A DNA stretch of 63,364 nucleotides from Alphaproteobacteria bacterium. GTDB taxonomy: Bacteria; Pseudomonadota; Alphaproteobacteria; Sphingomonadales; Sphingomonadaceae. The position numbers and the translations under genes are program-made. Below, in pieces: positions 1 through 63,364 of this stretch (positions are counted from its first letter, which is position 1; each line of letters opens with the position of its first letter). Under the pieces are notes generated by a model. It ran no database searches, had not been told where the DNA came from, and saw nothing but the letters and a program-made list of their open reading frames with translations. The stretch is taken from contig JAUIIG010000010.1 of NCBI GenBank assembly GCA_030431875.1, positions 1 to 63,364 of the forward strand, given 5' to 3'.

Positions 1-2
1 TC

Positions 3-1382
3 GAACGCCGCGACGACGGCACCTGCCTGGTGTTCATCGACCGGCACCTCGTCCACGAAGTCACCAGCCCGCAGGCTTTCGAAGCGCTGCGCATGAAGGG
101 CCGCAAGGTCCGCCATCCCGAACTGACGCTGGCCGTGCCCGATCACAACCTGCCAACCACGGCGCGCATCGACGCCGACGGCAACCGCGTGCCCATCGCC
201 GACCAGGAAAGCCGCGAGCAGCTGGCCGCGTTGGAACGCAATGCCCCGGAAGCCGGTGTGCGCTATTTCGACGCGACCTCGCGCCAGCAGGGTATCGTCC
301 ACGTAGTCGGTCCCGAACAGGGTTTCTCGCTGCCCGGCACCACCATCGTCTGCGGCGACAGCCACACCGCCTGCCACGGCGGCCTCGGCGCATGGGCCTT
401 CGGCATCGGCACCAGCGAGGTGGAGCACGTACTCGCCACGCAGACGCTGCTGCTGCGCCAGTCGAAGACCATGGAAGTGCGCGTCGAAGGCGATCTTGGC
501 CCCGGCGTCACGCCGAAGGACCTAATCATGCACATCATCGGCCTGATCGGCACTGCGGGCGGCACTGGCCATGTCATCGAATATCGCGGCAAGGTGTTCG
601 AGGAAATGTCGATCGAGGGCCGCCTGACGGTTTGCAACATGTCGATCGAAGGCGGCGCCCGTGGCGGCATGATCGCTCCCGACGAAACCACTTTCGCCTA
701 CATCAAGGGTCGCCCCTTCGCCCCGCGCGCGGACGAATGGGACGATGCCGTCGCCTACTGGAAGACGCTCTACACCGACGCCGACGCCGTGTTCGACAAG
801 TCGGTGGTGATCGATGCCGCCGACGTCGAACCCAGCGTTACCTGGGGCACCAGCCCCGAAGACGTTGTGCCCATCGGCGGCGTGGTCCCCTCGCCCGACA
901 GCTTTGCCGACCCGTCGAAGCAGGCTGCGGCGCAAGCGAGCCTCGACTACATGGGTCTAACGCCCGGCACTCCGATGACCGAGGTCGAAGTGCAGAATGT
1001 CTTTATCGGCAGCTGCACCAACAGCCGCATCGAAGACCTGCGCGCCGCCGCCGCAGTGCTGCGCGGGCGCAAGAAGCACGCGAACATCAAATGGGGTATC
1101 GTCGTTCCCGGCTCCGGCCTGGTCAAGGAACAGGCCGAGGCAGAGGGTCTCGACAAGGTGTTCACCGATGCCGGCCTCGAATGGCGCGAGCCGGGTTGTT
1201 CGGCCTGCCTCGGCATGAACCCCGACAAGGTGCCCGCCGGCGAGCGTTCCGCATCCACCAGCAACCGCAATTTCGTCGGCCGTCAGGGCCCGGGTGCCCG
1301 CACCCACCTCGTCAGCCCCGCAATGGCAGCCGCTGCTGCCGTGACGGGCAAGCTGAGCGATGTGCGAGAATTGCAGGACTGA
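3..1382 (+). CDS. leuC: 3-isopropylmalate dehydratase large subunit (5' partial)
   Basis: Large subunit of the isopropylmalate isomerase of leucine biosynthesis, which converts 2- to 3-isopropylmalate in the cytoplasm with LeuD. The reading frame is open from the first bases and the residues before the GTG at nt 30 (ERRDDGTCL) match the family, so the true start lies upstream of the window. The [4Fe-4S] ligand cysteines are visible: SCTNSR (Cys codon at nt 1014) and GCSACLGMN (Cys codons at nt 1197 and 1206). A 54-aa ORF and leuD follow on the same strand. The family assignment is certain; only the N-terminus is missing. Confidence 0.97.
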
Positions 1383-1420
1383 ACCTTGCAACAATTTGTC
1401 CGCATGAGCATTTAACAGTC

Positions 1421-1585
1421 ATGACCAAGAACTTTCCCAAGGGCAAAGCGGCCATCGCCGCAGGTGCCATCGGCTCGGCAGCCATCGCAGCGGCCCTGCT
1501 CTACGTGAACAAGCGCAAGAAGAAGGGCAACGAGCCCACCCAGCCGGGTCCGATCCCCAGCGGCGAGAAGCCGGAAACCGATTGA
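1421..1585 (+). CDS. 54-aa single-pass membrane peptide between leuC and leuD
   Basis: A small ORF starting at ATG 1421, 38 nt after leuC. Its stop overlaps the leuD start by one base (TGATG), which suggests translational coupling. The product begins MTKNFPKGK, has an Ala/Gly/Ile-rich hydrophobic segment at about residues 10-29, then a KRKKK cluster and a Pro/Gly/Glu-rich tail. This fits one membrane helix with the basic stretch in the cytoplasm. I recognise no function. Its placement, coding-like composition and exact coupling to leuD argue that it is real. It has no resemblance to either isomerase subunit. Confidence 0.7.
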
Positions 1586-2193
1586 TGGCAAAGGTCGATC
1601 AGGTTGAAGGGCGGGCGATTCCCTATGGTCGGAAGAACATCGATACCGACCTGATCATCCCCGCACGCTGGCTGAAGACGGTCAGCCGCGAGGGCCTTGG
1701 CCAGGGCGCCTTCGAAGCCGTACGGGCCGAGAACCCGGACAATGTGTTCGACCAGGTGGAATTCGCCGGCGCACCGATCCTGATCGCGGGTGACAATTTC
1801 GGTTGCGGTTCCAGCCGTGAACATGCCGCCTGGGCCTTGCTCGACATGGGTATCCGCGCCGTGATCGCGCCCAGCTTCTCCGACATTTTTGCGGGCAACG
1901 CCTTCAAGAACGGCATCCTCACCGTGGCCCTGCCGCAGGACCAGGTCGACCGCCTGCTGGAAGTCGCGCAGACCGATCCGGTCACCATCGACCTCGAGAC
2001 GCAGACGGTCACCACCCCGTTCCAGGATCGATTCACCTTCGAAATCGATCCGTTCCGCAAGTTCTGCCTGCTTGAAGGGCTCGACGAAGTCGGGCTGACT
2101 TTGACGCGCAATGATGCCATTGCAACATACGAAAAGCGGCTGTCTGCCGCAAAACCATGGCTGGTGCGCGGCACCGCTACTGCCGACACCTGA
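1585..2193 (+). CDS. leuD: 3-isopropylmalate dehydratase small subunit
   Basis: The 202-aa swivel-domain partner of LeuC in leucine biosynthesis. The family motif [12 protein letters not shown] is at residues 69-80 and the length is normal for bacterial LeuD. ATG 1585 is preferred over the in-frame TTG at 1582 because it gives the TGATG overlap with the preceding peptide gene. DUF1476, bolA and grxD genes follow on the same strand with short gaps, so the whole block may be one transcript. Confidence 0.97.
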
Positions 2194-2210
2194 TTAGGGA
2201 TCACGACACC

Positions 2211-2534
2211 ATGACCGATTTCAAAGACCGCGAACGCGCCGAAGAAGCCAAGTTCGCAATGGACGAAGAAACCGCCTTCCGCGTTGCCGCGCGCCGCAAC
2301 CGCCTGCTGGGCGAATGGGCTGCTGGCGTGATGGAACTTACGCCGGAAGAAACCGAAGCCTACAAGAAGGCGGTGGTCCAGGCGGATTTCGAGGAAGCCG
2401 GTGACGAGGACGTGATCCGCAAGCTGCTGGGTGACCTGACCCAGGCCGGTTGCGACATCGACGAAGCCGCCGTCCGTGCGCAGCTGGAAGAAAAGGCCGT
2501 CGAGGCCAAGCGCCAACTGATGAGCGAGTCCTGA
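2211..2534 (+). CDS. DUF1476 protein, ATPase inhibitor zeta-subunit family
   Basis: A 107-aa protein with the DUF1476 pattern: an N-terminal DRERAEEAKFA segment, then RRNRLLGEWAA and FEEAGDEDV. Alphaproteobacterial members include the zeta subunit that inhibits the F1Fo-ATPase of Paracoccus. The inhibitory N-terminus is poorly conserved outside that group, so inhibition here is inference. ATG 2211 is chosen over an upstream in-frame start inside leuD because MTDFKDRERA is the usual family N-terminus. The protein is predicted to be helical and cytoplasmic. Confidence 0.9.
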   Translation: MTDFKDRERAEEAKFAMDEETAFRVAARRNRLLGEWAAGVMELTPEETEAYKKAVVQADFEEAGDEDVIRKLLGDLTQAGCDIDEAAVRAQLEEKAVEAKRQLMSES

Positions 2535-2538
2535 GCGG

Positions 2539-2772
2539 ATGCCGATGCCTGCTGACCAGATCGTGGCGCTGATCAAGGCCGCCATGCCCGACGCCGAAGT
2601 CGAGATGCAGGCGCTGGCCGACGATAATGACCATTGGCTGGCTCGGGTGACCTCGAAGGAGTTCGAGGGCAAGAACCGCGTGCAGCAGCACAAGATGGTC
2701 TTTGCGGCGCTCGGCGGCAGGCTGGGCGGCGAACTGCACGCCTTGCAACTGCACACCAGCGTTCCCAACTGA
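2539..2772 (+). CDS. bolA: BolA family protein
   Basis: A 77-aa BolA/YrbA-type protein. BolA proteins bind monothiol glutaredoxins and share a [2Fe-2S] cluster in iron-sulfur trafficking and iron sensing. The family pattern is visible in FEGKNRVQQHKMVFAAL followed by a short GGELHALQL segment; the conserved His lies in QQHKMV. The CGFS glutaredoxin gene lies 33 nt downstream, the classic BolA-Grx pairing. It starts four bases after the preceding stop. Confidence 0.93.
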   Translation: MPMPADQIVALIKAAMPDAEVEMQALADDNDHWLARVTSKEFEGKNRVQQHKMVFAALGGRLGGELHALQLHTSVPN

Positions 2773-2805
2773 GGCGCAACCAACCTTTTCTTATCGGTGA
2801 AACCC

Positions 2806-3135
<330 letters not shown>

Positions 3136-3161
3136 TCCAGCCTCCATTGCAGGCGATTTAC

Positions 3162-3190
3162 GGACCGCCATTGGCGGTCCGTTTTCGTTT
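3162..3190 (+). terminator. Rho-independent terminator after grxD
   Basis: A perfect 9-bp stem GGACCGCCA/TGGCGGTCC (3162-3180) closes directly on the complementary arm, so the terminal pairs must open for the loop. It is followed by GTTTTCGTTT. It ends the leuC-grxD block. The second arm plus T-rich tail recurs about 22 bp later as an imperfect copy. Confidence 0.85.
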
Positions 3191-3201
3191 GTGCTGCTGG
3201 C

Positions 3202-3226
3202 CGCCATTGGCGGTCCGTTCTCGTTC
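3202..3226 (+). repeat. Partial copy of the grxD terminator arm
   Basis: Bases 3202-3226 (CGCCATTGGCGGTCCGTTCT and onwards) repeat 3167-3191 with only minor T/C changes. Just the loop-proximal and 3' parts of the terminator are duplicated, so the copy alone folds only a short CGCCA/TGGCG stem. Confidence 0.7.
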
Positions 3227-3282
3227 AGCTAGGCCCTCCTAGAGGCACTTGCCCGATTTCGGCACCTGACATTGGAGACCCC

Positions 3283-4161
3283 ATGATCCGTAGCCTCATT
3301 CCCGCCCTGTTGCCCGCACTGCTGCTCGTCCTGCCAGCCAGCGCGCTTGCGCAGGATGGCATGCCCGACAACCTTGCGGAACGCATGGAAGGCGCGCGCG
3401 AGGCGCAAGCCGTGGCCGCCGTCATGGGCGACGTGCTGCAGGCAAATGCCATCGCGCAGCGGCAGTATTCGGGCATGGTCGCCGGGCAGTTGGGTGACCG
3501 CTATCGCGGGGCCGTTTCCATCCCAGCAGACGAGGACGGCACCTGGCTTTCGGTGATCGTGGGCCAGCCTGGCGGCGAAGATGCGCCGCTGGTGGCGCTC
3601 GCCGAATACCTGATCGCTGACGGCACGATCCAGAATGAACAGCTCTACCTCTCCGGCGAGCGGCCCGAGCTGGAGGGTGACCTGCTGGCCATGGCGCGGG
3701 CGCAGGTCGTCGCCCCGCGCGCCGTCATCGCCTCGCCCGAGACCAGCGTCTGCCTCAATGGCGAGGAAGCCGAGGGCGCCTCGGTGACCTACCTCACCAT
3801 CGCCCTGCCACCCGCTGAGGACGGTGCCTTCAACACCTATGTGCTGAATGGCCCGCTGGAGAACGGTGCCATCCCGCTGGGCAAGCACTACCGCGTCCAT
3901 TTCGACGAGTTCGGCGTGATCGGCGATCCCGAACTGGTGACCGACACCTGCGAGGTCGTGACCTGGGACGATGAGAACCCTGATCTCGCCTCATTGGTGT
4001 ATGTCACCGAATACCCCGAAGGCGAATGGCCCAACGCGGTGCAGACCTTCATCTCACAGCTGGTGCCCATGTCGATTGGCGTGGTGACGGGTGACATCAT
4101 CTGGCCCATGGCCGGCGGTACGATTGCCCCGCCGGTGCCTGCGACAGAAGCCGGTTACTGA
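3283..4161 (+). CDS. Secreted protein of unknown function
   Basis: A 292-aa protein with a clear Sec signal peptide: MIRSL, a Leu/Ala-rich core, and a predicted cut after ASALAQ near residue 24. The mature part is acidic, with two cysteines (in SVCLNGEE and TDTCEV) that could form a periplasmic disulfide. No repeats or further membrane segments are visible. It follows the grxD terminator, so it should have its own promoter. The next gene starts 12 nt after its stop. I do not recognise the family. Confidence 0.8.
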   Translation: MIRSLIPALLPALLLVLPASALAQDGMPDNLAERMEGAREAQAVAAVMGDVLQANAIAQRQYSGMVAGQLGDRYRGAVSIPADEDGTWLSVIVGQPGGEDAPLVALAEYLIADGTIQNEQLYLSGERPELEGDLLAMARAQVVAPRAVIASPETSVCLNGEEAEGASVTYLTIALPPAEDGAFNTYVLNGPLENGAIPLGKHYRVHFDEFGVIGDPELVTDTCEVVTWDDENPDLASLVYVTEYPEGEWPNAVQTFISQLVPMSIGVVTGDIIWPMAGGTIAPPVPATEAGY

Positions 4162-4173
4162 GGCGCGAACCCC

Positions 4174-4791
4174 GTGTGCAACCTCTACAAGATGTCCCGC
4201 ACGCAGGACGAGGTAGCCCACTTCTTCGACGAGATCGCCAGCGACCTGGCGCGCGGCCCGGCGGGAAATGCGCCGGAGATGGTCTATCCCGGTTATCCCG
4301 GCATGGTGCTGGCCGAGGGCCGCCTGCAACAGATGACCTGGGGCTTCCCGCTGCAACTGAAAGGCGCCAAGGGCCAGCTGCTCAAACCCAAACCGGTCAA
4401 CAATGCCCGGTCGGACAAGCTCCGCAGCCCCTTCTGGCGCGCCAGCTTTGTCGAGCGGCGCTGCCTCGTACCAGTGAGCGCCTTCGCCGAGGCCGAGGGG
4501 CCGAAAGGTGGCAAGACGCGGACATGGTTCTCGCTGCCCGACAGTGACCTGCTGGCCGTCGGCGGAATCTGGCGCGACAGTGCGGAATGGGGCGCGGCCT
4601 ATTCGATGGTGATGACCGACGCGAACCAGTTCGTACAAGGCCTGCATGATCGCATGCCGGTGATCGTCCCGCGCGCGGACTGGGACCGGTGGCTCCGCGC
4701 AGAGCCAGCCGAGGCCTTCAAGCTGTGCCGACCCTATGCCGGCGACATGCTGGTAGACCGCACAGACGAGCCCTGGGCTGGTCGACGCTAG
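4174..4791 (+). CDS. SRAP-domain protein (YedK/HMCES family)
   Basis: A 205-aa SOS-response-associated peptidase-like protein. The family forms a covalent DNA-protein crosslink with abasic sites in single-stranded DNA through Cys2 after removal of Met1. GTG 4174 gives the required Met-Cys start; the first residues are MCNLY rather than the commoner MCGRY. Other conserved parts are NARSDKL, a Pro-Val-Ser-Ala-Phe-Ala-Glu segment carrying the active-site acid, and LHDRMPVIV with the conserved His. It starts 12 nt after the secreted-protein gene. No LexA-like site is evident upstream. Confidence 0.92.
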   Translation: MCNLYKMSRTQDEVAHFFDEIASDLARGPAGNAPEMVYPGYPGMVLAEGRLQQMTWGFPLQLKGAKGQLLKPKPVNNARSDKLRSPFWRASFVERRCLVPVSAFAEAEGPKGGKTRTWFSLPDSDLLAVGGIWRDSAEWGAAYSMVMTDANQFVQGLHDRMPVIVPRADWDRWLRAEPAEAFKLCRPYAGDMLVDRTDEPWAGRR

Positions 4792-5269
4792 TTTCCGCTG
4801 ATTTCGGGGAGGTTCTTCGGGGAGGCGGAGCCGGGAGACTTGGTTGGGGACCTAGGGGTCGGCCCCGCCTCGTTCGAAGAACTCAGGTACGCCAATAACA
4901 TTGCACGGCCCGTGCCAGTTTTGCGGATCGGCGGTTTCCTGCGGGAGACGATGGTTCGCGAAAAGTTAACGCGGTAGGCGGGTGTAAGATTTCCCGACTC
5001 TTTTTGCCTTTCGAAGCCGCCTCCGCGGCTTCGTCCTCGCTAGACGCGCTCCGCTTCGCTACGCGCCCGCTGCGGGCGGCCAGTCGGCCTTGCGGTGACT
5101 ATCGTGACCGTTTTCCGCACACACTGTCTGGTTGGCGCTGATCTCGGTCGCGTCTAGCGCCCGACCGAGCGCACGCGCGCGACCCGCAGGTGCCGCGTAA
5201 CGAAGGCAAAGCCGAGTGGAGCGAACAGCACCGAGGACGATCCCGCGGAGGCGGGATCGAAAAACAAGA
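4792..5269. other. Structured non-coding region between the SRAP gene and tRNA-Arg
   Basis: About 480 nt without a credible gene. It holds several inverted repeats: an imperfect pair 4812-4828 / 4865-4882, a perfect 8-bp hairpin GAAGCCGC/GCGGCTTC at 5013-5032, a perfect 11-bp pair CGCTAGACGCG (5038-5048) / CGCGTCTAGCG (5149-5159), and an 8-bp hairpin GATCCCGC/GCGGGATC at 5239-5258. None has a clear T-tract. No transposase remnant is seen. It could be terminators, a miniature element or remodelled intergenic DNA. Confidence 0.6.
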
Positions 5270-5346
5270 TGGCGCGCCCAGCAGGAGTCGAACCTGCGGC
5301 CTCAGGATTAGAAGTCCCGTGCTCTATCCAGCTGAGCTATGGGCGC
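5270..5346 (-). tRNA. tRNA-Arg (anticodon TCT)
   Basis: Reading the minus strand from 5346, the cloverleaf is complete: acceptor GCGCCCA pairs with TGGGCGC, the D stem is GCTC/GAGC, the anticodon stem CGGGA/TCCTG carries loop CTTCTAA with anticodon TCT, and the T arm is GCAGG-TTCGACT-CCTGC. The discriminator is G and the CCA end is encoded (5272-5270). It decodes AGA. Confidence 0.97.
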
Positions 5347-5403
5347 GTTGGGGCGGCCAATAGCCTGCTTTGCGGCTGGCGCAAATGGCGCTAGCACCTG
5401 TCC

Positions 5404-6147
5404 ATGTCCGATCAGCCACCCGCCCATGCGCAATTCCGCTATTTTGACCTCGTCATGGCGGCATTTGTCGTGGTGCTGGTACTGTCCAACGTCATCGGCG
5501 CGGCGAAGATCAGTGCGATCGAAGTTCCATTCTGGCCTGACGGCTGGTGGCCTGCCGAGGGCGGCGTCTTCATCTTCGGCGCCGGCATCCTGTTCTTCCC
5601 GCTTTCCTATGTCATCGGCGACGTATTGACCGAGGTCTACGGCTATGCCCGCGCGCGGCGGGTGATCTGGGCGGGCTTTGCTGCGCTGGTGTTCATGGCC
5701 GTGATGAGCTTCGTCGTCGTCTCGCTGCCCCCGGCAGGCAGCTGGACAGGGCAGGAAGCCTATGAAAGCGTGTTCGGCCAGGTGCCACGCATCGTGCTTG
5801 CCTCGATCACCGCGTTCTGGGCGGGCGAGTTCGTGAACTCGTATGTCATGGCGAAGATGAAGGTCTGGACGAAGGGCCGGATGCTGTGGAGCCGCACCAT
5901 CGGATCAACCGTGGTGGGCCAGGGCGTCGACAGCCTGCTGTTCTATCCCATTGCCTTCCTTGGCGTGTGGGAGACCAGCGATGTCCTGTTGGTGATGGCG
6001 ACGAACTGGGCGCTCAAGGTCGGCTGGGAAGCCATGCTGACGCCGGTCACCTATCGCGTTGTCGGCTTCCTGAAGAAGCGCGAAGGGGTCGAGATCTTCG
6101 ATACCGACACCGATTTTTCTCCCTTTGCGGCACGCGAGGGCCGCTAG
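5404..6147 (+). CDS. Queuosine precursor transporter (VUT family, YhhQ-like)
   Basis: A 247-aa inner-membrane protein with about six hydrophobic segments and the family features LSNVIGAAKI near the N-terminus and the charged loop VIGDVLTEVYGYARARR. YhhQ/VUT proteins import queuosine precursors such as preQ0 and preQ1 for tRNA modification. A queF gene at 24.3 kb fits queuosine metabolism in this organism, though salvage versus synthesis cannot be decided here. The gene stands alone downstream of the divergent tRNA-Arg. Confidence 0.88.
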   Translation: MSDQPPAHAQFRYFDLVMAAFVVVLVLSNVIGAAKISAIEVPFWPDGWWPAEGGVFIFGAGILFFPLSYVIGDVLTEVYGYARARRVIWAGFAALVFMAVMSFVVVSLPPAGSWTGQEAYESVFGQVPRIVLASITAFWAGEFVNSYVMAKMKVWTKGRMLWSRTIGSTVVGQGVDSLLFYPIAFLGVWETSDVLLVMATNWALKVGWEAMLTPVTYRVVGFLKKREGVEIFDTDTDFSPFAAREGR

Positions 6148-6170
6148 GGGTAGCGACTGGCTACTGGCCG

Positions 6171-6392
6171 TTAGTCGGCCAGCAGCCAGATCGCGAGGTA
6201 GATGACGATGAAGCTGCCGAAACCGGCAATTGCACCCACTGCGAAGATAACCCGCACGATCAGCGGATCGATACCGAAGTAGTTCGCGATACCGCCGCAA
6301 ACCCCGGCCACCTTGCCGCGTGCCTTGTCGAGGCGGAATTTCTTTCCGCCAGCGGGGCGCACGGCGTCGTTCTTGCGGTCGAGCTGGGTCAT
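6171..6392 (-). CDS. pspC: PspC domain protein
   Basis: A 73-aa protein made of little more than one PspC domain: a basic N-terminus, KFRLDKARGKVAGVCGGIANYF and a C-terminal transmembrane helix ending AIWLLAD. PspC senses envelope stress at the inner membrane in the phage-shock response. Its ATG overlaps the stop of the upstream 42-aa peptide gene by four bases (ATGA), so translation is probably coupled. With the two peptide genes and a sigma-54-like promoter it appears to form one short unit. No pspA or pspB lies within the window. Confidence 0.88.
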   Translation of the reverse strand: MTQLDRKNDAVRPAGGKKFRLDKARGKVAGVCGGIANYFGIDPLIVRVIFAVGAIAGFGSFIVIYLAIWLLAD

Positions 6393-6517
6393 GCCAGCAG
6401 GCCCATGAACGAAGTGGCATTCGGGTTGGCGAAGCTGCTCACGAGCAGGGTCATCGTCACTGCCAGGGCGGCGAGGCCGGCCACCAGCTTGTTCTGCATT
6501 TCATTGGTCATGGTCAT
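6389..6517 (-). CDS. 42-aa membrane peptide, copy 2 of a tandem pair
   Basis: A small ORF from ATG 6517 to a TGA that overlaps the pspC start. The product starts MTMTNEMQNK, followed by a hydrophobic helix at about residues 11-29 and a short C-terminal tail. It is 22/42 residues identical, without gaps, to the peptide encoded just upstream, sharing ALAVT-like and LLVSSF segments. An AGAGGGA ribosome-binding site precedes the ATG by about 12 nt. The conservation of paralogs at equal length and the overlap with pspC support coding. The function is unknown; a small stress-linked membrane peptide is inferred from context. Confidence 0.78.
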   Translation of the reverse strand: MTMTNEMQNKLVAGLAALAVTMTLLVSSFANPNATSFMGLLA

Positions 6518-6551
6518 GTCTTTCTAGTCCCTCTTGGTTGGTTCGGTTGGT

Positions 6552-6680
6552 TTAGGCGATGAGGCCGGCGATGATGCTTGCTTCCGGGGTCGAGAAGCTG
6601 CTGACGAGCAGCGACGTGGTGACTGCGACAGCTGCGAGAGCGGCCAGGATGCGAGCGGAGAAGTCATTCGTGAAAGTCAT
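6552..6680 (-). CDS. 42-aa membrane peptide, copy 1 of a tandem pair
   Basis: First gene of the minus-strand unit, ATG at 6680 and TAA at 6552, with AGAGGGA about 8 nt before the start. The product begins MTFTNDFSAR and has one hydrophobic helix (about residues 11-29) and a small tail ending AGLIA. It is about 52% identical to the 42-aa product of the next gene, 34 nt downstream, which indicates a tandem duplication under selection. The helix lacks a clear signal-peptidase site, so it is probably membrane-anchored. I know no family name for it. Confidence 0.78.
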   Translation of the reverse strand: MTFTNDFSARILAALAAVAVTTSLLVSSFSTPEASIIAGLIA

Positions 6681-6733
6681 TTTGTTTCCCTCTTGTGTTT
6701 GAATGGTTCGTTTTCGTCCCATGCCCCCAACAT

Positions 6734-6749
6734 TGCAGGAGGTGTGCCA
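6734..6749 (-). promoter_or_regulatory. Sigma-54 (-24/-12) promoter-like site for the peptide-pspC unit
   Basis: The minus strand reads TGGCAC-ACCTC-CTGCA, against the RpoN consensus TGGCAC-N5-TTGCW: one mismatch, with the invariant GG and GC at the correct spacing. The predicted start is near 6723, giving a leader of about 43 nt to the ATG at 6680. The phage-shock operon of enterobacteria is sigma-54 dependent, which fits the PspC domain downstream. Confidence 0.7.
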
Positions 6750-6810
6750 ATTGCGAAAAATGGCGGAATTCTGCGATTCTTGTTAAGGAAGCAGAAAGGT
6801 AGGACTCACA

Positions 6811-6828
6811 ACCAACCTAACAGTTGGT
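6811..6828. promoter_or_regulatory. Inverted repeat, candidate activator site for the sigma-54-like promoter
   Basis: A perfect inverted repeat ACCAAC-N6-GTTGGT, centred about 95 bp upstream of the predicted sigma-54 start. That is where enhancer-binding activators usually bind. A shorter CCAA-TCT-TTGG repeat lies at 6837-6847. The region also precedes recF on the plus strand. The binding protein is unknown. Confidence 0.45.
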
Positions 6829-6904
6829 GATTTTTCCCAATCTTTGGTTGCGCTGATTTGGGTGGAACACAGCGCGCGGCTGGCATAGGACTTTGCGCAC
6901 CGCC

Positions 6905-7990
6905 ATGGCGCTCGATCGCATCACCCTTTCCAGCTTTCGCAACCACGCCGCGACCCGGCTGGACGGCGCACGTCAGATGAACCTGCTCGTCGGCGAAAAT
7001 GGTGCAGGCAAGACCAATGTGCTGGAAGCGCTCTCGCTGTTTGCTCCCGGACGCGGCCTGCGCCGCGCCAGCCTTACGGAGATGGCCGGGCAGTCCGGCC
7101 AGGGCGGTTTCGGTGCCAGCGCCTTGCTCGATACCGGCGACGGCGGAGAGCCGGTGAAGCTCGGCACCGGCATGTCATCGGAACGCAGCGGTCGGCGGAT
7201 CGTGCAGGTCAACGGAGCCGAAGGCTCTGCCATCAGCCTGGGTGAATGGCTCGCCATGGGCTGGCTGACCCCGGCCATGGACCGGCTGTTTGCCGACACG
7301 GCAACGGCACGTCGCCGCTTCGTCGACCGTATGGCCGTCGCCATCGAACCCGGCCATGCCCGCCACGCCAGCCGCTACGAGGCTGCGCTGCGCGAGCGCA
7401 ACCGCCTGCTGTCGGACGAGATCGAACCCGATCCCGCCTGGCTCGATTCCATCGAAACGCAGATGGCCAGCCACGGCAGCGCGCTGGCGCAGGGACGTGC
7501 GCGATTGCTCGTCGCATTGATGGTGCGGCTGGAAGAATTGCCCGACGCGCCCTTTGCCCGCCCTGCCCTCGCCTACCTGCCCAGCGGGCGGATCGAGGAA
7601 GAGGCCATGCTGGACCAATGGCGCAGCGAAAGAAGGCGCGACCGCGCAGCGCAACGCACCCTGTCGGGTCCACACCGCGACGAATTGGGCGTCACCATGG
7701 CTGGCAAGGACATGCCGGCTTCCGAGTGTTCGACCGGCGAACAGAAGGCCATGCTGGTCGCCATCACCCTCGCCCATGCCGAACTTGCCGCGCGCGGGCG
7801 ACCGGGGGTCTTGCTGCTGGACGAAGTCGCCGCCCATCTCGACCCGATCCGGCGTGAGGCGCTGTTCGACCGGCTGCGCGACAGCGGCACACAGGTATGG
7901 CTGACGGGTACCGAGCCAGCCCCGTTCGAGGCCATATTGGGAGAAGCGGCCGTTTGGCGGGTGGCCGACGGCACGGTAGTACCGCTCTAG
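6905..7990 (+). CDS. recF: DNA replication and repair protein RecF
   Basis: A 361-aa SMC-like ATPase that loads RecA at gaps with RecO and RecR. Walker A is GENGAGKT (residues 30-37), the signature region is STGEQKAMLV, and Walker B is VLLLDEVAAHLD near the C-terminus. LSGPHRDELG is a RecF hallmark. ATG 6905 (MALDRITL) is preferred over a TTG four codons upstream. The last bases CTAG are shared with the stop of the convergent esterase gene. The gene is not next to dnaN/gyrB here. Confidence 0.96.
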   Translation: MALDRITLSSFRNHAATRLDGARQMNLLVGENGAGKTNVLEALSLFAPGRGLRRASLTEMAGQSGQGGFGASALLDTGDGGEPVKLGTGMSSERSGRRIVQVNGAEGSAISLGEWLAMGWLTPAMDRLFADTATARRRFVDRMAVAIEPGHARHASRYEAALRERNRLLSDEIEPDPAWLDSIETQMASHGSALAQGRARLLVALMVRLEELPDAPFARPALAYLPSGRIEEEAMLDQWRSERRRDRAAQRTLSGPHRDELGVTMAGKDMPASECSTGEQKAMLVAITLAHAELAARGRPGVLLLDEVAAHLDPIRREALFDRLRDSGTQVWLTGTEPAPFEAILGEAAVWRVADGTVVPL

Positions 7991-8688
7991 TTGTCGTCCT
8001 GCGGCAGCGCGGCTGCCACGGTCTCCACTGACGCCGCCACCATCAGCTCCAACCCCTCGGCGGTCGGATGGATGCGATCATCCTGCATCAGATGTGGCTG
8101 GTCGTAGACCGGCTCCATGAAGAACGGCAGCAGCGCGGTACCGTACTCTTCCGCAAGCTGCGGATAGATGCCGTCGAACTCCGTGGTGTATTCAATACCG
8201 AGGTTGGGCGGCGCGCGCATGCCCAGCAACAGCACGGGAATGTCGCGCGATTGCACTTCCTCGATGATCGCTTGCAGGTTGGCGCGCGTCTGCTCCGGAC
8301 CGATGCCGCGCAGCATGTCGTTGCCGCCCAGCTCGATGATGGCGAGGTCGATTTCCGCCGCGGCATTGTCGAGCACGAAGGCAATGCGCTCGCGCCCGGC
8401 CGCCGTGGTATCGCCGGAAACACCGGCGTCGATCACGCTGGCGTTGATCCCGCGGCCGCGCAGGGCGCGCTCCAGTCCTTCAGGATAGCCCTGCTGCTCC
8501 TCTACCCCGTAGCCAGCCATCAGGCTGTCACCGAAGCCAAGGATCACCCGCTCTGGCCCCATGACGGGCAGCGGCGCTTCCAGCTCGGTCTCGTCGACAG
8601 CGGCGGGGTCAGCCGCAGCAACAGGCGCCTCATCACCGCAGGCTGCCAGCGCGAGCGCCAGCGGCGCGATGATCGACGAAGCGCGCAT
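7987..8688 (-). CDS. tesA: TesA-like SGNH arylesterase / lysophospholipase, predicted lipoprotein
   Basis: An SGNH hydrolase with block I GFGDSLMAGYG (catalytic Ser), a GGND block (LGGNDML) and the C-terminal DRIHPTAEG block with Asp and His. The N-terminus is a lipoprotein signal with lipobox LAAC followed by GDE, so the enzyme is probably envelope-anchored. Starts are possible at ATG 8724 or ATG 8688; the latter leaves a compact 17-residue signal. The tesA-ybbA-ybbP neighbourhood is widespread in proteobacteria. The stop overlaps that of convergent recF by four bases. Confidence 0.9.
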   Translation of the reverse strand: MRASSIIAPLALALAACGDEAPVAAADPAAVDETELEAPLPVMGPERVILGFGDSLMAGYGVEEQQGYPEGLERALRGRGINASVIDAGVSGDTTAAGRERIAFVLDNAAAEIDLAIIELGGNDMLRGIGPEQTRANLQAIIEEVQSRDIPVLLLGMRAPPNLGIEYTTEFDGIYPQLAEEYGTALLPFFMEPVYDQPHLMQDDRIHPTAEGLELMVAASVETVAAALPQDDN

Positions 8689-8751
8689 CGCGCTAGGCCA
8701 CCGACTTTGGGGTAACTTGCTCATGCGCAATAGCTATGCCATCGCCGCGCT

Positions 8752-9468
8752 GTGACAAGTCCTGACATTGCAAAACCCGTCATTGCGGCCAAAGACCTGC
8801 GCCTTACCCTTGGGGATGGCGCTGCCGCTGTTGAAATCCTGCGCGGCATCGACCTGGAGGTCCCGCAAGGCGAGACCCTGGCCCTGCTCGGCCCGTCGGG
8901 CAGCGGCAAGAGCTCGCTCATGTCGGTGCTGACCGGCCTCGAGCGCGCCACTTCGGGCAGCCTAATGGTGGCCGGTGAGGATTTCACCGCACTGGATGAA
9001 GACGCACTGGCCATGGCCCGTCGCGGACGCATCGGGATCGTTCTGCAAGCTTTCCACCTGCTGCCAACCATGACGGCGCTGGAGAACGTCGCCACGCCGC
9101 TGGAACTCGCCGGCGTCCGGGGTGCAAGCGCACGGGCCGCGGAAGAACTGGAGGCCGTTGGCCTTGGCCATCGCCTGACCCATTACCCGGCACAGCTTTC
9201 CGGCGGCGAGCAGCAGCGCGTGGCCATCGCCCGCGCCATCGCCTCGCGCCCGCCGCTGATCTTTGCCGACGAACCGACAGGCAACCTTGATACGTCGACT
9301 GGCGAAAGCGTGGTCGAAGTGCTGTTCCGCCGCCGCGAGGAAACCGGCGCGACGCTGGTAATCATAACCCACGACAAGACGCTGGCCGAACGCTGCGACC
9401 GCGTGGTGACGCTGGGTGACGGCCTGGTGGCAACCGATACGGCAAACAGCAAGACCGAGGCCGCCTGA
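8752..9468 (+). CDS. ybbA: ABC transporter ATP-binding protein YbbA
   Basis: A 238-aa ABC ATPase of the LolD/MacB-like class: Walker [12 protein letters not shown], signature [14 protein letters not shown], Walker [13 protein letters not shown] and an H-loop ITHD. It pairs with the large permease that starts three bases after its stop. The start is GTG 8752; no ATG is suitable. It is divergent from the esterase gene. The substrate is unproven; relatives act on envelope components rather than as importers. Confidence 0.93.
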
Positions 9469-9471
9469 CCA

Positions 9472-11979
9472 GTGAGCTGGAGCCGCGCCTGGACCATCGC
9501 CCGCCGTGACCTGTCGGGCGGCTTCCGCGGCCTGCGGCTGCTGCTCGTCTGCCTGTTCCTGGGTGTCGGCGCACTGGCAGCCATCGGCAGCCTGACCTCG
9601 GCCATCCAGTCCGAACTGGATTCGCAGGGGCAGGCCATCCTTGGCGGCGATATCGAAGTCGAGCTGTGGCAGCGTGCCCTTAACGAAGAGGAGATGGCCT
9701 TCCTGGCGGACTACGGCGAGACCTCGCCCGGATACCGTTTGCAAGCCATGGCCTCCACGCCTGACGCCGCCGTACCGGTGGAGCTGAAGGCCGTCGCGGA
9801 CAACTATCCCATGTACGGGCAACTGCTGATCGAAGGCCAGGGAGCCATGGGCGCGCCGGCCTCGGGCGAGGCCTACCTCGCCAGCGGCGCGGCGGAGCGG
9901 CTGGACGTCAATCCCGGCGACAGCTTCACGCTGGGCACCGAACAGCTCCGCGTGGCCGGCATTATCGCAGAAGAACCGGACCGGCTGTCCGAAGGCTTTG
10001 CCCTCGGCCAGACGATCATCGTCGCGCTTGACCTGCCCGAACGCGCTGGCCTCGTCGCGCCGGGTTCCATGTTCCAGACCAAGACCCGTGTGGCCTTCGA
10101 CGGCGCTGCCGATCCGGACGTGGTGACAGAGGAAATGCAGGAAGCCTTCCCCGACGTTTCCTTCGACTTCCGCACCCGCAACCGCGCCTCGCCCGGCGCA
10201 GACCGCTTTGTCAGCCGCATGGGCGAATTCCTGACCCTGGTCGGGCTCGCCGCATTGGTGATCGCGGGTATCGGCATCGGCGGCGGCGTGAATTCCTATC
10301 TCGAGGCCCGCCGCAACTCGATTGCCACGCTCAAGATCCTTGGCGCGACCTCGGGCGACATTGTCCGCATCTATGCGCTGGAAATCGGCATGGCAGCGCT
10401 GGCAGGGGCCATTGCAGGCCTGATCGCCGGCGTACTCGTAACGCCCTTGCTTGCCGGAGCGCTTGGCTCCCTGCTGCCGGTGACGACCGAGTTCGTCTTC
10501 GATCCCTGGGCCTTGGGCCGCGCGGCTGCCTTCGGCCTGCTGGTGGCACTGGTCTTTGCCGCGCCGCCGCTGGCGCGCGCCAAGCAGTTCCCTGCCATGG
10601 CCCTGATGCGCGCCCGCGTTTCGCCACTGGCGCAGCAATGGCGCGGTGCCGCCTTGCCCGTCGCGCTCGGCTTGGCTGGCATCTGCACGCTCGCTATCGT
10701 CGATTCGAGCAACCCGATGCTCGCAGCCCTGTTCCTAGCCGGAGCGGCCGCCATGCTCGGCTTCCTTGCGCTTTTGGGCCGCCTGATCCGCTGGGGCGCC
10801 AAGCGTGCCCCGCGGCCCGCCAACCCGATCACCCGCGCGGCTCTGGCCAACCTCTACCGCCCCGGCGCGGCGACCGGTTCGCTGGTGACAGCGCTGGGCT
10901 TCGGCCTCGCCACCTTCGTGCTGCTCGCAGGCGTGCAGAGCAGCCTCGACGGCAATATCCAGCGCTCGGTTCCCTTGCGCGCGCCCGACTACTTCGTGCT
11001 CGACGTGCCGCGCGACAAGGTGGAGCAGTTCCGCGAAATCGTTGCCGGTGTGTCCGAAGAGGCGACGGTGGACACGGTGCCCACGCTGCGTGGCTCGATT
11101 GTCCGGTACGGCCCCGAAGATGACATGACAGTGGTCGCCGACATGGAAGACCGCGAAGGCACCTGGGGCCTGCGCGGCGAGCGCGGGCTGACCTATTCGG
11201 ACGTCGTGCCCGAAGGGAACGTCGTCACCAGCGGTGACTGGTGGGACGAGGGATACGATGGCGAGCCGCTGGTCTCGGTAGACGAGGAACTGGCGCAGGC
11301 CGCTGGCATTGCCATCGGCGACCTCGTCACGGTCAACGTGCTGGGCGTGGAATTCACCGCGCGCGTGGCCAATACCCGCCGGATTGACTGGGACAGCCTC
11401 GGCTTCAACAATGTCTGGGTCTTCTCGGCCAATACTTTCGAGCGTGCGCCGCACAACCTCGCCGCCACCATCGAGCTGCCCGCGGGCACCGATGCCAGTG
11501 GCCTGCTGCGCCAGCTGGTCACGGCGTTCCCGTCGTCCAGCGTGATCGAGGTGGGGCCGCTGCTGGGTGAAGCGCGCACGATACTGGACCAGGTGAGCCT
11601 CGCCATCCTTGCTGCGGCTTCGGTTGCCGTGCTGGCAGGCATTGCCGTTCTGCTGGGTGCCATCGCCGCAGCGCGCGCTGCGCGCATCTATGACACGGTG
11701 ATCCTGCGCGTTCTGGGTGCAAGCCGCCGCCAGCTGCTGGCGCTGCAATTTGCCGAATTCGGCCTGCTGGCCGCGGTCCTTGCCGGCGTGGCGCTAGCGC
11801 TCGGCACGGGCCTTGCCTGGCTGGTGATCGTGCAGCTTTTCGAATTCGACTGGCTGCCCGACTGGACCGAGATCCTGCTGGTGCTGGGAGGCGGCCTGGT
11901 ACTGGTGCTCGCCTTCGCTTTGGGAGCCTCGCTCCCGCTGTTGCGGGCCCGCCCGGCCCAGACCTTGCGGTCACTCTAG
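9472..11979 (+). CDS. ybbP: ABC transporter permease YbbP (FtsX-like)
   Basis: An 835-aa permease with an N-terminal transmembrane segment (about residues 25-45), a periplasmic domain, an FtsX-type membrane block near 255-365, further membrane segments near 395-440 and 460-490, a second periplasmic domain, and a final FtsX-type block near 700-825. This is the YbbP architecture (two FtsX cores, about 800 aa). With YbbA it forms a putative envelope exporter or lipid/lipoprotein-handling complex. The start is GTG 9472. No binding-protein gene is nearby, as usual for the family. Confidence 0.93.
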
Positions 11980-11999
11980 CCGGGCGGCCGCTTGGCCGG

Positions 12000-12464
12000 T
12001 CAGGAGAAGACCGCGCCGGCGTTCTCGTCCTGGTCACCCGGTGAGCCGTACTTGTTCGGCCCGGCAGTGCCCGGCAGTGCCATCAGCACGATGTAGACGA
12101 TGATGCCGAGGAAGTTCAGGAACGGGATGAACAGCGTCACGTAGAGCGCGACATAGACCCAGCCGGTGATGCCGATGTCGTGCAGGCGCCGGATCGAAAC
12201 TGCCGCCATGGCCAGGTAGGTAACGGCCAGGACCGCGTAGAGCGGGATAAACAACAATAGGGTAACGATACCAAGGCCCGCCATGGCTCCAGCCATGTTT
12301 TGCGGATCGAGCGAGGAGATCCCGCCAGCCATGCCGAAAAACAGGATGGCAGGCACGATGTGCAGGGCAAGGAAAAGCAGGAAGAACATCCAGTATTCCT
12401 GCCTGTCCGATCGTCCTTTGATCGCACGATAGAGCTTCTTGTACGGTGCCAGCATCGGTTCCAT
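12000..12464 (-). CDS. DUF805 membrane protein (copy A)
   Basis: A 154-aa inner-membrane protein of the DUF805 family. The N-terminal amphipathic segment YRAIKGRSDRQEYWMFFLL, the central RRLHDIGITGW motif and the C-terminal GTAGPNKYG are family signatures. About four transmembrane helices are visible. The function of DUF805 is not known. A second DUF805 gene lies 87 bp upstream on the same strand, so the two are probably an old tandem duplication. It converges with ybbP. Confidence 0.92.
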   Translation of the reverse strand: MEPMLAPYKKLYRAIKGRSDRQEYWMFFLLFLALHIVPAILFFGMAGGISSLDPQNMAGAMAGLGIVTLLLFIPLYAVLAVTYLAMAAVSIRRLHDIGITGWVYVALYVTLFIPFLNFLGIIVYIVLMALPGTAGPNKYGSPGDQDENAGAVFS

Positions 12465-12551
12465 TGGTGTCCCCCTCTTGGTTGCAATTGATAATGCATC
12501 GCACCACGAAAGCCGGCGGCGCGCAAGTGCCCAAAAGGTGGTGGAAGCGCC

Positions 12552-12986
12552 CTAATACCGGAAATGTTGGTTGTATCGTGCGCGGGCGATCGCGTCCTCG
12601 TCGCGCGTGCCGGGGCGGACGCGGGGATCGGGGCCGTAATCATTGGGCCCATTGGTGCCGGGCCACAGCATGTAGACGAACAGCCAGAAGACACCGATGT
12701 AGGGCCAGAAGGTGATTAGCAGCCACCAGCCGCTACGTCCTCTGTCGTGCATGCGGCGCACCTGCACCGCCAGCGTCGGAATGGCGAAGAACAGCATGGC
12801 CGCGCCCAGCAGGATCTGCGTCGACAGCTTTAGCTCGCCATCCGCAGCAGGCTCCCCGATGAATTCGGGCGTCACCACCAGCGCATAGACCGCCAGCTGG
12901 AACAGCATGAACGACCAGTATTCCTTGCGCCGCGACCGGCCCTTGAAATCGGCGTAGCGACGAATGGGAACGAACATCCAGTCCAT
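12552..12986 (-). CDS. DUF805 membrane protein (copy B)
   Basis: A 144-aa DUF805 protein: YADFKGRSRRKEYWSFML at the N-terminus, VRRMHDRGRSGWW in the middle and GTNGPNDYGPDPR near the end, with about four hydrophobic segments. It shares the family frame with copy A but differs clearly outside the motifs, so the duplication is not recent. It lies just downstream of the terminator of the TonB-receptor gene, and so should have its own promoter. Confidence 0.92.
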   Translation of the reverse strand: MDWMFVPIRRYADFKGRSRRKEYWSFMLFQLAVYALVVTPEFIGEPAADGELKLSTQILLGAAMLFFAIPTLAVQVRRMHDRGRSGWWLLITFWPYIGVFWLFVYMLWPGTNGPNDYGPDPRVRPGTRDEDAIARARYNQHFRY

Positions 12987-13019
12987 GGTCAGGCTTTCCT
13001 AGCCGCAGGCGGAGGCAAC

Positions 13020-13044
13020 AAAAAGGGGGCCGCAGCGGGCCCCC
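13020..13044 (-). terminator. Rho-independent terminator of the TonB-receptor gene
   Basis: On the minus strand a 7-bp stem GGGGGCC/GGCCCCC (13025-13044) is followed by TTTTTGTTG, 25 bp past the receptor stop codon. This is a textbook intrinsic terminator. Confidence 0.85.
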
Positions 13045-13068
13045 TTTCCGTTGTTCGTTGTGCGCGGC

Positions 13069-15777
13069 TTACCAGCGGAAACGGCCGGTGATGCCGTAGG
13101 TGCGCGGATCGTTCGGGTAGCCCGAAACGCTGCCAGGCTGGGCCGGGCTGTCGAAGACCGTGCCGAGCGTGCGGTGATCCAGCAGGTTGCGACCCCAGAT
13201 CGAGATCGAAACACCGCTGTCATGCTCGTAGGTCAGCGAGGCGGTGAGGTCGCTCTGCTCGCCGGTGAACGGCAGGCCGGCCGCAATTGCCGGACCGCCA
13301 TCGATGATCGAACCATCGGGGCCCTTCACAGCGAAGGACGGCAGGCCCTCGACCAGCTGGAATTCGCTCGTCCACAAGTAGTTGACGCGCGGGATCAGCA
13401 TGGCGTTGCCGAGGTCGGCTTCGTACTGCGCTCCCAGGATCACGGTCCATTCGGGGATGCCCGAAGGCGTCGTGCCCGAAATGTCGCCCTGGGCCGACAG
13501 CAGGAAGCTGTCGAAGGTCGGGTCGAGGTAGGTTACCGCGCCGCTCAGCGTCAGGCCATCGGTCGGGAACAGGCTGCCTTCGAATTCGACACCGAAGGTC
13601 GACTGGCTACCCGCGTTGGCGAGCACGAAGCCCGAACCCGTGAAGATGTTGGACTGGAAGCCTTCGATCTCCTGGTCGAACACGGTCAGCGCGAACGAAG
13701 CGACGTCGAAGTTGGCCTTCACGCCCACTTCCATCACGGTCGATTCTTCCGGACCGGCAAAACGCGAACCGTAGGTCTGGTTCGGCTGGGCAAGCCCGCC
13801 AGCGATGATTGCAGCCCGGTCGGTCAGCGACGGACGAGCGTCACGCGACAGGTTGATCGAGCTGGCCTTGAAGCCGGTTGCGTAGCTTGCATAGATGTTC
13901 ACGTCGGGGGTGACATCGTAGGCAAGGCGCACGCTGTAGCTGAAGTTGTCATCGTTGGTCGTACCCGGCTCGACCGCGTTCGGAACGCCCAGGAACGGCG
14001 GCAGGAACTGCAGCGCGCGCAGGGGGTTCAGCGGGTTGGCCAGCGGGTTGTTGACGTTGGCATTGGCGAAAGCGACTGCGCCCGCCTGTACCTGGCCGAA
14101 AGCGGTCGGGTTACCGGCAGCGAAGGCGCCAACTTCGGCAGCAGTAGCCGAGCGACCGAGGTTCAGCAGATCACCGACGGTGGCAGCAATCGCACCCTGC
14201 GTCAGCACCTGGCCGCGGAACGGCGCCAGCTGCGGGGCGTCGAAGTCGATCGACGAGAAGACGTCGCTTGAAATGGCTTCCTGCGTGAAGCGCTTGCTGT
14301 CGTCGGTGTAGTTACCGCCCAGCGTCAGCACGAGGCCGTCAACCAGTTCGATGTCGACCTGTCCGAACAGCGAGAAGGCTTCCGAATCCAGCGTGTAGGC
14401 TTCGGTGAAGCCCTGGCCCTGGTTGAAGAAGGTGCCGACATAGTTGGTGCCGAACGACTGGCTGAACACCTGCTCCAGCGGAACACCGCTCGGGAACAGC
14501 GGCGACGGGGTCAGCACGAAAGCACCGCCCGACAGGTTGCCGACCAGCAGGTTGGCGTAGTTGCGGAAGTCCGCACCGTAGAGCAGCTGGTTCGACTGGG
14601 TGACGTCTTCGTTGATGTAGAAAGCGCCCAGCAGCACGTCGACCCGGTCACCGATCGAACCCGTCAGGCGGAATTCCTGCGTAAAGGTGTCGATCTCGAG
14701 GTCCTGCGCGTTCGGGTAGATCAGGTCGGCACTCGAGAAGTCCGAGTCCTGGAAGGTCACGGCTTCGGTTGTGCGGCTGGCGGTGATCGAGGTGAAAGTG
14801 AAGTCACCGATGTCCCAGTCCAGCTGGCCGGACACGCCCCAGTTCTCGATGTCGTTGGTCGAATCGAAATTGTTGATCACCACGTCAGCGAAGGGATCGT
14901 TGGGGTTGGTAACCGCACCGCCCACGCCGATAACGGCAGCCGTTGCCGGGCCATTCTGCACGTTGACCACGCCGCAGCAGTTTTCGTCGATGCTGTCGTA
15001 GTCGGCGATGACGCGCAGGCTGAGGTTGGTGCCATTGTCGATCAGCACCTGGCCGCGGGCATACCAGCGATCGCGGTTGCTGGTCTCGTTGCCGGTGCCC
15101 AGGTCCTGGAAGAAGCCTTCACGGCTGTTGATGCCGGCACCCACGCTGACGGCCACCATGTCCGACAGCGGGCCGGTGACATAAGCGCGACCGACCACGG
15201 CGTCGTAGTTGCCATAGGTCAGCTCGGCATTGCCGCCGAAGTCGAACTGCGGTTCTTCGGTGGTCACCGAGATGACGCCGGCCGAAGCGTTCTTGCCGAA
15301 CAGGGTAGACTGCGGGCCGCGCAGGACTTCGATACGCTGCACGTTGGGCAGGTCGGAGATCGAGCTGGCGGTGCGGCTGCGATATACGCCGTCGATGAAC
15401 ACACCGACCGAAGGTTCGATACCGGCGTTGTTGGCGCCGTTGCCGAAGCCACGGATGAAGAAACCGGTATTGGCCGAGGACTGGCGCTGGCCAACGGTCA
15501 GCGAGGGTACGACGGACTGCAGGTCGCGGATATCACGGATCTGGTCACGCTCGAGCGTCTCGGCAGTGGTCACGGAGACGGCGACAGGCACTTCCTGCAG
15601 CGTCTGCTCGCGCTTGGTCGCGGTAACCACGATGTTGTTGCCCTGGTTAGAAGTATCGACTTCTTCCTCGGCACTATCCTGCGCGAAAGCTGCGACAGGG
15701 GCGAACAGGGCAATGGCGGCTGCACCGCACAGGAAATTGCGCGAAAAACCGGCCAGGCCGGCAGACTTGCTGGTCAT
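13069..15777 (-). CDS. TonB-dependent outer-membrane receptor
   Basis: A receptor of about 902 aa. A signal peptide ends in AAFAQD; a TonB-box-like segment NIVVTATKR follows, then the plug domain (SVVPSLTVGQR, FIRGFGNG, DLPNVQRIEVLRGPQSTLFGK split by loops) and a beta-barrel ending in an aromatic residue (TGRFRW). ATG 15777 is preferred over ATG 15789 because GGAG lies about 7 nt before it, whereas the upstream ATG abuts its own purine tract. The substrate cannot be read from sequence; no siderophore, vitamin or glycan genes are adjacent. It is transcribed alone. Confidence 0.94.
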   Translation of the reverse strand: MTSKSAGLAGFSRNFLCGAAAIALFAPVAAFAQDSAEEEVDTSNQGNNIVVTATKREQTLQEVPVAVSVTTAETLERDQIRDIRDLQSVVPSLTVGQRQSSANTGFFIRGFGNGANNAGIEPSVGVFIDGVYRSRTASSISDLPNVQRIEVLRGPQSTLFGKNASAGVISVTTEEPQFDFGGNAELTYGNYDAVVGRAYVTGPLSDMVAVSVGAGINSREGFFQDLGTGNETSNRDRWYARGQVLIDNGTNLSLRVIADYDSIDENCCGVVNVQNGPATAAVIGVGGAVTNPNDPFADVVINNFDSTNDIENWGVSGQLDWDIGDFTFTSITASRTTEAVTFQDSDFSSADLIYPNAQDLEIDTFTQEFRLTGSIGDRVDVLLGAFYINEDVTQSNQLLYGADFRNYANLLVGNLSGGAFVLTPSPLFPSGVPLEQVFSQSFGTNYVGTFFNQGQGFTEAYTLDSEAFSLFGQVDIELVDGLVLTLGGNYTDDSKRFTQEAISSDVFSSIDFDAPQLAPFRGQVLTQGAIAATVGDLLNLGRSATAAEVGAFAAGNPTAFGQVQAGAVAFANANVNNPLANPLNPLRALQFLPPFLGVPNAVEPGTTNDDNFSYSVRLAYDVTPDVNIYASYATGFKASSINLSRDARPSLTDRAAIIAGGLAQPNQTYGSRFAGPEESTVMEVGVKANFDVASFALTVFDQEIEGFQSNIFTGSGFVLANAGSQSTFGVEFEGSLFPTDGLTLSGAVTYLDPTFDSFLLSAQGDISGTTPSGIPEWTVILGAQYEADLGNAMLIPRVNYLWTSEFQLVEGLPSFAVKGPDGSIIDGGPAIAAGLPFTGEQSDLTASLTYEHDSGVSISIWGRNLLDHRTLGTVFDSPAQPGSVSGYPNDPRTYGITGRFRW

Positions 15778-16096
15778 TGATTTCTCCATCTCTCCCTCGG
15801 AGCCCGTGCTGCACCCTTGGCTGGGTGACTTCTACGAGCCACAAGCGACCTCTCTATAGGCCAGACATCGTTACTCCCCCCAAATCGTTAGCACAATCAC
15901 GCTGTTTACCAACGGTTACGGAAGAAACCGCCTGTGTAGCAATATCGCAACAGGGAGGAGTCTAACCTATAGGTAAGGCAATCCCGTCCGCTCCAGCTTG
16001 CGGGACTGCGCTTCATCGGCTATCGGCGCGCCAATTCGCAGGTGCAGCATGAATTGCTGCCAACCAACCAGCACCTGCTGCAGGAACCAAGAAATT
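15778..16096. promoter_or_regulatory. Divergent intergenic region, TonB receptor / typA
   Basis: About 320 bp carrying both 5' ends. The receptor side has no motif I can name. The typA side contains nested complementary segments: GCAGGTGC (16038-16045) with GCACCTGC (16071-16078), and GCAGCA (16044-16049) with TGCTGC (16055-16060). The two pairings share bases 16044-16045. No gene is supported here. Confidence 0.5.
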
Positions 16097-17938
16097 ATGT
16101 CCGCCCCTCTTCGCAATATTGCGATCATCGCGCACGTCGACCACGGCAAGACCACGCTTGTCGACCAGCTCTTCCGCCAGTCCGGCACCTTCCGCGAGAA
16201 CCAGCGCGTGGAGGAACGCGCGATGGACTCCAACGAGCTGGAGCAGGAACGCGGGATCACCATCCTGGCCAAGCCGACCTCTGTCGAGTGGAAGCCCGAG
16301 GGCGGCCAGCACTCCTACCGCATCAACATCGTCGACACCCCGGGCCACGCCGACTTCGGTGCCGAGGTGGAACGCATCCTGTCGATGGTCGATGGCGTCA
16401 TCCTGCTGGTCGACGCTGCCGAAGGTCCGATGCCGCAGACCAAGTTCGTCACCGGCAAGGCGCTGGGCCTGGGTCTCAAGCCGATCGTGGTGGTCAACAA
16501 GATCGACCGCAGCGATGCCCGCGCCAGCGAAGTGCTGGACGAGGTGTTCGACTTGTTCGTGAACCTCGATGCCAACGACGAACAGCTCGACTTCCCCGTA
16601 CTCTACGCCTCGGGCCGCAGCGGCTATGCCAGCGAGGACCCGGAAGCGCGCGAGGGTGACCTGCTGCCACTCTTCAACCTGATCGTGAACCACGTTCCCG
16701 AGCCGGACCTCGATCCCGATGGCGACTTCGCCATGCTGGCCACCCTGCTTGATCGCGACGCCTTCCTCGGCCGCATCCTGACCGGCCGCATCGAAAGCGG
16801 CCGCCTGGAAGTGGGGATGCCGATCAAGGCGCTCGACGTGAACGGCAACGTGGTCGAGAGCGGCCGTGCCACCAAGGTCTTCGCCTACAACGGGCTGGAG
16901 CGCGAACCCGTGCTGCACGCCAAGGCGGGCGATATCGTCGCCATCGCCGGTCTCACCGACGCCACGGTGTCGAACACCCTTTGCGCCCCGCACGTTTCCA
17001 CCCCGATCCACGCGCAGGAAATCGATCCGCCCACGCTGAGCATGACCTTTGCCGTCAACGACAGCCCCTACGCGGGCCGCGAAGGCGACAAGGTACAGAG
17101 CCGCGTAATTCGTGACCGGCTGGAACGCGAAGCCGAAGGCAATGTCGCCATCCGCATCACCGAAAGCGCCGGCAAGGACGCCTTCGAGGTTGCCGGTCGC
17201 GGCGAACTGCAGCTGGGCGTGCTGATCGAGACCATGCGCCGCGAGGGCTTCGAGCTGTCGATCAGCCGTCCGCGCGTGCTCTACCGCGAAGAAAACGGCC
17301 AGCGGCTCGAACCCTATGAAACCGTCGTGGTCGATGTTGACGACGAATTCTCCGGCACGGTCGTGGAGAAGATGGCGCAGCGCAAGGCCGAGATGACCGA
17401 AATGCGTCCCTCGGGCGGCGGCAAGACCCGCCTCACCTTCATCGCTCCCAGCCGCGGCCTGATCGGCTACCACGGTGAATTCCTGTCCGACACGCGCGGC
17501 ACGGGCATCATGAACCGCCTGTTCGACAGCTACGGTCCGCACAAGGGCAAGATCGCCGGCCGCCAGAACGGCGTGCTGATCAGCATGGAACAGGGCGAGG
17601 CCATGGCCTACGCGCTCAACACTATAGAGGAACGCGGCGTGCTCTTCGTCAGCCCCGGCGAGAAGCTGTACCAGGGCATGATCATCGGTGAGAACGCCAA
17701 GCCCGAAGACCTCGAGGTGAACCCGCTCAAGTCGAAGCAGCTCACCAACTTCCGCGCCAGCGGCAAGGATGAAGGCATCCGCCTGACCCCGCCGCGCAAG
17801 ATGACGCTGGAACAGGCCATCGCCTACATCGGCGACGACGAGATCGTGGAAGTGACCCCGCAAAGCATCCGCCTGCGCAAGGTCCACCTTGACCCGCACG
17901 AGCGCAAGCGCGCCAAGCGGGCTTCGCAGGACGGCTAA
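16097..17938 (+). CDS. typA: Ribosome-associated translational GTPase TypA/BipA
   Basis: A 613-aa EF-G-like GTPase, normal length for the family. G1 is AHVDHGKTT (residues 12-20), the switch region is ERGITI, G3 is DTPGHADF, G4 is NKIDR, and the C-terminus carries the BipA-specific domain ending in LHPHE-like [10 protein letters not shown]. BipA acts in 50S assembly at low temperature and under stress. ATG 16097 ([10 protein letters not shown]) is chosen; the upstream open frame lacks family residues. A structured leader precedes it. Confidence 0.97.
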
Positions 17939-17948
17939 GCGATTGCTG

Positions 17949-17986
17949 CACTTGGTGAGATAGGCTTTCACCCCTCTCGCCAAGTG
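17949..17986 (+). terminator. Hairpin after typA
   Basis: Arms CACTTGGTGAG (17949-17959) and CTCGCCAAGTG (17976-17986) pair over 11 bp with one G-T wobble. The following CCGCCTTGTTG has only a weak T-run, so this may be a weak or Rho-assisted terminator. Confidence 0.5.
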
Positions 17987-18014
17987 CCGCCTTGTTGACT
18001 AAGTGAATGGCCAA

Positions 18015-19166
18015 ATGAAAGTGTCCGACCTTCGCGTGGCGCTGTTCAGCGGCAACTACAACTATGTCCGCGACGGCGCGAACCAGGCGCTCAACCGCCT
18101 GGTCGATTACCTGCTGCGGCAGGGAGCGCAGGTGCGCGTCTATTCGCCCACCACCGATACACCCGCCTTCGAACCCGCCGGGGAACTGGTCAGCCTGCCG
18201 TCGGTGCCGATCCCGGGCCGCGCGGAATACCAGTTCTCGACCGGGCTCTATTCGAAGATCAAGGCGAACCTCGAAGAGTTCGATCCGCACATCGTGCACA
18301 TTTCCAGCCCCGACGTGGCTGGCCACCGGGCGCTGACCTGGGCGCGCAAGCATGACGTGCCGGTGCTCGCCAGCGTGCACACCCGGTTCGAGACCTATCC
18401 GCGCTACTACGGCTTCGGCTTCGTCGAGCCCGCCTTTGTTGCCATCCTGCGCCGGTTCTACCACCGCTGCGACGCCATCGTCGCGCCGTCTGCCAGTATG
18501 ATCGAGGAACTGCGCGAGCAGGACATGCACCACGATATCGGCACCTGGTCACGCGGAGTGGACCGCAGCGTGTTCTCGCCTTCCCAGCGCGACCTAGAAT
18601 GGCGCCGTTCGCTGGGCATTGCTGACGACGAGATGGCCGTTGGCTTCCTCGGCCGGCTGGTGCTGGAAAAGGGCATCGACATCTTTGCCGAGACCATGGT
18701 GGAACTGCGCAACCGCGGCGTTCCGCACCAGGTCCTGGTGATCGGCGAGGGGCCGGCAAAAGACTTCTTCAAGGAGAAAGTGCCCGAGGCAAAATTTGCC
18801 GGGTTCCAGCAGGGCGCTGACCTGGGCCGCGCGGTCGCCTGCATGGATGTGCTGCTCAACCCCTCGGTCACCGAGACATTCGGCAATGTCACGCTGGAGG
18901 CGATGGCCTGCGGCGTGCCCGTGGTCGCCGCCGATGCCACTGGCGCATCGAGCCTCGTCGTCGAAGGCGAGACCGGATACCTCGTGCCGCCACGGGATAT
19001 CGCTGCCTATTCCGACAGACTGGCTGCCTATGCCGCCGACCCGGCCTTGCGCCAGGCCCACGGCGAGGCGGGCGCAAGGCGCGCAGACCTGTTTGATTGG
19101 GATACGATCAACGGCGCAGTGGCCGATACCTACCTCCGCATCATCGAAGCGCGGCAGCAGTCCTGA
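18015..19166 (+). CDS. GT4-family glycosyltransferase
   Basis: A 383-aa GT-B glycosyltransferase. The N-terminal half has SGNYNYVRDGANQALNRLV and SVHTRFETYPRYYGF, resembling sulfoquinovosyl- and mannosyl-diacylglycerol transferases (SqdX/MgtA-like). The C-terminal half has FLGRLVLEKGID and the retaining-GT motif E-x7-E in TETFGNVTLEAMACGVPVV. It probably makes a glycolipid or polysaccharide at the cytoplasmic face of the membrane; the sugar is not deducible. ATG 18015 is used; in-frame GTG 18003 and GTG 18021 are alternatives. A convergent hairpin separates it from padR. Confidence 0.85.
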   Translation: MKVSDLRVALFSGNYNYVRDGANQALNRLVDYLLRQGAQVRVYSPTTDTPAFEPAGELVSLPSVPIPGRAEYQFSTGLYSKIKANLEEFDPHIVHISSPDVAGHRALTWARKHDVPVLASVHTRFETYPRYYGFGFVEPAFVAILRRFYHRCDAIVAPSASMIEELREQDMHHDIGTWSRGVDRSVFSPSQRDLEWRRSLGIADDEMAVGFLGRLVLEKGIDIFAETMVELRNRGVPHQVLVIGEGPAKDFFKEKVPEAKFAGFQQGADLGRAVACMDVLLNPSVTETFGNVTLEAMACGVPVVAADATGASSLVVEGETGYLVPPRDIAAYSDRLAAYAADPALRQAHGEAGARRADLFDWDTINGAVADTYLRIIEARQQS

Positions 19167-19177
19167 AAATGGCATGA

Positions 19178-19208
19178 CGCCTTCCCCCGAGATTTTCGGG
19201 GAAAGGCG
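19178..19208. terminator. Hairpin between convergent glycosyltransferase and padR genes
   Basis: Arms 19178-19190 and 19196-19208 (CGCCTTCCCCCGA / TCGGGGAAAGGCG) pair over about 13 bp with one mismatch. It lies 12 nt after one stop and 16 nt before the other. There is no T-tract, but the placement suggests a shared terminator. Confidence 0.5.
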
Positions 19209-19223
19209 CCATCACCGTAACGG

Positions 19224-20051
19224 TCAGAGCCGCTCGATCTTGCGGGCGACCTCGTCGATCAGGTCGACGATCTTTTCGCGGCTTTCGCCATCGAAACCGC
19301 CGCGCTTGGCGCGGTTGGCCAGCACCGAGGCAAGGTTGCCCATGGCCCGCATCATGTCCGAAGACTTGGCGGCATTGGCCCGCTTGGCACGGCGGCCAAG
19401 ACGTTCGAGCAGTTCCTCGATCTCGTCCTTGCGGTCCTCGAGCTCGGCCTTGCCGGCCTCGGTAGCCTCGTAGACCTTGCGGCTATCCTCGCTCGCCTGT
19501 TCGACGATCATGCCTTCGTCCAGCAGCATCTGCAGCGTCGGGTAGACCACGCCGGGGCTCGGCGCATAGGCACCGTCAGTCGCTTCTTCCAGCGCCTTGA
19601 TGCAGTCATATCCGTGACGCGGTTCCTCGGTGATCAGTGCCAACAGGACGAGACGCAATTCGCCCGATCCGAACATCCGGCCACGCCGGCGCGGGCCGCG
19701 TTCACCGCGCATGCCGCCCGGCCCCATGTGCACACGGGCACGGCGACGATGACGCTTGCCGCCCTGGCCGAACAGGCCACCCGGGCCGAAAAGACCGCCG
19801 GGGCCAAACGGGCCCTCCGGACCGAACGGACCCTTGGGGCCGAAGGGGCCATCGGGGCCGAACACGCCCTTGTCGCCCCACGGGCCTTCGTGGACGTTGT
19901 CGTTATCGGTGTCGGTGGCCTCGTCGCCATCGATCTCGATTTCGATCTCGATATTGTCGTTTTCGTGGACTTCCTCGTTGCGGTCTTCCGCCTGTTCCCG
20001 TCCCTTTGTGGACCGGGACGAGCCCTTGTCGTCGTTCTTTTTCCTAGCCAT
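19224..20051 (-). CDS. PadR-family regulator with a collagen-like N-terminal region
   Basis: A 275-aa protein. The winged-helix PadR domain starts near residue 128 ([12 protein letters not shown], then [12 protein letters not shown] and [18 protein letters not shown]) and is followed by a helical C-terminus rich in Lys, Glu and Asp. Before it is an unusual N-terminus: a charged stretch (about 1-58), a run of GP-x-GPFGP units (residues 65-96), and an Arg-rich segment (99-125). Typical PadR proteins are 110-190 aa. ATG 20051 (MARKKNDDK) is preferred over a longer frame. The ligand and targets are unknown; autoregulation is likely for the family. The palindrome upstream is annotated separately. 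Confidence 0.88.
19764..19859 (-). repeat. Gly-Pro-Phe repeat inside the padR gene
   Basis: Codes for residues 65-96: successive hexads of the form GP-x-GPF, then GPGGLF twice. The DNA repeats with about 18- and 9-bp periodicity. Such a tract is prone to slippage, so length differences between relatives are expected. Confidence 0.75.
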
Positions 20052-20085
20052 GCGGCATCTCCAATTCGCGTCCCACGATATGGCT

Positions 20086-20097
20086 AAGATATATCTT
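20086..20097. promoter_or_regulatory. Palindrome upstream of padR, candidate operator
   Basis: AAGATATATCTT is a perfect 12-bp palindrome 35 bp before the padR start and 59 bp before the divergent rarA start. AT-rich ATAT-centred palindromes are common PadR operators, so autoregulation is plausible. That it also affects rarA is inference. Confidence 0.5.
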
Positions 20098-20155
20098 TGA
20101 AGATCGCTTTCAAGAGGAGGATGCATTTCCGCCGCAGCGCGCTACATAGCCTGCC

Positions 20156-21472
20156 ATGGCCGATCTCTTCGCCGATGATGTTCCCCAGAATGCGCCTGAT
20201 GTGGTGAGCGAGGATGCTCCTCTGGCAGACCGGCTGCGTCCTCGCTCGCTGGACGAGGTGATCGGGCAGGAGCACCTGACCGGTCCCGAAGGTGCCATCG
20301 GTCGGATGGTGTCGGCGGGCAAGCTGTCTTCCATGGTGCTGTGGGGGCCGCCGGGCACCGGCAAGACGTCCATCGCCCGCCTGCTCGCTGACGCGGTCGG
20401 CATGCGGTACGAGGCGGTCAGCGCGGTCTTTTCCGGCGTGGCGGACCTCAAGAAGGCCTTTGCCGCTGCCGAACAGGCGCAAAAGGCGGGCCAGCGCACG
20501 CTGCTGTTCGTGGACGAGATCCACCGCTTCAACCGCGCCCAGCAGGATGGCTTCCTGCCCTTCGTCGAGCGCGGCCTCGTCACCCTGGTCGGTGCCACCA
20601 CCGAGAACCCCAGCTTCGAGCTCAACGCCGCCCTGCTCAGCCGCGCGCAGGTGCTGGTGCTGCACCGGCTCGATGCCGGGGCGCTGGGCAAGCTGCTCGA
20701 CCGCGCAGAAGTGCTTGAAGGTCCCCTCCCCCTCACCGATGCTGCGCGCGAGGCGCTGGTGGCCACGGCGGACGGCGACGGCCGGTTCCTGCTCAACCAG
20801 GCCGAGACGCTCTACGCAGCGAAGATCGAACAGCCGCTCGATCCCGCCGCGCTAGGCCAATTCCTGCAACGCCGCGTGGCTGTCTACGACAAGGACCGCG
20901 AGGGGCACTACAACCTTATCTCCGCCCTGCACAAAGCCGTGCGCGGGTCGGACCCGCAGGCCGCACTCTACTACATGGCGCGCATGCTGGTGGCGGGCGA
21001 AGAACCGCTGTTCGTCGCCCGGCGGCTGGTGCGCATGGCAGTGGAGGACATCGGCCTCGCTGACCCGCAAGCGCTCACCCAGTGCATGGCGGCGAAGGAA
21101 GCCTACCAGTTCCTCGGCAGCCCCGAAGGCGAGCTGGCGCTGGTGCAGGCCTGCATCTATCTCGCCACGGCCCCCAAATCGAATGCTGCGTACAAGGCGC
21201 AGAAGGCAAGCTTCGCCTCTGCCCGCGAGACGGGTTCGCTGATGCCGCCGATGAACGTGGTCAACGCCCCCACAGGCATGATGAAGAAGCTCGGCTACGG
21301 CGCGGGCTACACCTACGATCACGATGCCGAGGAGGGCTTTTCGGGCGACGATTACTGGCCTGCCGACATGGAACCGCAGACCTATTACCAACCGGTCGAG
21401 CGCGGGTTCGAACGCGAGATTGCCAAACGGCTCGACTATTGGGAAAAACTGCGCCGCGAACGCCATGGTTAG
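20156..21472 (+). CDS. rarA: Replication-associated recombination protein A
   Basis: A 438-aa clamp-loader-like AAA+ ATPase (RarA/MgsA/WRNIP1 family) acting at stalled forks. Visible are LADRLRPRSLDEVIGQEHL, Walker A GPPGTGKTS, Walker B LLFVDEIHRFN, sensor TTENPSFELN and the C-terminal tetramerisation region with SNAAYKA. Length and order are typical. It overlaps the next gene by eight bases. Confidence 0.96.
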   Translation: MADLFADDVPQNAPDVVSEDAPLADRLRPRSLDEVIGQEHLTGPEGAIGRMVSAGKLSSMVLWGPPGTGKTSIARLLADAVGMRYEAVSAVFSGVADLKKAFAAAEQAQKAGQRTLLFVDEIHRFNRAQQDGFLPFVERGLVTLVGATTENPSFELNAALLSRAQVLVLHRLDAGALGKLLDRAEVLEGPLPLTDAAREALVATADGDGRFLLNQAETLYAAKIEQPLDPAALGQFLQRRVAVYDKDREGHYNLISALHKAVRGSDPQAALYYMARMLVAGEEPLFVARRLVRMAVEDIGLADPQALTQCMAAKEAYQFLGSPEGELALVQACIYLATAPKSNAAYKAQKASFASARETGSLMPPMNVVNAPTGMMKKLGYGAGYTYDHDAEEGFSGDDYWPADMEPQTYYQPVERGFEREIAKRLDYWEKLRRERHG

Positions 21473-22346
21473 AGCGTTCTCGCACTACGTTTGCATCGAC
21501 TGGTCCGGCGCGAAAGGCGAACATCACAAGTCCATCGCCATGGCGGTGGCCGATGCAGCTGGCGGGCCGCCCGTGCTGGTGAAGCGCGATCGCGGCTGGT
21601 CCCGGCAGGAAATCCTCGAAGTTCTGCGCCATGACTTGCCGTACAACAGTTTTGTCGGCGTCGATCTGGGCGTGTCCTTGCCCTTCGCAGATTGCGGCGG
21701 GTTCTTTCCGCAGTTCAGCGATAGCCCGCCGGACGCGAAGGCACTCTGGGCGATGGTCGACCGGGTGTGTCTTGCCGACGAACACCTGTCTTCCGGCAGC
21801 TTCGTTACCCATCACGAGCTGGGCGAATACTTCCACCACGGGACGCACAGAGGCGAGCACTTCGGCTGCGACGGTGCCACCCACAAGAACGGGCGGCTGC
21901 GCATGGCCGAACATGCACAGGCGGCAATCGGCCTGCGTCCCACGAGCAATTTCAAGTTGGTCGGCGCATCGCAGGTCGGCAAGTCGAGCCTAACGGGCAT
22001 GCGCGTGCTGCACCGGCTTCGCGGGCACCTGTCAGTCTGGCCGGTCGATCCACTGCCGCAGACCGGGCCGGTTATCGCCGAAATCTACACCTCGATTGCC
22101 GCGCTCGCCGCCGGTCGCACCGCTGCCACGGCCAAGATCAAGACCCGCGAAGAGCTGGACGAAGCACTGGTTGCGCTAGACAGCCCGCCGCTGGGCGGGT
22201 CAGGCGCGATCGACGACCACTCGTCCGACGCACTGCTGACAGCCGCCTGGATGCGCGCCAATGCGCACCGGCCCGAACTTTGGTCTCCGAAGGGAATGAC
22301 GCGGGATATTGCCCGTACCGAAGGCTGGACCTTCGGCGTGCCTTGA
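21465..22346 (+). CDS. RNase H-fold-like protein of unknown function
   Basis: A 293-aa soluble protein. The start HYVCIDWSGAKG, then VGVDLGVSLPF, and near the C-terminus DDHSSDALLTAAWM resemble acidic strand and helix positions of an RNase H-like fold, as in DUF429-type predicted nucleases. This is a pattern judgement. ATG 21465 lies inside the last codons of rarA (ATGGTTAG, 8-nt overlap), so the two are co-transcribed and a role in DNA metabolism is possible. The stop abuts that of the convergent TM2 gene. Confidence 0.7.
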   Translation: MVRAFSHYVCIDWSGAKGEHHKSIAMAVADAAGGPPVLVKRDRGWSRQEILEVLRHDLPYNSFVGVDLGVSLPFADCGGFFPQFSDSPPDAKALWAMVDRVCLADEHLSSGSFVTHHELGEYFHHGTHRGEHFGCDGATHKNGRLRMAEHAQAAIGLRPTSNFKLVGASQVGKSSLTGMRVLHRLRGHLSVWPVDPLPQTGPVIAEIYTSIAALAAGRTAATAKIKTREELDEALVALDSPPLGGSGAIDDHSSDALLTAAWMRANAHRPELWSPKGMTRDIARTEGWTFGVP

Positions 22347-22730
22347 CTACCGGCGGCGCATCTCGCGGATTTCCTCGACACGCGGGTCGAAGGAACGCGG
22401 CGGCTCCGGCGGCGGGGCAGTAAGGCGCTCGGGATCATGGCGATCCATGCCGCCGCCCATCATGTTGATGGTCTTCACGTTCTCGTCGCGCACCATGCCG
22501 GGGATCAGGAAGGCATCGACCAGCAGCCATATGCCGAGCACGGCCCAACCGAGAAACAGCGGCAACCAGCCCAGCAGGCCGAGCAGCAGCTGCGCAACCG
22601 CCGTGCCCGTCTGGCCAAGGTAGAAGCGATGCGCGCCGAAGCCGCCGAGGAAAAACCACAGCAGGTAGGAAACCCCCGTCGACTTGCGGTTGGCTTCGTA
22701 CAGCAGTTGTTCTCTCGTCCGGGAATCCAT
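22347..22730 (-). CDS. TM2 domain protein
   Basis: A 127-aa membrane protein with the TM2 pattern: YLLWFFLGGFGAHRFYLG, then a second helix LLGWLPLFLGWAVLGIWLLVDAFLIPGM. The C-terminal third is a cytoplasmic Pro/Arg-rich tail. TM2 proteins have no agreed bacterial function. It is a single gene; its stop is directly adjacent to that of the convergent RNase H-like gene. Confidence 0.88.
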   Translation of the reverse strand: MDSRTREQLLYEANRKSTGVSYLLWFFLGGFGAHRFYLGQTGTAVAQLLLGLLGWLPLFLGWAVLGIWLLVDAFLIPGMVRDENVKTINMMGGGMDRHDPERLTAPPPEPPRSFDPRVEEIREMRRR

Positions 22731-22862
22731 TACGCGCTCCTTCCGTCCCTCGACCTTAGATACACAATCCGCAGACGATTCCTACTGTCACTTGGCGCAG
22801 ATTTTCGCCCACTTGCCATTGGCGAGGCTTTGGACCAAAGGGGCAGCCCGCCGATACGGCAT

Positions 22863-22938
22863 GCCGGTTTAGCTCAGTTGGTAGAGCAGTTGATTTGTAA
22901 TCATCAGGCCAGGGGTTCGAATCCTCTAACCGGCACCA
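22863..22938 (+). tRNA. tRNA-Thr (anticodon TGT)
   Basis: Acceptor GCCGGTT/AACCGGC, D arm GCTC/GAGC, anticodon stem GTTGA/TCATC with loop TTTGTAA (anticodon TGT), T arm AGGGG-TTCGAAT-CCTCT, and encoded ACCA. It decodes ACA. The gene ends four bases from the stop of the convergent ugd gene. Confidence 0.96.
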
Positions 22939-22942
22939 TTTT

Positions 22943-24247
22943 CTACCTGCCCACTGCCACGTAGGTGAACCCGTGCTCTTCCACGTCGTGCCGGCTGTAG
23001 AGGTTGCGCAGGTCCACCAGCACGGGTGACTTCAGCAGGCCCTTCACGCGATCGAGGTCGAGCGCGCGGAAGGCGTCCCATTCGGTGACGATCACGGCGG
23101 CATCGGCGCCGTCCAGCGCTTCGTAGGCATCGCCGCAATAGTTCACATTGCTCAGCACCTTGGCGGCCTGCTCCATGCCTTCGGGATCGTAAGCCTTCAC
23201 CGTGATCCCGGCATCCTGCAGCGCCTGCACGATGGAGATCGCCGGGCTGTCGCGCATGTCGTCGGTGTTGGCCTTGAAGGTCAGCCCGAGCACGGCGACG
23301 GTCTTGCCGTGCTGGTCCCCACCACCCAGCGCCTGGATGACCTTGCGGCCCATGCCGCGCTTGCGCTGGTCGTTGCTGGCCACCACGCTTTCGACGATGC
23401 GCAGCGGGGCCTCGTAGTCCTGCCCGGTCTTGAGCAGGGCCAGCGTGTCCTTGGGGAAGCACGAGCCGCCATAACCCGGCCCCGGCATCAGGAAGCGGTT
23501 GCCGATACGGGTGTCGAGGCCAATACCCTTGGCCACGTCGCGCACGTCGGCGCCCACCTTTTCGCACAGGTCGGCAATCTCGTTGATGAAGCCGATCTTG
23601 GTGGCGAGGAAGGCGTTGGCGGCATATTTGGTCAGTTCCGCCCCGCGCCGACTCATGCAGACCAACGGGCTCTCGTTGCGGGTCAGCGGACGGTAGATTT
23701 CGCCCAGCACCTTTTCCGCATGCTCGTCGTTCACGCCGATCACCACCCGGTCCGGTCGCTTGAAATCGTCGATGGCAGCGCCTTCGCGCAGGAATTCGGG
23801 GTTGGACGCCACCGAGAACTCCAACTCCGGTGCGGTTTCGCGGATGATCCGCTCTACTTCGTCGCCGGTTCCCACGGGCACGGTCGACTTGTCGACCACG
23901 ACCACGCCTTCGGGCAGCAGCGGAGCCATCTCACGGGCGGCAGCATAGACATAGGAGAGGTCTGCGTGCCCATCGCCGCGGCGGCTGGGCGTGCCCACGG
24001 CGATGAACACCGCGTCGGTGCCCGGCAGGGCCTCGGCAAGGTCAAGCGTGAAGGACAGGCGTCCAGCAGCGACGTTCTTGGCGACCAGTTCGTCAAGGCC
24101 GGGCTCGAAGATCGGGATTTCGCCGTTCAGCAGTGCGTCGATCTTCGACTGGTCCTTGTCGACGCAGACCACCTCGTGGCCGAAATCGGCAAAGCAGGCG
24201 CCCGAAACGAGGCCCACATAGCCGGTGCCGATCATCACGATACGCAT
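22943..24247 (-). CDS. ugd: UDP-glucose 6-dehydrogenase
   Basis: A 434-aa NAD-dependent dehydrogenase converting UDP-glucose to UDP-glucuronate for surface polysaccharides. The Rossmann motif GTGYVGLVSG is at residues 7-16 and the catalytic cysteine is C263 in GYGGSCFPKD. Also present are the NPEFLREGAA and KYAANAFLATKI segments. No polysaccharide cluster surrounds it, but a GT4 glycosyltransferase lies 4 kb away. Its 3' end is packed against tRNA-Thr. Confidence 0.96.
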   Translation of the reverse strand: MRIVMIGTGYVGLVSGACFADFGHEVVCVDKDQSKIDALLNGEIPIFEPGLDELVAKNVAAGRLSFTLDLAEALPGTDAVFIAVGTPSRRGDGHADLSYVYAAAREMAPLLPEGVVVVDKSTVPVGTGDEVERIIRETAPELEFSVASNPEFLREGAAIDDFKRPDRVVIGVNDEHAEKVLGEIYRPLTRNESPLVCMSRRGAELTKYAANAFLATKIGFINEIADLCEKVGADVRDVAKGIGLDTRIGNRFLMPGPGYGGSCFPKDTLALLKTGQDYEAPLRIVESVVASNDQRKRGMGRKVIQALGGGDQHGKTVAVLGLTFKANTDDMRDSPAISIVQALQDAGITVKAYDPEGMEQAAKVLSNVNYCGDAYEALDGADAAVIVTEWDAFRALDLDRVKGLLKSPVLVDLRNLYSRHDVEEHGFTYVAVGR

Positions 24248-24334
24248 AGAATGTTCGTCCTGTTATCTTTTCGCGGCCCTATTCGGACCATCTTGTTACC
24301 AGAAAGTGTCTGAGCGTCAGACCGGCCCCAAAAC

Positions 24335-24802
24335 TCAACCTCGCCCGCGATAGGAGCCCACGCCCTGGTCCGGCAGCCACAGGCCCTCTGGCGGCAGGCC
24401 GCTCTGCCAGAATACGTCGATGGGAATCCCGCCGCGCGGATACCAGTAACCGCCAATGCGCAACCATTGCGGCTGCATCTCCTCGAATAGGCGCTGGCCG
24501 ATGCCGACGGTAACGTCCTCGTGGAAGCCATTATGATTGCGGAAGGCGCCAAGGAAGAGCTTGAGACTCTTGCTCTCGACGATCGTCTCTCCCGGCGCAT
24601 AGTCGATCACGAGATGCGCGAAATCGGGCTGGCCTGTTACCGGGCACAGGCTGGTAAACTCGGGCGCGGCGAAGCGGACGAGGTACAGGCTGCCCTTGCG
24701 CGGGTTGGGCACGTAGTCGAGCACCGCCTCTTCCGGCGATGCCGGTAGCGCGCTTTGCTGGCCAAGATGCTTGACCGAAGGCCCTTGGGGTGTGTCACTC
24801 AT
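24335..24802 (-). CDS. queF: NADPH-dependent 7-cyano-7-deazaguanine reductase
   Basis: A 155-aa unimodular QueF (YkvM type) reducing preQ0 to preQ1 in queuosine synthesis. The active-site Cys53 is in [13 protein letters not shown] with Asp60, the QueF motif ESKSLKLF is at 76-83, and HE (94-95) binds substrate. ATG 24802 (MSDTPQGPS) is chosen; the longer open frame overlaps the divergent gene. It is consistent with the VUT transporter at 5.4 kb. Confidence 0.95.
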
Positions 24803-24885
24803 GGCCGCCCAAATGGCCTGCCTTGCGCCGACACGCAAGCGCAAGGACCATTTACGGGCGTGCGGCCAGCGGTTAGGCCAAAGCC

Positions 24886-25734
24886 ATGACACCGCTCGTA
24901 TCTACCGAATGGCTCGCTGCCGAAATGGGCGCGGCTGACCTCGTGATCCTCGATGCTTCGGCGCACCTGCCCGGCACCGGCCGCGACCCTGCAGCGGAAT
25001 ATGCCGCGGCACATATTCCCGGTGCGCGGTTCCTGGGCCTGATGACAGCACTGGTCGACCCCGATGGCGACGTGCCTGCCGCCCTTCCCACCCGCGCACA
25101 GTTCGAGGCACGAATGGGTGCGCTGGGAGTGTCGGCAGACACCCGCGTGGTGCTGTACGACAACAGCGACATGCGCACCTCGGCGCGGGCGTGGTTCATC
25201 TTCCGCCTCTATGGGCACCGCGAATTCACGATCCTCGACGGCGGCTTACAGAAATGGGTCGCGGAAGGGCGTCCCGTGGAAACGGACGAACCGAGCATCG
25301 CACCTGCCACCTATGCCTCAGCTGGCGGGCATGGTGCGGTCCGGACGAAAGCGGACATGCTCGCCAATTGCGACAGCCGCGCAGAACAGGTCGTCGATGC
25401 CCGCGATGCCGGACGCTTCGCCGGAACGGTCGAGGATACGGTGCACGGCCTGCCCGGCGGCCATATCCCCGGTGCGCGACACCTGCTGTTCCGAGATGTC
25501 ATGGCGGAGGACGGCACCTTCCTGCCGCCCGACAAGCTGGCCGAAGCATTTACCAAGGCCGGTCTCGATCCCGACAAGCCGCTCGCGGCCAGCTGCGGCA
25601 GCGGAGTGACGGCAGCGGTGCTGCTGTTCGCCCATTCGCTGCTCGGCCACGATCACGGCGCGCTTTACGACGGCAGCTGGAGCGACTGGGGTTCTGACCC
25701 GACCACGCCGAAGGAAACCGGGGAGCCCCGGTGA
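24886..25734 (+). CDS. sseA: Rhodanese-type sulfurtransferase (3-mercaptopyruvate sulfurtransferase-like)
   Basis: A 282-aa protein with two tandem rhodanese domains. The N-terminal domain is inactive and carries HIPGARFLG; the C-terminal domain has GHIPGARHL and the active site Cys237 in CGSGVTA, the loop typical of mercaptopyruvate sulfurtransferases. It overlaps metC by four bases (GTGA), linking it to sulfur amino acid metabolism. Confidence 0.92.
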
Positions 25735-26948
25735 CATACAAGCCGCACAAGCCTGCTACCCGCGCGGTCGAGGCCGGTCGCCGCAAGGAATGGACCAGCA
25801 CGCCCGGCCAGCCCGGCAGTGTAGTCAACCCGCCGGTCTGGCGCGCCAGCACGCACCTTTATGAAGACAGCGAGGACCTGGCGGGCGGTCGCCCAAATGA
25901 AGACGGACACTTCTATTACGGACGCCGCGGCGGCCCCACGCAGTGGGCGCTGGCCGAAGCCCTGACCGAGCTTGAACCGGGTGCAGACGGGACTGAACTC
26001 TTTCCCAGCGGCGTTGCCGCCATCGCCTGCACCCTGCTGGCGATCCTGCGGCCCGGCGACGAACTGCTGGTTACCGACAACGCCTACGAGCCTTCGCGCA
26101 ACATCGCGCTCGGCATGCTCAAGCAGTACGGCGTCACCGCGAGGCCATTCGACCCGCTGGAGCCCGATCGCCTGGCTGCGATGATCGGTGAACATACCCG
26201 GGCCGTGCTGCTCGAAAGCCCCGGCAGCCTGACCATGGAGGTCTGCGACGTCCCTGCCCTCGCGGCGATTGCACGCGAGCACGGGGTGCTGTCGGTGATC
26301 GACAATACCTGGGCCACTGCGCACGGCTTTCCCGCACTGGAACGCGGCTGCGACATTTCGGTGATGAGCCTGACCAAGCATGTCGGCGGCCATTCGGACC
26401 TGATGATGGGCAGCGCCAGTGCTGCCAAACCTGTCATCAACCGCATCCGGCGACAAGCGCAGTTCATGGGGCAGGTCGTTTCCCCTGACGATGCCTCGCT
26501 CGCCCTGCGCGGCCTGCGCACCATGCCACTGCGGCTTGAAAGGTCGACCTCAAGTGCACTTGAGATAGCCAAGTGGCTAGAAAGTCGGCCGGAAGTCTCC
26601 GCCGTGCTCTGCCCCATGCTGCCGGGCAGCCGCGACCACGAGCTGTGGCAGCGCGACTTCACCGGCGGCTGCGGGCTGTTCAGTTTCGTGCTGGCCGAAG
26701 GCTTCGACACGGCAGCGCGTGCGCGGCTCATCGACGCGCTGGAACTGTTCGGTATCGGCTACAGCTGGGGCGGCTACGAGAGCCTCGTGATCCCCTTCGA
26801 TCCGGCCCCGGTCCACACCTTGCGCGCCTGGCCGCCGGGTATCGATAGCGGCAGTGGGCTTGGCGTGCGGCTGTCGATCGGGCTAGAGGATACAGGTGAC
26901 CTGAAAGCCGACCTCGCCCGGGGTCTCGATGCGATGAAAGACCAATGA
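25731..26948 (+). CDS. metC: Cystathionine beta-lyase
   Basis: A 405-aa PLP enzyme of the Cys/Met metabolism family. The PLP lysine is K216 in SLTKHVGGHSD, and the phosphate-binding FPSGVAAI and DNTWAT segments are present. The MetC assignment over gamma-synthase or gamma-lyase rests on the N-terminal VVNPPVWRAS and the C-terminal SWGGYESLV pattern. It starts with GTG in a GTGA overlap with the sulfurtransferase gene and ends in an ATGA overlap with the MscS gene. Confidence 0.9.
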   Translation: MTYKPHKPATRAVEAGRRKEWTSTPGQPGSVVNPPVWRASTHLYEDSEDLAGGRPNEDGHFYYGRRGGPTQWALAEALTELEPGADGTELFPSGVAAIACTLLAILRPGDELLVTDNAYEPSRNIALGMLKQYGVTARPFDPLEPDRLAAMIGEHTRAVLLESPGSLTMEVCDVPALAAIAREHGVLSVIDNTWATAHGFPALERGCDISVMSLTKHVGGHSDLMMGSASAAKPVINRIRRQAQFMGQVVSPDDASLALRGLRTMPLRLERSTSSALEIAKWLESRPEVSAVLCPMLPGSRDHELWQRDFTGGCGLFSFVLAEGFDTAARARLIDALELFGIGYSWGGYESLVIPFDPAPVHTLRAWPPGIDSGSGLGVRLSIGLEDTGDLKADLARGLDAMKDQ

Positions 26949-28183
26949 CACCCACCGCACCGACGCCGACGCCCAGCGCGACCGAGACCGCCGAGATCAA
27001 TCCGGATGCCGTGCCGCTGCTGGACCCGGCAACGGGCGAACCGCTGCTCAATCCCGAAACCGGCGAACAGCTGATGGGCGTGCCTGCCCCTGATCCAGTC
27101 CCGATGCTTGACCCGGTAACCGGCGAGCCGATGGTCAACCCGGAAACGGGCGAACTGCTCATGGCAATTCCGCAGGCACCTGCGACCAGTGCTGCCGACG
27201 AGACGACCACCAACGCCATCACCACCGCTGACGATTTCCGCGATGCCGTCGCAGACCGCAGCCAGACCGTCGGCGACGTGATCCAGACGCTCGATTCTTG
27301 GGCGCTGCAAATCGGATCCATGCGCATTTCGGTGTGGGACGGCGTCGTGGTGATCGGCGTGATCCTGCTGGTGATTGCCTTTACCATGATCACCACCCGC
27401 CTGTTCCGCTTCGGATTGCGACGGGTGACCAAGCTGGACGATTCGCAGCGCCTGCTGGCGGAGAAAATCTCCACCATCGTGATCTGGGCGGCAGCCTTCC
27501 TGATCGGCATCGACATGCTGGGGATCGACCTGACCGCCTTGGCCGTCTTCTCCGGCGCCTTCGGTCTCGCCATCGGTTTTGGCCTGCAGAAAACCTTCGG
27601 CAACCTGATCGCCGGCATCATCCTGTTGATGGACAAGTCGATCAAGCCGGGCGACGTTATCTCCGTGGCCGACCAGGCAGGCAACGACAGCTTCGGCCAG
27701 ATCCGCAAGATCGGCATCCGTGCCATCTCGGTGGTAACGCGAGACCAGACCGAATACCTGATCCCGAACGAGAACCTGATGATCAACCAGGTGGTCAACT
27801 GGTCCTACAGCTCCAAGGATGTCCGCGTGAAAGCCCCGGTAGGGGTGTCCTACGGCTCCGACCTGCAGCTGGTGGAAGAACTGCTCTACAAGGCGGTGGA
27901 CGAAACCCCCCGCATCCTCACTTTCCCCAAGCCGCGCGTGAACATCATGGGCTTTGGCGACAGCTCGGTGGACCTCGAAGTGCGCTTCTGGATCCAGGAC
28001 CCGGAGGAGGGCATGAGCAACATCCGGTCCGACGTCTACAAGCGCATCTGGCAGCTGTTCGCCGAGAACGGCGTGGAGATCCCCTTCCCGCAACGCGACA
28101 TCAACTTGCGCAACAACGATCAATTCGGGCAGCTCGTCGCAGCAATCAGTCAGCGAATGGGTAACGATTCCACGAAAAGCTGA
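26945..28183 (+). CDS. MscS-family mechanosensitive channel with a duplicated N-terminal motif
   Basis: A 412-aa channel. A long extra N-terminus (about 1-120) precedes three hydrophobic segments (about 130-220), the pore region GLAIGFGLQKTFGNLIAG and the beta domain with PGDVISV. The N-terminal region contains two 24-residue copies of PLLDPxTGEPLxNPETGExLM (residues 24-47 and 53-76), each with two DPxTGE-like half repeats. The core is a standard osmotic safety channel; the repeat region is not part of known MscS structure. It has an ATGA overlap with metC. Confidence 0.9.
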   Translation: MTPTAPTPTPSATETAEINPDAVPLLDPATGEPLLNPETGEQLMGVPAPDPVPMLDPVTGEPMVNPETGELLMAIPQAPATSAADETTTNAITTADDFRDAVADRSQTVGDVIQTLDSWALQIGSMRISVWDGVVVIGVILLVIAFTMITTRLFRFGLRRVTKLDDSQRLLAEKISTIVIWAAAFLIGIDMLGIDLTALAVFSGAFGLAIGFGLQKTFGNLIAGIILLMDKSIKPGDVISVADQAGNDSFGQIRKIGIRAISVVTRDQTEYLIPNENLMINQVVNWSYSSKDVRVKAPVGVSYGSDLQLVEELLYKAVDETPRILTFPKPRVNIMGFGDSSVDLEVRFWIQDPEEGMSNIRSDVYKRIWQLFAENGVEIPFPQRDINLRNNDQFGQLVAAISQRMGNDSTKS

Positions 28184-28228
28184 CCCTGTCCGACAAGGTC
28201 ATTTCGCGGAGCGTGCACCGCGTGGTAA

Positions 28229-28247
28229 CCCCTATGGGCAATAGGGG
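28229..28247 (+). promoter_or_regulatory. Hairpin covering the Shine-Dalgarno sequence of the next gene
   Basis: CCCCTAT (28229-28235) pairs perfectly with ATAGGGG (28241-28247) around a 5-nt loop. The second arm is most of the AGGGGAG ribosome-binding site; the ATG at 28253 follows five bases later. Such a fold would hide the site when closed. Confidence 0.5.
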
Positions 28248-28252
28248 AGCGC

Positions 28253-28984
28253 ATGTCGCACTATCTCGGGATAGTCACCGCCTACGCGGCGGCCGCAGTG
28301 CTGGTATGGCTGGCAGCCTTGTTGCATCCCGAATCCATCCCCGCCGCGCGTGAATATAACCCCGGGAAACGGGTCATGCAGCTGGGACTGTTCCTGCTTG
28401 CCGTGGTCGGCGCGGCAGTGCTGCAATTGCTGGAGGGTCGGCGGTGGCTGCTGCCGAATGAAGACCCGCTGACAGCTCCGCTCAACCAACTGATCATCTT
28501 CCTGCCGCTGGTGATCTACTTGGTCGCCCAGCGCCGCCCTGCTGCTGCCTTGGTGCCAGTCCGGGGGCTGCTGCGCTCAGTGGCGGGCGGCACGGCGCTG
28601 GCGCTCATCAGCCTTGCGGCTTACCTCTCCGCGCGGGGGAACTGGGATCAGCTGCCCGAACTCGCCGCCGGGATCTTCTCTGCCGACAAGGCTGACCGCT
28701 TCACCCAGATGCTCCTGCTCGACCTTGGTCTCGGCACCCTGATAGCCCTCCTGATCGGCGGCTGGTCGCGCAAGGTTGCCCTGGTCACGCTCGCGGGACT
28801 GGTCCTGCTGATCCACATCGGCGCTGCCAGTATGGCTGGCTTCGGGCCTGAAGGGGCGGGCGGCGTTCTGCTGGGCTCTGCGGTAGCTTTCGGCCTGCTT
28901 TCGGCCATCGTCCATACACGCAACATTGCCTGGTTCTGGCCGGTCCACGCCATGCTCGGCATGTTGCTGATTGTCGGCAGTTAG
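28253..28984 (+). CDS. Polytopic membrane protein of unknown function
   Basis: A 243-aa protein with about six to seven hydrophobic segments: near residues 5-25, 43-60, 75-92, 105-125, 150-170, 175-195 and 210-240. No motif links it to a known family. The gene stands between the sulfurtransferase-metC-mscS unit and the sulfite-reduction operon, about 70 nt after the former and 100 nt before the latter. Its ribosome-binding site lies in a hairpin. Confidence 0.75.
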   Translation: MSHYLGIVTAYAAAAVLVWLAALLHPESIPAAREYNPGKRVMQLGLFLLAVVGAAVLQLLEGRRWLLPNEDPLTAPLNQLIIFLPLVIYLVAQRRPAAALVPVRGLLRSVAGGTALALISLAAYLSARGNWDQLPELAAGIFSADKADRFTQMLLLDLGLGTLIALLIGGWSRKVALVTLAGLVLLIHIGAASMAGFGPEGAGGVLLGSAVAFGLLSAIVHTRNIAWFWPVHAMLGMLLIVGS

Positions 28985-29086
28985 GGCGGCGTCCAAGCGC
29001 AGCCAGTGCGGCGGGTAAAGCTGACCTAGGCCCCTGACAAACCATTCTCGCTGGCGATCATCCTGTTCGGCAGGCATTTTCGCTGC

Positions 29087-29842
29087 ATGAAAACTGGCAC
29101 CATATACCTTGTCGGCGCAGGCCCGGGCGATCCGGACTTGCTGACCCTGCGCGCCGCGCGGCTGATCGAGAGCGCGCGCCTGATCGTGCACGACGGGCTG
29201 GTCGACCCCGCCATCCTTGCCATGGCGCACCGCGATGCACGGCTGGTTTCGGTGGCCAAGAGCCGTTCCAAGCACACCTTGCCGCAAGACCAGATCAACG
29301 CCCTGCTGGTGCGCGAAGCGCTCGCCGGACACGATGTCGTGCGCCTGAAGGGCGGCGATCCTTTCATCTTCGGGCGTGGCGGTGAGGAAATGGAAGCAGC
29401 CCAGGCTGCAGGTCTCGCTTGTGAGGTCGTGCCCGGTATCAGCGCCGCGAACGGTGCCGCCGCCGCCAGCGGCATTGCCCTGACCCACCGCGAGGACGCC
29501 AGCATTGTCAGCTTCGTGGCTGGCCAGTGCAAGGGATTGGCAGATCAGGATTGGGCCGGGCTCGCCGGCAAAGGCCGTACGCTGGTGATCTACATGGGCG
29601 TGAAGACTGCGCCGCAGATCGCCGAGAAGCTGATGGCGGACGGGCTTGCCCCCGACATGCCGCTGGCAGTGGTCGAAAATGCCTGCCGCCCCGAAATGCG
29701 CGTGCTGCGCGGACCGCTGGCGGGCCTGCCTGAGATGGTCGAACGGCACGCGGTGAAGAGCCCTGCCCTGATCATCATCGGCACTGTAACCGCGCGCGCC
29801 GACGCCGCGCTTGCCCGCGTGCTTGAGGAGACAGTCTCGTGA
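29087..29842 (+). CDS. cobA: Uroporphyrinogen-III C-methyltransferase
   Basis: A 251-aa SAM-dependent methyltransferase, first step of siroheme (and corrinoid) synthesis. It has GAGPGDPDLLTLRA at the N-terminus, LKGGDPFIFGRGGEE and VVPGISAANGAAA. It lacks the CysG dehydrogenase/ferrochelatase half, so a separate enzyme is needed for siroheme completion. It starts the sulfite-reduction operon; its stop overlaps the next start (GTGA). Confidence 0.95.
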   Translation: MKTGTIYLVGAGPGDPDLLTLRAARLIESARLIVHDGLVDPAILAMAHRDARLVSVAKSRSKHTLPQDQINALLVREALAGHDVVRLKGGDPFIFGRGGEEMEAAQAAGLACEVVPGISAANGAAAASGIALTHREDASIVSFVAGQCKGLADQDWAGLAGKGRTLVIYMGVKTAPQIAEKLMADGLAPDMPLAVVENACRPEMRVLRGPLAGLPEMVERHAVKSPALIIIGTVTARADAALARVLEETVS

Positions 29843-30135
29843 GAATCCTTACCGGCAACGACCTGCGCAGCGGCGCGGTGCTGTGGTGGAGCGGCGATGG
29901 CTGGTCGATCCACATCGCTGACGCCGTCGATGCAGGTGATGAGGCCGAATCCATCATCGCCACCGAAAGCGCCGCGCGCCGGGTGAACGATGCCTACGCC
30001 ATCGACGCCGAAGAAACGCCGGACGGCCCGCGTCCGGCCCACATCAAGGACCGCGTGCGCGCTCTCGGGCCCACCGTGCGTCCCGACCTTGCCGTACCTG
30101 CAGCCGACAAGGTCGGCTGGGACTGGGTGATCTGA
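29839..30135 (+). CDS. DUF2849 protein of the sulfite-reduction operon
   Basis: A 98-aa soluble protein beginning MRILTGNDLRSGAVLWW and containing DRVRALGPTVRPDL. DUF2849 genes typically sit between cobA and the sulfite reductase gene in alphaproteobacteria, as here. The function is not established; help in siroheme delivery or reductase assembly is inference from context. It starts with GTG in a 4-nt overlap with cobA. Confidence 0.88.
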   Translation: MRILTGNDLRSGAVLWWSGDGWSIHIADAVDAGDEAESIIATESAARRVNDAYAIDAEETPDGPRPAHIKDRVRALGPTVRPDLAVPAADKVGWDWVI

Positions 30136-30136
30136 C

Positions 30137-31771
30137 ATGTACCAATACGACCAATACGACCAGGCCATGGTCGACGCCCGCGTGGAGCAGTTCCGCGACC
30201 AGGTGCAGCGCCGTCTCGACGGCAAGATGACCGAGGACCAATTCAAGCCGCTGCGCCTGCAGAACGGCCTGTACCAGCAGCTGCACGCCTACATGCTGCG
30301 CGTGGCCGTGCCTTATGGCACTCTGTCCAGCCGCCAGATGCACGCCCTGGCTGACATCGCCGACAAGTACGATCGCGGTTACGGCCACTTCACCACACGG
30401 CAGAACATCCAGTACAACTGGATCAAGCTGGAAGAGACGCCGGACCTGCTGGCCGACCTTGCCAAGGTGGAGATGCATGCCATCCAGACCAGCGGCAACT
30501 GCATCCGCAACATCAGTTCGGACCAGTACGCCGGTGCCGCCGCGGACGAAGTGGTGGACCCCCGCCCCTATGCCGAGCTGCTGCGCCAGTGGTCGACATT
30601 CCACCCCGAGTTCGCCTTCCTGCCGCGCAAGTTCAAGATCGCCGTGATCGCTTCGGAGCGTGACCGCGCGGCCATGCGCTTGCACGATATCGGCATCAAC
30701 ATCGTGGTGGACGACGAGGGACAGCTGGGCGCTGCCTTCTATGTCGGTGGCGGCATGGGCCGCACCCCGATGATCGCGCCGTGCATCCGCGACTTCGTGC
30801 CGCTGGATCAGCTGGTGACCTACGCCGAGGCCATCTTGCGCGTCTACAACCGCCATGGGCGGCGCGACAACAAGTACAAGGCGCGGATCAAGATCCTCGT
30901 CCACGAAACCGGCGCGGAGGAGTTCACCCGCCAGGTGGAAGAAGAATTCGCGCACCTGCTCGAGCAGGGCGTGGAACCGCCATTGGCCGAGCTGGACCGT
31001 ATCCGCAGCTTCTTCCAGCAGCCGGAGTTCGCCACCGGCCTGACCGAAAAGGCTGACCGTTCGGACCCCGATTTCGCGCTGTGGATCGATCGCAACTGCC
31101 TGCCCCACAAGGTGCCGGGCTATGTCTCCGCCGCCATCAGCCTGAAGCCGGTAGGCGGTATTCCGGGCGATGCCACCTCGGCGCAGATGCACGTTATGGC
31201 GGACCTCGCGAAGGAGTATTCCTTCGACGAGTGCCGCGTCACCCACGCGCAGAACGTGATCCTGCCGCATGTCGAAATCGGCAAGCTCTACGAGGTCTGG
31301 CAGAAGCTGGTGGCTGCGGGCCTCGGCACTGCCAACCTCGACCAGGTGGGCGACATCATCGCCTGCCCCGGCCTCGACTATTGCAGCCTTGCCAATGCCC
31401 GCTCGATCCCCGTCGCGCAGAAGATTTCGCAGCGCTTCGACCAGACCGGCAAGGGTGAAGTGCTGGGCGAGCTCAAGCTGAAGATTTCCGGCTGCATCAA
31501 CGCCTGTGGGCATCACCACGCCGGCCATATCGGCATCCTCGGCGTCGACCGCAAAGGCACCGAAAACTACCAGCTGCTGCTGGGAGGCAGCGAGGCCGAG
31601 GACGTGTCGCTAGCCAAGATCACCGGCCCCGGCTTCGACGAGTCCGGTATTGTCGACGCCGTCGAGACCGTGACCAACCTTTACCTCGAACGGCGTGAGG
31701 ATGGCGAACGCTTCCTCGATACCTACCGCCGCATCGGCATGGATCCGTTCAAGGAGGCGCTTTATGGCTGA
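30137..31771 (+). CDS. cysI: Assimilatory sulfite (nitrite/sulfite) reductase, siroheme protein
   Basis: A 544-aa monomeric siroheme/[4Fe-4S] reductase converting sulfite to sulfide. The cluster cysteines are C410 and C416 (CPGLDYC) and C453 and C457 (CINAC); the substrate site includes TSGNCIRN and the Arg in the FTTRQNIQ segment. The operon with cysH, DUF934 and cobA supports sulfite over nitrite. No flavoprotein partner cysJ is adjacent, suggesting ferredoxin as donor. The gene starts two bases after the DUF2849 stop. Confidence 0.94.
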   Translation: MYQYDQYDQAMVDARVEQFRDQVQRRLDGKMTEDQFKPLRLQNGLYQQLHAYMLRVAVPYGTLSSRQMHALADIADKYDRGYGHFTTRQNIQYNWIKLEETPDLLADLAKVEMHAIQTSGNCIRNISSDQYAGAAADEVVDPRPYAELLRQWSTFHPEFAFLPRKFKIAVIASERDRAAMRLHDIGINIVVDDEGQLGAAFYVGGGMGRTPMIAPCIRDFVPLDQLVTYAEAILRVYNRHGRRDNKYKARIKILVHETGAEEFTRQVEEEFAHLLEQGVEPPLAELDRIRSFFQQPEFATGLTEKADRSDPDFALWIDRNCLPHKVPGYVSAAISLKPVGGIPGDATSAQMHVMADLAKEYSFDECRVTHAQNVILPHVEIGKLYEVWQKLVAAGLGTANLDQVGDIIACPGLDYCSLANARSIPVAQKISQRFDQTGKGEVLGELKLKISGCINACGHHHAGHIGILGVDRKGTENYQLLLGGSEAEDVSLAKITGPGFDESGIVDAVETVTNLYLERREDGERFLDTYRRIGMDPFKEALYG

Positions 31772-32234
31772 TTTCGACCCCAAGGTGACGGATTTGGGCA
31801 CCGGCCGCGACGACGTGCAGTTCCGTTTCCGCGACGATGAGCAGGCCGACGTGGCAGCCGTGACAGTGGACTCCTTCCTCGACCAAGCAGACGCCGATGC
31901 CGTGCGTATCGAGCCGGGTGACGACGCGCGCGACCTTTTGCCGCACCTCGATCGCTTGCGCCTCGTCGAGGTCAACTTCCCGGCCTATACCGACGGACGC
32001 GGCTATTCCGCCGCCCGCCTGCTGCGCGAACACGGTTACACGGGCGAACTGCGCGCCGTGGGAGACGTGCTTGTGGACCAGTTGGCCTACATGCGTCGCT
32101 GCGGCATTGATTCCTTCGCTCCGGAGCGTCCGCTCAACGAGGAAGCTGCCCGCAAGGCATTGGAAGTCCTGCCGCAAGCCTACCAGGCAGCTGCCGACGC
32201 CAGCAAGCCGATCTGGAGCCTGCGGCATGGCTGA
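31764..32234 (+). CDS. DUF934 protein, sulfite-reduction accessory
   Basis: A 156-aa soluble protein of the DUF934 family: LVEVNFPAYTDGRGYSAARL, then LREHGYTGELRAVGDVL and DQLAYMRRCGIDSF. It is a constant partner of cysI and cysH in alphaproteobacteria, but no biochemical role is established. It overlaps cysI and cysH by eight bases each, both times with the sequence ATGGCTGA. Confidence 0.93.
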   Translation: MADFDPKVTDLGTGRDDVQFRFRDDEQADVAAVTVDSFLDQADADAVRIEPGDDARDLLPHLDRLRLVEVNFPAYTDGRGYSAARLLREHGYTGELRAVGDVLVDQLAYMRRCGIDSFAPERPLNEEAARKALEVLPQAYQAAADASKPIWSLRHG

Positions 32235-33012
32235 CGCCGCCCGCAAGATAGATCGGATCGACACCGGGCCTGCCTTCACCCAGGCCGATGCCGACGCGCT
32301 CAACGCGCGCTTTGCGGGCGTGCCCTCGCCTGAAATGCTGCGCGAACTGCTGGCCGAAGGCACCCTTGGCCGCGTCGGCGTGGTGTCCAGCTTCGGCACC
32401 GAGGCCGTGGTGCTGCTGCACCTGATCGCCGAGGCTGACAAGAGCGTGCCGGTCATCTTCGTCGATACGCTGAAAATGTTCGACGAGACGCTGGCCTACC
32501 GTGAGCAGGTGATCGAACTACTCGGCTTCACCAATGCCAGCGTGGTCCAGCCCGATCCCGCCGTGCTTGCTGCCAAGGACGAGACCGGCATGCGTTGGTC
32601 GTATGACCCGGACGGTTGCTGCGAAATCCGCAAGGTGGAGCCCATGCGCCGCGCCAAGGCGGGTCTCGATTGCTGGATATCGGGCCGCAAGGCCTTCCAG
32701 TCGCACACCCGCCAGAACCTGCCGCGGTTCGAGATCGAGGACGGGCGGATGAAGATCAACCCGCTGGGCGACTGGACCAAAGCTGACCTGGAGGCCTGGT
32801 TCGAGAAGCACGACCTGCCGCGCCACCCGCTGGAGGCTCGCGGCTATCCATCGATCGGCTGCTCCCCCTGCACCAGCACCGTGCTGCCCGGCGAAGACCC
32901 GCGTGCGGGCCGCTGGCGCGGTTGGGACAAGACCGAGTGCGGCATCCATTCGCCCAACAATCCGGACAGCAAGGACGGCGACCTGCCTCCCGGCTACGAA
33001 CCCGTTTTCTGA
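32227..33012 (+). CDS. cysH: Adenylyl-sulfate reductase (CysH, iron-sulfur APS type)
   Basis: A 261-aa thioredoxin-dependent reductase. The paired cysteines C131-C132 plus C212 and C215 (CSPC) are the four [4Fe-4S] ligands that mark the APS-reducing type; plain PAPS reductases lack them. The catalytic cysteine is C238 in ECGIH. The start of the nucleotide-binding region, SSFGTEAVVLLHL, is intact. It is the last gene of the operon and is cytoplasmic. Confidence 0.94.
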   Translation: MADAARKIDRIDTGPAFTQADADALNARFAGVPSPEMLRELLAEGTLGRVGVVSSFGTEAVVLLHLIAEADKSVPVIFVDTLKMFDETLAYREQVIELLGFTNASVVQPDPAVLAAKDETGMRWSYDPDGCCEIRKVEPMRRAKAGLDCWISGRKAFQSHTRQNLPRFEIEDGRMKINPLGDWTKADLEAWFEKHDLPRHPLEARGYPSIGCSPCTSTVLPGEDPRAGRWRGWDKTECGIHSPNNPDSKDGDLPPGYEPVF

Positions 33013-33041
33013 TTTTGCGCGAATCGTGATAGCCTCGCGCA

Positions 33042-33884
33042 ATGAGAACGGGGCTCATCGCAATCATCGCCGCAGCTTGGCTGCCCGCCACCGCAACCGC
33101 GCAGGACTGGGATGCCATCAGCATGCCCCAACCGGCGCCCGAGGAATGGGCGGCCATTGCCGAATTGCCAGACCTTTCTGGCACGTGGAGTCCTGACATC
33201 CGCGACCAGTTCGCGCAGATGGATACCAATCCGCCCAACTGGCTGCCGCATGTGCAGGAACAGGTCGACTACCTCTACGCCGAAGAGGAAGCGGGACGGC
33301 CGAAGGGCCTGTTCATCGACTGCCTGCCGCACGGCAGCCCCAGCCTGATGGCGGTGACACATAATGCCATCGAATTCCTCGTAACGCCCGGTCGGGTCAC
33401 CGTGCTGGGCGAAAGCGACGGCAACCGCATCCGCCGCATCTGGACCGACGGCCGCGACATGCCCGAGGACCCGGACCCCAGCTTTGACGGCTATTCGGTC
33501 GGCCACTGGCACGACGGCGCGCTGGTGGTCGAAACAACCGCCATCCTGCCGCAGGTCTACCTCGCCATCAGCGAGGCCGTGGGCATTCCCAACAACGGCG
33601 GGATGACCGTAAGCGAGCGCATCCACTTGCTGGAGCCGGACCTGCTGGCCGTCGACATGGTGATCGACGCGCCTGAAATCCTCGCCGAACCCTACGAGAC
33701 CCGCCGCCTGTTCCACCGCCGCCGCCAGCGCAGCCACGAGATCGAGCAAGGCGTCTGCCGCCGCGGTGATTTCATCGAGACCGAAGACGAATGGGGCAAT
33801 GCCGCCTGGGCCCCCGCTACCCACGACGGCATGGGCAACCTGCTGCCAGACGACCTGCTGGAACTGCTTGGAGACGAAGAATGA
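33042..33884 (+). CDS. Secreted protein of unknown function, paired with a DUF6152 protein
   Basis: A 280-aa protein with a signal peptide (MRTGLIAIIAAAW, cut near ATATAQD). The mature part has NLSGTW-like DLSGTWSPD and GYSVGHWHDGALVVETT, features seen in a family of periplasmic proteins often encoded beside DUF6152 genes in sphingomonads. Two cysteines are present. The function is unknown. Its stop overlaps the next start (ATGA). Confidence 0.82.
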   Translation: MRTGLIAIIAAAWLPATATAQDWDAISMPQPAPEEWAAIAELPDLSGTWSPDIRDQFAQMDTNPPNWLPHVQEQVDYLYAEEEAGRPKGLFIDCLPHGSPSLMAVTHNAIEFLVTPGRVTVLGESDGNRIRRIWTDGRDMPEDPDPSFDGYSVGHWHDGALVVETTAILPQVYLAISEAVGIPNNGGMTVSERIHLLEPDLLAVDMVIDAPEILAEPYETRRLFHRRRQRSHEIEQGVCRRGDFIETEDEWGNAAWAPATHDGMGNLLPDDLLELLGDEE

Positions 33885-34279
33885 CCCGCCGGATTGCACT
33901 CGGATTGATCGCCGCCGCCTCCTGCCTGACGCTGCCCGCCTCGGCACACCATAGCTTCGCCATGTTCGACAGCACGCAAGTCCGCACGATCACCGGGCAG
34001 GTTGTGCAGTTCCGCTGGAGCAACCCGCACGTGGCGCTGTTCGTGCAGGAGGATGGCACCTCGGGCCGCGCGGGCGTCTGGGCAATCGAGCTCACCAGTC
34101 CCGGAAACCTGCGCCGTCTCGGCTGGAGCCGCACGACGCTGGAACCGCGTGACCGTGTCCAAGTGGAGATGAACCCCATGCGCGACGGCCGCCAGGGTGG
34201 CGGATTCCGCGAGGTAACGCTGCTTGAAACCGGTGAGACCTACTCGGCCCGGCTGATCGACATCGAACGTAACAACTGA
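33881..34279 (+). CDS. DUF6152 family periplasmic protein
   Basis: A 132-aa protein with a signal peptide ending ASAHHSF, then TGQVVQFRWSNPHVALFV, the DUF6152 hallmark (HHSF, WxNPHV). A small beta-sandwich fold is likely. His33/His34 at the mature N-terminus could bind metal, but that is speculation. It is translationally coupled to the preceding secreted protein. Confidence 0.87.
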   Translation: MTRRIALGLIAAASCLTLPASAHHSFAMFDSTQVRTITGQVVQFRWSNPHVALFVQEDGTSGRAGVWAIELTSPGNLRRLGWSRTTLEPRDRVQVEMNPMRDGRQGGGFREVTLLETGETYSARLIDIERNN

Positions 34280-34301
34280 CGCCGCCTCGCAGGCTGGCGC
34301 G

Positions 34302-35504
34302 TCAGTCCCGCACCAGCAGTCCGTAGGCGACCAGCGAACCGACGATATCGTCGAGTTCCTCGGTGTCTGATACCTTGAAGTCCGACTTGGCGACCGATCC
34401 GGCAGCGATGCGTTCCTGCAGCTGTGCGGCCAGTTCGTCCGACAGTGGCATGGAGGCGCCCAGCAGGACGATCTGCTTGCCTTCCGCGCCGTCCTCGGTC
34501 GAATCCTCGAACGAGTACAGGATGTGGTCGCGCACCCGGAAGCGGTCATCCGGACCGATCGGCTTGCACAGTGCCATCAGGCTGCCGCGCACGCGCCCGC
34601 CCTGCTGGCGAACGAAGTTGCCGGAGAATGCTGTCAACGTGGCATCGAAGCTGGCCTTGTCGGCGATCTCCTGCGCGAGCCGCTGGAACATCGCCTTGTG
34701 CTCCTCACCGTTGCCCCGGTCGAAGAACAGGTCGCGTGGTAGCGAATGACGCATTTCGGGAATGCGCAGCGACGCCTCGGCCACGGCCTCCAGCATGAAA
34801 TCGGCCCAGGTCTGGGTGAGCACGCCGACGGTGATGTGCAGGCTCGGCTCGTCACCGTGGGTCAATGCCCGGTGTGCCGTGCCGCGCGGGACGTAGAGGC
34901 ATTGTCCCTCTTCGAGCACGAATTGCGCCTGCAGTTCGCCGGTATCGTCGCGGTCCTTGTTGAAGCCCTCGCCCCGGAACGGCAGCGTCTCGCGGTCGCC
35001 GTAGATCTCCCAGTCCTTGGCACCGGCCACCTGCAGCACGAAGACGTCGTGATCATCGAAGTGGATACCGAAGCCGTGTTCGCCCGGCGGGGTCATGTAG
35101 ATGTTCGTCTGGGTACGCGACCCGAAAGCCTGCTCCAGCGACAGGCAGAATTCGTAGAGCTTGCCGTCAGCAAAGTGCAGTTGCGGCAGGATGATAGTCG
35201 AACCGTCACGGAAGTTGTCCAGCACGGCACCGCGATCGACGATACCATCGGGAAATGTGTACTCTGCCGGGTCGATCGAGCGGCCCGACTTGGCCATGCT
35301 GATTGCGGTCGCCGGAAGCTCGCTGTCAGCGATGATCTCGTCGATGCGGTCGATGGAGAGCAGGTCCCCCATTCTCGGGTGCTTCTGCGTCGAGTGGAAG
35401 TACTTGCGCTCGTAATAGTCGCGGAAGAATTCTTCGGGGGAAAGCGGCGCGATGAGCAGATCAAGCGCGTCGTCGGACGAAATGGAACCGGTCTGGAATT
35501 GCAT
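34302..35504 (-). CDS. JmjC/cupin-fold oxygenase (ribosomal-oxygenase-like)
   Basis: A 400-aa 2-oxoglutarate oxygenase-like protein. The metal triad H148-x-D150 (GIHFDDHD) and distal H211 (PRGTAHRALT) is complete, in the order and spacing seen in ROX-type JmjC hydroxylases such as YcfD/RoxA. The C-terminal half is helical, probably for dimerisation. RoxA hydroxylates an arginine of ribosomal protein L16; whether this one does is unknown. The Tat-signal repeat gene lies 85 nt upstream on the same strand, with a terminator between. Confidence 0.87.
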   Translation of the reverse strand: MQFQTGSISSDDALDLLIAPLSPEEFFRDYYERKYFHSTQKHPRMGDLLSIDRIDEIIADSELPATAISMAKSGRSIDPAEYTFPDGIVDRGAVLDNFRDGSTIILPQLHFADGKLYEFCLSLEQAFGSRTQTNIYMTPPGEHGFGIHFDDHDVFVLQVAGAKDWEIYGDRETLPFRGEGFNKDRDDTGELQAQFVLEEGQCLYVPRGTAHRALTHGDEPSLHITVGVLTQTWADFMLEAVAEASLRIPEMRHSLPRDLFFDRGNGEEHKAMFQRLAQEIADKASFDATLTAFSGNFVRQQGGRVRGSLMALCKPIGPDDRFRVRDHILYSFEDSTEDGAEGKQIVLLGASMPLSDELAAQLQERIAAGSVAKSDFKVSDTEELDDIVGSLVAYGLLVRD

Positions 35505-35519
35505 CGTGTCTCACACAGG

Positions 35520-35559
35520 CAAAAGAAAACGCGCGACCGGCACTGTCACCGGTCGCGCG
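35520..35559 (-). terminator. Rho-independent terminator between the repeat gene and the JmjC gene
   Basis: On the minus strand an 11-bp perfect stem (arms 35549-35559 and 35530-35540, CGCGCGACCGG and its complement) with an 8-nt loop is followed by TTTTCTTTT. It should stop most transcripts of the repeat-protein gene before the JmjC gene. Confidence 0.85.
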
Positions 35560-35589
35560 CTGGAAAACGGGTAAATCGATAGGAGCGCC

Positions 35590-36045
35590 TTAAGCGCAGC
35601 TGCCCCGGCCACGACCACGGCCAGACTGGTCGCGGATGTTGCCGTTGTCGGCATCGGTGATGCCGCTGCGGCCATAGCCACCACGATCGTTGGGGTCACT
35701 GTCCGAATAGCCGGTGCTCGTGCCACGGCCGGAACCGGCACAGTCGCGGTTGGCACCCGAGTCGGAGTCGGTCACGCCGGTGCTGCGACGGCCGCCACCG
35801 CGGCCGTAGCTGGCCCGGTCGTTGGCGTCGGAATCGGTGATGCCGGTGCGGCCGTAGCCAGCCCGATCGTTCGGGTCGCTGTCCGAATAGCCGGTGCGGC
35901 CATAGCCGACCGAGTCGTTCGGATCACTGTCGGTACGGCCGGTGCGCTGTGCCGCAGCCGGCGAGGCAATCATGCCTGCAGCCAAACCACCGCTGACCAG
36001 TGCGACAAACGAACGCCGCGATACGGGCTTAACCCTACGTGCCAT
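35590..36045 (-). CDS. Tat-signal protein with Asp/Gly/Arg repeats
   Basis: A 151-aa protein. A twin-arginine signal (SRRSF at residues 9-13, hydrophobic core, AAAQ near 33) is followed by six degenerate repeats covering residues 37-151, of length 16, 16, 22, 22, 16 and 23. The core is (T/S)DSDPNDRxGYGRTG. Two cysteines occur (102 and 150, two from the end). The Asp-x-Asp spacing recalls calcium-binding loops, and the GRG tail resembles RGG RNA-binding tracts; neither is proven. ATG 36045 is chosen to give a normal Tat signal. I know no named family. Confidence 0.8.
   Translation of the reverse strand: MARRVKPVSRRSFVALVSGGLAAGMIASPAAAQRTGRTDSDPNDSVGYGRTGYSDSDPNDRAGYGRTGITDSDANDRASYGRGGGRRSTGVTDSDSGANRDCAGSGRGTSTGYSDSDPNDRGGYGRSGITDADNGNIRDQSGRGRGRGSCA
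35593..35937 (-). repeat. Coding repeats of the Tat-signal protein
   Basis: Six tandem units of 48 or 66 bp encode the DSDPND...GYGR repeats. The 16-residue units are closest to each other; two 22-residue units carry a six-residue extension ending in STG. Confidence 0.75.
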
Positions 36046-36158
36046 TGTAAATCCCCCACAGAACCCCCGACCCCTCGGAGGCAATCAGTAACGATGCGAA
36101 GACACTACCGATCTTGCGGTTAATGGCAAGTGTATCGGGGTAACCATGAAGGAAAATT

Positions 36159-37067
36159 TCACAGCCAACCGGCGTCGCGATACCATTTTGCGGTCTGCGC
36201 CATACCCTCCGAAAACGGCACCTGTGGCTGCCAGATATTTGGCGGGACGGCCTTTTCCGGATCGCTGACCCAGTCGGGGTGACACATGTAACTGGCACGA
36301 TCGGGGGTAAGCTTGGCCTTGGCCCCGCGCAGTAACCGGTCGCCCCTTGCCGCCGCCATCAACACGCCGCGCGGCACATTGGGGGCCCACACACGCTTGC
36401 CCATGGCAGCCCCGATGGCTTCGGCCAGCTGGCTGTGGGTAAGGCCCTCGGGCGTTCCGTCGTCAGGCTCATAGACCTTGCCGAAGGTCTCCCAGCCCTG
36501 TCCGCCAAGGTCAAGCAGCAGCCGGGCAAGGTCATCCACGTGGATCACCGATGATCGTCCCTGCGGCGGCACCGGAACGAAACCGAAGCGGGCGGCCTTG
36601 AACAGTTCGAACACTTCGGTGTCGCGCGGGCCGTAGACCGCTGGCGGACGCACCATGGTCCAGTCCAGGCTGCTGGCGCGCACCGCCTCTTCGGCCTGCT
36701 GCTTGGACTTGCCGTAGTCGGACAGTGCCGGCTCGCGCGCCGCAAGCGACGAGACATGGATGAAGCGCTTCGCAGCGGCATTTTCCGCAGCAGCCAGCAC
36801 TGCCTCGGTCCCTGCCACGTTGCCTGCGCGGAATCCGGCCATGTCCTGTGCATTCACCACGCCCGCTATATGAAGGACGGCGTCTGCCTCATGCACCAGC
36901 TCGGCCAGCGCATCATGCGAGGCAAGATCGCCAGAGATCCAGCTGAGGCCGGGGCGTGTGGGCTGGGTCCGGCGAGTCAGCGCACGCACGGCAATCCCGC
37001 GCTGCAGGGCTTCATCGAGCACGGCCTGCCCGACAAAGCCCGTAGCGCCGGTGACTGCGAGGATCAC
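36159..37067 (-). CDS. NAD(P)-dependent epimerase/dehydratase-like SDR
   Basis: A 302-aa extended short-chain dehydrogenase. It has the Rossmann motif GATGFVG (residues 7-13), HIAGVVN, a Ser in VSSLA and an active-site YGKSK (Tyr-x-x-x-Lys), and VIHVDDLAR. It resembles sugar-nucleotide epimerases and steroid/flavonoid reductase-like proteins; the substrate is unknown. It starts with GTG 37067, 34 nt after proB, so it is probably co-transcribed with proB. Confidence 0.87.
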   Translation of the reverse strand: MILAVTGATGFVGQAVLDEALQRGIAVRALTRRTQPTRPGLSWISGDLASHDALAELVHEADAVLHIAGVVNAQDMAGFRAGNVAGTEAVLAAAENAAAKRFIHVSSLAAREPALSDYGKSKQQAEEAVRASSLDWTMVRPPAVYGPRDTEVFELFKAARFGFVPVPPQGRSSVIHVDDLARLLLDLGGQGWETFGKVYEPDDGTPEGLTHSQLAEAIGAAMGKRVWAPNVPRGVLMAAARGDRLLRGAKAKLTPDRASYMCHPDWVSDPEKAVPPNIWQPQVPFSEGMAQTAKWYRDAGWL

Positions 37068-37101
37068 AACCGGCCCTCAAGCAGCCAGGCGATTGGGCGA
37101 A

Positions 37102-38235
37102 TCACAAGAGCACCAGGTGATCCCGGTGGATCACGGCGGAGCGCGGCGAGTGGCCGAGGATTTCCTCCTGCTCGTCGCTCGAATGCCCCTTGATCGATTC
37201 CACATCGGACCAGTCGTATTCGACCAGCCCCTTGGCAATCATGCGGTTGGCGATGTCGTAGACGGGGATAATATCGCCACGTTCGAAGTCGCCTTCGACC
37301 TTGACGATGCCTGCAGCCAGCACGCTCTTGCCGTGGCGCAAGGCCTCGACACAGCCATCGTCGACCGTGATCGCGCCGTTGAACCGCATGCGCCCGCCGA
37401 TCCACGCGCGCCTGCCGCTGTCGTCGCGCTTGGGCAGGAACAGGGTGCCGGTCTGCCCCGCCAGTGCACGGGCCATGGGCATGTCCAGCGTGCCTTCAAT
37501 GATGGCGAGGGCGATACCCGCGCGTTCGGCAATCTCGGCGGCGAGCAGTTTTGCGGTCATGCCGCCCGAACCCATGCCCGAGCCGGAACCGCCATCGGCC
37601 ATGGCGTGGATCTCTTCGGTCACGCCGCGCACTTCGGACAGCCGATTGGCATCGGGATTGTCAGGATGCTTGTCGTAGAGCCCGTCGACATCGGTCAGCA
37701 GCATGACCCCGTCCGCCTCGCAGGCCTGGGCCACGCGCGCTGCCAACCGGTCGTTGTCGCCAAAACGGATTTCGCCGGTGGCAATGGTGTCGTTCTCGTT
37801 CACCACCGGCACCACGCCCGACTTCAGCAGGCGGCGGATGGTGGCGGAGATGTTGAGATAGCGGCGGCGGTTCTCGAAGTCGTCGAGCGTCAGCAGCATC
37901 TGCGCGGCGATCAGCCGGCGTTCGGACAGCAGCATCGACCAGGTCGAAGCGAGGGTAATCTGGCCGACCGAAGCCGAGGCCTGGGCTTCCGCCAGGGTCC
38001 GCCTGCCGCCTTCGCTGAATTCCAGCTGCTTTGCACCGATGGCAATGGCGCCGGAGCTGACGACGACAACTTCCTGGCCGCGCTCCACACAGCCATGGAT
38101 CTCGTTGACGATGGTGCGCAGCCACTCGGTGCGCACACCGCCGGAGCCATCAACCAGCAGGGCGCTGCCGATCTTGATGACCAGCCGCTTGCATTTTTCA
38201 GGGTCGCGAAAGTCGTTGAGTGTTTCGATAGCCAT
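37102..38235 (-). CDS. proB: Glutamate 5-kinase
   Basis: A 377-aa enzyme for the first step of proline synthesis, phosphorylating glutamate. The amino-acid-kinase domain starts KRLVIKIGSALLV and contains NENDTIATGEIRFGDND and LLTDVDGLYD; the C-terminal part is a PUA domain (DGCVEALRHGKSVLAAGI). Length is typical. It lies 51 nt after obgE on the same strand. The proC gene is 4 kb away; proA is not in the window. Confidence 0.96.
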   Translation of the reverse strand: MAIETLNDFRDPEKCKRLVIKIGSALLVDGSGGVRTEWLRTIVNEIHGCVERGQEVVVVSSGAIAIGAKQLEFSEGGRRTLAEAQASASVGQITLASTWSMLLSERRLIAAQMLLTLDDFENRRRYLNISATIRRLLKSGVVPVVNENDTIATGEIRFGDNDRLAARVAQACEADGVMLLTDVDGLYDKHPDNPDANRLSEVRGVTEEIHAMADGGSGSGMGSGGMTAKLLAAEIAERAGIALAIIEGTLDMPMARALAGQTGTLFLPKRDDSGRRAWIGGRMRFNGAITVDDGCVEALRHGKSVLAAGIVKVEGDFERGDIIPVYDIANRMIAKGLVEYDWSDVESIKGHSSDEQEEILGHSPRSAVIHRDHLVLL

Positions 38236-38286
38236 AACGCGCTGCAGATAGGGTATGCCCTGCCGCTCTGCTAGGTAAGTTTGCTA

Positions 38287-39366
<1,080 letters not shown>

Positions 39367-39410
39367 TTATGCGCTTTTGCCGCGCTGCGCCAGCATGAGG
39401 CTGGCAAGCC

Positions 39411-39869
39411 CTATCCGCGCTGGCGGCGACGCCAGGCGAGGAACGCGGCCAGCGACAGGACGAACAAGGCCAAGGCCCCAGCCGCAAAGCGCGGATCATC
39501 AATCGGGGCCTGCTGCGAGAATTCGAAATCTGCGGCAAGGACAGCGCGTCCTTGCGGCTCGCCAGGCAGGTAGATCACCGGCACCAGGTCGCCCACCTTG
39601 GTCTCTTGCTGGACCCGGCTGGCAGCGGGGCTGCGCAGCCAGTTGCGATATTTCTCGCCTTCGGGTTCAGGCCGGTGGCTTACAACCAGGGTATCTCCGC
39701 GCACACGCTGCGAACTGGAAGGCACCACCTCGACTAGCCGCGCCGACACCTGAACCCCGCGCTCGCGATAGGCAGGCAGGACAAACAGGTTCCAAGACAG
39801 GCTGAAGGGGACGAGGATTGCAGCTGCAAGACCGGTCAGCAGGACAGCGAGCCGGAGCGCGTTACCCAT
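39411..39869 (-). CDS. Small membrane protein, DUF3592-like
   Basis: A 152-aa protein with a transmembrane segment near each end (about 8-28 and 127-146) and an extracytoplasmic domain between, containing VGDLVPVIYLPGEPQGRAVL. That layout and the V-x-YLPG-x-P-like motif resemble DUF3592 proteins. The function is unknown. It ends 53 nt before obgE and is separated by about 35 nt from tRNA-Ala. Confidence 0.68.
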   Translation of the reverse strand: MGNALRLAVLLTGLAAAILVPFSLSWNLFVLPAYRERGVQVSARLVEVVPSSSQRVRGDTLVVSHRPEPEGEKYRNWLRSPAASRVQQETKVGDLVPVIYLPGEPQGRAVLAADFEFSQQAPIDDPRFAAGALALFVLSLAAFLAWRRRQRG

Positions 39870-39903
39870 GACCTTCTCCCCCGATGCAGCAGTGGCAGGA
39901 AAC

Positions 39904-39979
<76 letters not shown>

Positions 39980-40083
39980 GTTCCAGTATCGCTGCAGTTA
40001 CCGCAACCGTTTACCGGTAACCGCGAAGGCAGGCCATTTAGCCGCTGTTGGCCGGCCTTGGAAGGGCAATTTCGCGCAGCGGA

Positions 40084-41007
40084 TCAGTCCGTGGTGTCGT
40101 TGGGCAGAGGCTGGACGACAGGATTGCTCGTGGTCGTTTCGTCCACCGGGATCACCGGGATCAGGACGCCTTCGCTGTCCGGAACGGCGACAGGGTCTTC
40201 CGGGATCAGCGAAGTGACCGCCACACCCATCGCCTGCTGCTGCGAGCGGGTGCCATAGATGGCTACCCAGCCCGGCTGCGATTCCCCGTACCGCGCGCCG
40301 TAGCGAGTGTCCCAGTCGCTGGAGGCCGCTTCGTACTGCTCGTAAGCGGTAAAGAATTGCTCGAAAGCCATTTCGTAGCGCGCCAGCCCGCTCATGGCGA
40401 ACATGGTGAAATCTTCCGGCGGACTGGCAAGGTATTCGTTGGCCACGGCCAGTGCTGCGGCACAGAAGTTGCGACGTGCGGGCGGCGAGGCAAAGTAGTT
40501 GTAGATACCCGTGGAATGGGCCTCGCGGTCGAGCAGTGCCGCCCGGCGCACTTCTGTGCGACCGGTAGACAGTCCGCTGGCAGCGCGTTCCGCGCGCACT
40601 TCGGCCTGGAATTGCGCTTCGACGGCATTGTTGGCAGCCGCCAGCACCTGCGATTCCGCGCGCAGCATCTGGCTATAAGCCTCGAGGATCGGCGCGTGCT
40701 CCTCACGCAGGCAGTTGAGCGCAGCCACGTTCCAGCCGGACCGGAAATGCCAGGTCGTCTCGTCGGTGTTCAAGCCGGTGTTGATCGTCTGGCGCACGCC
40801 GAATGCATCACGCCGCGGAATGTCCAGCTGGTAGGCGGCCTGGGCCGGCGGCACCGGGCGATAGGGGATCGTTTCGACCACCACCGGCGGAGGCGGCGGG
40901 GGTGGCGGCGGAGGCGGCGGAGGCGGCGGCGGGGTAACGCAGGCCGCCAACATGGCCGATCCGACCGCAGCCGTGATCACGCGAATATTGAGAGGTGGTT
41001 TTGTCAT
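40084..41007 (-). CDS. Lipoprotein with a 16-proline run
   Basis: A 307-aa protein. The signal has the lipobox LAAC (Cys23), so it is probably an envelope lipoprotein. T25 is followed by sixteen consecutive prolines (codons 40932-40885), a stalling-prone tract that needs EF-P, then VVVETIPYRP. The rest is mainly helical, Ala/Glu/Arg-rich, with DREAHSTGIYNYFAS and NFCAAALAVANEYL; the C-terminus is Val/Pro/Thr-rich. The family is unknown. The tract may act as a spacer across the peptidoglycan. Confidence 0.82.
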   Translation of the reverse strand: MTKPPLNIRVITAAVGSAMLAACVTPPPPPPPPPPPPPPPPVVVETIPYRPVPPAQAAYQLDIPRRDAFGVRQTINTGLNTDETTWHFRSGWNVAALNCLREEHAPILEAYSQMLRAESQVLAAANNAVEAQFQAEVRAERAASGLSTGRTEVRRAALLDREAHSTGIYNYFASPPARRNFCAAALAVANEYLASPPEDFTMFAMSGLARYEMAFEQFFTAYEQYEAASSDWDTRYGARYGESQPGWVAIYGTRSQQQAMGVAVTSLIPEDPVAVPDSEGVLIPVIPVDETTTSNPVVQPLPNDTTD

Positions 41008-41085
41008 CTGCCCCGTTATGTCCTTGTCGCCCCTGAACCAGTGCTGAGCATTGGTTAACGGTACTGACGTCTAGACCTTGGGAAT

Positions 41086-41127
41086 GACAAAGAAAATGCC
41101 CGGAGTGCGGCTATGCACTCCGGGCAT
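41086..41127 (-). terminator. Rho-independent terminator of the Bax-inhibitor-1 gene
   Basis: A perfect 12-bp stem ATGCCCGGAGTG/CACTCCGGGCAT (41096-41107, 41116-41127) with an 8-nt loop. On the minus strand it is followed by TTTCTTTG. It lies 23 nt after the stop codon. Confidence 0.85.
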
Positions 41128-41150
41128 CGTGTGTTCGATTCGTTCCGTCG

Positions 41151-41939
41151 CTATTCGCGGGCAGCGCCCATGAACCGCAGCAGGAACAGGAACATGTTGA
41201 TGAAATCGAGGTAGAGGCTGAGCGCCCCCATGATCACCAGCTTGCCCATCGGGAAGGCCGCAGCCACTGAGGGATTGGTCATCTTGATCTGCTGGATCGC
41301 CAGGTATTCCTGCTTCAGGCGCTGGGTATCCCAGGCTGTCAGGCCGGCGAAGATCAGCACGCCGAGGAAGCTCACGGCCCACATCAGCGCTTCCGACTGC
41401 AGGAAGATGTTGATGACGCTGGCGATGATCAGGCCGATCAGGCCCATCACCAGGAAGCTGCCGAAGCCCGACAGGTCCTTCTGCGTGGTGTAACCAAACA
41501 GGCTGAGACCGGCAAAGGCACCAGCCGTGGCGAAGAAGGTCGCGGCGATCGAGGCACCGGTGTAGATCAGGAAGATATACGACAGCGACAGGCCCATCAG
41601 GACGCAGAAACCCCAGAACATCGCCTGCAGCGTCGCGGTCGAGAAGCGGTCACGCCCGAAGCTCATCGCAAAGACAATGGCGAGCGGGGACAGCTGGATG
41701 ATCCAGTTCAGGATGCCGCCCGAGGTAGCCATCTGCCACGCCATCGACTGCTCACCACCGCGCGAGAACAGCATCGCGACGACGCCCGTCAGCAACACGC
41801 CCGAAGCCATGTAGTTGTAGATCGAGAGCATGTGCTTGCGCAGCCCGGCGTCGAAGGTCGTGCCCGCAAGATCGCCCGTCTGGCCCGGCGACGTACCGAA
41901 ACCCTGCCGGGTCTGCTGGTTGTCGTTCCAATTTGCCAT
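41151..41939 (-). CDS. Bax inhibitor-1/YccA family membrane protein
   Basis: A 262-aa inner-membrane protein with seven hydrophobic segments and the family features YNYMASGVLLTG, SLFGYTTQKDLSGFGSFL and a C-terminal SLYLDFINMFLFLLR. Bacterial members (YccA, YbhL, BsYetJ) bind calcium or modulate FtsH. A polar 30-residue N-terminus precedes the first helix. ATG 41939 (MANWNDN) is chosen. It is a single gene with its own terminator. Confidence 0.94.
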   Translation of the reverse strand: MANWNDNQQTRQGFGTSPGQTGDLAGTTFDAGLRKHMLSIYNYMASGVLLTGVVAMLFSRGGEQSMAWQMATSGGILNWIIQLSPLAIVFAMSFGRDRFSTATLQAMFWGFCVLMGLSLSYIFLIYTGASIAATFFATAGAFAGLSLFGYTTQKDLSGFGSFLVMGLIGLIIASVINIFLQSEALMWAVSFLGVLIFAGLTAWDTQRLKQEYLAIQQIKMTNPSVAAAFPMGKLVIMGALSLYLDFINMFLFLLRFMGAARE

Positions 41940-42068
41940 GGTATCCAAAACTCCGTTGTCCGGCCTCACAAAGCGGGCCGGGCTGACATCAATATCGGCA
42001 TATTGCGAGCGATTTTCAAGGAAAACCGGACACTGTCACCGGCGTCTGTGGTTAACCCTGAAATCGGC

Positions 42069-42869
42069 TCAATCGCGCGCTTCGCGGGACATTTCCACGC
42101 TGCGATCGCGGGCAGCGCGCAAGCATTTGGTCATCAGCTGGGTCAGCGCCTCGTCCTCGTCGAGCACGTCCATGCCCTTGCGCGTCACCCCGCCGGGAGA
42201 GGCGACCATGTCGGCCAACTTGCCCGGCGAATGTTCGGACGCCTGCGCCAACGCAGCAGCACCTTCGGTCATGGCGACCGCCAGCGACCGCGCCTGTTCT
42301 TCCGGCAGACCAAGCCGCACGGCCGCCGTGCCCAGCGCATCGATGAAGCGGTAGACAAAGGCAGGACCACTGCCGGCGAGCGCCGTTACGAGGTCGTATC
42401 GATCCTCGCCCACCCACTCGGGGGTGCCGAGCCTGGCCATGAGATCGAACAGTTCATCGCGCGCCGCCTCATCGAGGCCCTGTTCGGCCAATGCGACGGG
42501 CGACTTGCCCATGGCGCAGGCAAGGTTGGGCATGACGCGCACCACGGCACCGGCCTGCGGAAAATGCTTCTGAAGTGTTTCCAGCTGGACCCCAGCCAGA
42601 ACCGACAGCACGGCCGTCGCCTCGCCGCAGACGTCCTGCAAGGTGGGCGCAATGTCTGCCAGCATGTAGGGCTTGAAGCCCAGGAGCACGGCATCGAAAT
42701 GCCGCCCTTCGGGTACTTCGCGCAGCAGCTCGACGTCGCCAGGCACACTTTCGCGGCTGGGGGTGACGACGGTGAAACGCTCGCGCGGCAAGCCAGCAGC
42801 CAGCCATCCTTCAAGCATGGCTCCGGTCATGTTGCCGCAGCCGACGATCAGCAGTTTTTCAAATGTCAT
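42069..42869 (-). CDS. proC: Pyrroline-5-carboxylate reductase
   Basis: A 266-aa enzyme for the last step of proline synthesis. The nucleotide-binding motif VGCGNMTGAM is at the N-terminus, with VVRVMPNLACAMG, ALAGSGPAFVYRFIDAL and the C-terminal SPGGVTRKGMDVLD. ATG 42869 gives the usual start; the longer open frame upstream overlaps the YbjN gene and is not conserved-looking. It lies 32 nt after the YbjN gene and is probably co-transcribed. Confidence 0.95.
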   Translation of the reverse strand: MTFEKLLIVGCGNMTGAMLEGWLAAGLPRERFTVVTPSRESVPGDVELLREVPEGRHFDAVLLGFKPYMLADIAPTLQDVCGEATAVLSVLAGVQLETLQKHFPQAGAVVRVMPNLACAMGKSPVALAEQGLDEAARDELFDLMARLGTPEWVGEDRYDLVTALAGSGPAFVYRFIDALGTAAVRLGLPEEQARSLAVAMTEGAAALAQASEHSPGKLADMVASPGGVTRKGMDVLDEDEALTQLMTKCLRAARDRSVEMSREARD

Positions 42870-42901
42870 GGAGCGATGACTTGGCACGCGTGGCCGCGAA
42901 A

Positions 42902-43408
42902 TCAAGCTTCTCCGGCAGCATCCACCAGTGCCGCGTCCAGAGCCTGGCGCGGGTTCTTGTCGCCCCAGAGTACGAACTGGAAGGCAGGATAGAACCGGTC
43001 GCACTCGGAAACCGCGGATTCGATGGCCATCTGCGCCATCTCCAGGCTCAGCATTCCGTCATCACCGAGCATCAGCCCGTGCCGGTAGAGCATGACATTG
43101 CCCTGCGACCAGAGGTCGAAATGGCCCAGCCAAAGCTGTTCGTTGACCATGGCCATCAGTTCGTAGGCGTCGCGCTTCTTGCTGTCGGGCACGCGGATTT
43201 CGGGCAGGCAAAGCAGTTGCAGCACCTTGTCCTCTATCCGCCAGATGCCGCGCACCTGATAGGTCGTCCAGCTGCCGGGAACCTCGCCGCAGACCTCTTC
43301 CTCGCTGACATGTTCGAAGGTCCAGCCATTGGCTTCGAACAGGGCGGCCAGCATCTCGACCGGCGCGGCGTCGGCGCCTTCCTCGATAGTGTCGCGGGCA
43401 GTGTTCAT
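42902..43408 (-). CDS. YbjN domain protein
   Basis: A 168-aa soluble protein with the YbjN-type pattern: MLAALFEANGWTFE, LLCLPEIRVPDSKKRDAYELMAMVNEQLWLG split over strand and helix, and GMLSLEMAQMAIESAV near the end. These proteins resemble type-III-secretion-chaperone folds; in E. coli YbjN affects motility and stress, but a general role is not known. It starts at ATG 43408. It is followed by proC on the same strand. Confidence 0.87.
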   Translation of the reverse strand: MNTARDTIEEGADAAPVEMLAALFEANGWTFEHVSEEEVCGEVPGSWTTYQVRGIWRIEDKVLQLLCLPEIRVPDSKKRDAYELMAMVNEQLWLGHFDLWSQGNVMLYRHGLMLGDDGMLSLEMAQMAIESAVSECDRFYPAFQFVLWGDKNPRQALDAALVDAAGEA

Positions 43409-43592
43409 AGGGTGCAGGCCAGTGCAGTGCTCATGCAATGCTTAATGCTTCGCTAGGCATTTGCCCGCAATCGGGCGGCGCAATTTGGCGGGGCAAAACG
43501 CGTCTGGCTTGTTGGCAAGATGTGCACAATCTTCAGGGGATATCGCGCTGCCGGATATTGGTTCCGAGGGCGCGGAGCCCTTTTCGGAATGC

Positions 43593-45143
43593 TCAGAGCG
43601 GCGAGACTTCCTCGCCCTCGCGGCTGGTATAGCGGAAGGTGCTGACCCCCGCCCCGGCCAGCGCGCTGACCATGTCCTGCGCCTCGCGCGCACTGTCGAA
43701 GGGGCCCGCAAGCAGACGATTGGTCTGGCCCCACGGCGCCACGTGGACTTCGACATTGTCGAGCAATCCGCCCGCCTCGCGCCGGATGCGTCGCCAGTCG
43801 AAGCGGAAGGCGTCGGTGTTCTGCCCGGTCGCAACCTGCACCCACTGCCGTGACGGATGGGCAGGCGGTGGCGGCGGCGGCGGTGCCTCGCGCCGGGGTT
43901 CGATTGCGGTAATGTCCACTGCGCCTGCGCTGGGACGGACAGCTTCGACCGGTCGCGAGAAATCGGCGAAGGCTTCGGCCAGCTCGACCGGTTTCCCTTC
44001 TTCTTCGGGAGCGCTGGCGGCAGGTTCTTCGACGATCTCGCCAATGTCGGCGAGCGAGAAGCCCGGCTGGACTTCGGCCCTTGCAACAGGTTGTGACTGC
44101 GGCACCGGTTCCGGCACGGGCTGCGCGAGCGCGGTGTCGATCGCTTCCTCGACAGCTTCCGCAGGCGGTTCCTCGGCCAGGTCGGCGACGGCCTCGGCGA
44201 GTTCCGCCACGCGGGCGGGTTCCGGTTGCGTTTGCGGGGTCCCGAGGGGGGCGCCGCGTGGTCGCAACCGCGCAGCACCGCTCGGCGGGCGACCGGCGGG
44301 CGCAGCGCGTCCTTCGGCGAGCGCCGCAATCTCCGGCGAGTCCACGCCCACCTCGTTGGCGTCTGGGAAACGGCCGAGGTTGGCAGCTGCAGCCTGCTGC
44401 GCCGGGGTGAGTTGGTTCATGTAGCGAAAATAGGGTGCCAGGCGCTGCGACAGACGGGGCGGCAGCATGGTTTCGGCAATGGCGATGGCCTCGGTCGACC
44501 GGCCCTGGATCGCCAGGGCAAAAGCACGGGTGCGATAGGCTCCGCGATCCTGCCTTTGCAGCAGCGGCAACAGGATGGCTTCGGATGCTTCCGCGTCGCC
44601 GGTGATGGCATGGCTCAGCGCGAGGCGGCGCAGGACTTCCGGGTTCTCCCGCCGCGACAACGATTGCCGGTAGAGCCGCTGCGCCCGGTCGTTGCGGCCC
44701 ACGAGGTCGAAGGCGAGGCCACGGTCCGCCGCATGGGGTTCGAGGTTCTCACCCGCTGCCTCTGCCTGTTCGAACAGCTCCAGCGCTTCGATAGGCTGGC
44801 CGCGCCGGACAGCGACCAGCGCCAGCCCGGCCAGGACCCGGCCATCGTTGGGCGAGACATTGCGCGCGCGGACGAAGAAGGCTTGCGCGGCACTCAGGTC
44901 GTCGAGGTCAAGCGAAGCGCGGCCTGCGGCAAGCAAGGCCGGGACACTCTCCGGATTGCGCGACAGGCGGCGCAGCGCGTCGTTAAGGGTCTCCGTTGCC
45001 GGATCCGGCAGTTGCTGAACGACCTCGCGCCCCTGCGCCTGCGCCTGCGGCGCGGCAACAATCGTTACAGCGACAAGCGCGGTACAGGAAAGCAGGCGAA
45101 TTGCGGTAACGGGCACGCGGATCATCGTCGGCGCACTATACAT
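43593..45143 (-). CDS. TPR and SPOR domain protein
   Basis: A 516-aa exported protein. A signal peptide ends in PQAQAQ (about residue 37), tetratricopeptide-like repeats follow (about 50-230), then a long Pro/Glu/Ala-rich linker (about 265-425) with a run of seven prolines, and a C-terminal SPOR domain (SRQWVQVATGQ to GVSTFRYTS). SPOR domains bind denuded septal peptidoglycan, which fits its place beside the division cluster, 35 nt after ftsZ. ATG 45125 is an alternative start. Confidence 0.88.
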   Translation of the reverse strand: MYSAPTMIRVPVTAIRLLSCTALVAVTIVAAPQAQAQGREVVQQLPDPATETLNDALRRLSRNPESVPALLAAGRASLDLDDLSAAQAFFVRARNVSPNDGRVLAGLALVAVRRGQPIEALELFEQAEAAGENLEPHAADRGLAFDLVGRNDRAQRLYRQSLSRRENPEVLRRLALSHAITGDAEASEAILLPLLQRQDRGAYRTRAFALAIQGRSTEAIAIAETMLPPRLSQRLAPYFRYMNQLTPAQQAAAANLGRFPDANEVGVDSPEIAALAEGRAAPAGRPPSGAARLRPRGAPLGTPQTQPEPARVAELAEAVADLAEEPPAEAVEEAIDTALAQPVPEPVPQSQPVARAEVQPGFSLADIGEIVEEPAASAPEEEGKPVELAEAFADFSRPVEAVRPSAGAVDITAIEPRREAPPPPPPPAHPSRQWVQVATGQNTDAFRFDWRRIRREAGGLLDNVEVHVAPWGQTNRLLAGPFDSAREAQDMVSALAGAGVSTFRYTSREGEEVSPL

Positions 45144-45178
45144 GTCTCGCTGAACGGTGCGAGAACGCTTTACCGCAA

Positions 45179-46867
45179 CTACTGGTTGTTCTGCCGCCCG
45201 AGGAAGCGCGGGATGCGCATCGAGCTGCCGCCATCGCCGTCATCATCGTCGTCGTCATCGCCATCGTCAGCACTGGGCGCCTGGCGTGAGAGGTTGGCCA
45301 TGCGTTCGAACAGCGTGCTGCCGCCGCTAGGGGCACCGCCCCCGCCGCCACCGGCACCACCGCCGCCAGCATCGCCTGACGCCGCGGCACCTTCTCCACC
45401 ACCGGAGCCACCATCACCTTCGGCAGCACCGGCGCCGCCAAGCATGCGTGCCCGGCGGCCACCCTGCGGCTGCACCGGCTCGTCGGCTTCGGCCAGGCGG
45501 CTGGCATCAAGCAGCAGCTCGTCCTGCCCGTCGCCCGACGGCTCTTCCTCTTCGATTTCCTCGAACTCGGCCTCGTCGCCCAAGTCGAGCGGTTGCTCTC
45601 CTCCGGGATCTTCGGCGGTCGGCTCGTAGGCTTCAGGTTCGGCATAACCGTCGCCCTCGTCGCTGCCGTAGGCCGTATCGTCGGCCGGTTCGGGGACGGA
45701 CTCCTCAGCTTCCTCCGCTACCTCGCCATAGGGCTCGGGGATGGCCGGAGTGGCGGGAGCTTCCTCCTCCACCGGTGCTTCCAGTTCCAGCGTATCGTCG
45801 TCCACCGGATCTTCTTCCTGCGGGATCGACAGTGCCGGCGTGCGCGGACCGCGCGAGGCCGACAGGTCGAGCGGCCGCGAGGTTTCCTGCGTCAGCTGGC
45901 CGGTCTGTTCGATACCCGTGGCGACCACGCTGACGCGGATCTTGCCGTCGAGTTCGGGGTTGAAGGCCGAGCCCCAGATGATGTTCGCCTCGGGATCGAC
46001 CAGCTCGCGAATGTGGTTCGCGGCTTCGTCGACTTCCAGCAGCTTCATGTCTTCGCCGCCGATGATCGAGATGATCACGCCCTTGGCGCCCTGCATCGAC
46101 ACGCCGTCGAGCAGCGGATTGGCAATGGCATGTTCGGCAGCTTCGAGCGCGCGATTGTCGCCCTCGCCTTCACCGGTGCCCATCATGGCCTTGCCCATCT
46201 CGCCCATCACCGAACGCACGTCAGCGAAGTCGAGGTTGATGAGGCCCGGCATCACCATCAGGTCGGTAATCGAGCGGACGCCCTGCTGCAGCACTTCGTC
46301 TGCCAGCATGAAGGCTTCCTTGAAGGTCGTCTCCGCCTTGGCCACCAGGAACAGGTTCTGGTTGGGAATGACGATCAGCGTATCGACGTGCTTCTGCAGC
46401 TCCTCGATACCGCTTTCGGCAGCGCGCATGCGGCGCGTGCCTTCGAACAGGAACGGCTTGGTCACCACACCGACGGTGAGGATGCCCTTGTCGCGCGCGA
46501 TCTGAGCGATGACCGGCGCTGCGCCGGTGCCGGTGCCACCGCCCATGCCGGCAGCGATGAAGACCATGTTCACGCCTTCCAGCGCGCGGGTGATCTCCTC
46601 GACCGTTTCTTCGGCAGCAGCACGGCCGACTTCGGGGCGCGAACCGGCACCAAGGCCCTGGGTGATATCCGGCCCCAGCTGGATGCGGTGTTCCGCTGCG
46701 GAAGTGTTGAGCGCCTGCGCATCGGTATTGGCGACGATGAAATCGACACCTTCGATTTCCGCCTCGATCATGTTGGCAATCGCATTGCCGCCAGCGCCGC
46801 CGACGCCGATCACCGTGATCCGCGGGCGCAGCTCTTCCACCGAAGGCGGGCCAATATTGATGCTCAT
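45179..46867 (-). CDS. ftsZ: Cell division protein FtsZ with a long acidic/glycine linker
   Basis: A 562-aa tubulin-like GTPase forming the Z-ring. The GTP signature GGGTGTG is at residues 109-115, with an intact T7 loop ([11 protein letters not shown]) and GTPase core to about 320. A very long C-terminal linker follows: Glu/Pro-rich, then Gly-rich (six or more in a row), the FERMANLSR motif, an Asp run, and the C-terminal peptide [10 protein letters not shown] that binds FtsA. Typical FtsZ is about 380-400 aa, though alphaproteobacteria run longer. The upstream gap is 107 nt, unlike the rest of the cluster. Confidence 0.97.
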
Positions 46868-46974
46868 CTCGTCTTCTCCTCGGCAGGCCTAGGATTTCTG
46901 CCGTTCTCTTCCTTGCCACAAAGGCAGGCGGTTAAGGATAAGTGGCTCAGCACTATCCACAACTTGGCTGCCCC
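46868..46974 (-). promoter_or_regulatory. ftsZ upstream region with a DnaA-box-like site
   Basis: The only sizeable gap in the division cluster. It has CTATCCACA (46953-46961), one mismatch from the DnaA box TTATCCACA, and on the minus strand TTATCCTTAACC (46931-46942), which includes a TTAACC half-site like that of CtrA. GGAG precedes the ftsZ ATG. A dedicated ftsZ promoter under cell-cycle control, as in Caulobacter, is inferred. Confidence 0.45.
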
Positions 46975-48273
46975 TCAGAAATACTCCCGCATGGCGGTCC
47001 AGATACGAACGAGCGTGGTTAGCGGTCCGTAAGATGTCGTGCGGGTGAAGCGCGATCCGATCGCGCGGATGTCTATCGGGTCTTCCGCGGCGTAGAGCAC
47101 CAGGCCCGCCAGCGTGGCGAAACCGGGCGACGTATGGGCTTCGGGAAGGCCGCGCAGGGCCACCGGCTTGCCGATCCGTGCGGGGACGCCAAGCACGCCC
47201 TGGGCATAGTCGGCCAACCCCGCCAGCTCTGCCCCGCCGCCGGTGATCACCACCTGGCGGGCGCTGGAACCGGGCGCGGACCCGGTAAAACCCATGGCAT
47301 CCAATGCCTTGGCGACGTCACTCATCAGCATGTCGAGCTCGCCGGTGATCACACCGATCAGTTCGGCACGGGGGATTTCCTGCGGCGCATCGCGCTTGCG
47401 GGCGACCGGCGCAGCATTGTCGTCACCCGGCGTCACGACGGCAATCATCTCGCGGTGGTCCGTCGGGCTGGCGATGGCAGAACCGGACACGCACTTCAGT
47501 CGTTCGGCCTGGAACCGGCGCACCGAGAAGGCCGAAGCGATGGCATCGGTGATGTCGGCAGAACCGCGCGGAATGGCGGTGAGGCCCACCAGCATGCCGC
47601 CAGCGTAAACCGAAACATTGGTCACTTCGCCGCCCATTTCGACCATGGCGACACCAAGGTCGCGTTCCTCGGCGGTCAGGCAGGCATATCCGGTCGCCAA
47701 TGGTGAAGCTACGACACCTTCGACTTCGAGGTGCGCATTCTGCACCGCTTCGGTGAGGTTCCGCACGGGCGCGCCATCAGCCAGCATGACGTGGACATCG
47801 ACGCCGAGGCGTTCTGCATGCAGGCCCTTGGGGTTGGAGACGCCGTGCGCCCCGTCGAGGAAATAGCACGCTGGTTGGGCATGGAGCACGGTGCGGCCGT
47901 CGGGCTCAAGGCTCTCGCGCGCAGTCACCAGCAGCGCCTCGATGTCCTCTTCCTCCACGCGCCTGCCGCCGATGCCGATCTCCACCGGACGGATCTCGCT
48001 GGCGAGGCCCGCGCCCGAACAGCCGATCCAGACAGAGTCGACACTGGTCCCGGCGAGTTTCTCGGCCCGCTCCAGCGCGTCGCGCACGGCATAGGTGGCG
48101 GCCGCCATGTCGACGACATAGCCGCGCTTGATGCCCTGCGAGGCGCGGTGGCCGCTGCCCAGTACCTGCATTTCGCCACCTTCGGTCAGGCCCGCGATGA
48201 TCGCCGACACTTGGAAGGAGCCGATGTTCACCGCGCCAAAAACGCGTGCCAGCCGCTGCTGCGGAGCTACCAT
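46975..48273 (-). CDS. ftsA: Cell division protein FtsA
   Basis: A 432-aa actin-like ATPase tethering FtsZ to the membrane. It has GAVNIGSFQVSAIIA (phosphate 1 region), a Ser-His-rich 1C domain, EMGGEVTNVSVY (phosphate 2), VITGGGAELAG (adenosine) and the C-terminal amphipathic helix RIWTAMREYF. Its ATG overlaps the ftsQ stop by one base (TGATG). Confidence 0.96.
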   Translation of the reverse strand: MVAPQQRLARVFGAVNIGSFQVSAIIAGLTEGGEMQVLGSGHRASQGIKRGYVVDMAAATYAVRDALERAEKLAGTSVDSVWIGCSGAGLASEIRPVEIGIGGRRVEEEDIEALLVTARESLEPDGRTVLHAQPACYFLDGAHGVSNPKGLHAERLGVDVHVMLADGAPVRNLTEAVQNAHLEVEGVVASPLATGYACLTAEERDLGVAMVEMGGEVTNVSVYAGGMLVGLTAIPRGSADITDAIASAFSVRRFQAERLKCVSGSAIASPTDHREMIAVVTPGDDNAAPVARKRDAPQEIPRAELIGVITGELDMLMSDVAKALDAMGFTGSAPGSSARQVVITGGGAELAGLADYAQGVLGVPARIGKPVALRGLPEAHTSPGFATLAGLVLYAAEDPIDIRAIGSRFTRTTSYGPLTTLVRIWTAMREYF

Positions 48274-49190
48274 CAGCTGTCCTCCTGTTCCTGCAAGTCA
48301 AGTTCCTGCTGCTCGGCCCGGCCGGGCACGCGCATGTACATGCGCGGCGGGTTACGCATGTCGAACGCCACCACCTCGCCGCCGATCAGGCGGTGGACGC
48401 CATCGGCCTGGGCGAAACTTATCAAGGCCGCCGCAGCGCGCTCCTCGCCATCGGGCAGGGCGAGCTGCTGCTCGGTCTCGAAAATGATGTTCCAGCGCCG
48501 GTTGCCGACCCATTCCGCGCCGATCACCCGGTTCTTGAGCGCGGGCGCCGCGTCGAGCAGCTGGTCCAGCGCTTCGACCTGCGACTGCGCGCCGGGGCCT
48601 TTGATCAGCAGGTATTCGGCCGCGTCCGCCTCGCTGATCGGCTCCAGTTCGACGCCCGTGGGGTCGATCAGCATCAGCCGGTCGGCGCGGCGCAGGACGG
48701 CGTGCGGTTCACGCTCGATGATATCGACCACCAGCCCATCGGGCAGCTGGCGCGAAACGCGCGCGTCGCGCACCCAAGGCAGGGTCATCAGGTCATCGCG
48801 CAGGCCCTCGGTATCGACGCGGGTCATGGCCAGGTCGCGCTGGCCGAAGGCACGCTCGTAGATGGCATTATCGTTCATGCGGTCGGTGCCCAGCACCTTG
48901 ATCCGCGTCAGCTTGAAGCCGGCGTTGCTGGCCATGTGGGCGAACCGGTCCGAAGCGACTGCCGTCGCGCCGGATACTTGCGCCAGCCAGGCAAGCCCCA
49001 CCAGCGCGCCGCCAAGGATCAGCACGGTAAAGGCCTTCTGCAACTGCTCGGTCGTGAACGGCAAGAGCGCCAGCGCGCGGCCGAAGATCGACTGTCCGGT
49101 CGTTCGCGCGGTCCGCACCTTGCGACTGGTGCCAGCCTTACGCGCCTGCCGGCGGACGCCTTGCGTCTTGCGGGTATTCGTCCGCGCCAT
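48273..49190 (-). CDS. ftsQ: Cell division protein FtsQ
   Basis: A 305-aa bitopic divisome protein. A basic cytoplasmic N-terminus (about 1-50) is followed by one transmembrane helix (about 55-75), the POTRA domain (FKLTRIKVLGTDRMNDNAIYER to LPWVRDARVSRQLPDGL) and the beta domain (EREPHAVLRR, LIDPTGVELEPI). ATG 49190 gives a one-base overlap with ddl. Confidence 0.95.
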   Translation of the reverse strand: MARTNTRKTQGVRRQARKAGTSRKVRTARTTGQSIFGRALALLPFTTEQLQKAFTVLILGGALVGLAWLAQVSGATAVASDRFAHMASNAGFKLTRIKVLGTDRMNDNAIYERAFGQRDLAMTRVDTEGLRDDLMTLPWVRDARVSRQLPDGLVVDIIEREPHAVLRRADRLMLIDPTGVELEPISEADAAEYLLIKGPGAQSQVEALDQLLDAAPALKNRVIGAEWVGNRRWNIIFETEQQLALPDGEERAAAALISFAQADGVHRLIGGEVVAFDMRNPPRMYMRVPGRAEQQELDLQEQEDS

Positions 49191-50146
49191 CAGAGCTTGC
49201 CCGCGCGCCGCAACGCGTCCTCGACTATCATCTCGCACAGTTCGGGATATTCAATGCCGCAGTAGCGCGCCTGTTCGGGCACCAGGCTGAGCGGCGTCAT
49301 GCCCGGCTGGGTATTGGTCTCCAGCAGGAACAGCCCCGCCTCACCGCGCTCGTCGTCCCAGCGATAGTCGGAACGCGAGACGCCGTGGCAACCCAACCGC
49401 TGGTGCGCCTGCATGGCGAATTCGAGGCACAGCCGCTCGATCTCAGGCGGCAGGTCAGCCGGGAAGATGTGCTGCGTGCGACCTTCGGTGTACTTGTTTT
49501 CGTAATCGTAGAACCCGCTGGCGACGATCAATTCTGTCACACCCAGCGCACGCGGGCCTTCGGGCGTGTCGATCACCGCCGTGGTGAGTTCCCGGCCCCG
49601 GATGAAGGGTTCGGCAAGCAAGGTCTTAAAGTCCTGCCACGGCCCCTTGGCATCGCGGCTGATCGGATTGCCGCAATTGCTGTCATCGGTGACGATGGCG
49701 ACCCCGACCGAAGAGCCTTCGTTGACAGGCTTGAGCACATAGGGTCGCGCAATCGGGTCACCGGCGTAGAGTTCCTCCGACTGCACCACGCGGCCACCCG
49801 GCATGGGGATGCCGTGCGGCACCAGTGCGTGCTTGGTCAGTTCCTTGTCGATGGCAATCACCGAGGTGGCCAGCCCTGCGTGGGTGTAGGGAATGCCCAT
49901 CAGGTCGAGCATGCCCTGCACCGTGCCGTCTTCACCCGGCGCACCGTGCAGCGCGTTGAACACCACGTCGGGCGCGGCTTCGCGCACCTTGGCGGCAACA
50001 TCGCGGTCCATGTCGAGCCGGGTGACCTTGTGGCCCACACTTTCCAGCGCATCAGCCACGCCCTTGCCGCTCATCAACGAGACTTCGCGCTCGTTGGCCC
50101 AGCCGCCCATCAGGACGAGCACGTGGAGGGGGGAGAGCCGAGCCAC
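49190..50146 (-). CDS. ddl: D-alanine-D-alanine ligase
   Basis: A 318-aa ATP-grasp enzyme making D-Ala-D-Ala for peptidoglycan. It has LMGGWANEREVSLMSG, NALHGAPGEDGTVQG, the ATP-binding KPVNEGSSVGV and the metal-binding LLETNTQPGMT. It starts with GTG 50146, whose G is the last base of the murB stop TAG. The length is typical. Confidence 0.96.
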   Translation of the reverse strand: MARLSPLHVLVLMGGWANEREVSLMSGKGVADALESVGHKVTRLDMDRDVAAKVREAAPDVVFNALHGAPGEDGTVQGMLDLMGIPYTHAGLATSVIAIDKELTKHALVPHGIPMPGGRVVQSEELYAGDPIARPYVLKPVNEGSSVGVAIVTDDSNCGNPISRDAKGPWQDFKTLLAEPFIRGRELTTAVIDTPEGPRALGVTELIVASGFYDYENKYTEGRTQHIFPADLPPEIERLCLEFAMQAHQRLGCHGVSRSDYRWDDERGEAGLFLLETNTQPGMTPLSLVPEQARYCGIEYPELCEMIVEDALRRAGKL

Positions 50147-51087
50147 TACCAACGTCCCACCCGCTTGATTTCCCATTCCAGCGTCACGCCGGTCTTCTCC
50201 GCCACGCGGCGGCGGACTTCCTCGCCCAGCCCTTCGATGTCCGCGCTGGTGGCTTCACCCGTGTTGATCAGGAAATTGGCGTGTTTTTCGCTCACCTGTG
50301 CACCGCCCAAGGTCAATCCGCGACATCCTGCCTCATCGACCAACTGCCAGGCCTTGGCAGCATTTGCATCGCTGGACGGGTTCTTGAAAGTCGATCCGCC
50401 GGTCTTGGTTCGCAGCGGCTGTGATTGCTCGCGTGCTGCGCCGATCCGGTCCATCTCTGCGCCGATCTCTGCCGGATCGCCCGGGACACCCTTGAACCGG
50501 GCGGCCACGACGATGGCACCGTCTGGCAAGCGCGAGTGACGATAGGTATAGCCGAGGTCTTCCACCGGCAGTGTGACCAGCGTGCCGTCGGGCAGCACCA
50601 CGTCGCAATCGACGAGGATATCGGCCACCTCGCGGCCATAGGCACCGCCGTTCATGCGCACGAAACCGCCGACCGTGCCGGGAATGCCGCGCAGGAACTC
50701 GAGGCCGGCAATCCCGGCATCGCGCGCTTGGCTGGCAACGAGGATACCCGGCGCACCGCCGCCGCATTCGATCACGCAGTCGCGCTTTACCTCCACACTG
50801 GCGAAGGGCTTGCCCAGCCGCACCACGACGCCGGGCACACCGCCATCGCGGATGATGAGGTTGGAGCCGAGACCGAGCGCCATCACCGGCGTACCGGGCG
50901 CAAGGCGTGACATGAAGGTGGTCAGGTCCTCGGTATCGGCAGGTTCGAACAGCCAGTCGGCCTTGCCGCCGCTCTTGAACCAGACGAGCTTGGCCAGCGG
51001 CGCATCGGCCTTCAGAGCGCCGCGCACGTCGGTAGGGATGGTGCCGCCCACGGCGGGAGCTTCGTCAGCCTGGCGCATACCGCTCAT
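50146..51087 (-). CDS. murB: UDP-N-acetylenolpyruvoylglucosamine reductase
   Basis: A 313-aa flavoenzyme. The FAD-binding segment [14 protein letters not shown] and the substrate-binding [18 protein letters not shown] are intact, with the proton-donor Ser in [11 protein letters not shown] 51087 gives an ATGA overlap with murC; the longer frame upstream is rejected. Confidence 0.96.
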
Positions 51088-52505
51088 GCCGCGCCCCCTG
51101 CCCGCAAGCCGTTCACAGCGCCAGCGAGGCCAGCTGCCCACTTGGTGATATCCCCGGCGCCAAGGCAAACGACGATATCGCCGGGCTGCACTTCGCCGGC
51201 CAGTTGCGCGGCAAGGTCGTCAGCACCGGTAACAGGCACGGCATGGCGATGACCGCGCGCCTTGAGGCCAGCGACCAGCGCGTGTTCGTCAACGCCATCA
51301 ATCGGGTCCTCGCCCGCCGGATAGACCGGTGCGGCATAGACAAGGTCAGCGTCGCTGAAGGCGCCCTGGAACTCGCTCAGCAAGTCCCGCAGGCGGGTGT
51401 AGCGGTGCGGCTGGGCCACGGCGATCACGCGGCCTTTCGCAGCGTCGCGGGAAGCGGAGAGCACGGCGCGTATTTCCACCGGGTGGTGGGCATAGTCGTC
51501 GATCACGCGCACGTCGGGCTCAATCGTGCCGACGTGGGTAAAGCGCCGCCGCACCCCGCCAAAGCGCGAGAAGCCGGAGCGGATGGTGTCGTGCTCGCAG
51601 CCCATTTCCAGCGCCACGGCAATGGCCGCGCAGGCGTTCTGCACGTTGTGGCGGCCCGGCATGGGCAGCACGATATTGTCCACCCGCCGCTCGGTGCCGT
51701 CACGCTCGCGCTGGACCGCGTCAAAACGGGTCGAACCACCTTCGGCCACGATATTCTCCGCCCGCACGTCGGCGTGGGGGCTGAAGCCGTAGGTAATCAC
51801 CCGCCGGTCACGCACCTTGGCAATGACGTTTTGCACCTCCGGGTGATCGACGCAGAGCACTGCCGCGCCGTAGAAGGGCACGTTCTCGATGAACTGGACG
51901 AAAGCATCCTTCACCGCGTCGAAGGAGCCGTAGTGGTCGAGGTGTTCGGGATCGATGTTGGTGACCACCGCGATCGTGCCGTCGAGCCGCAGGAAGGAAC
52001 CGTCGCTCTCGTCGGCCTCCACCACCATCCACTCGCTGTCGCCCAGCCGCGCGTTGGAGCCGTAGCTTTCGATAATGCCGCCGTTGATCACGGTCGGATC
52101 CACCCCGCCTGCATCGAGCAGGGCTGCCACCATCGAGGTTGTCGTGGTCTTTCCGTGCGTGCCGGCGACGGCAACCGTGCTCTTCAACCGCATCAGCTCG
52201 GCGAGCATTTCCGCACGCCGCACCACGGGGATGCGGGCTTCCAGCGCGGCGGCGACTTCGGGATTGGTGCGCTTCACCGCAGTCGAGGTCACGACCACGG
52301 CAGCATCACCAAGATTGGCAGCGTCATGACCAATGTGCACGGCAATCCCGCGATCGCGCAGGCGCTGCACGCTCGCACCTTCGGACAGGTCGCTGCCCTG
52401 CACCTTGTAGCCAAGGTTATCCATGACCTCGGCAATGCCCGACATGCCGATACCGCCGATGCCGACGAAATGGATCGTACCAATATCGGTGGGGACGCCT
52501 TTCAC
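51084..52505 (-). CDS. murC: UDP-N-acetylmuramate-L-alanine ligase
   Basis: A 473-aa Mur ligase. The N-terminal Rossmann motif is [13 protein letters not shown], the ATP loop is [10 protein letters not shown], and [10 protein letters not shown] and [11 protein letters not shown] follow; [10 protein letters not shown] is in the C-terminal domain. It starts with GTG in a GTGA overlap with murG. Confidence 0.97.
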
Positions 52506-53689
52506 TCGGCAGTCTCCCGCGTCGCGGCCTGGGTTACCTGTTCGGCAGAGCGTTTCTCACCGCTGCCGACGCGGATCACGTCCATCATGTCCGCCCCGCC
52601 GAAGCTCTCGACGAGGTCGGCAAGGTCCTTCGCTGCATCCGGACGCCCACAATTCCATGCGCCATGTGCGGCATTGGCGAGCGTTTCGGGGCGCTGCGCC
52701 ATGGCGTTGATCTGCTTGGCCAGTTCCTTGGCGGTGAAATTGTGCTGGCGGATCGAGCGCGCCCCGCCCGCCTTCACCACTTCGCGCACATTGGCGGCCT
52801 GGTGGTCGTCAGTGGCAATGGGCAACGGCACCAGTATCGCCGGTCGACCCACTGCCGTCAGCTCGGCTATGGTCGAGGCTCCCGCACGCCCGATGAACAG
52901 GTGCGCATCGGCAAGACGTGCGGCCATGTCTTCGAAATAGCTTCCGAGCTCGGCCGGAATGTCGTGCCCGGCATAGCGCGCCCGCACGGCTTCGAGGTCT
53001 TCGGGGCGGCACTGCTGCGTCACCTGCAACCGCTCGCGCAGCGCCGGGGCCAGCATCGACAGGCCATCGGGAACGACTTCGGACAGCACGCGGGCACCCT
53101 GGCTGCCGCCTGTCACCAGCACGCGAAACAGGCCGTCTTCGGTAAAGGCTGGGAACGGTTCGTCGCGCAGGGCGAGCACGCCCGGTCGCACCGGATTGCC
53201 GACCAGCACGGTCTTGTCTTCGAACTTGGGCTTGAGCCGGTCGACCTCGGGATAGGAAAGCGCGATGGCATCGACGCGGCCTGCCATAAGGCGGTTCACG
53301 CGGCCGAGCACGGCATTCTGTTCGTGCACCACGGTCGGGATGCCCATCGACTGTGCGCCAAGCAGTGCCGGGAGGGCAGGATAGCCGCCAAAGCCGATCA
53401 CCGCGCTGGGGTTGAAATTCTGGTAGACCCGCTTGGCCATCGAGCGGCCCTTGAGCACGGCCATGATCCCGCCGAACCACTTGAGTGGGTTCTTGCCGAA
53501 CCGGCCTGCGGGCAGGACGTGAGTGGTAAGGAAATCGGGCTTGCCGGGAATGGCCGCCCCGCGCTCGTCAGTGATCAGCGCGACATGGTGGCCGCGCCGT
53601 TCCAGCTCGTGCGCCAGTGCGAATGCGGGCGTCAGGTGCCCGCCAGTGCCGCCCGCAGCGAGCACGAAATGCCGTGACGAGGCCGTCAT
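52502..53689 (-). CDS. murG: UDP-GlcNAc transferase MurG
   Basis: A 395-aa GT28 transferase making lipid II at the inner membrane. It has [41 protein letters not shown] and the UDP-binding [14 protein letters not shown]. An extra C-terminal tail of about 25 residues extends beyond the core. ATG 53689 gives an ATGA overlap with ftsW. Confidence 0.97.
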
Positions 53690-54906
53690 TGCCCGTCCTC
53701 CTTGTCCAGAGCGTCTTTCAGGTCGAAAGGCTCCGGTGCGAGATAGGGATTGCGCCGCGTCACCGCCAGCAGCAGCCCGATGGTGAAACACTGCGCTATC
53801 GTCGACGAACCTCCGTAACTCACCAGCGGCAGGGTCATGCCCTTGCTGGGGAATAGCTGCAGGTTGACGAGGATGTTGATGAAGGCCTGCCCGCCGAACA
53901 GCGCGACGAGGCCGCTTGCGGCAAGGATGATGAACAGCCGGTCTTCGTCCACCAGCCGGATCAGCACGCGCAGGATGATGGCGAGGTAGAGCAGCACAAC
54001 GATGGCGCAGACCAGCAGGCCCAGTTCCTCGCCGATGACAGAGAAGATGTAGTCGGTGTGCGCTTCGGGCAGGCGCATCTTGTTCTCACCCAGCCAGAAC
54101 CCGCTACCGGTCCAGCCGCCGCCGGTCAGCGTGCGGTTGGCAAGGTCGACGTGGTCGTAGGCCGAAGGGCCGCCGAAGAAGGCGTCTATGCGGTGGCGGG
54201 CATTGTCGTAGAACATGTAGGCCGCCAGCATCCCGGCGACGCCCGCGCCCATCAGGATACCAAGGCGCTGCAAGGGCAAGCCTGCCAGCAGGACCATTAC
54301 CCCCCAAGCGCCAACGAACAGGATCGCCGCGCCAAGATTGGGCTGCGCCATCAGCAGGACGGTGATCACCCCCACCAGCGCGCCGGAAATGGCGATCACG
54401 GGCAACTTGGGGTCGCGAAGCTTCCACGACAGGATCCAGGCGACAACGATGGCGAAGGCGGGCTTCAGGAACTCGCTCGGCTGCACGCCCAGGCCAAAGC
54501 GTATCCAGCGCTTGGCACCGTTCACCTCGTACCCGACGAAGGGTACCAGCAGCAGCAGGAACAGCATTGCCGCCGCGAACAGGATGGTGCCCCGCCGCAG
54601 CAGGTTGCGAGGCACCAGCGAGGTGCCGACCAGCACCAGCAGGCCCAATACCTGCCAGCGCACGTGTGCCCAGAAGAAATAGAGGTCCGGCAGGGTTTCG
54701 TCGGCAGTCGACAGGCGGTGCGCACTCGCGGGCGAGGCAGCTGCCACGGCCAGCGTACCGACCGCCATCAGCAGCAGCACAAAGAACAGCAGCCAGCGGT
54801 CGATTTCCTGCCACCAGATGCGCAGCTCGCGCTTGCGATCTTGCGGCAGCTGGGGCCGTTTCAGTCCGTGCCCACTGCGCGGGATATAAATGTCGGTCGA
54901 GCTCAT
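53686..54906 (-). CDS. ftsW: SEDS glycosyltransferase FtsW
   Basis: A 406-aa polytopic protein with about ten membrane segments that polymerises septal glycan with FtsI. SEDS features are NGAKRWIRFGLGVQPSEFLK split over a helix, GGGWTGSGFWLGENK, EAHTDYIFSVIGEELG and MTLPLVSYGGSS. A basic cytoplasmic N-terminus (about 45 aa) precedes the first helix. ATG 54906 overlaps the murD stop. Confidence 0.97.
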   Translation of the reverse strand: MSSTDIYIPRSGHGLKRPQLPQDRKRELRIWWQEIDRWLLFFVLLLMAVGTLAVAAASPASAHRLSTADETLPDLYFFWAHVRWQVLGLLVLVGTSLVPRNLLRRGTILFAAAMLFLLLLVPFVGYEVNGAKRWIRFGLGVQPSEFLKPAFAIVVAWILSWKLRDPKLPVIAISGALVGVITVLLMAQPNLGAAILFVGAWGVMVLLAGLPLQRLGILMGAGVAGMLAAYMFYDNARHRIDAFFGGPSAYDHVDLANRTLTGGGWTGSGFWLGENKMRLPEAHTDYIFSVIGEELGLLVCAIVVLLYLAIILRVLIRLVDEDRLFIILAASGLVALFGGQAFINILVNLQLFPSKGMTLPLVSYGGSSTIAQCFTIGLLLAVTRRNPYLAPEPFDLKDALDKEDGQ

Positions 54907-56264
54907 GCTGCCGACCTCGCGTCGAAGCCGCATTCGGCGGGCGTAGCGTCACACCCGATACTTGCGGCCATTTCGCGGAAGGCATCGCCGCGCGCTTCGT
55001 AGTCGCGGAACTGGTCAAAGCTGGCACAGGCGGGGCTGAACAGGATCACGTCGCCCGGCCTGGCGGCAGCGACGGCGCGGCTGACAGCCTCGGCCAGCAG
55101 CTCACAGCGCTCGACCGGCATGTGCGGTTCGAGCAGGTCAGCGAACATCGGTCCGGCCTCGCCAATGGTATAGGCGCAGGCGACATTGGCGAAGTACGGC
55201 GCGCAGTCGTCGAGGTTGTCATCCTTGGCCAGCCCGCCGCAGATCCAGTGTACTCGCGGACCGGTGTCTTCTGGCGGATAGGCTGCCAATGCGGGCGCGG
55301 TGGAAGCGGGGTTGGTGGCCTTGCTGTCGTTAACGAACAGGACACCGTGCGCCTCGCCCAGCCTCTCCATGCGGTGGGGCAGGCCGGTGAAGCTCTCAAG
55401 GCCCCGGAGCACGTCAGGGCGCGAGAGGCCAAGTTCTTGCACAAGAGCTGCGGCAATCACGGCGTTCTGCAAGTTGTGCGGTCCCTGCAGGCTTGGCCAA
55501 TCCTGCTGGTGCGCCGCCAAGTTCGAAGCATCGGCGCAGACAGCCCGTCCGGGCGCGCGCCGTGCGGCTTCAGCTTTCTGCACACTGCTGGTCGGCGCAT
55601 CGGCACAGCCGAAGACAGCGAATTGGCCTTCGTCCTGCATGGCAAACAGGCGTGCCTTGCTCGCGGCATAAGCAGCGAAGCCATCATAGCGGTCCAGATG
55701 ATCTGGGGTCACGTTCATCAGAGCGGCCGCTTCGCAATCCAGCGAGAAGGTCAGGTCAATCTGGTAGCTTGATAGCTCGAAGACGTAGATCCCGCCGCCA
55801 CCGAGCGGCTGCTGACCCAGAACCGGCAAGCCAATGTTCCCGCCAAGTCGTGCAGATACACCCGCCTGCTCCAGCAGGTGATGCACCAGCGCCGTCGTGG
55901 TCGACTTGCCGTTGGTGCCGGTAATGCCCACCACCTTGTGCGGCGGCAGTTCGGGCCGCGCCATGGCGAACAATTCGATATCGCCGATCACCGGCACACC
56001 CGCCTCGCGCGCCTTGGCGGCAATGGGGTGCGTGTTCAGCGGCACGCCCGGCGACACGACGATCCCGTCAAAGCCCGACAGGTCGATCTCCAGCGGATCA
56101 GCTATGGTGGCACGGCCTTCCAGCTCCGCGCGCGGTTCTTCGCGGCGGTCCCACGCTGTCACCTGCGCACCACTGGCCAGCAGCGCCTCGGCCGTGGCCA
56201 TTCCCGACCGGGCGAGCCCGAGCACGCAGTAGTTCTTTCCGGAAAAGACCTTGGCCGTGATCAC
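54903..56264 (-). CDS. murD: UDP-N-acetylmuramoylalanine-D-glutamate ligase
   Basis: A 453-aa Mur ligase adding D-Glu. It has [18 protein letters not shown], the ATP loop [24 protein letters not shown] and [12 protein letters not shown], and in the C-terminal domain [14 protein letters not shown]. It starts with GTG (GTGA overlap with mraY). Confidence 0.97.
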
Positions 56265-57331
56265 CTGAGCTTCAACGTGGCCAGCCCGATTACGGCGAGC
56301 ACGATGGCGATGATCCAGAAGCGGATCACCACCTTGCTCTCGCTCCAGCCGAGCTGTTCAAAATGGTGGTGGATGGGAGCCATGCGGAAGATCCGCTTGC
56401 CCGTGCGCTTGAACCAGAAGACCTGGATGATGACCGATGCGGTCTCCATCACGAACAGGCCGCCGACAATCAGCAGGACGATCTCGTGGTGGCTGGCAAC
56501 GGCAATCGCGCCCAGCGCGCCGCCAAGCGCCAGCGAGCCGGTGTCGCCCATGAACACGGCAGCAGGCGGGGCATTGTACCACAGGAAGGCGAGCCCGCCG
56601 CCCATGATCGCCGCGCACAGGATCGCCAGTTCACCCGCGCCCGGCACGTGCGGGATGCCGAGGTATTCGGAAAAGTCGACGCGGCCGGCGAGGTAGCAGA
56701 TCACCAGGAAGGCGCCGGCGGCCACCACCACCGGCATGGTGGCAAGGCCGTCCAGCCCGTCGGTCAGGTTCACGGCATTGCCGAAGCCGACGATAAAGAC
56801 GGCAGCGAAGACATAGTAGAACCAGCCCATCGGTATCACCTGCCCGGACAGGAAGGGCACGTAGAGGTCAGTGTTGATCTGGCTCACGATCAGGTAGCTG
56901 GCCACACCCGCCACGATGAATTCGCCCAGCAGGCGCACCTTGCCCGATACGCCCTTGTGGCTGGCCTTGGTGACCTTGTCGTAATCGTCGAGGAAGCCGA
57001 TCAGGCCAAAGCCCAACGTCACCGCGAGACAGGCCCAGAGGAACGGGCTCGACAAGTCCATCCACAGCACCATCGAGATGGTCAGCGAGGTGAGTATCAT
57101 CAGCCCGCCCATGGTGGGGGTGCCGACCTTCTTCTGGTGCGATTCTGGCCCGTCGGCGCGGATCGGCTGGCCCTTGCCCTGCCGCACCCGCAGCATGTTG
57201 ATGAACTTCGGGCCGATCACCAGGCCGATCAGCAGGGCCGTCATCATCGCTGCACCAGCGCGGAAGGTCTGGTAGCGGATGAGGTTGAGGATACCCTCGA
57301 ATTCAAGCCATTCTGCAAGGAAATAGAACAT
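56261..57331 (-). CDS. mraY: Phospho-N-acetylmuramoyl-pentapeptide-transferase
   Basis: A 356-aa integral membrane enzyme that makes lipid I. About ten helices are visible, with [10 protein letters not shown], the catalytic Asp pair in [21 protein letters not shown] and the C-terminal MAPIHHHFE loop. ATG 57331 (MFYFLAEW) is chosen. An 11-nt gap from murF makes this one of two non-overlapping junctions in the cluster. Confidence 0.97.
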
Positions 57332-57342
57332 GGGTGCGCGCG

Positions 57343-58800
57343 TCAGCCTTCCCTGGCTGTGAAATGTTCGACCACGCGGGCAAGTCCGACCGAGTTGGAA
57401 CCCTTCACCAGCACGGCATCGCCGCCCACCAGTCCGAATTCCTGCAAGGCGGCGATTGCCTCGCCCGCATTCTCGCAATGGGCAAAGGAAGGGGCATTGC
57501 CAAGCGGTCGCTGCGGCTCTTTCCCCATCTCGCGCGCGAGGGCGGCCATCTCTTCGCCCACCAGGATCGCGTGATCCACCTCTGCACCCATGATCGGTTC
57601 CAGCAACTGGGCGTGGAAGCCGGGGGCAAAATCACCCAGTTCCTTCATCGAACCGAGCACGACGATGCGGCGCGAAGCGGGCGTCTGGCCCAACTGCGCC
57701 AGCGTGGCCCGCATGGAGGCCGGATTGGCGTTGTAGCTCTCGTCGATCACCAGCGCATGGCCGCCCGTCACCTTAGCACGGAAGCGCGCACCGCGCCCCT
57801 TGAGGCCGCCCATCTCTGCCAGCGCAAGGCCCGCCGCGCCCATGTCGCCGCCAGCGGCGTGGACTGCCGCCATTACGCAAAGCGCGTTGTCGATCCAGTG
57901 TTCGCCGGGTTCGGCAACGGTGAAACACAGCCGCATGTCGCCCATGGCCGCCGTCACCAGCGATCCGCCGCTGCCATCGGGCACGGCGTCGAGCAGGCGC
58001 ATGTCAGCATTGGCCGAACGACCGAAAGCGATAACCGTGGCACCCTGCTTTTCAGCGGCAGCGCGCAGACGGTCCGACCATTCGAGATCGGCGGGAATGA
58101 CCGCCGTACCGCCCTTTACCAGCCCCTCGAATATCTCCGCCTTGGCGTCGGCGATGGCTTCCATCGAGCCGAGATTTTCGATGTGCGCCGGGGCGAGCGT
58201 GGTGATCACGGCCACGTGCGGCTGCACCTGTGCGGTCAGGCCGGAGATCTCGTCCGCGTGGTTCATGCCCATTTCGAACACGCCAAACCGGCTGCGCGCA
58301 GGCATGCGCGAGAGGCTGAGCGGGACGCCCACGTGGTTGTTGTAGCTGCGCACCGAACGATGCGCTGCGCCGCGTGAACTACGCTCCAGCGCGGTAAAGA
58401 TCGCTTCCTTGACGCCGGTCTTGCCGACGGAGCCAGTGACACCGATCACCGTGGCGATCGCGCGTTCGCGGGCTGCCTTGGCCAGCGCGAGCAGCGCCTC
58501 GGTGGTGTCGGCAACGCGGACGTGGGGATAGTCGACTTCACGATCAACCAGCGCTGCGGCCGCACCGTTGGCAAAAGCCTTGTCGAGGAAGCGGTGGCCG
58601 TCCATCGCCTCGCCCTTGAGCGCGACGAACAGGTCGCCGCCGCGCACGTCGCGGCTGTCCATTTCGACGCCGCTAACCTGAAATTCACCATAAGCGGTCC
58701 CGCCGGTAGCGGCTGCGATCTCCGCAGCCGTCCACAGGGCAAGGCGCGGGGTAGCAGCGGAGCCGGTGGGCCAGCGCAGGGGCTTCAGGACGGCGCTCAC
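57343..58800 (-). CDS. murF: UDP-MurNAc-tripeptide-D-Ala-D-Ala ligase
   Basis: A 485-aa Mur ligase. It has [17 protein letters not shown], the ATP loop [12 protein letters not shown] (a Ser-Val variant of the usual Thr-Asn), [20 protein letters not shown] and [16 protein letters not shown] 58800 gives the GTGA overlap with murE; the apparent ten-residue extension lies inside murE. Confidence 0.96.
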
Positions 58801-60269
58801 CGGACGGCTCCGGCAAGCTCGGCGGCACATTCGCGGGCAACGGTCACGTCGTCGAACGGCAATACCTGCATATTTTCTCCCGAGCCGATGATCTGGCCCT
58901 GTTCGTGTCCCTTGCCCGCCACCAGCACGATGTCGCTGGCGCCGGCTTCGGCAATGGCGGCGGCAATGGCTTCGCGCCTACCGCCGATGTTGCGCGCTGC
59001 TTCTCCCGCACCGGCCATCACGGCCTCACGGATGGTGGCGGCGTCTTCGCCGCGCGGATTGTCGTCGGTGACAATCACGAGGTCGCTACCTGCAGCAGCA
59101 GCCTCGCCCATTGGCGCCCGCTTGCCCTTGTCGCGGTCGCCACCGGCTCCGAAGACGGTAATCAGGCGGCCTGTGACGTGCGGACGCAATGCAGCAATCG
59201 CGGCAGAGAGCGCATCCGGGGTGTGAGCGTAGTCGATATAGACCGGCGCGCCGGTCTTGGTGATGACGGCGCGTTCGAGGCGGCCACGAACCGGTTGCAG
59301 ACGGGCGACGGCGTCGAAGACCTGCGCGGCAGGCATTCCGGTCGCCAGCACCAGTCCGGCAGAGACCAGCGCGTTCGCTACCTGGTAGGCACCGATTAGG
59401 GGCAAACGGATGGCATAGGCGCGGCCATCGTGGACGATCTTGAGGTCCTGGCCCAACGGGCTTGGCGTACGCGAGATCAGGTTGATGCCCTTGCCCTTGG
59501 CACCAACGGTAAGCAGCTTGAGGCCGCGCTCCTTGGCCACGGCAATGGCCCGGTCGGACCATTCGTCATCCGCCCAGATCACCGCCGAGCCACCATCGTC
59601 GACCACTTCGGTGAACAGCCGCATCTTGGCCGCGAAGTAGTCTTCCATGTCGGCATGGTAGTCGAGGTGATCGCGACTGAGGTTGGTGAAGGCACCGGCC
59701 TTCACCGGCAGGCCTTCGTTGCGATACTGCGACAGCCCGTGGCTCGACGCCTCGTAGGCGACGTGGGTCACGCCTTCACGCGCAAGACCGGTCATGTTCG
59801 ACAGGAAAGTGACGATGTCGGGCGTCGTCAGCCCGGTCGAGACGCTCTCATCGGGCGTGGTGACGCCAAGTGTGCCAATTGAGGCCGCGCGCTCACCGCA
59901 CATGCGCCAGATCTGGCGGGTCATCTCGACGGTGGAGGTCTTGCCGTTGGTGCCGGTAACGGCGACCACGGTGTCCGGCGTCGGACGGAAGTAGAGCGAG
60001 GCAAGCCGCGCAAAGGCCCGGCGCGGGGTATCGTCGGCAAGGTGGAGCGCACCCTCGACCTTGGCTTCAGGACGCGCGACCACGGCCACGGCTCCGCCGG
60101 CCACGGCGGCTTCGATGAAGTCTTCGCCATTCACCGCCGTGCCCTGGAAGGCACCGAAAACATTGCCGGGGGCAATCTTGCGGTGATCGATGGCGAAGCC
60201 GGTGACGCGGGAATCGCCCGCTTCCCCGGCATCGACATGCATGGCGCTGGCGAGATCGGACAGCAGCAT
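58797..60269 (-). CDS. murE: UDP-MurNAc-dipeptide-meso-DAP ligase
   Basis: A 490-aa Mur ligase. The ATP loop is VTGTNGKTSTVEM, followed by YEASSHGLSQYR and NLSRDHLDYHADMEDYF. The specificity motif DNPR (in VTDDNPRGED) marks the meso-diaminopimelate type, so the murein is DAP-based. Its ATG overlaps the ftsI stop by one base. Confidence 0.97.
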   Translation of the reverse strand: MLLSDLASAMHVDAGEAGDSRVTGFAIDHRKIAPGNVFGAFQGTAVNGEDFIEAAVAGGAVAVVARPEAKVEGALHLADDTPRRAFARLASLYFRPTPDTVVAVTGTNGKTSTVEMTRQIWRMCGERAASIGTLGVTTPDESVSTGLTTPDIVTFLSNMTGLAREGVTHVAYEASSHGLSQYRNEGLPVKAGAFTNLSRDHLDYHADMEDYFAAKMRLFTEVVDDGGSAVIWADDEWSDRAIAVAKERGLKLLTVGAKGKGINLISRTPSPLGQDLKIVHDGRAYAIRLPLIGAYQVANALVSAGLVLATGMPAAQVFDAVARLQPVRGRLERAVITKTGAPVYIDYAHTPDALSAAIAALRPHVTGRLITVFGAGGDRDKGKRAPMGEAAAAGSDLVIVTDDNPRGEDAATIREAVMAGAGEAARNIGGRREAIAAAIAEAGASDIVLVAGKGHEQGQIIGSGENMQVLPFDDVTVARECAAELAGAVR

Positions 60270-62032
60270 CAGTCGACATCCCCCACCAGTGGACGCAGGT
60301 CAGTCAGGTCGATGTCGCGCTCGGCATCGGGCAGGATGCCCAGCTGCGGGCCAATGCGCGGCACCAGCCGGCCGACAATCGGGGCGGCGTTCCAGGCGGC
60401 CGTACGCTGGTACGAGCTGGCGGCAGTACCCTGCGGTTCGTCGAGCATGGCGATGACCACGTAGCGCGGGTTGTCCATCGGGAATGCAGCGGCGAAGGTG
60501 GAGACCAGCGACGACTGGCGATAGCCGCCGTTGCCGGGCTTTTCGGCAGAGCCGGTCTTGCCGCCGACGCGGAAGCCGGGGGCGTCCGCGTTACGGCCCG
60601 TGCCGTAGACGGCGATCATCCGCAGCAGCTGGTTCATGCGCGCGCTGGTGCTGGCACGGAACACGCGGCGACCGCGCGGGGCCTGTCCAGGCTCGACGCG
60701 CTGCAAGGTAGCCGGACGCCAGATTCCGCCGTTGACCATGGCAGCATAGGCGCTGGCAAGGTGCAGCGGGGTCACCGCCACGCCATGCCCATAACCCACT
60801 GTAATACCACGAATACGTGACCACTCGCCGGACTGCCAGATCGGGAAGCCACGGGCCGGGAGTTCGACATAGGGTCGCTCGTTCATGCCCAGCTCGACCA
60901 TGTAGTTGCGCAAGGTGGCCGCACCCATTTCGTCAACGATGTGGCCGGTCACCACGTTGGACGAATGGATCAGCATCTCCGGCGCGTTGAGCGAGGGGCC
61001 CATGGCGTGGCTGTCCCGCACGGTGCGGCCCTGCACGATATAAGGTTCGGCGGAGTAGCGACGCGACAGGTCGGTGATCGAACCGCTGTCGATGGCAGCG
61101 GCGACGGCCAGCGGCTTGAAGGTCGAACCCAGCTCGTAGACCTGGTTGGTGACGCGGTTGAACACCGGCGCGGTAATGCCGCGGTCGTGCTGCTCCTGCG
61201 TCACACGCACGTCGGTCGACTGCACGTCGTTGGGGTCGAAATCGGGGAAGCTGGCCAGCGCCAGGATCTCGCCGGTATCGACGTCGAGCACGATGCCCGC
61301 CGCGCCCACGGCGTTCACCGCCAGCATGCCGCTGCGCAATTCGTCCTCGAGCGCGCCCTGTACGCGCATGTCGATGGACAGCGCTACCGGCTCACCGCGC
61401 GCGGCGGGATCGAGCAACTGTTCGTCGAGCACTTCTTCCATGCCCGTCCGGCCATGTCCGTCCGCGCCGACATAGCCAAGCACGTGCGCCGCCAGCGAGC
61501 CTTGCGGATAGTGGCGGTCGGTCTCGCGCGGCAGCTCGAGCGCCAGTTCACCGATGGCGATCACCTGGTTGGCCTGTTCGGGCAGGACGCGGCGGCGGAT
61601 GTAGCCTGCGCGACCAGAGCGCAGCCGCTCGGTCACTTCATAGGTGTCGAGATCGGGAAAGATTGCCTGCAGTTCGGCGGCGACTTCCTCGGGCGCCTTC
61701 ACCAGCGGCGGGCCGCCATCGCCGCCTTCGCTCATGGCGGCGGGGTTGAACCACAGGGCATAGGCGGGAAAGGCACGCGCCAGCGGCACGCCGTTGCGAT
61801 CCGTGATCTCGCCGCGCGGGGGCAGCAAGGCGTCAGCCATCGAGTGTTCGGCAGGACCGCTCTCGACCGCGCCGATCCAGGTAATCCGCGCCAGCGCCGC
61901 GCTGGCAACCAGCACGAAGATTGCCGCGATCAGCAGAAGGCGCAGCCGCGCCACCAGCAATGCGCGGCGGCGATGATCGAAGCGCCCCGCCTGGCCGGTG
62001 ATAATGGTGCGCGGGGCGGCGAAGGTGGTCAC
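60269..62032 (-). CDS. ftsI: Septal peptidoglycan transpeptidase FtsI/PBP3
   Basis: A 587-aa class B penicillin-binding protein. A basic N-terminus and one membrane helix (about 28-50) precede the pedestal domain (RGEITDRNGVPLA) and the transpeptidase: S303 in STFK, SSN at 357-359 and KTGS at 492-495. The length matches alphaproteobacterial FtsI. It starts with GTG in a GTGA overlap with ftsL. Confidence 0.97.
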   Translation of the reverse strand: MTTFAAPRTIITGQAGRFDHRRRALLVARLRLLLIAAIFVLVASAALARITWIGAVESGPAEHSMADALLPPRGEITDRNGVPLARAFPAYALWFNPAAMSEGGDGGPPLVKAPEEVAAELQAIFPDLDTYEVTERLRSGRAGYIRRRVLPEQANQVIAIGELALELPRETDRHYPQGSLAAHVLGYVGADGHGRTGMEEVLDEQLLDPAARGEPVALSIDMRVQGALEDELRSGMLAVNAVGAAGIVLDVDTGEILALASFPDFDPNDVQSTDVRVTQEQHDRGITAPVFNRVTNQVYELGSTFKPLAVAAAIDSGSITDLSRRYSAEPYIVQGRTVRDSHAMGPSLNAPEMLIHSSNVVTGHIVDEMGAATLRNYMVELGMNERPYVELPARGFPIWQSGEWSRIRGITVGYGHGVAVTPLHLASAYAAMVNGGIWRPATLQRVEPGQAPRGRRVFRASTSARMNQLLRMIAVYGTGRNADAPGFRVGGKTGSAEKPGNGGYRQSSLVSTFAAAFPMDNPRYVVIAMLDEPQGTAASSYQRTAAWNAAPIVGRLVPRIGPQLGILPDAERDIDLTDLRPLVGDVD

Positions 62033-62562
62033 CGGACGGCAGCTCCTGCGGCAGCAACTTCGGTCACGGCGGCACCGGCAATCGGCACGCGCAAGGGTCC
62101 GGGCGCGATGGCCACGGTCAGGCGGCCACTGTCAGACGGACCGCCAGCCAGCACGGCCTCGTCCACGGGGCGACCGGTGAGCGGGGAAACCAGCTCGGGG
62201 AACTCGGGCACGTCTTCGCCGCTGGTCATCCCGGCCAGCATGATCGGTTCCGGCGCATCGCCCGTGCGCGGGCTGCCGAAGCTGGCCAGCTGTAGCGGGC
62301 TGTCGAGGAACTGTTCGGCGCGCGGCGCCTCGAAGCCGAAGTCGACCCGATTCCACGCCGATAGCTGGACCTGGTTCGAGCGGGTCAGGAATTCGGTCTC
62401 CAGCAGCATGTTCTGTTCTTCCAGCCGCACGATCTCGCGTTCGGCACGCACGACATCGGCGTGCACCGCGTTCACCTTGAGGTGCAGCAGGGTATAGAGC
62501 GCCAGGCAAACACCGAGGGCAGCGAACCATCCGATCCGGCGGATGCGGGCTTGCGGTGTCAT
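62029..62562 (-). CDS. ftsL: FtsL-like divisome protein with an extended periplasmic tail
   Basis: A 177-aa bitopic protein at the ftsL position between rsmH and ftsI. A short cytoplasmic start, one membrane helix (about 11-28) and a leucine-zipper-like coiled coil (about 33-68) make up the FtsL core. The remaining 100 or so residues are Pro/Gly/Ala-rich with no clear fold, longer than the usual 90-130 aa total. The ATG overlaps the rsmH stop. Assignment rests on position and layout, as FtsL sequences diverge widely. Confidence 0.85.
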
Positions 62563-63364
62563 GCGACATTCTCCCTTGCTGGTGCGGCGGTGCGGGTGGC
62601 GGCGCGCAGCGTGGACGAGCGCGCGCGCGGGTTGCGGTCGATCTCGGCCTGCGAGGGGCGGATCGCCTTGGTCAAAAGCCCGAAGCGCGCAAGCGGAAGG
62701 GCGCGCGCTTCGGGCAGGTGGCGTGACGCGCGGGGGTTTGCATTTGCCGCGTCACGCAGGAATTTCTTCACGATCCGGTCTTCGAGGGAGTGGAAGCTGA
62801 CAACGGCCAGCCGTCCGCCTTCCTTCAGCAGCACTTCTGCCGCGTGCAGGCCTTCGCGCAGTTCGTCGAGCTCGCCGTTCACGTGGATACGAATGGCCTG
62901 GAAACTACGGGTGGCCGGGTCCTTCTTGTCGCCGGGACGGTGGCCCAGCGCCTTACGCACCACTTCGGCCAGTTCGCCAGTAGTGGTCAGCGGGCGCGCG
63001 GCCACGATGGCGCGGGCGACGCGGCGCGACTGGCGTTCCTCACCATATTGGTAGAGCACGTCGGCAATGTCCTTTTCCGCCGCTTCGTTGACGAAGTCGG
63101 CAGCGGTCGGGCCGGACTGGCTCATGGTCATGTCGAGCGGGCCGTTGGACGAAAATGCAAAGCCGCGCTCGGCCTGGTCCAGCTGCATCGAGGATACACC
63201 GATATCCATGGTGACGCCGTCGACTTGCGCCACTCCGACTTCGGCCATGGCGGCAACCATTTCGGAAAAGCGACGGTGGTGCAGCACAAGGCGCGGCGGC
63301 TGCTCCCGGGTTTCGGGCCACTTGCTGCCCGCCTCGATGGCGTCGGGATCGCGGTCGAAGGCAT
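62559..63364 (-). CDS. rsmH: 16S rRNA (cytosine-1402-N4)-methyltransferase (5' partial)
   Basis: C-terminal part of the SAM-dependent MraW/RsmH enzyme. Visible are [25 protein letters not shown] (the DxGxSSxQ motif), [15 protein letters not shown] and the C-terminal [17 protein letters not shown]. The frame stays open to the window edge, so the start and SAM motif I lie beyond 63364; mraZ would be expected upstream. It is the first gene of the division cluster seen here. Confidence 0.96.

Follow-up and report, generated by a model that had tools for sequence, protein, structure and literature searches.

The window analysed here, a stretch of 63,364 nucleotides from a bacterium of the Sphingomonadaceae, carries on its minus strand an operon in the order palindrome, sigma-54 site, peptide 1, peptide 2 and PspC2 (Table 1), flanked by a divergent recF and a convergent gene for a queuosine precursor transporter. 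Peptide 1 is preceded by a ribosome-binding site GAGGG at 6692-6688 of the minus strand, the two peptides are 52% identical in alignment, and the sequence ATGA forms the overlap between the stop of peptide 2 and the start of PspC2. A preliminary description of this DNA had reported two paralogous one-helix ORFs of 42 aa followed by a PspC gene with an overlapping start, and its coordinates and distances were correct. Other starts can be read for both peptides. An in-frame ATG at 6722 would extend peptide 1 to 56 aa, but this codon sits at the expected transcript start; for peptide 2 a start at 6511 would give 40 aa, and the second peptide of the five closest named relatives (L175-L179) starts there.

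Table 1. Features of the operon on the minus strand of the window, in the order of transcription
Feature	Position	Strand	Remark
Presumed PspF enhancer TTGGGAAAAATCACCAA (TTGG-N9-CCAA)	6824..6840	-	0 mismatches to consensus
Second conserved promoter block, consensus AAnGGCnGAATTCCGCCATTTT	6757..6778	-	high-information columns in 80 named promoters
Sigma-54 -24/-12 element TGGCACACCTCCTGCA	6734..6749	-	such a site in 80/80 named loci
Likely transcription start CAT	6721..6723	-	26-28 bp past the T of -24; kept in 80 named promoters
Peptide 1, 42 aa, one transmembrane segment	6552..6680	-	
Peptide 2, 42 aa, one transmembrane segment, paralogue of peptide 1	6389..6517	-	
PspC2, short PspC-domain membrane protein, 73 aa	6171..6392	-	PF04024 above cut-off, below PspC equivalog cut-off

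The -24/-12 consensus of sigma-54 promoters consists of a GG and a GC with ten bases between them. In TGGCACACCTCCTGCA, which spans 69 to 54 bp ahead of the start codon of peptide 1 (ATG at 6680), GG and GC are ten bases apart, and the genome contains rpoN; on these two counts the sigma-54 promoter proposed earlier was upheld. The -24/-12 pattern used in that proposal matched once in the window, compared to a mean of 0.09 in 100 shuffles. Nine of the shuffles also gave at least one match, and TGGCACACCTCCTGCA alone is therefore modest evidence. Judging from the usual distance to the -12 element, transcription would start at the CAT. A second conserved promoter block spans -29 to -8 counted from the T of -24. 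When it was considered as an inverted repeat, 12 of 80 loci passed against 55 of 1600 shuffles, an excess over the shuffles, yet most loci failed, and we therefore refer to it as a conserved block only.

PspC2 scored 66.7 bits with PF04024 (cut-off 25) and belongs to the PspC domain family. With the PspC equivalog TIGR02978 it reached 55.7 bits, below the cut-off of 104, over model positions 2-59 of 121, and is not a member of that equivalog; among solved structures no match to PspC2 was found at E 1. In the family survey, PspC genes separate from the psp locus encode 58-79 aa (48 sequences) versus 115-134 aa in psp loci (52 sequences), where the lower length limit was partly set by a filter of at least 90 open codons. 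In a tree on 95 columns, the resolution of which is weak, 41 of the 48 short PspC sequences formed one clade (96/93). The other seven fell among the full-length PspC, so that more than one origin of the short proteins is possible.

The genome (2.96 Mb in 91 contigs) also contains, on contig C13, a complete pspF//pspA-pspB-pspC locus, whose PspF, PspB and PspC exceeded their equivalog cut-offs and whose PspA exceeded the Pfam cut-off. The PspC of this locus (TIGR02978) shares the PF04024 domain with PspC2; its length is 125 aa compared to 73 aa, and PspC2 covers only the first half of the model. The pspA operon opens with the sigma-54 site TGGCACACCCCTTGCT, followed by a 50-codon one-helix ORF and then pspA. 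The Psp core module, PspA, PspB and PspC in one operon, is not what the window operon encodes, as it consists of the peptides and PspC2 only. Given the complete locus on C13, the window operon is therefore an addition to the standard system and not a substitute. The earlier suggestion that the peptides stand in place of PspA and PspB had to be rejected, since pspF, pspA, pspB and a full-length pspC are all present on C13. Two further ORFs that follow pspC on this contig (L002 89-436 and 436-750, minus strand) are PspB-like by eye and show a coiled coil with a repeated DRVxVLERIVTD-like stretch, without an NCBIfam match. PspB duplicates are mentioned in PMC11237479.

The connection between the two loci comes from the palindrome, which was first spotted upstream of the -24 element when the 30 best loci of the family survey were read side by side. 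In the window, 91 bp separate its start from the first T of the -24 element. With two mismatches allowed, the consensus TTGGKRAWWWTYMCCAA has five occurrences in the genome (none for a control with the pattern reversed). Two of these have a sigma-54-like site downstream: one is that of the window, with 0 mismatches, and the other lies between pspF and pspA, with 2 mismatches. Both palindromes begin exactly 91 bp before the TGG. Among the 26 sigma-54-like sites of the genome, only those of the window and of pspA are accompanied by a palindrome with two mismatches or fewer; the other 24 show at least six. By sequence, the window operon has its presumed enhancer in common with the pspA promoter beside pspF, as a member of the PspF regulon would. 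Because the element is common to the promoter beside pspF, PspF is the likely protein to bind it, and the window operon is best read as a second PspF target. The link to the phage-shock response made in the preliminary description was thereby upheld, while its minimal stand-alone module was not, the presumed enhancer being common to the window and pspA promoters at identical spacing. Contig C44 has another near-consensus sigma-54 site (65095-65110, L023) in the neighbourhood of a sigma-54 activator gene (C44:65814), and a second PspA-like gene (56663-57280, L003) is found some 8 kb from the site; the Psp palindrome is absent there (6 mismatches).

Within the family, the palindrome was present with at most two mismatches in 33 of 47 PspC2 promoters and 24 of 60 pspA promoters (base-shuffled means 0.025 and 0.035), the best palindrome being taken where several sites were possible. 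When the pspA promoters were read more widely, 27 of 70 had the palindrome with no more than two mismatches, and the number rose to 46 of 70 when three were allowed; several carried it at other distances. The consensus was built from some of the PspC2 loci themselves, and the pspA promoters and further named loci are therefore the fairer tests. In the best 80 of 207 named relatives, one of which has unread bases in this region, the palindrome was found in 67 with at most two mismatches, at a spacing of 91 bp in 60, 90 bp in five, 89 bp in one and 92 bp in one, the best palindrome again being chosen where there was more than one candidate site. A comparison with the E. coli pspA and pspG regions gave best matches with four mismatches, equalled by 13% and 7% of shuffles; identity with the E. 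coli enhancer is thus unsupported, and the link to E. coli PspF sites was dropped as support. The sigma-54 activator domain has ten matches in the genome, seven of them strong, and another enhancer-binding protein, for example of the NtrC or PEP-CTERM type, might activate the operon, with an accidental link to PspF. We regard this as very unlikely, as the palindrome at 91 bp is common, among the 26 sites, only to the promoter next to pspF and recurs in PspC2 and pspA operons across the family.

The survey of the family covered 79 genomes, with a PspC-domain match in 75 and a PspA match in 75, both being absent from the same four genomes. By coordinates, 49 of the 79 genomes, including the window's own, have a PspC-domain gene away from pspA. 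All 49 such loci showed a TGGCAY-N6-TGC site no more than 760 bp upstream of the PspC gene and, between the two, one or more short ORFs that contain a hydrophobic segment. Among named genomes, 207 relatives were confirmed by a scan; the best 80 were read, and these overlap in part with the survey (L180/L041, L185/L045). A -24/-12-like site and a peptide were found in all 80, which include the Erythrobacter group and Novosphingobium; the nearest among them are an uncultured Sphingomonadaceae bacterium (81%) and Aurantiacibacter (78 and 73%). As counted by script, 41 of these 80 loci have one peptide and 39 have two, L185 (the same locus as L045) being scored as a one-peptide locus since its first peptide lacks an ATG; across all loci one, two or three copies occur. 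The ATGA junction between last peptide and PspC was seen in 56 of the 80. An upstream recF is present in 59; in the remaining 21, of which 18 are Novosphingobium, promoter and peptides are kept without a recognised recF. The gene order recurs in all 49 survey loci and in all 80 named loci, which takes the observation beyond chance. The preliminary description was to fall if site and peptides were not kept in related genomes, and they were kept in every one of these loci.

The peptides, 36-50 aa long across the loci, appear to be maintained as proteins. To compare them we used pN/pS on pairs picked by PspC2 similarity, which are not independent of each other; picking by peptide identity lowers the value (0.24-0.36 that way). 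For PspC2 genes at least 80% alike in DNA, the ratio was 0.30 for the last peptides (135 equal-length pairs of 244) and 0.38 for the first peptides (130 of 167 pairs), compared to 0.24 for PspC2 itself, and most peptide differences in these close pairs were at third positions. Distant pairs (72-80%) gave 0.69 for the last (78 of 915) and 0.71 for the first peptides (44 of 269), values taken from ungapped pairs with synonymous sites near saturation. The sequences of close relatives show selection on the peptides as proteins. Of 121 peptides, the two of the window plus 119 from the named loci, 117 carry a lysine or arginine ahead of the helix and three carry one behind it. Chance ORFs were ruled out by conservation, residue pattern and pN/pS, and the earlier view of the small genes as real and easily missed held.

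Regulatory leaders are another way to account for short ORFs that stand first in both operons and overlap the next gene (by ATGA in the named loci counted above): their translation would control PspC2, or PspA, and the products would be inert. Conservation of the amino acids extends from end to end, helix and C-terminus included, pN/pS in close pairs is well below 1, and the number of copies ranges from one to three, for which a leader would have no use; we therefore give leaders little chance. Type I hydrophobic toxins are likewise short and one-helix, and the best Pfam match of peptide 1 was indeed Ldr (PF13940; E 0.77, 10.3 bits). That match is below the cut-off of 27, Ldr was absent among the matches of 42 survey peptides at E 0.1, and a toxin would hardly be expected in an operon that combines a membrane-stress gene with an activator-dependent promoter. 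We rank this as the least probable of the readings considered. Neither window peptide matched a Pfam or NCBIfam family above cut-off. The 42 survey peptides gave stray weak matches only, three to PhrC_PhrF (best E 0.038), one to each of three DUFs and one to cyt_b559_beta (E 0.00083). A profile of these 42, the window's two included, clearly recovered from their own genome only those two (E 1.7e-11 and 9.6e-11; next 0.027).

The C-terminal end of the peptides is distinctive, as 97 of the 121 end in a hydrophobic residue and alanine compared to one of 51 long ORFs of the window. This end, the V-P-A or A-x-A seen by eye after the helix in many peptides, and the similar anchor followed by a TonB_C domain that forms the first pspA-operon gene of some relatives (two scanned; see below) would all agree with export, in which signal peptidase cuts after the helix (e.g. 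behind VPA or AxA) and the tail, some 6 to 15 residues long, is set free in the periplasm to serve as a signal or protease ligand. The window peptides are without a clean AxA site and their tails are very short, and we consider export improbable, preferring peptides that stay in the membrane as PspC2 partners.

In most of the pspA loci surveyed in the family, the pspA operon likewise begins with a short membrane peptide. Of 80 pspA-type loci, six could not be read as PspA by the script, four had no site and 70 had one. In 64 of these 70, the window's own genome among them, the first ORF has a hydrophobic segment; 58 of the 64 are at most 80 aa long, and 42 of these short ORFs end in a hydrophobic residue and alanine. 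Comparison of the peptides of the two operons gave an hhalign probability of 69%, but two one-helix peptides can score by composition, and kinship between them is no more than a possibility. In six loci (L076, L082, L089, L093, L095 and L261) the first psp-operon gene encodes 162-171 aa with a peptide-like signal anchor, and in the two that were scanned a TonB_C domain above cut-off lies behind the anchor. Such a TonB_C-type protein may be the source of the peptides, by way of its anchor, or the reverse may hold.

Outside the family, we considered 28 pspA loci belonging to other families of the order. They were among the 30 top-ranking loci obtained for 53 genomes with a match, and one (L286) was unreadable. 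All 27 readable loci have a sigma-54-like site before pspA, and the same filter found no one-helix peptide in them. In 15 of 17 loci viewed more closely, a soluble ORF of 48-93 aa lies between site and pspA (L277, L279, L280, L283, L285, L288, L289, L291, L292, L294-L296, L298, L299 and L304); these ORFs often start with MN-L and end in arginines. A locus of another order (L256) shows a weak DUF1127 match between site and pspA (E 0.012, below cut-off), and one of another family in the class sample (L264) has in the corresponding place a 47-aa ORF with a hydrophobic C-terminal half, unlike the peptides by eye. In this small sample, the peptides look confined to the window's family.

Titles and abstract openings of the papers searched gave no description of these peptides or of a second PspF operon in the Sphingomonadaceae, and the main text of two comparative Psp papers contained no word beginning with sphingomon-. 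The section on pspFABC diversity in PMC11237479 covers PspB duplicates, PspD and Toastrack variants, and no such peptides. The window operon resembles an additional branch of the Psp regulon whose logic is closer to that of E. coli pspG. E. coli pspF//pspABCDE with its orphan target pspG agrees with the present case in the PspF/sigma-54 logic, the second operon apart from the first and the small membrane proteins (PMC9239133). In contrast, pspG is a single 80-codon gene without PspC, and the window's family has one to three peptides and a short PspC. E. coli YohP and other small stress membrane proteins are also one-helix and linked to membrane stress, and production of YohP raises PspA and PspC (PMC12719787); the likeness is one of description, and YohP is not reported there as a PspF target or PspC partner.

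Taken together, the window probably carries a second Psp-regulon operon that would be induced by PspF with sigma-54, under stress and together with pspA, and the one-helix peptides are probable PspC2 partners. Damage to the inner membrane would free PspF from PspA, as in E. coli, and the freed PspF would bind the TTGG-N9-CCAA enhancer and drive sigma-54 RNA polymerase to transcribe peptide 1, peptide 2 and PspC2. The peptides are predicted to sit in the inner membrane in an N-in orientation, their short C-terminal tail protruding on the outer side, and PspC2, made by translational coupling to the last peptide, would join them in the membrane. As our best guess, the peptides would serve as its partners, in the role that PspB and the C-terminal half of PspC have in the main system, and might, as effectors, keep the membrane stable or adjust how the cell goes back to its resting state.

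A bolder and doubtful proposal, if somewhat less so than export, is that the peptides are a new class of Psp component in the Sphingomonadaceae, one-helix peptides placed first in each PspF-driven operon, with periplasmic hydrophobic-alanine tails that are read by periplasmic proteases or by PspC2. If true, the phage-shock response would gain an outward-facing sensor or off-switch that is absent from enterobacteria. The new element here is a group of membrane peptides of 36-50 aa outside all curated families tested. With the roles of E. coli PspD called unclear and of PspG not fully understood in the paper cited, those of small membrane proteins in the phage-shock response now become testable. 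Finally, across an alphaproteobacterial family, sequence conservation singles out a candidate PspF enhancer, together with a promoter geometry that is fixed and two operons as targets.
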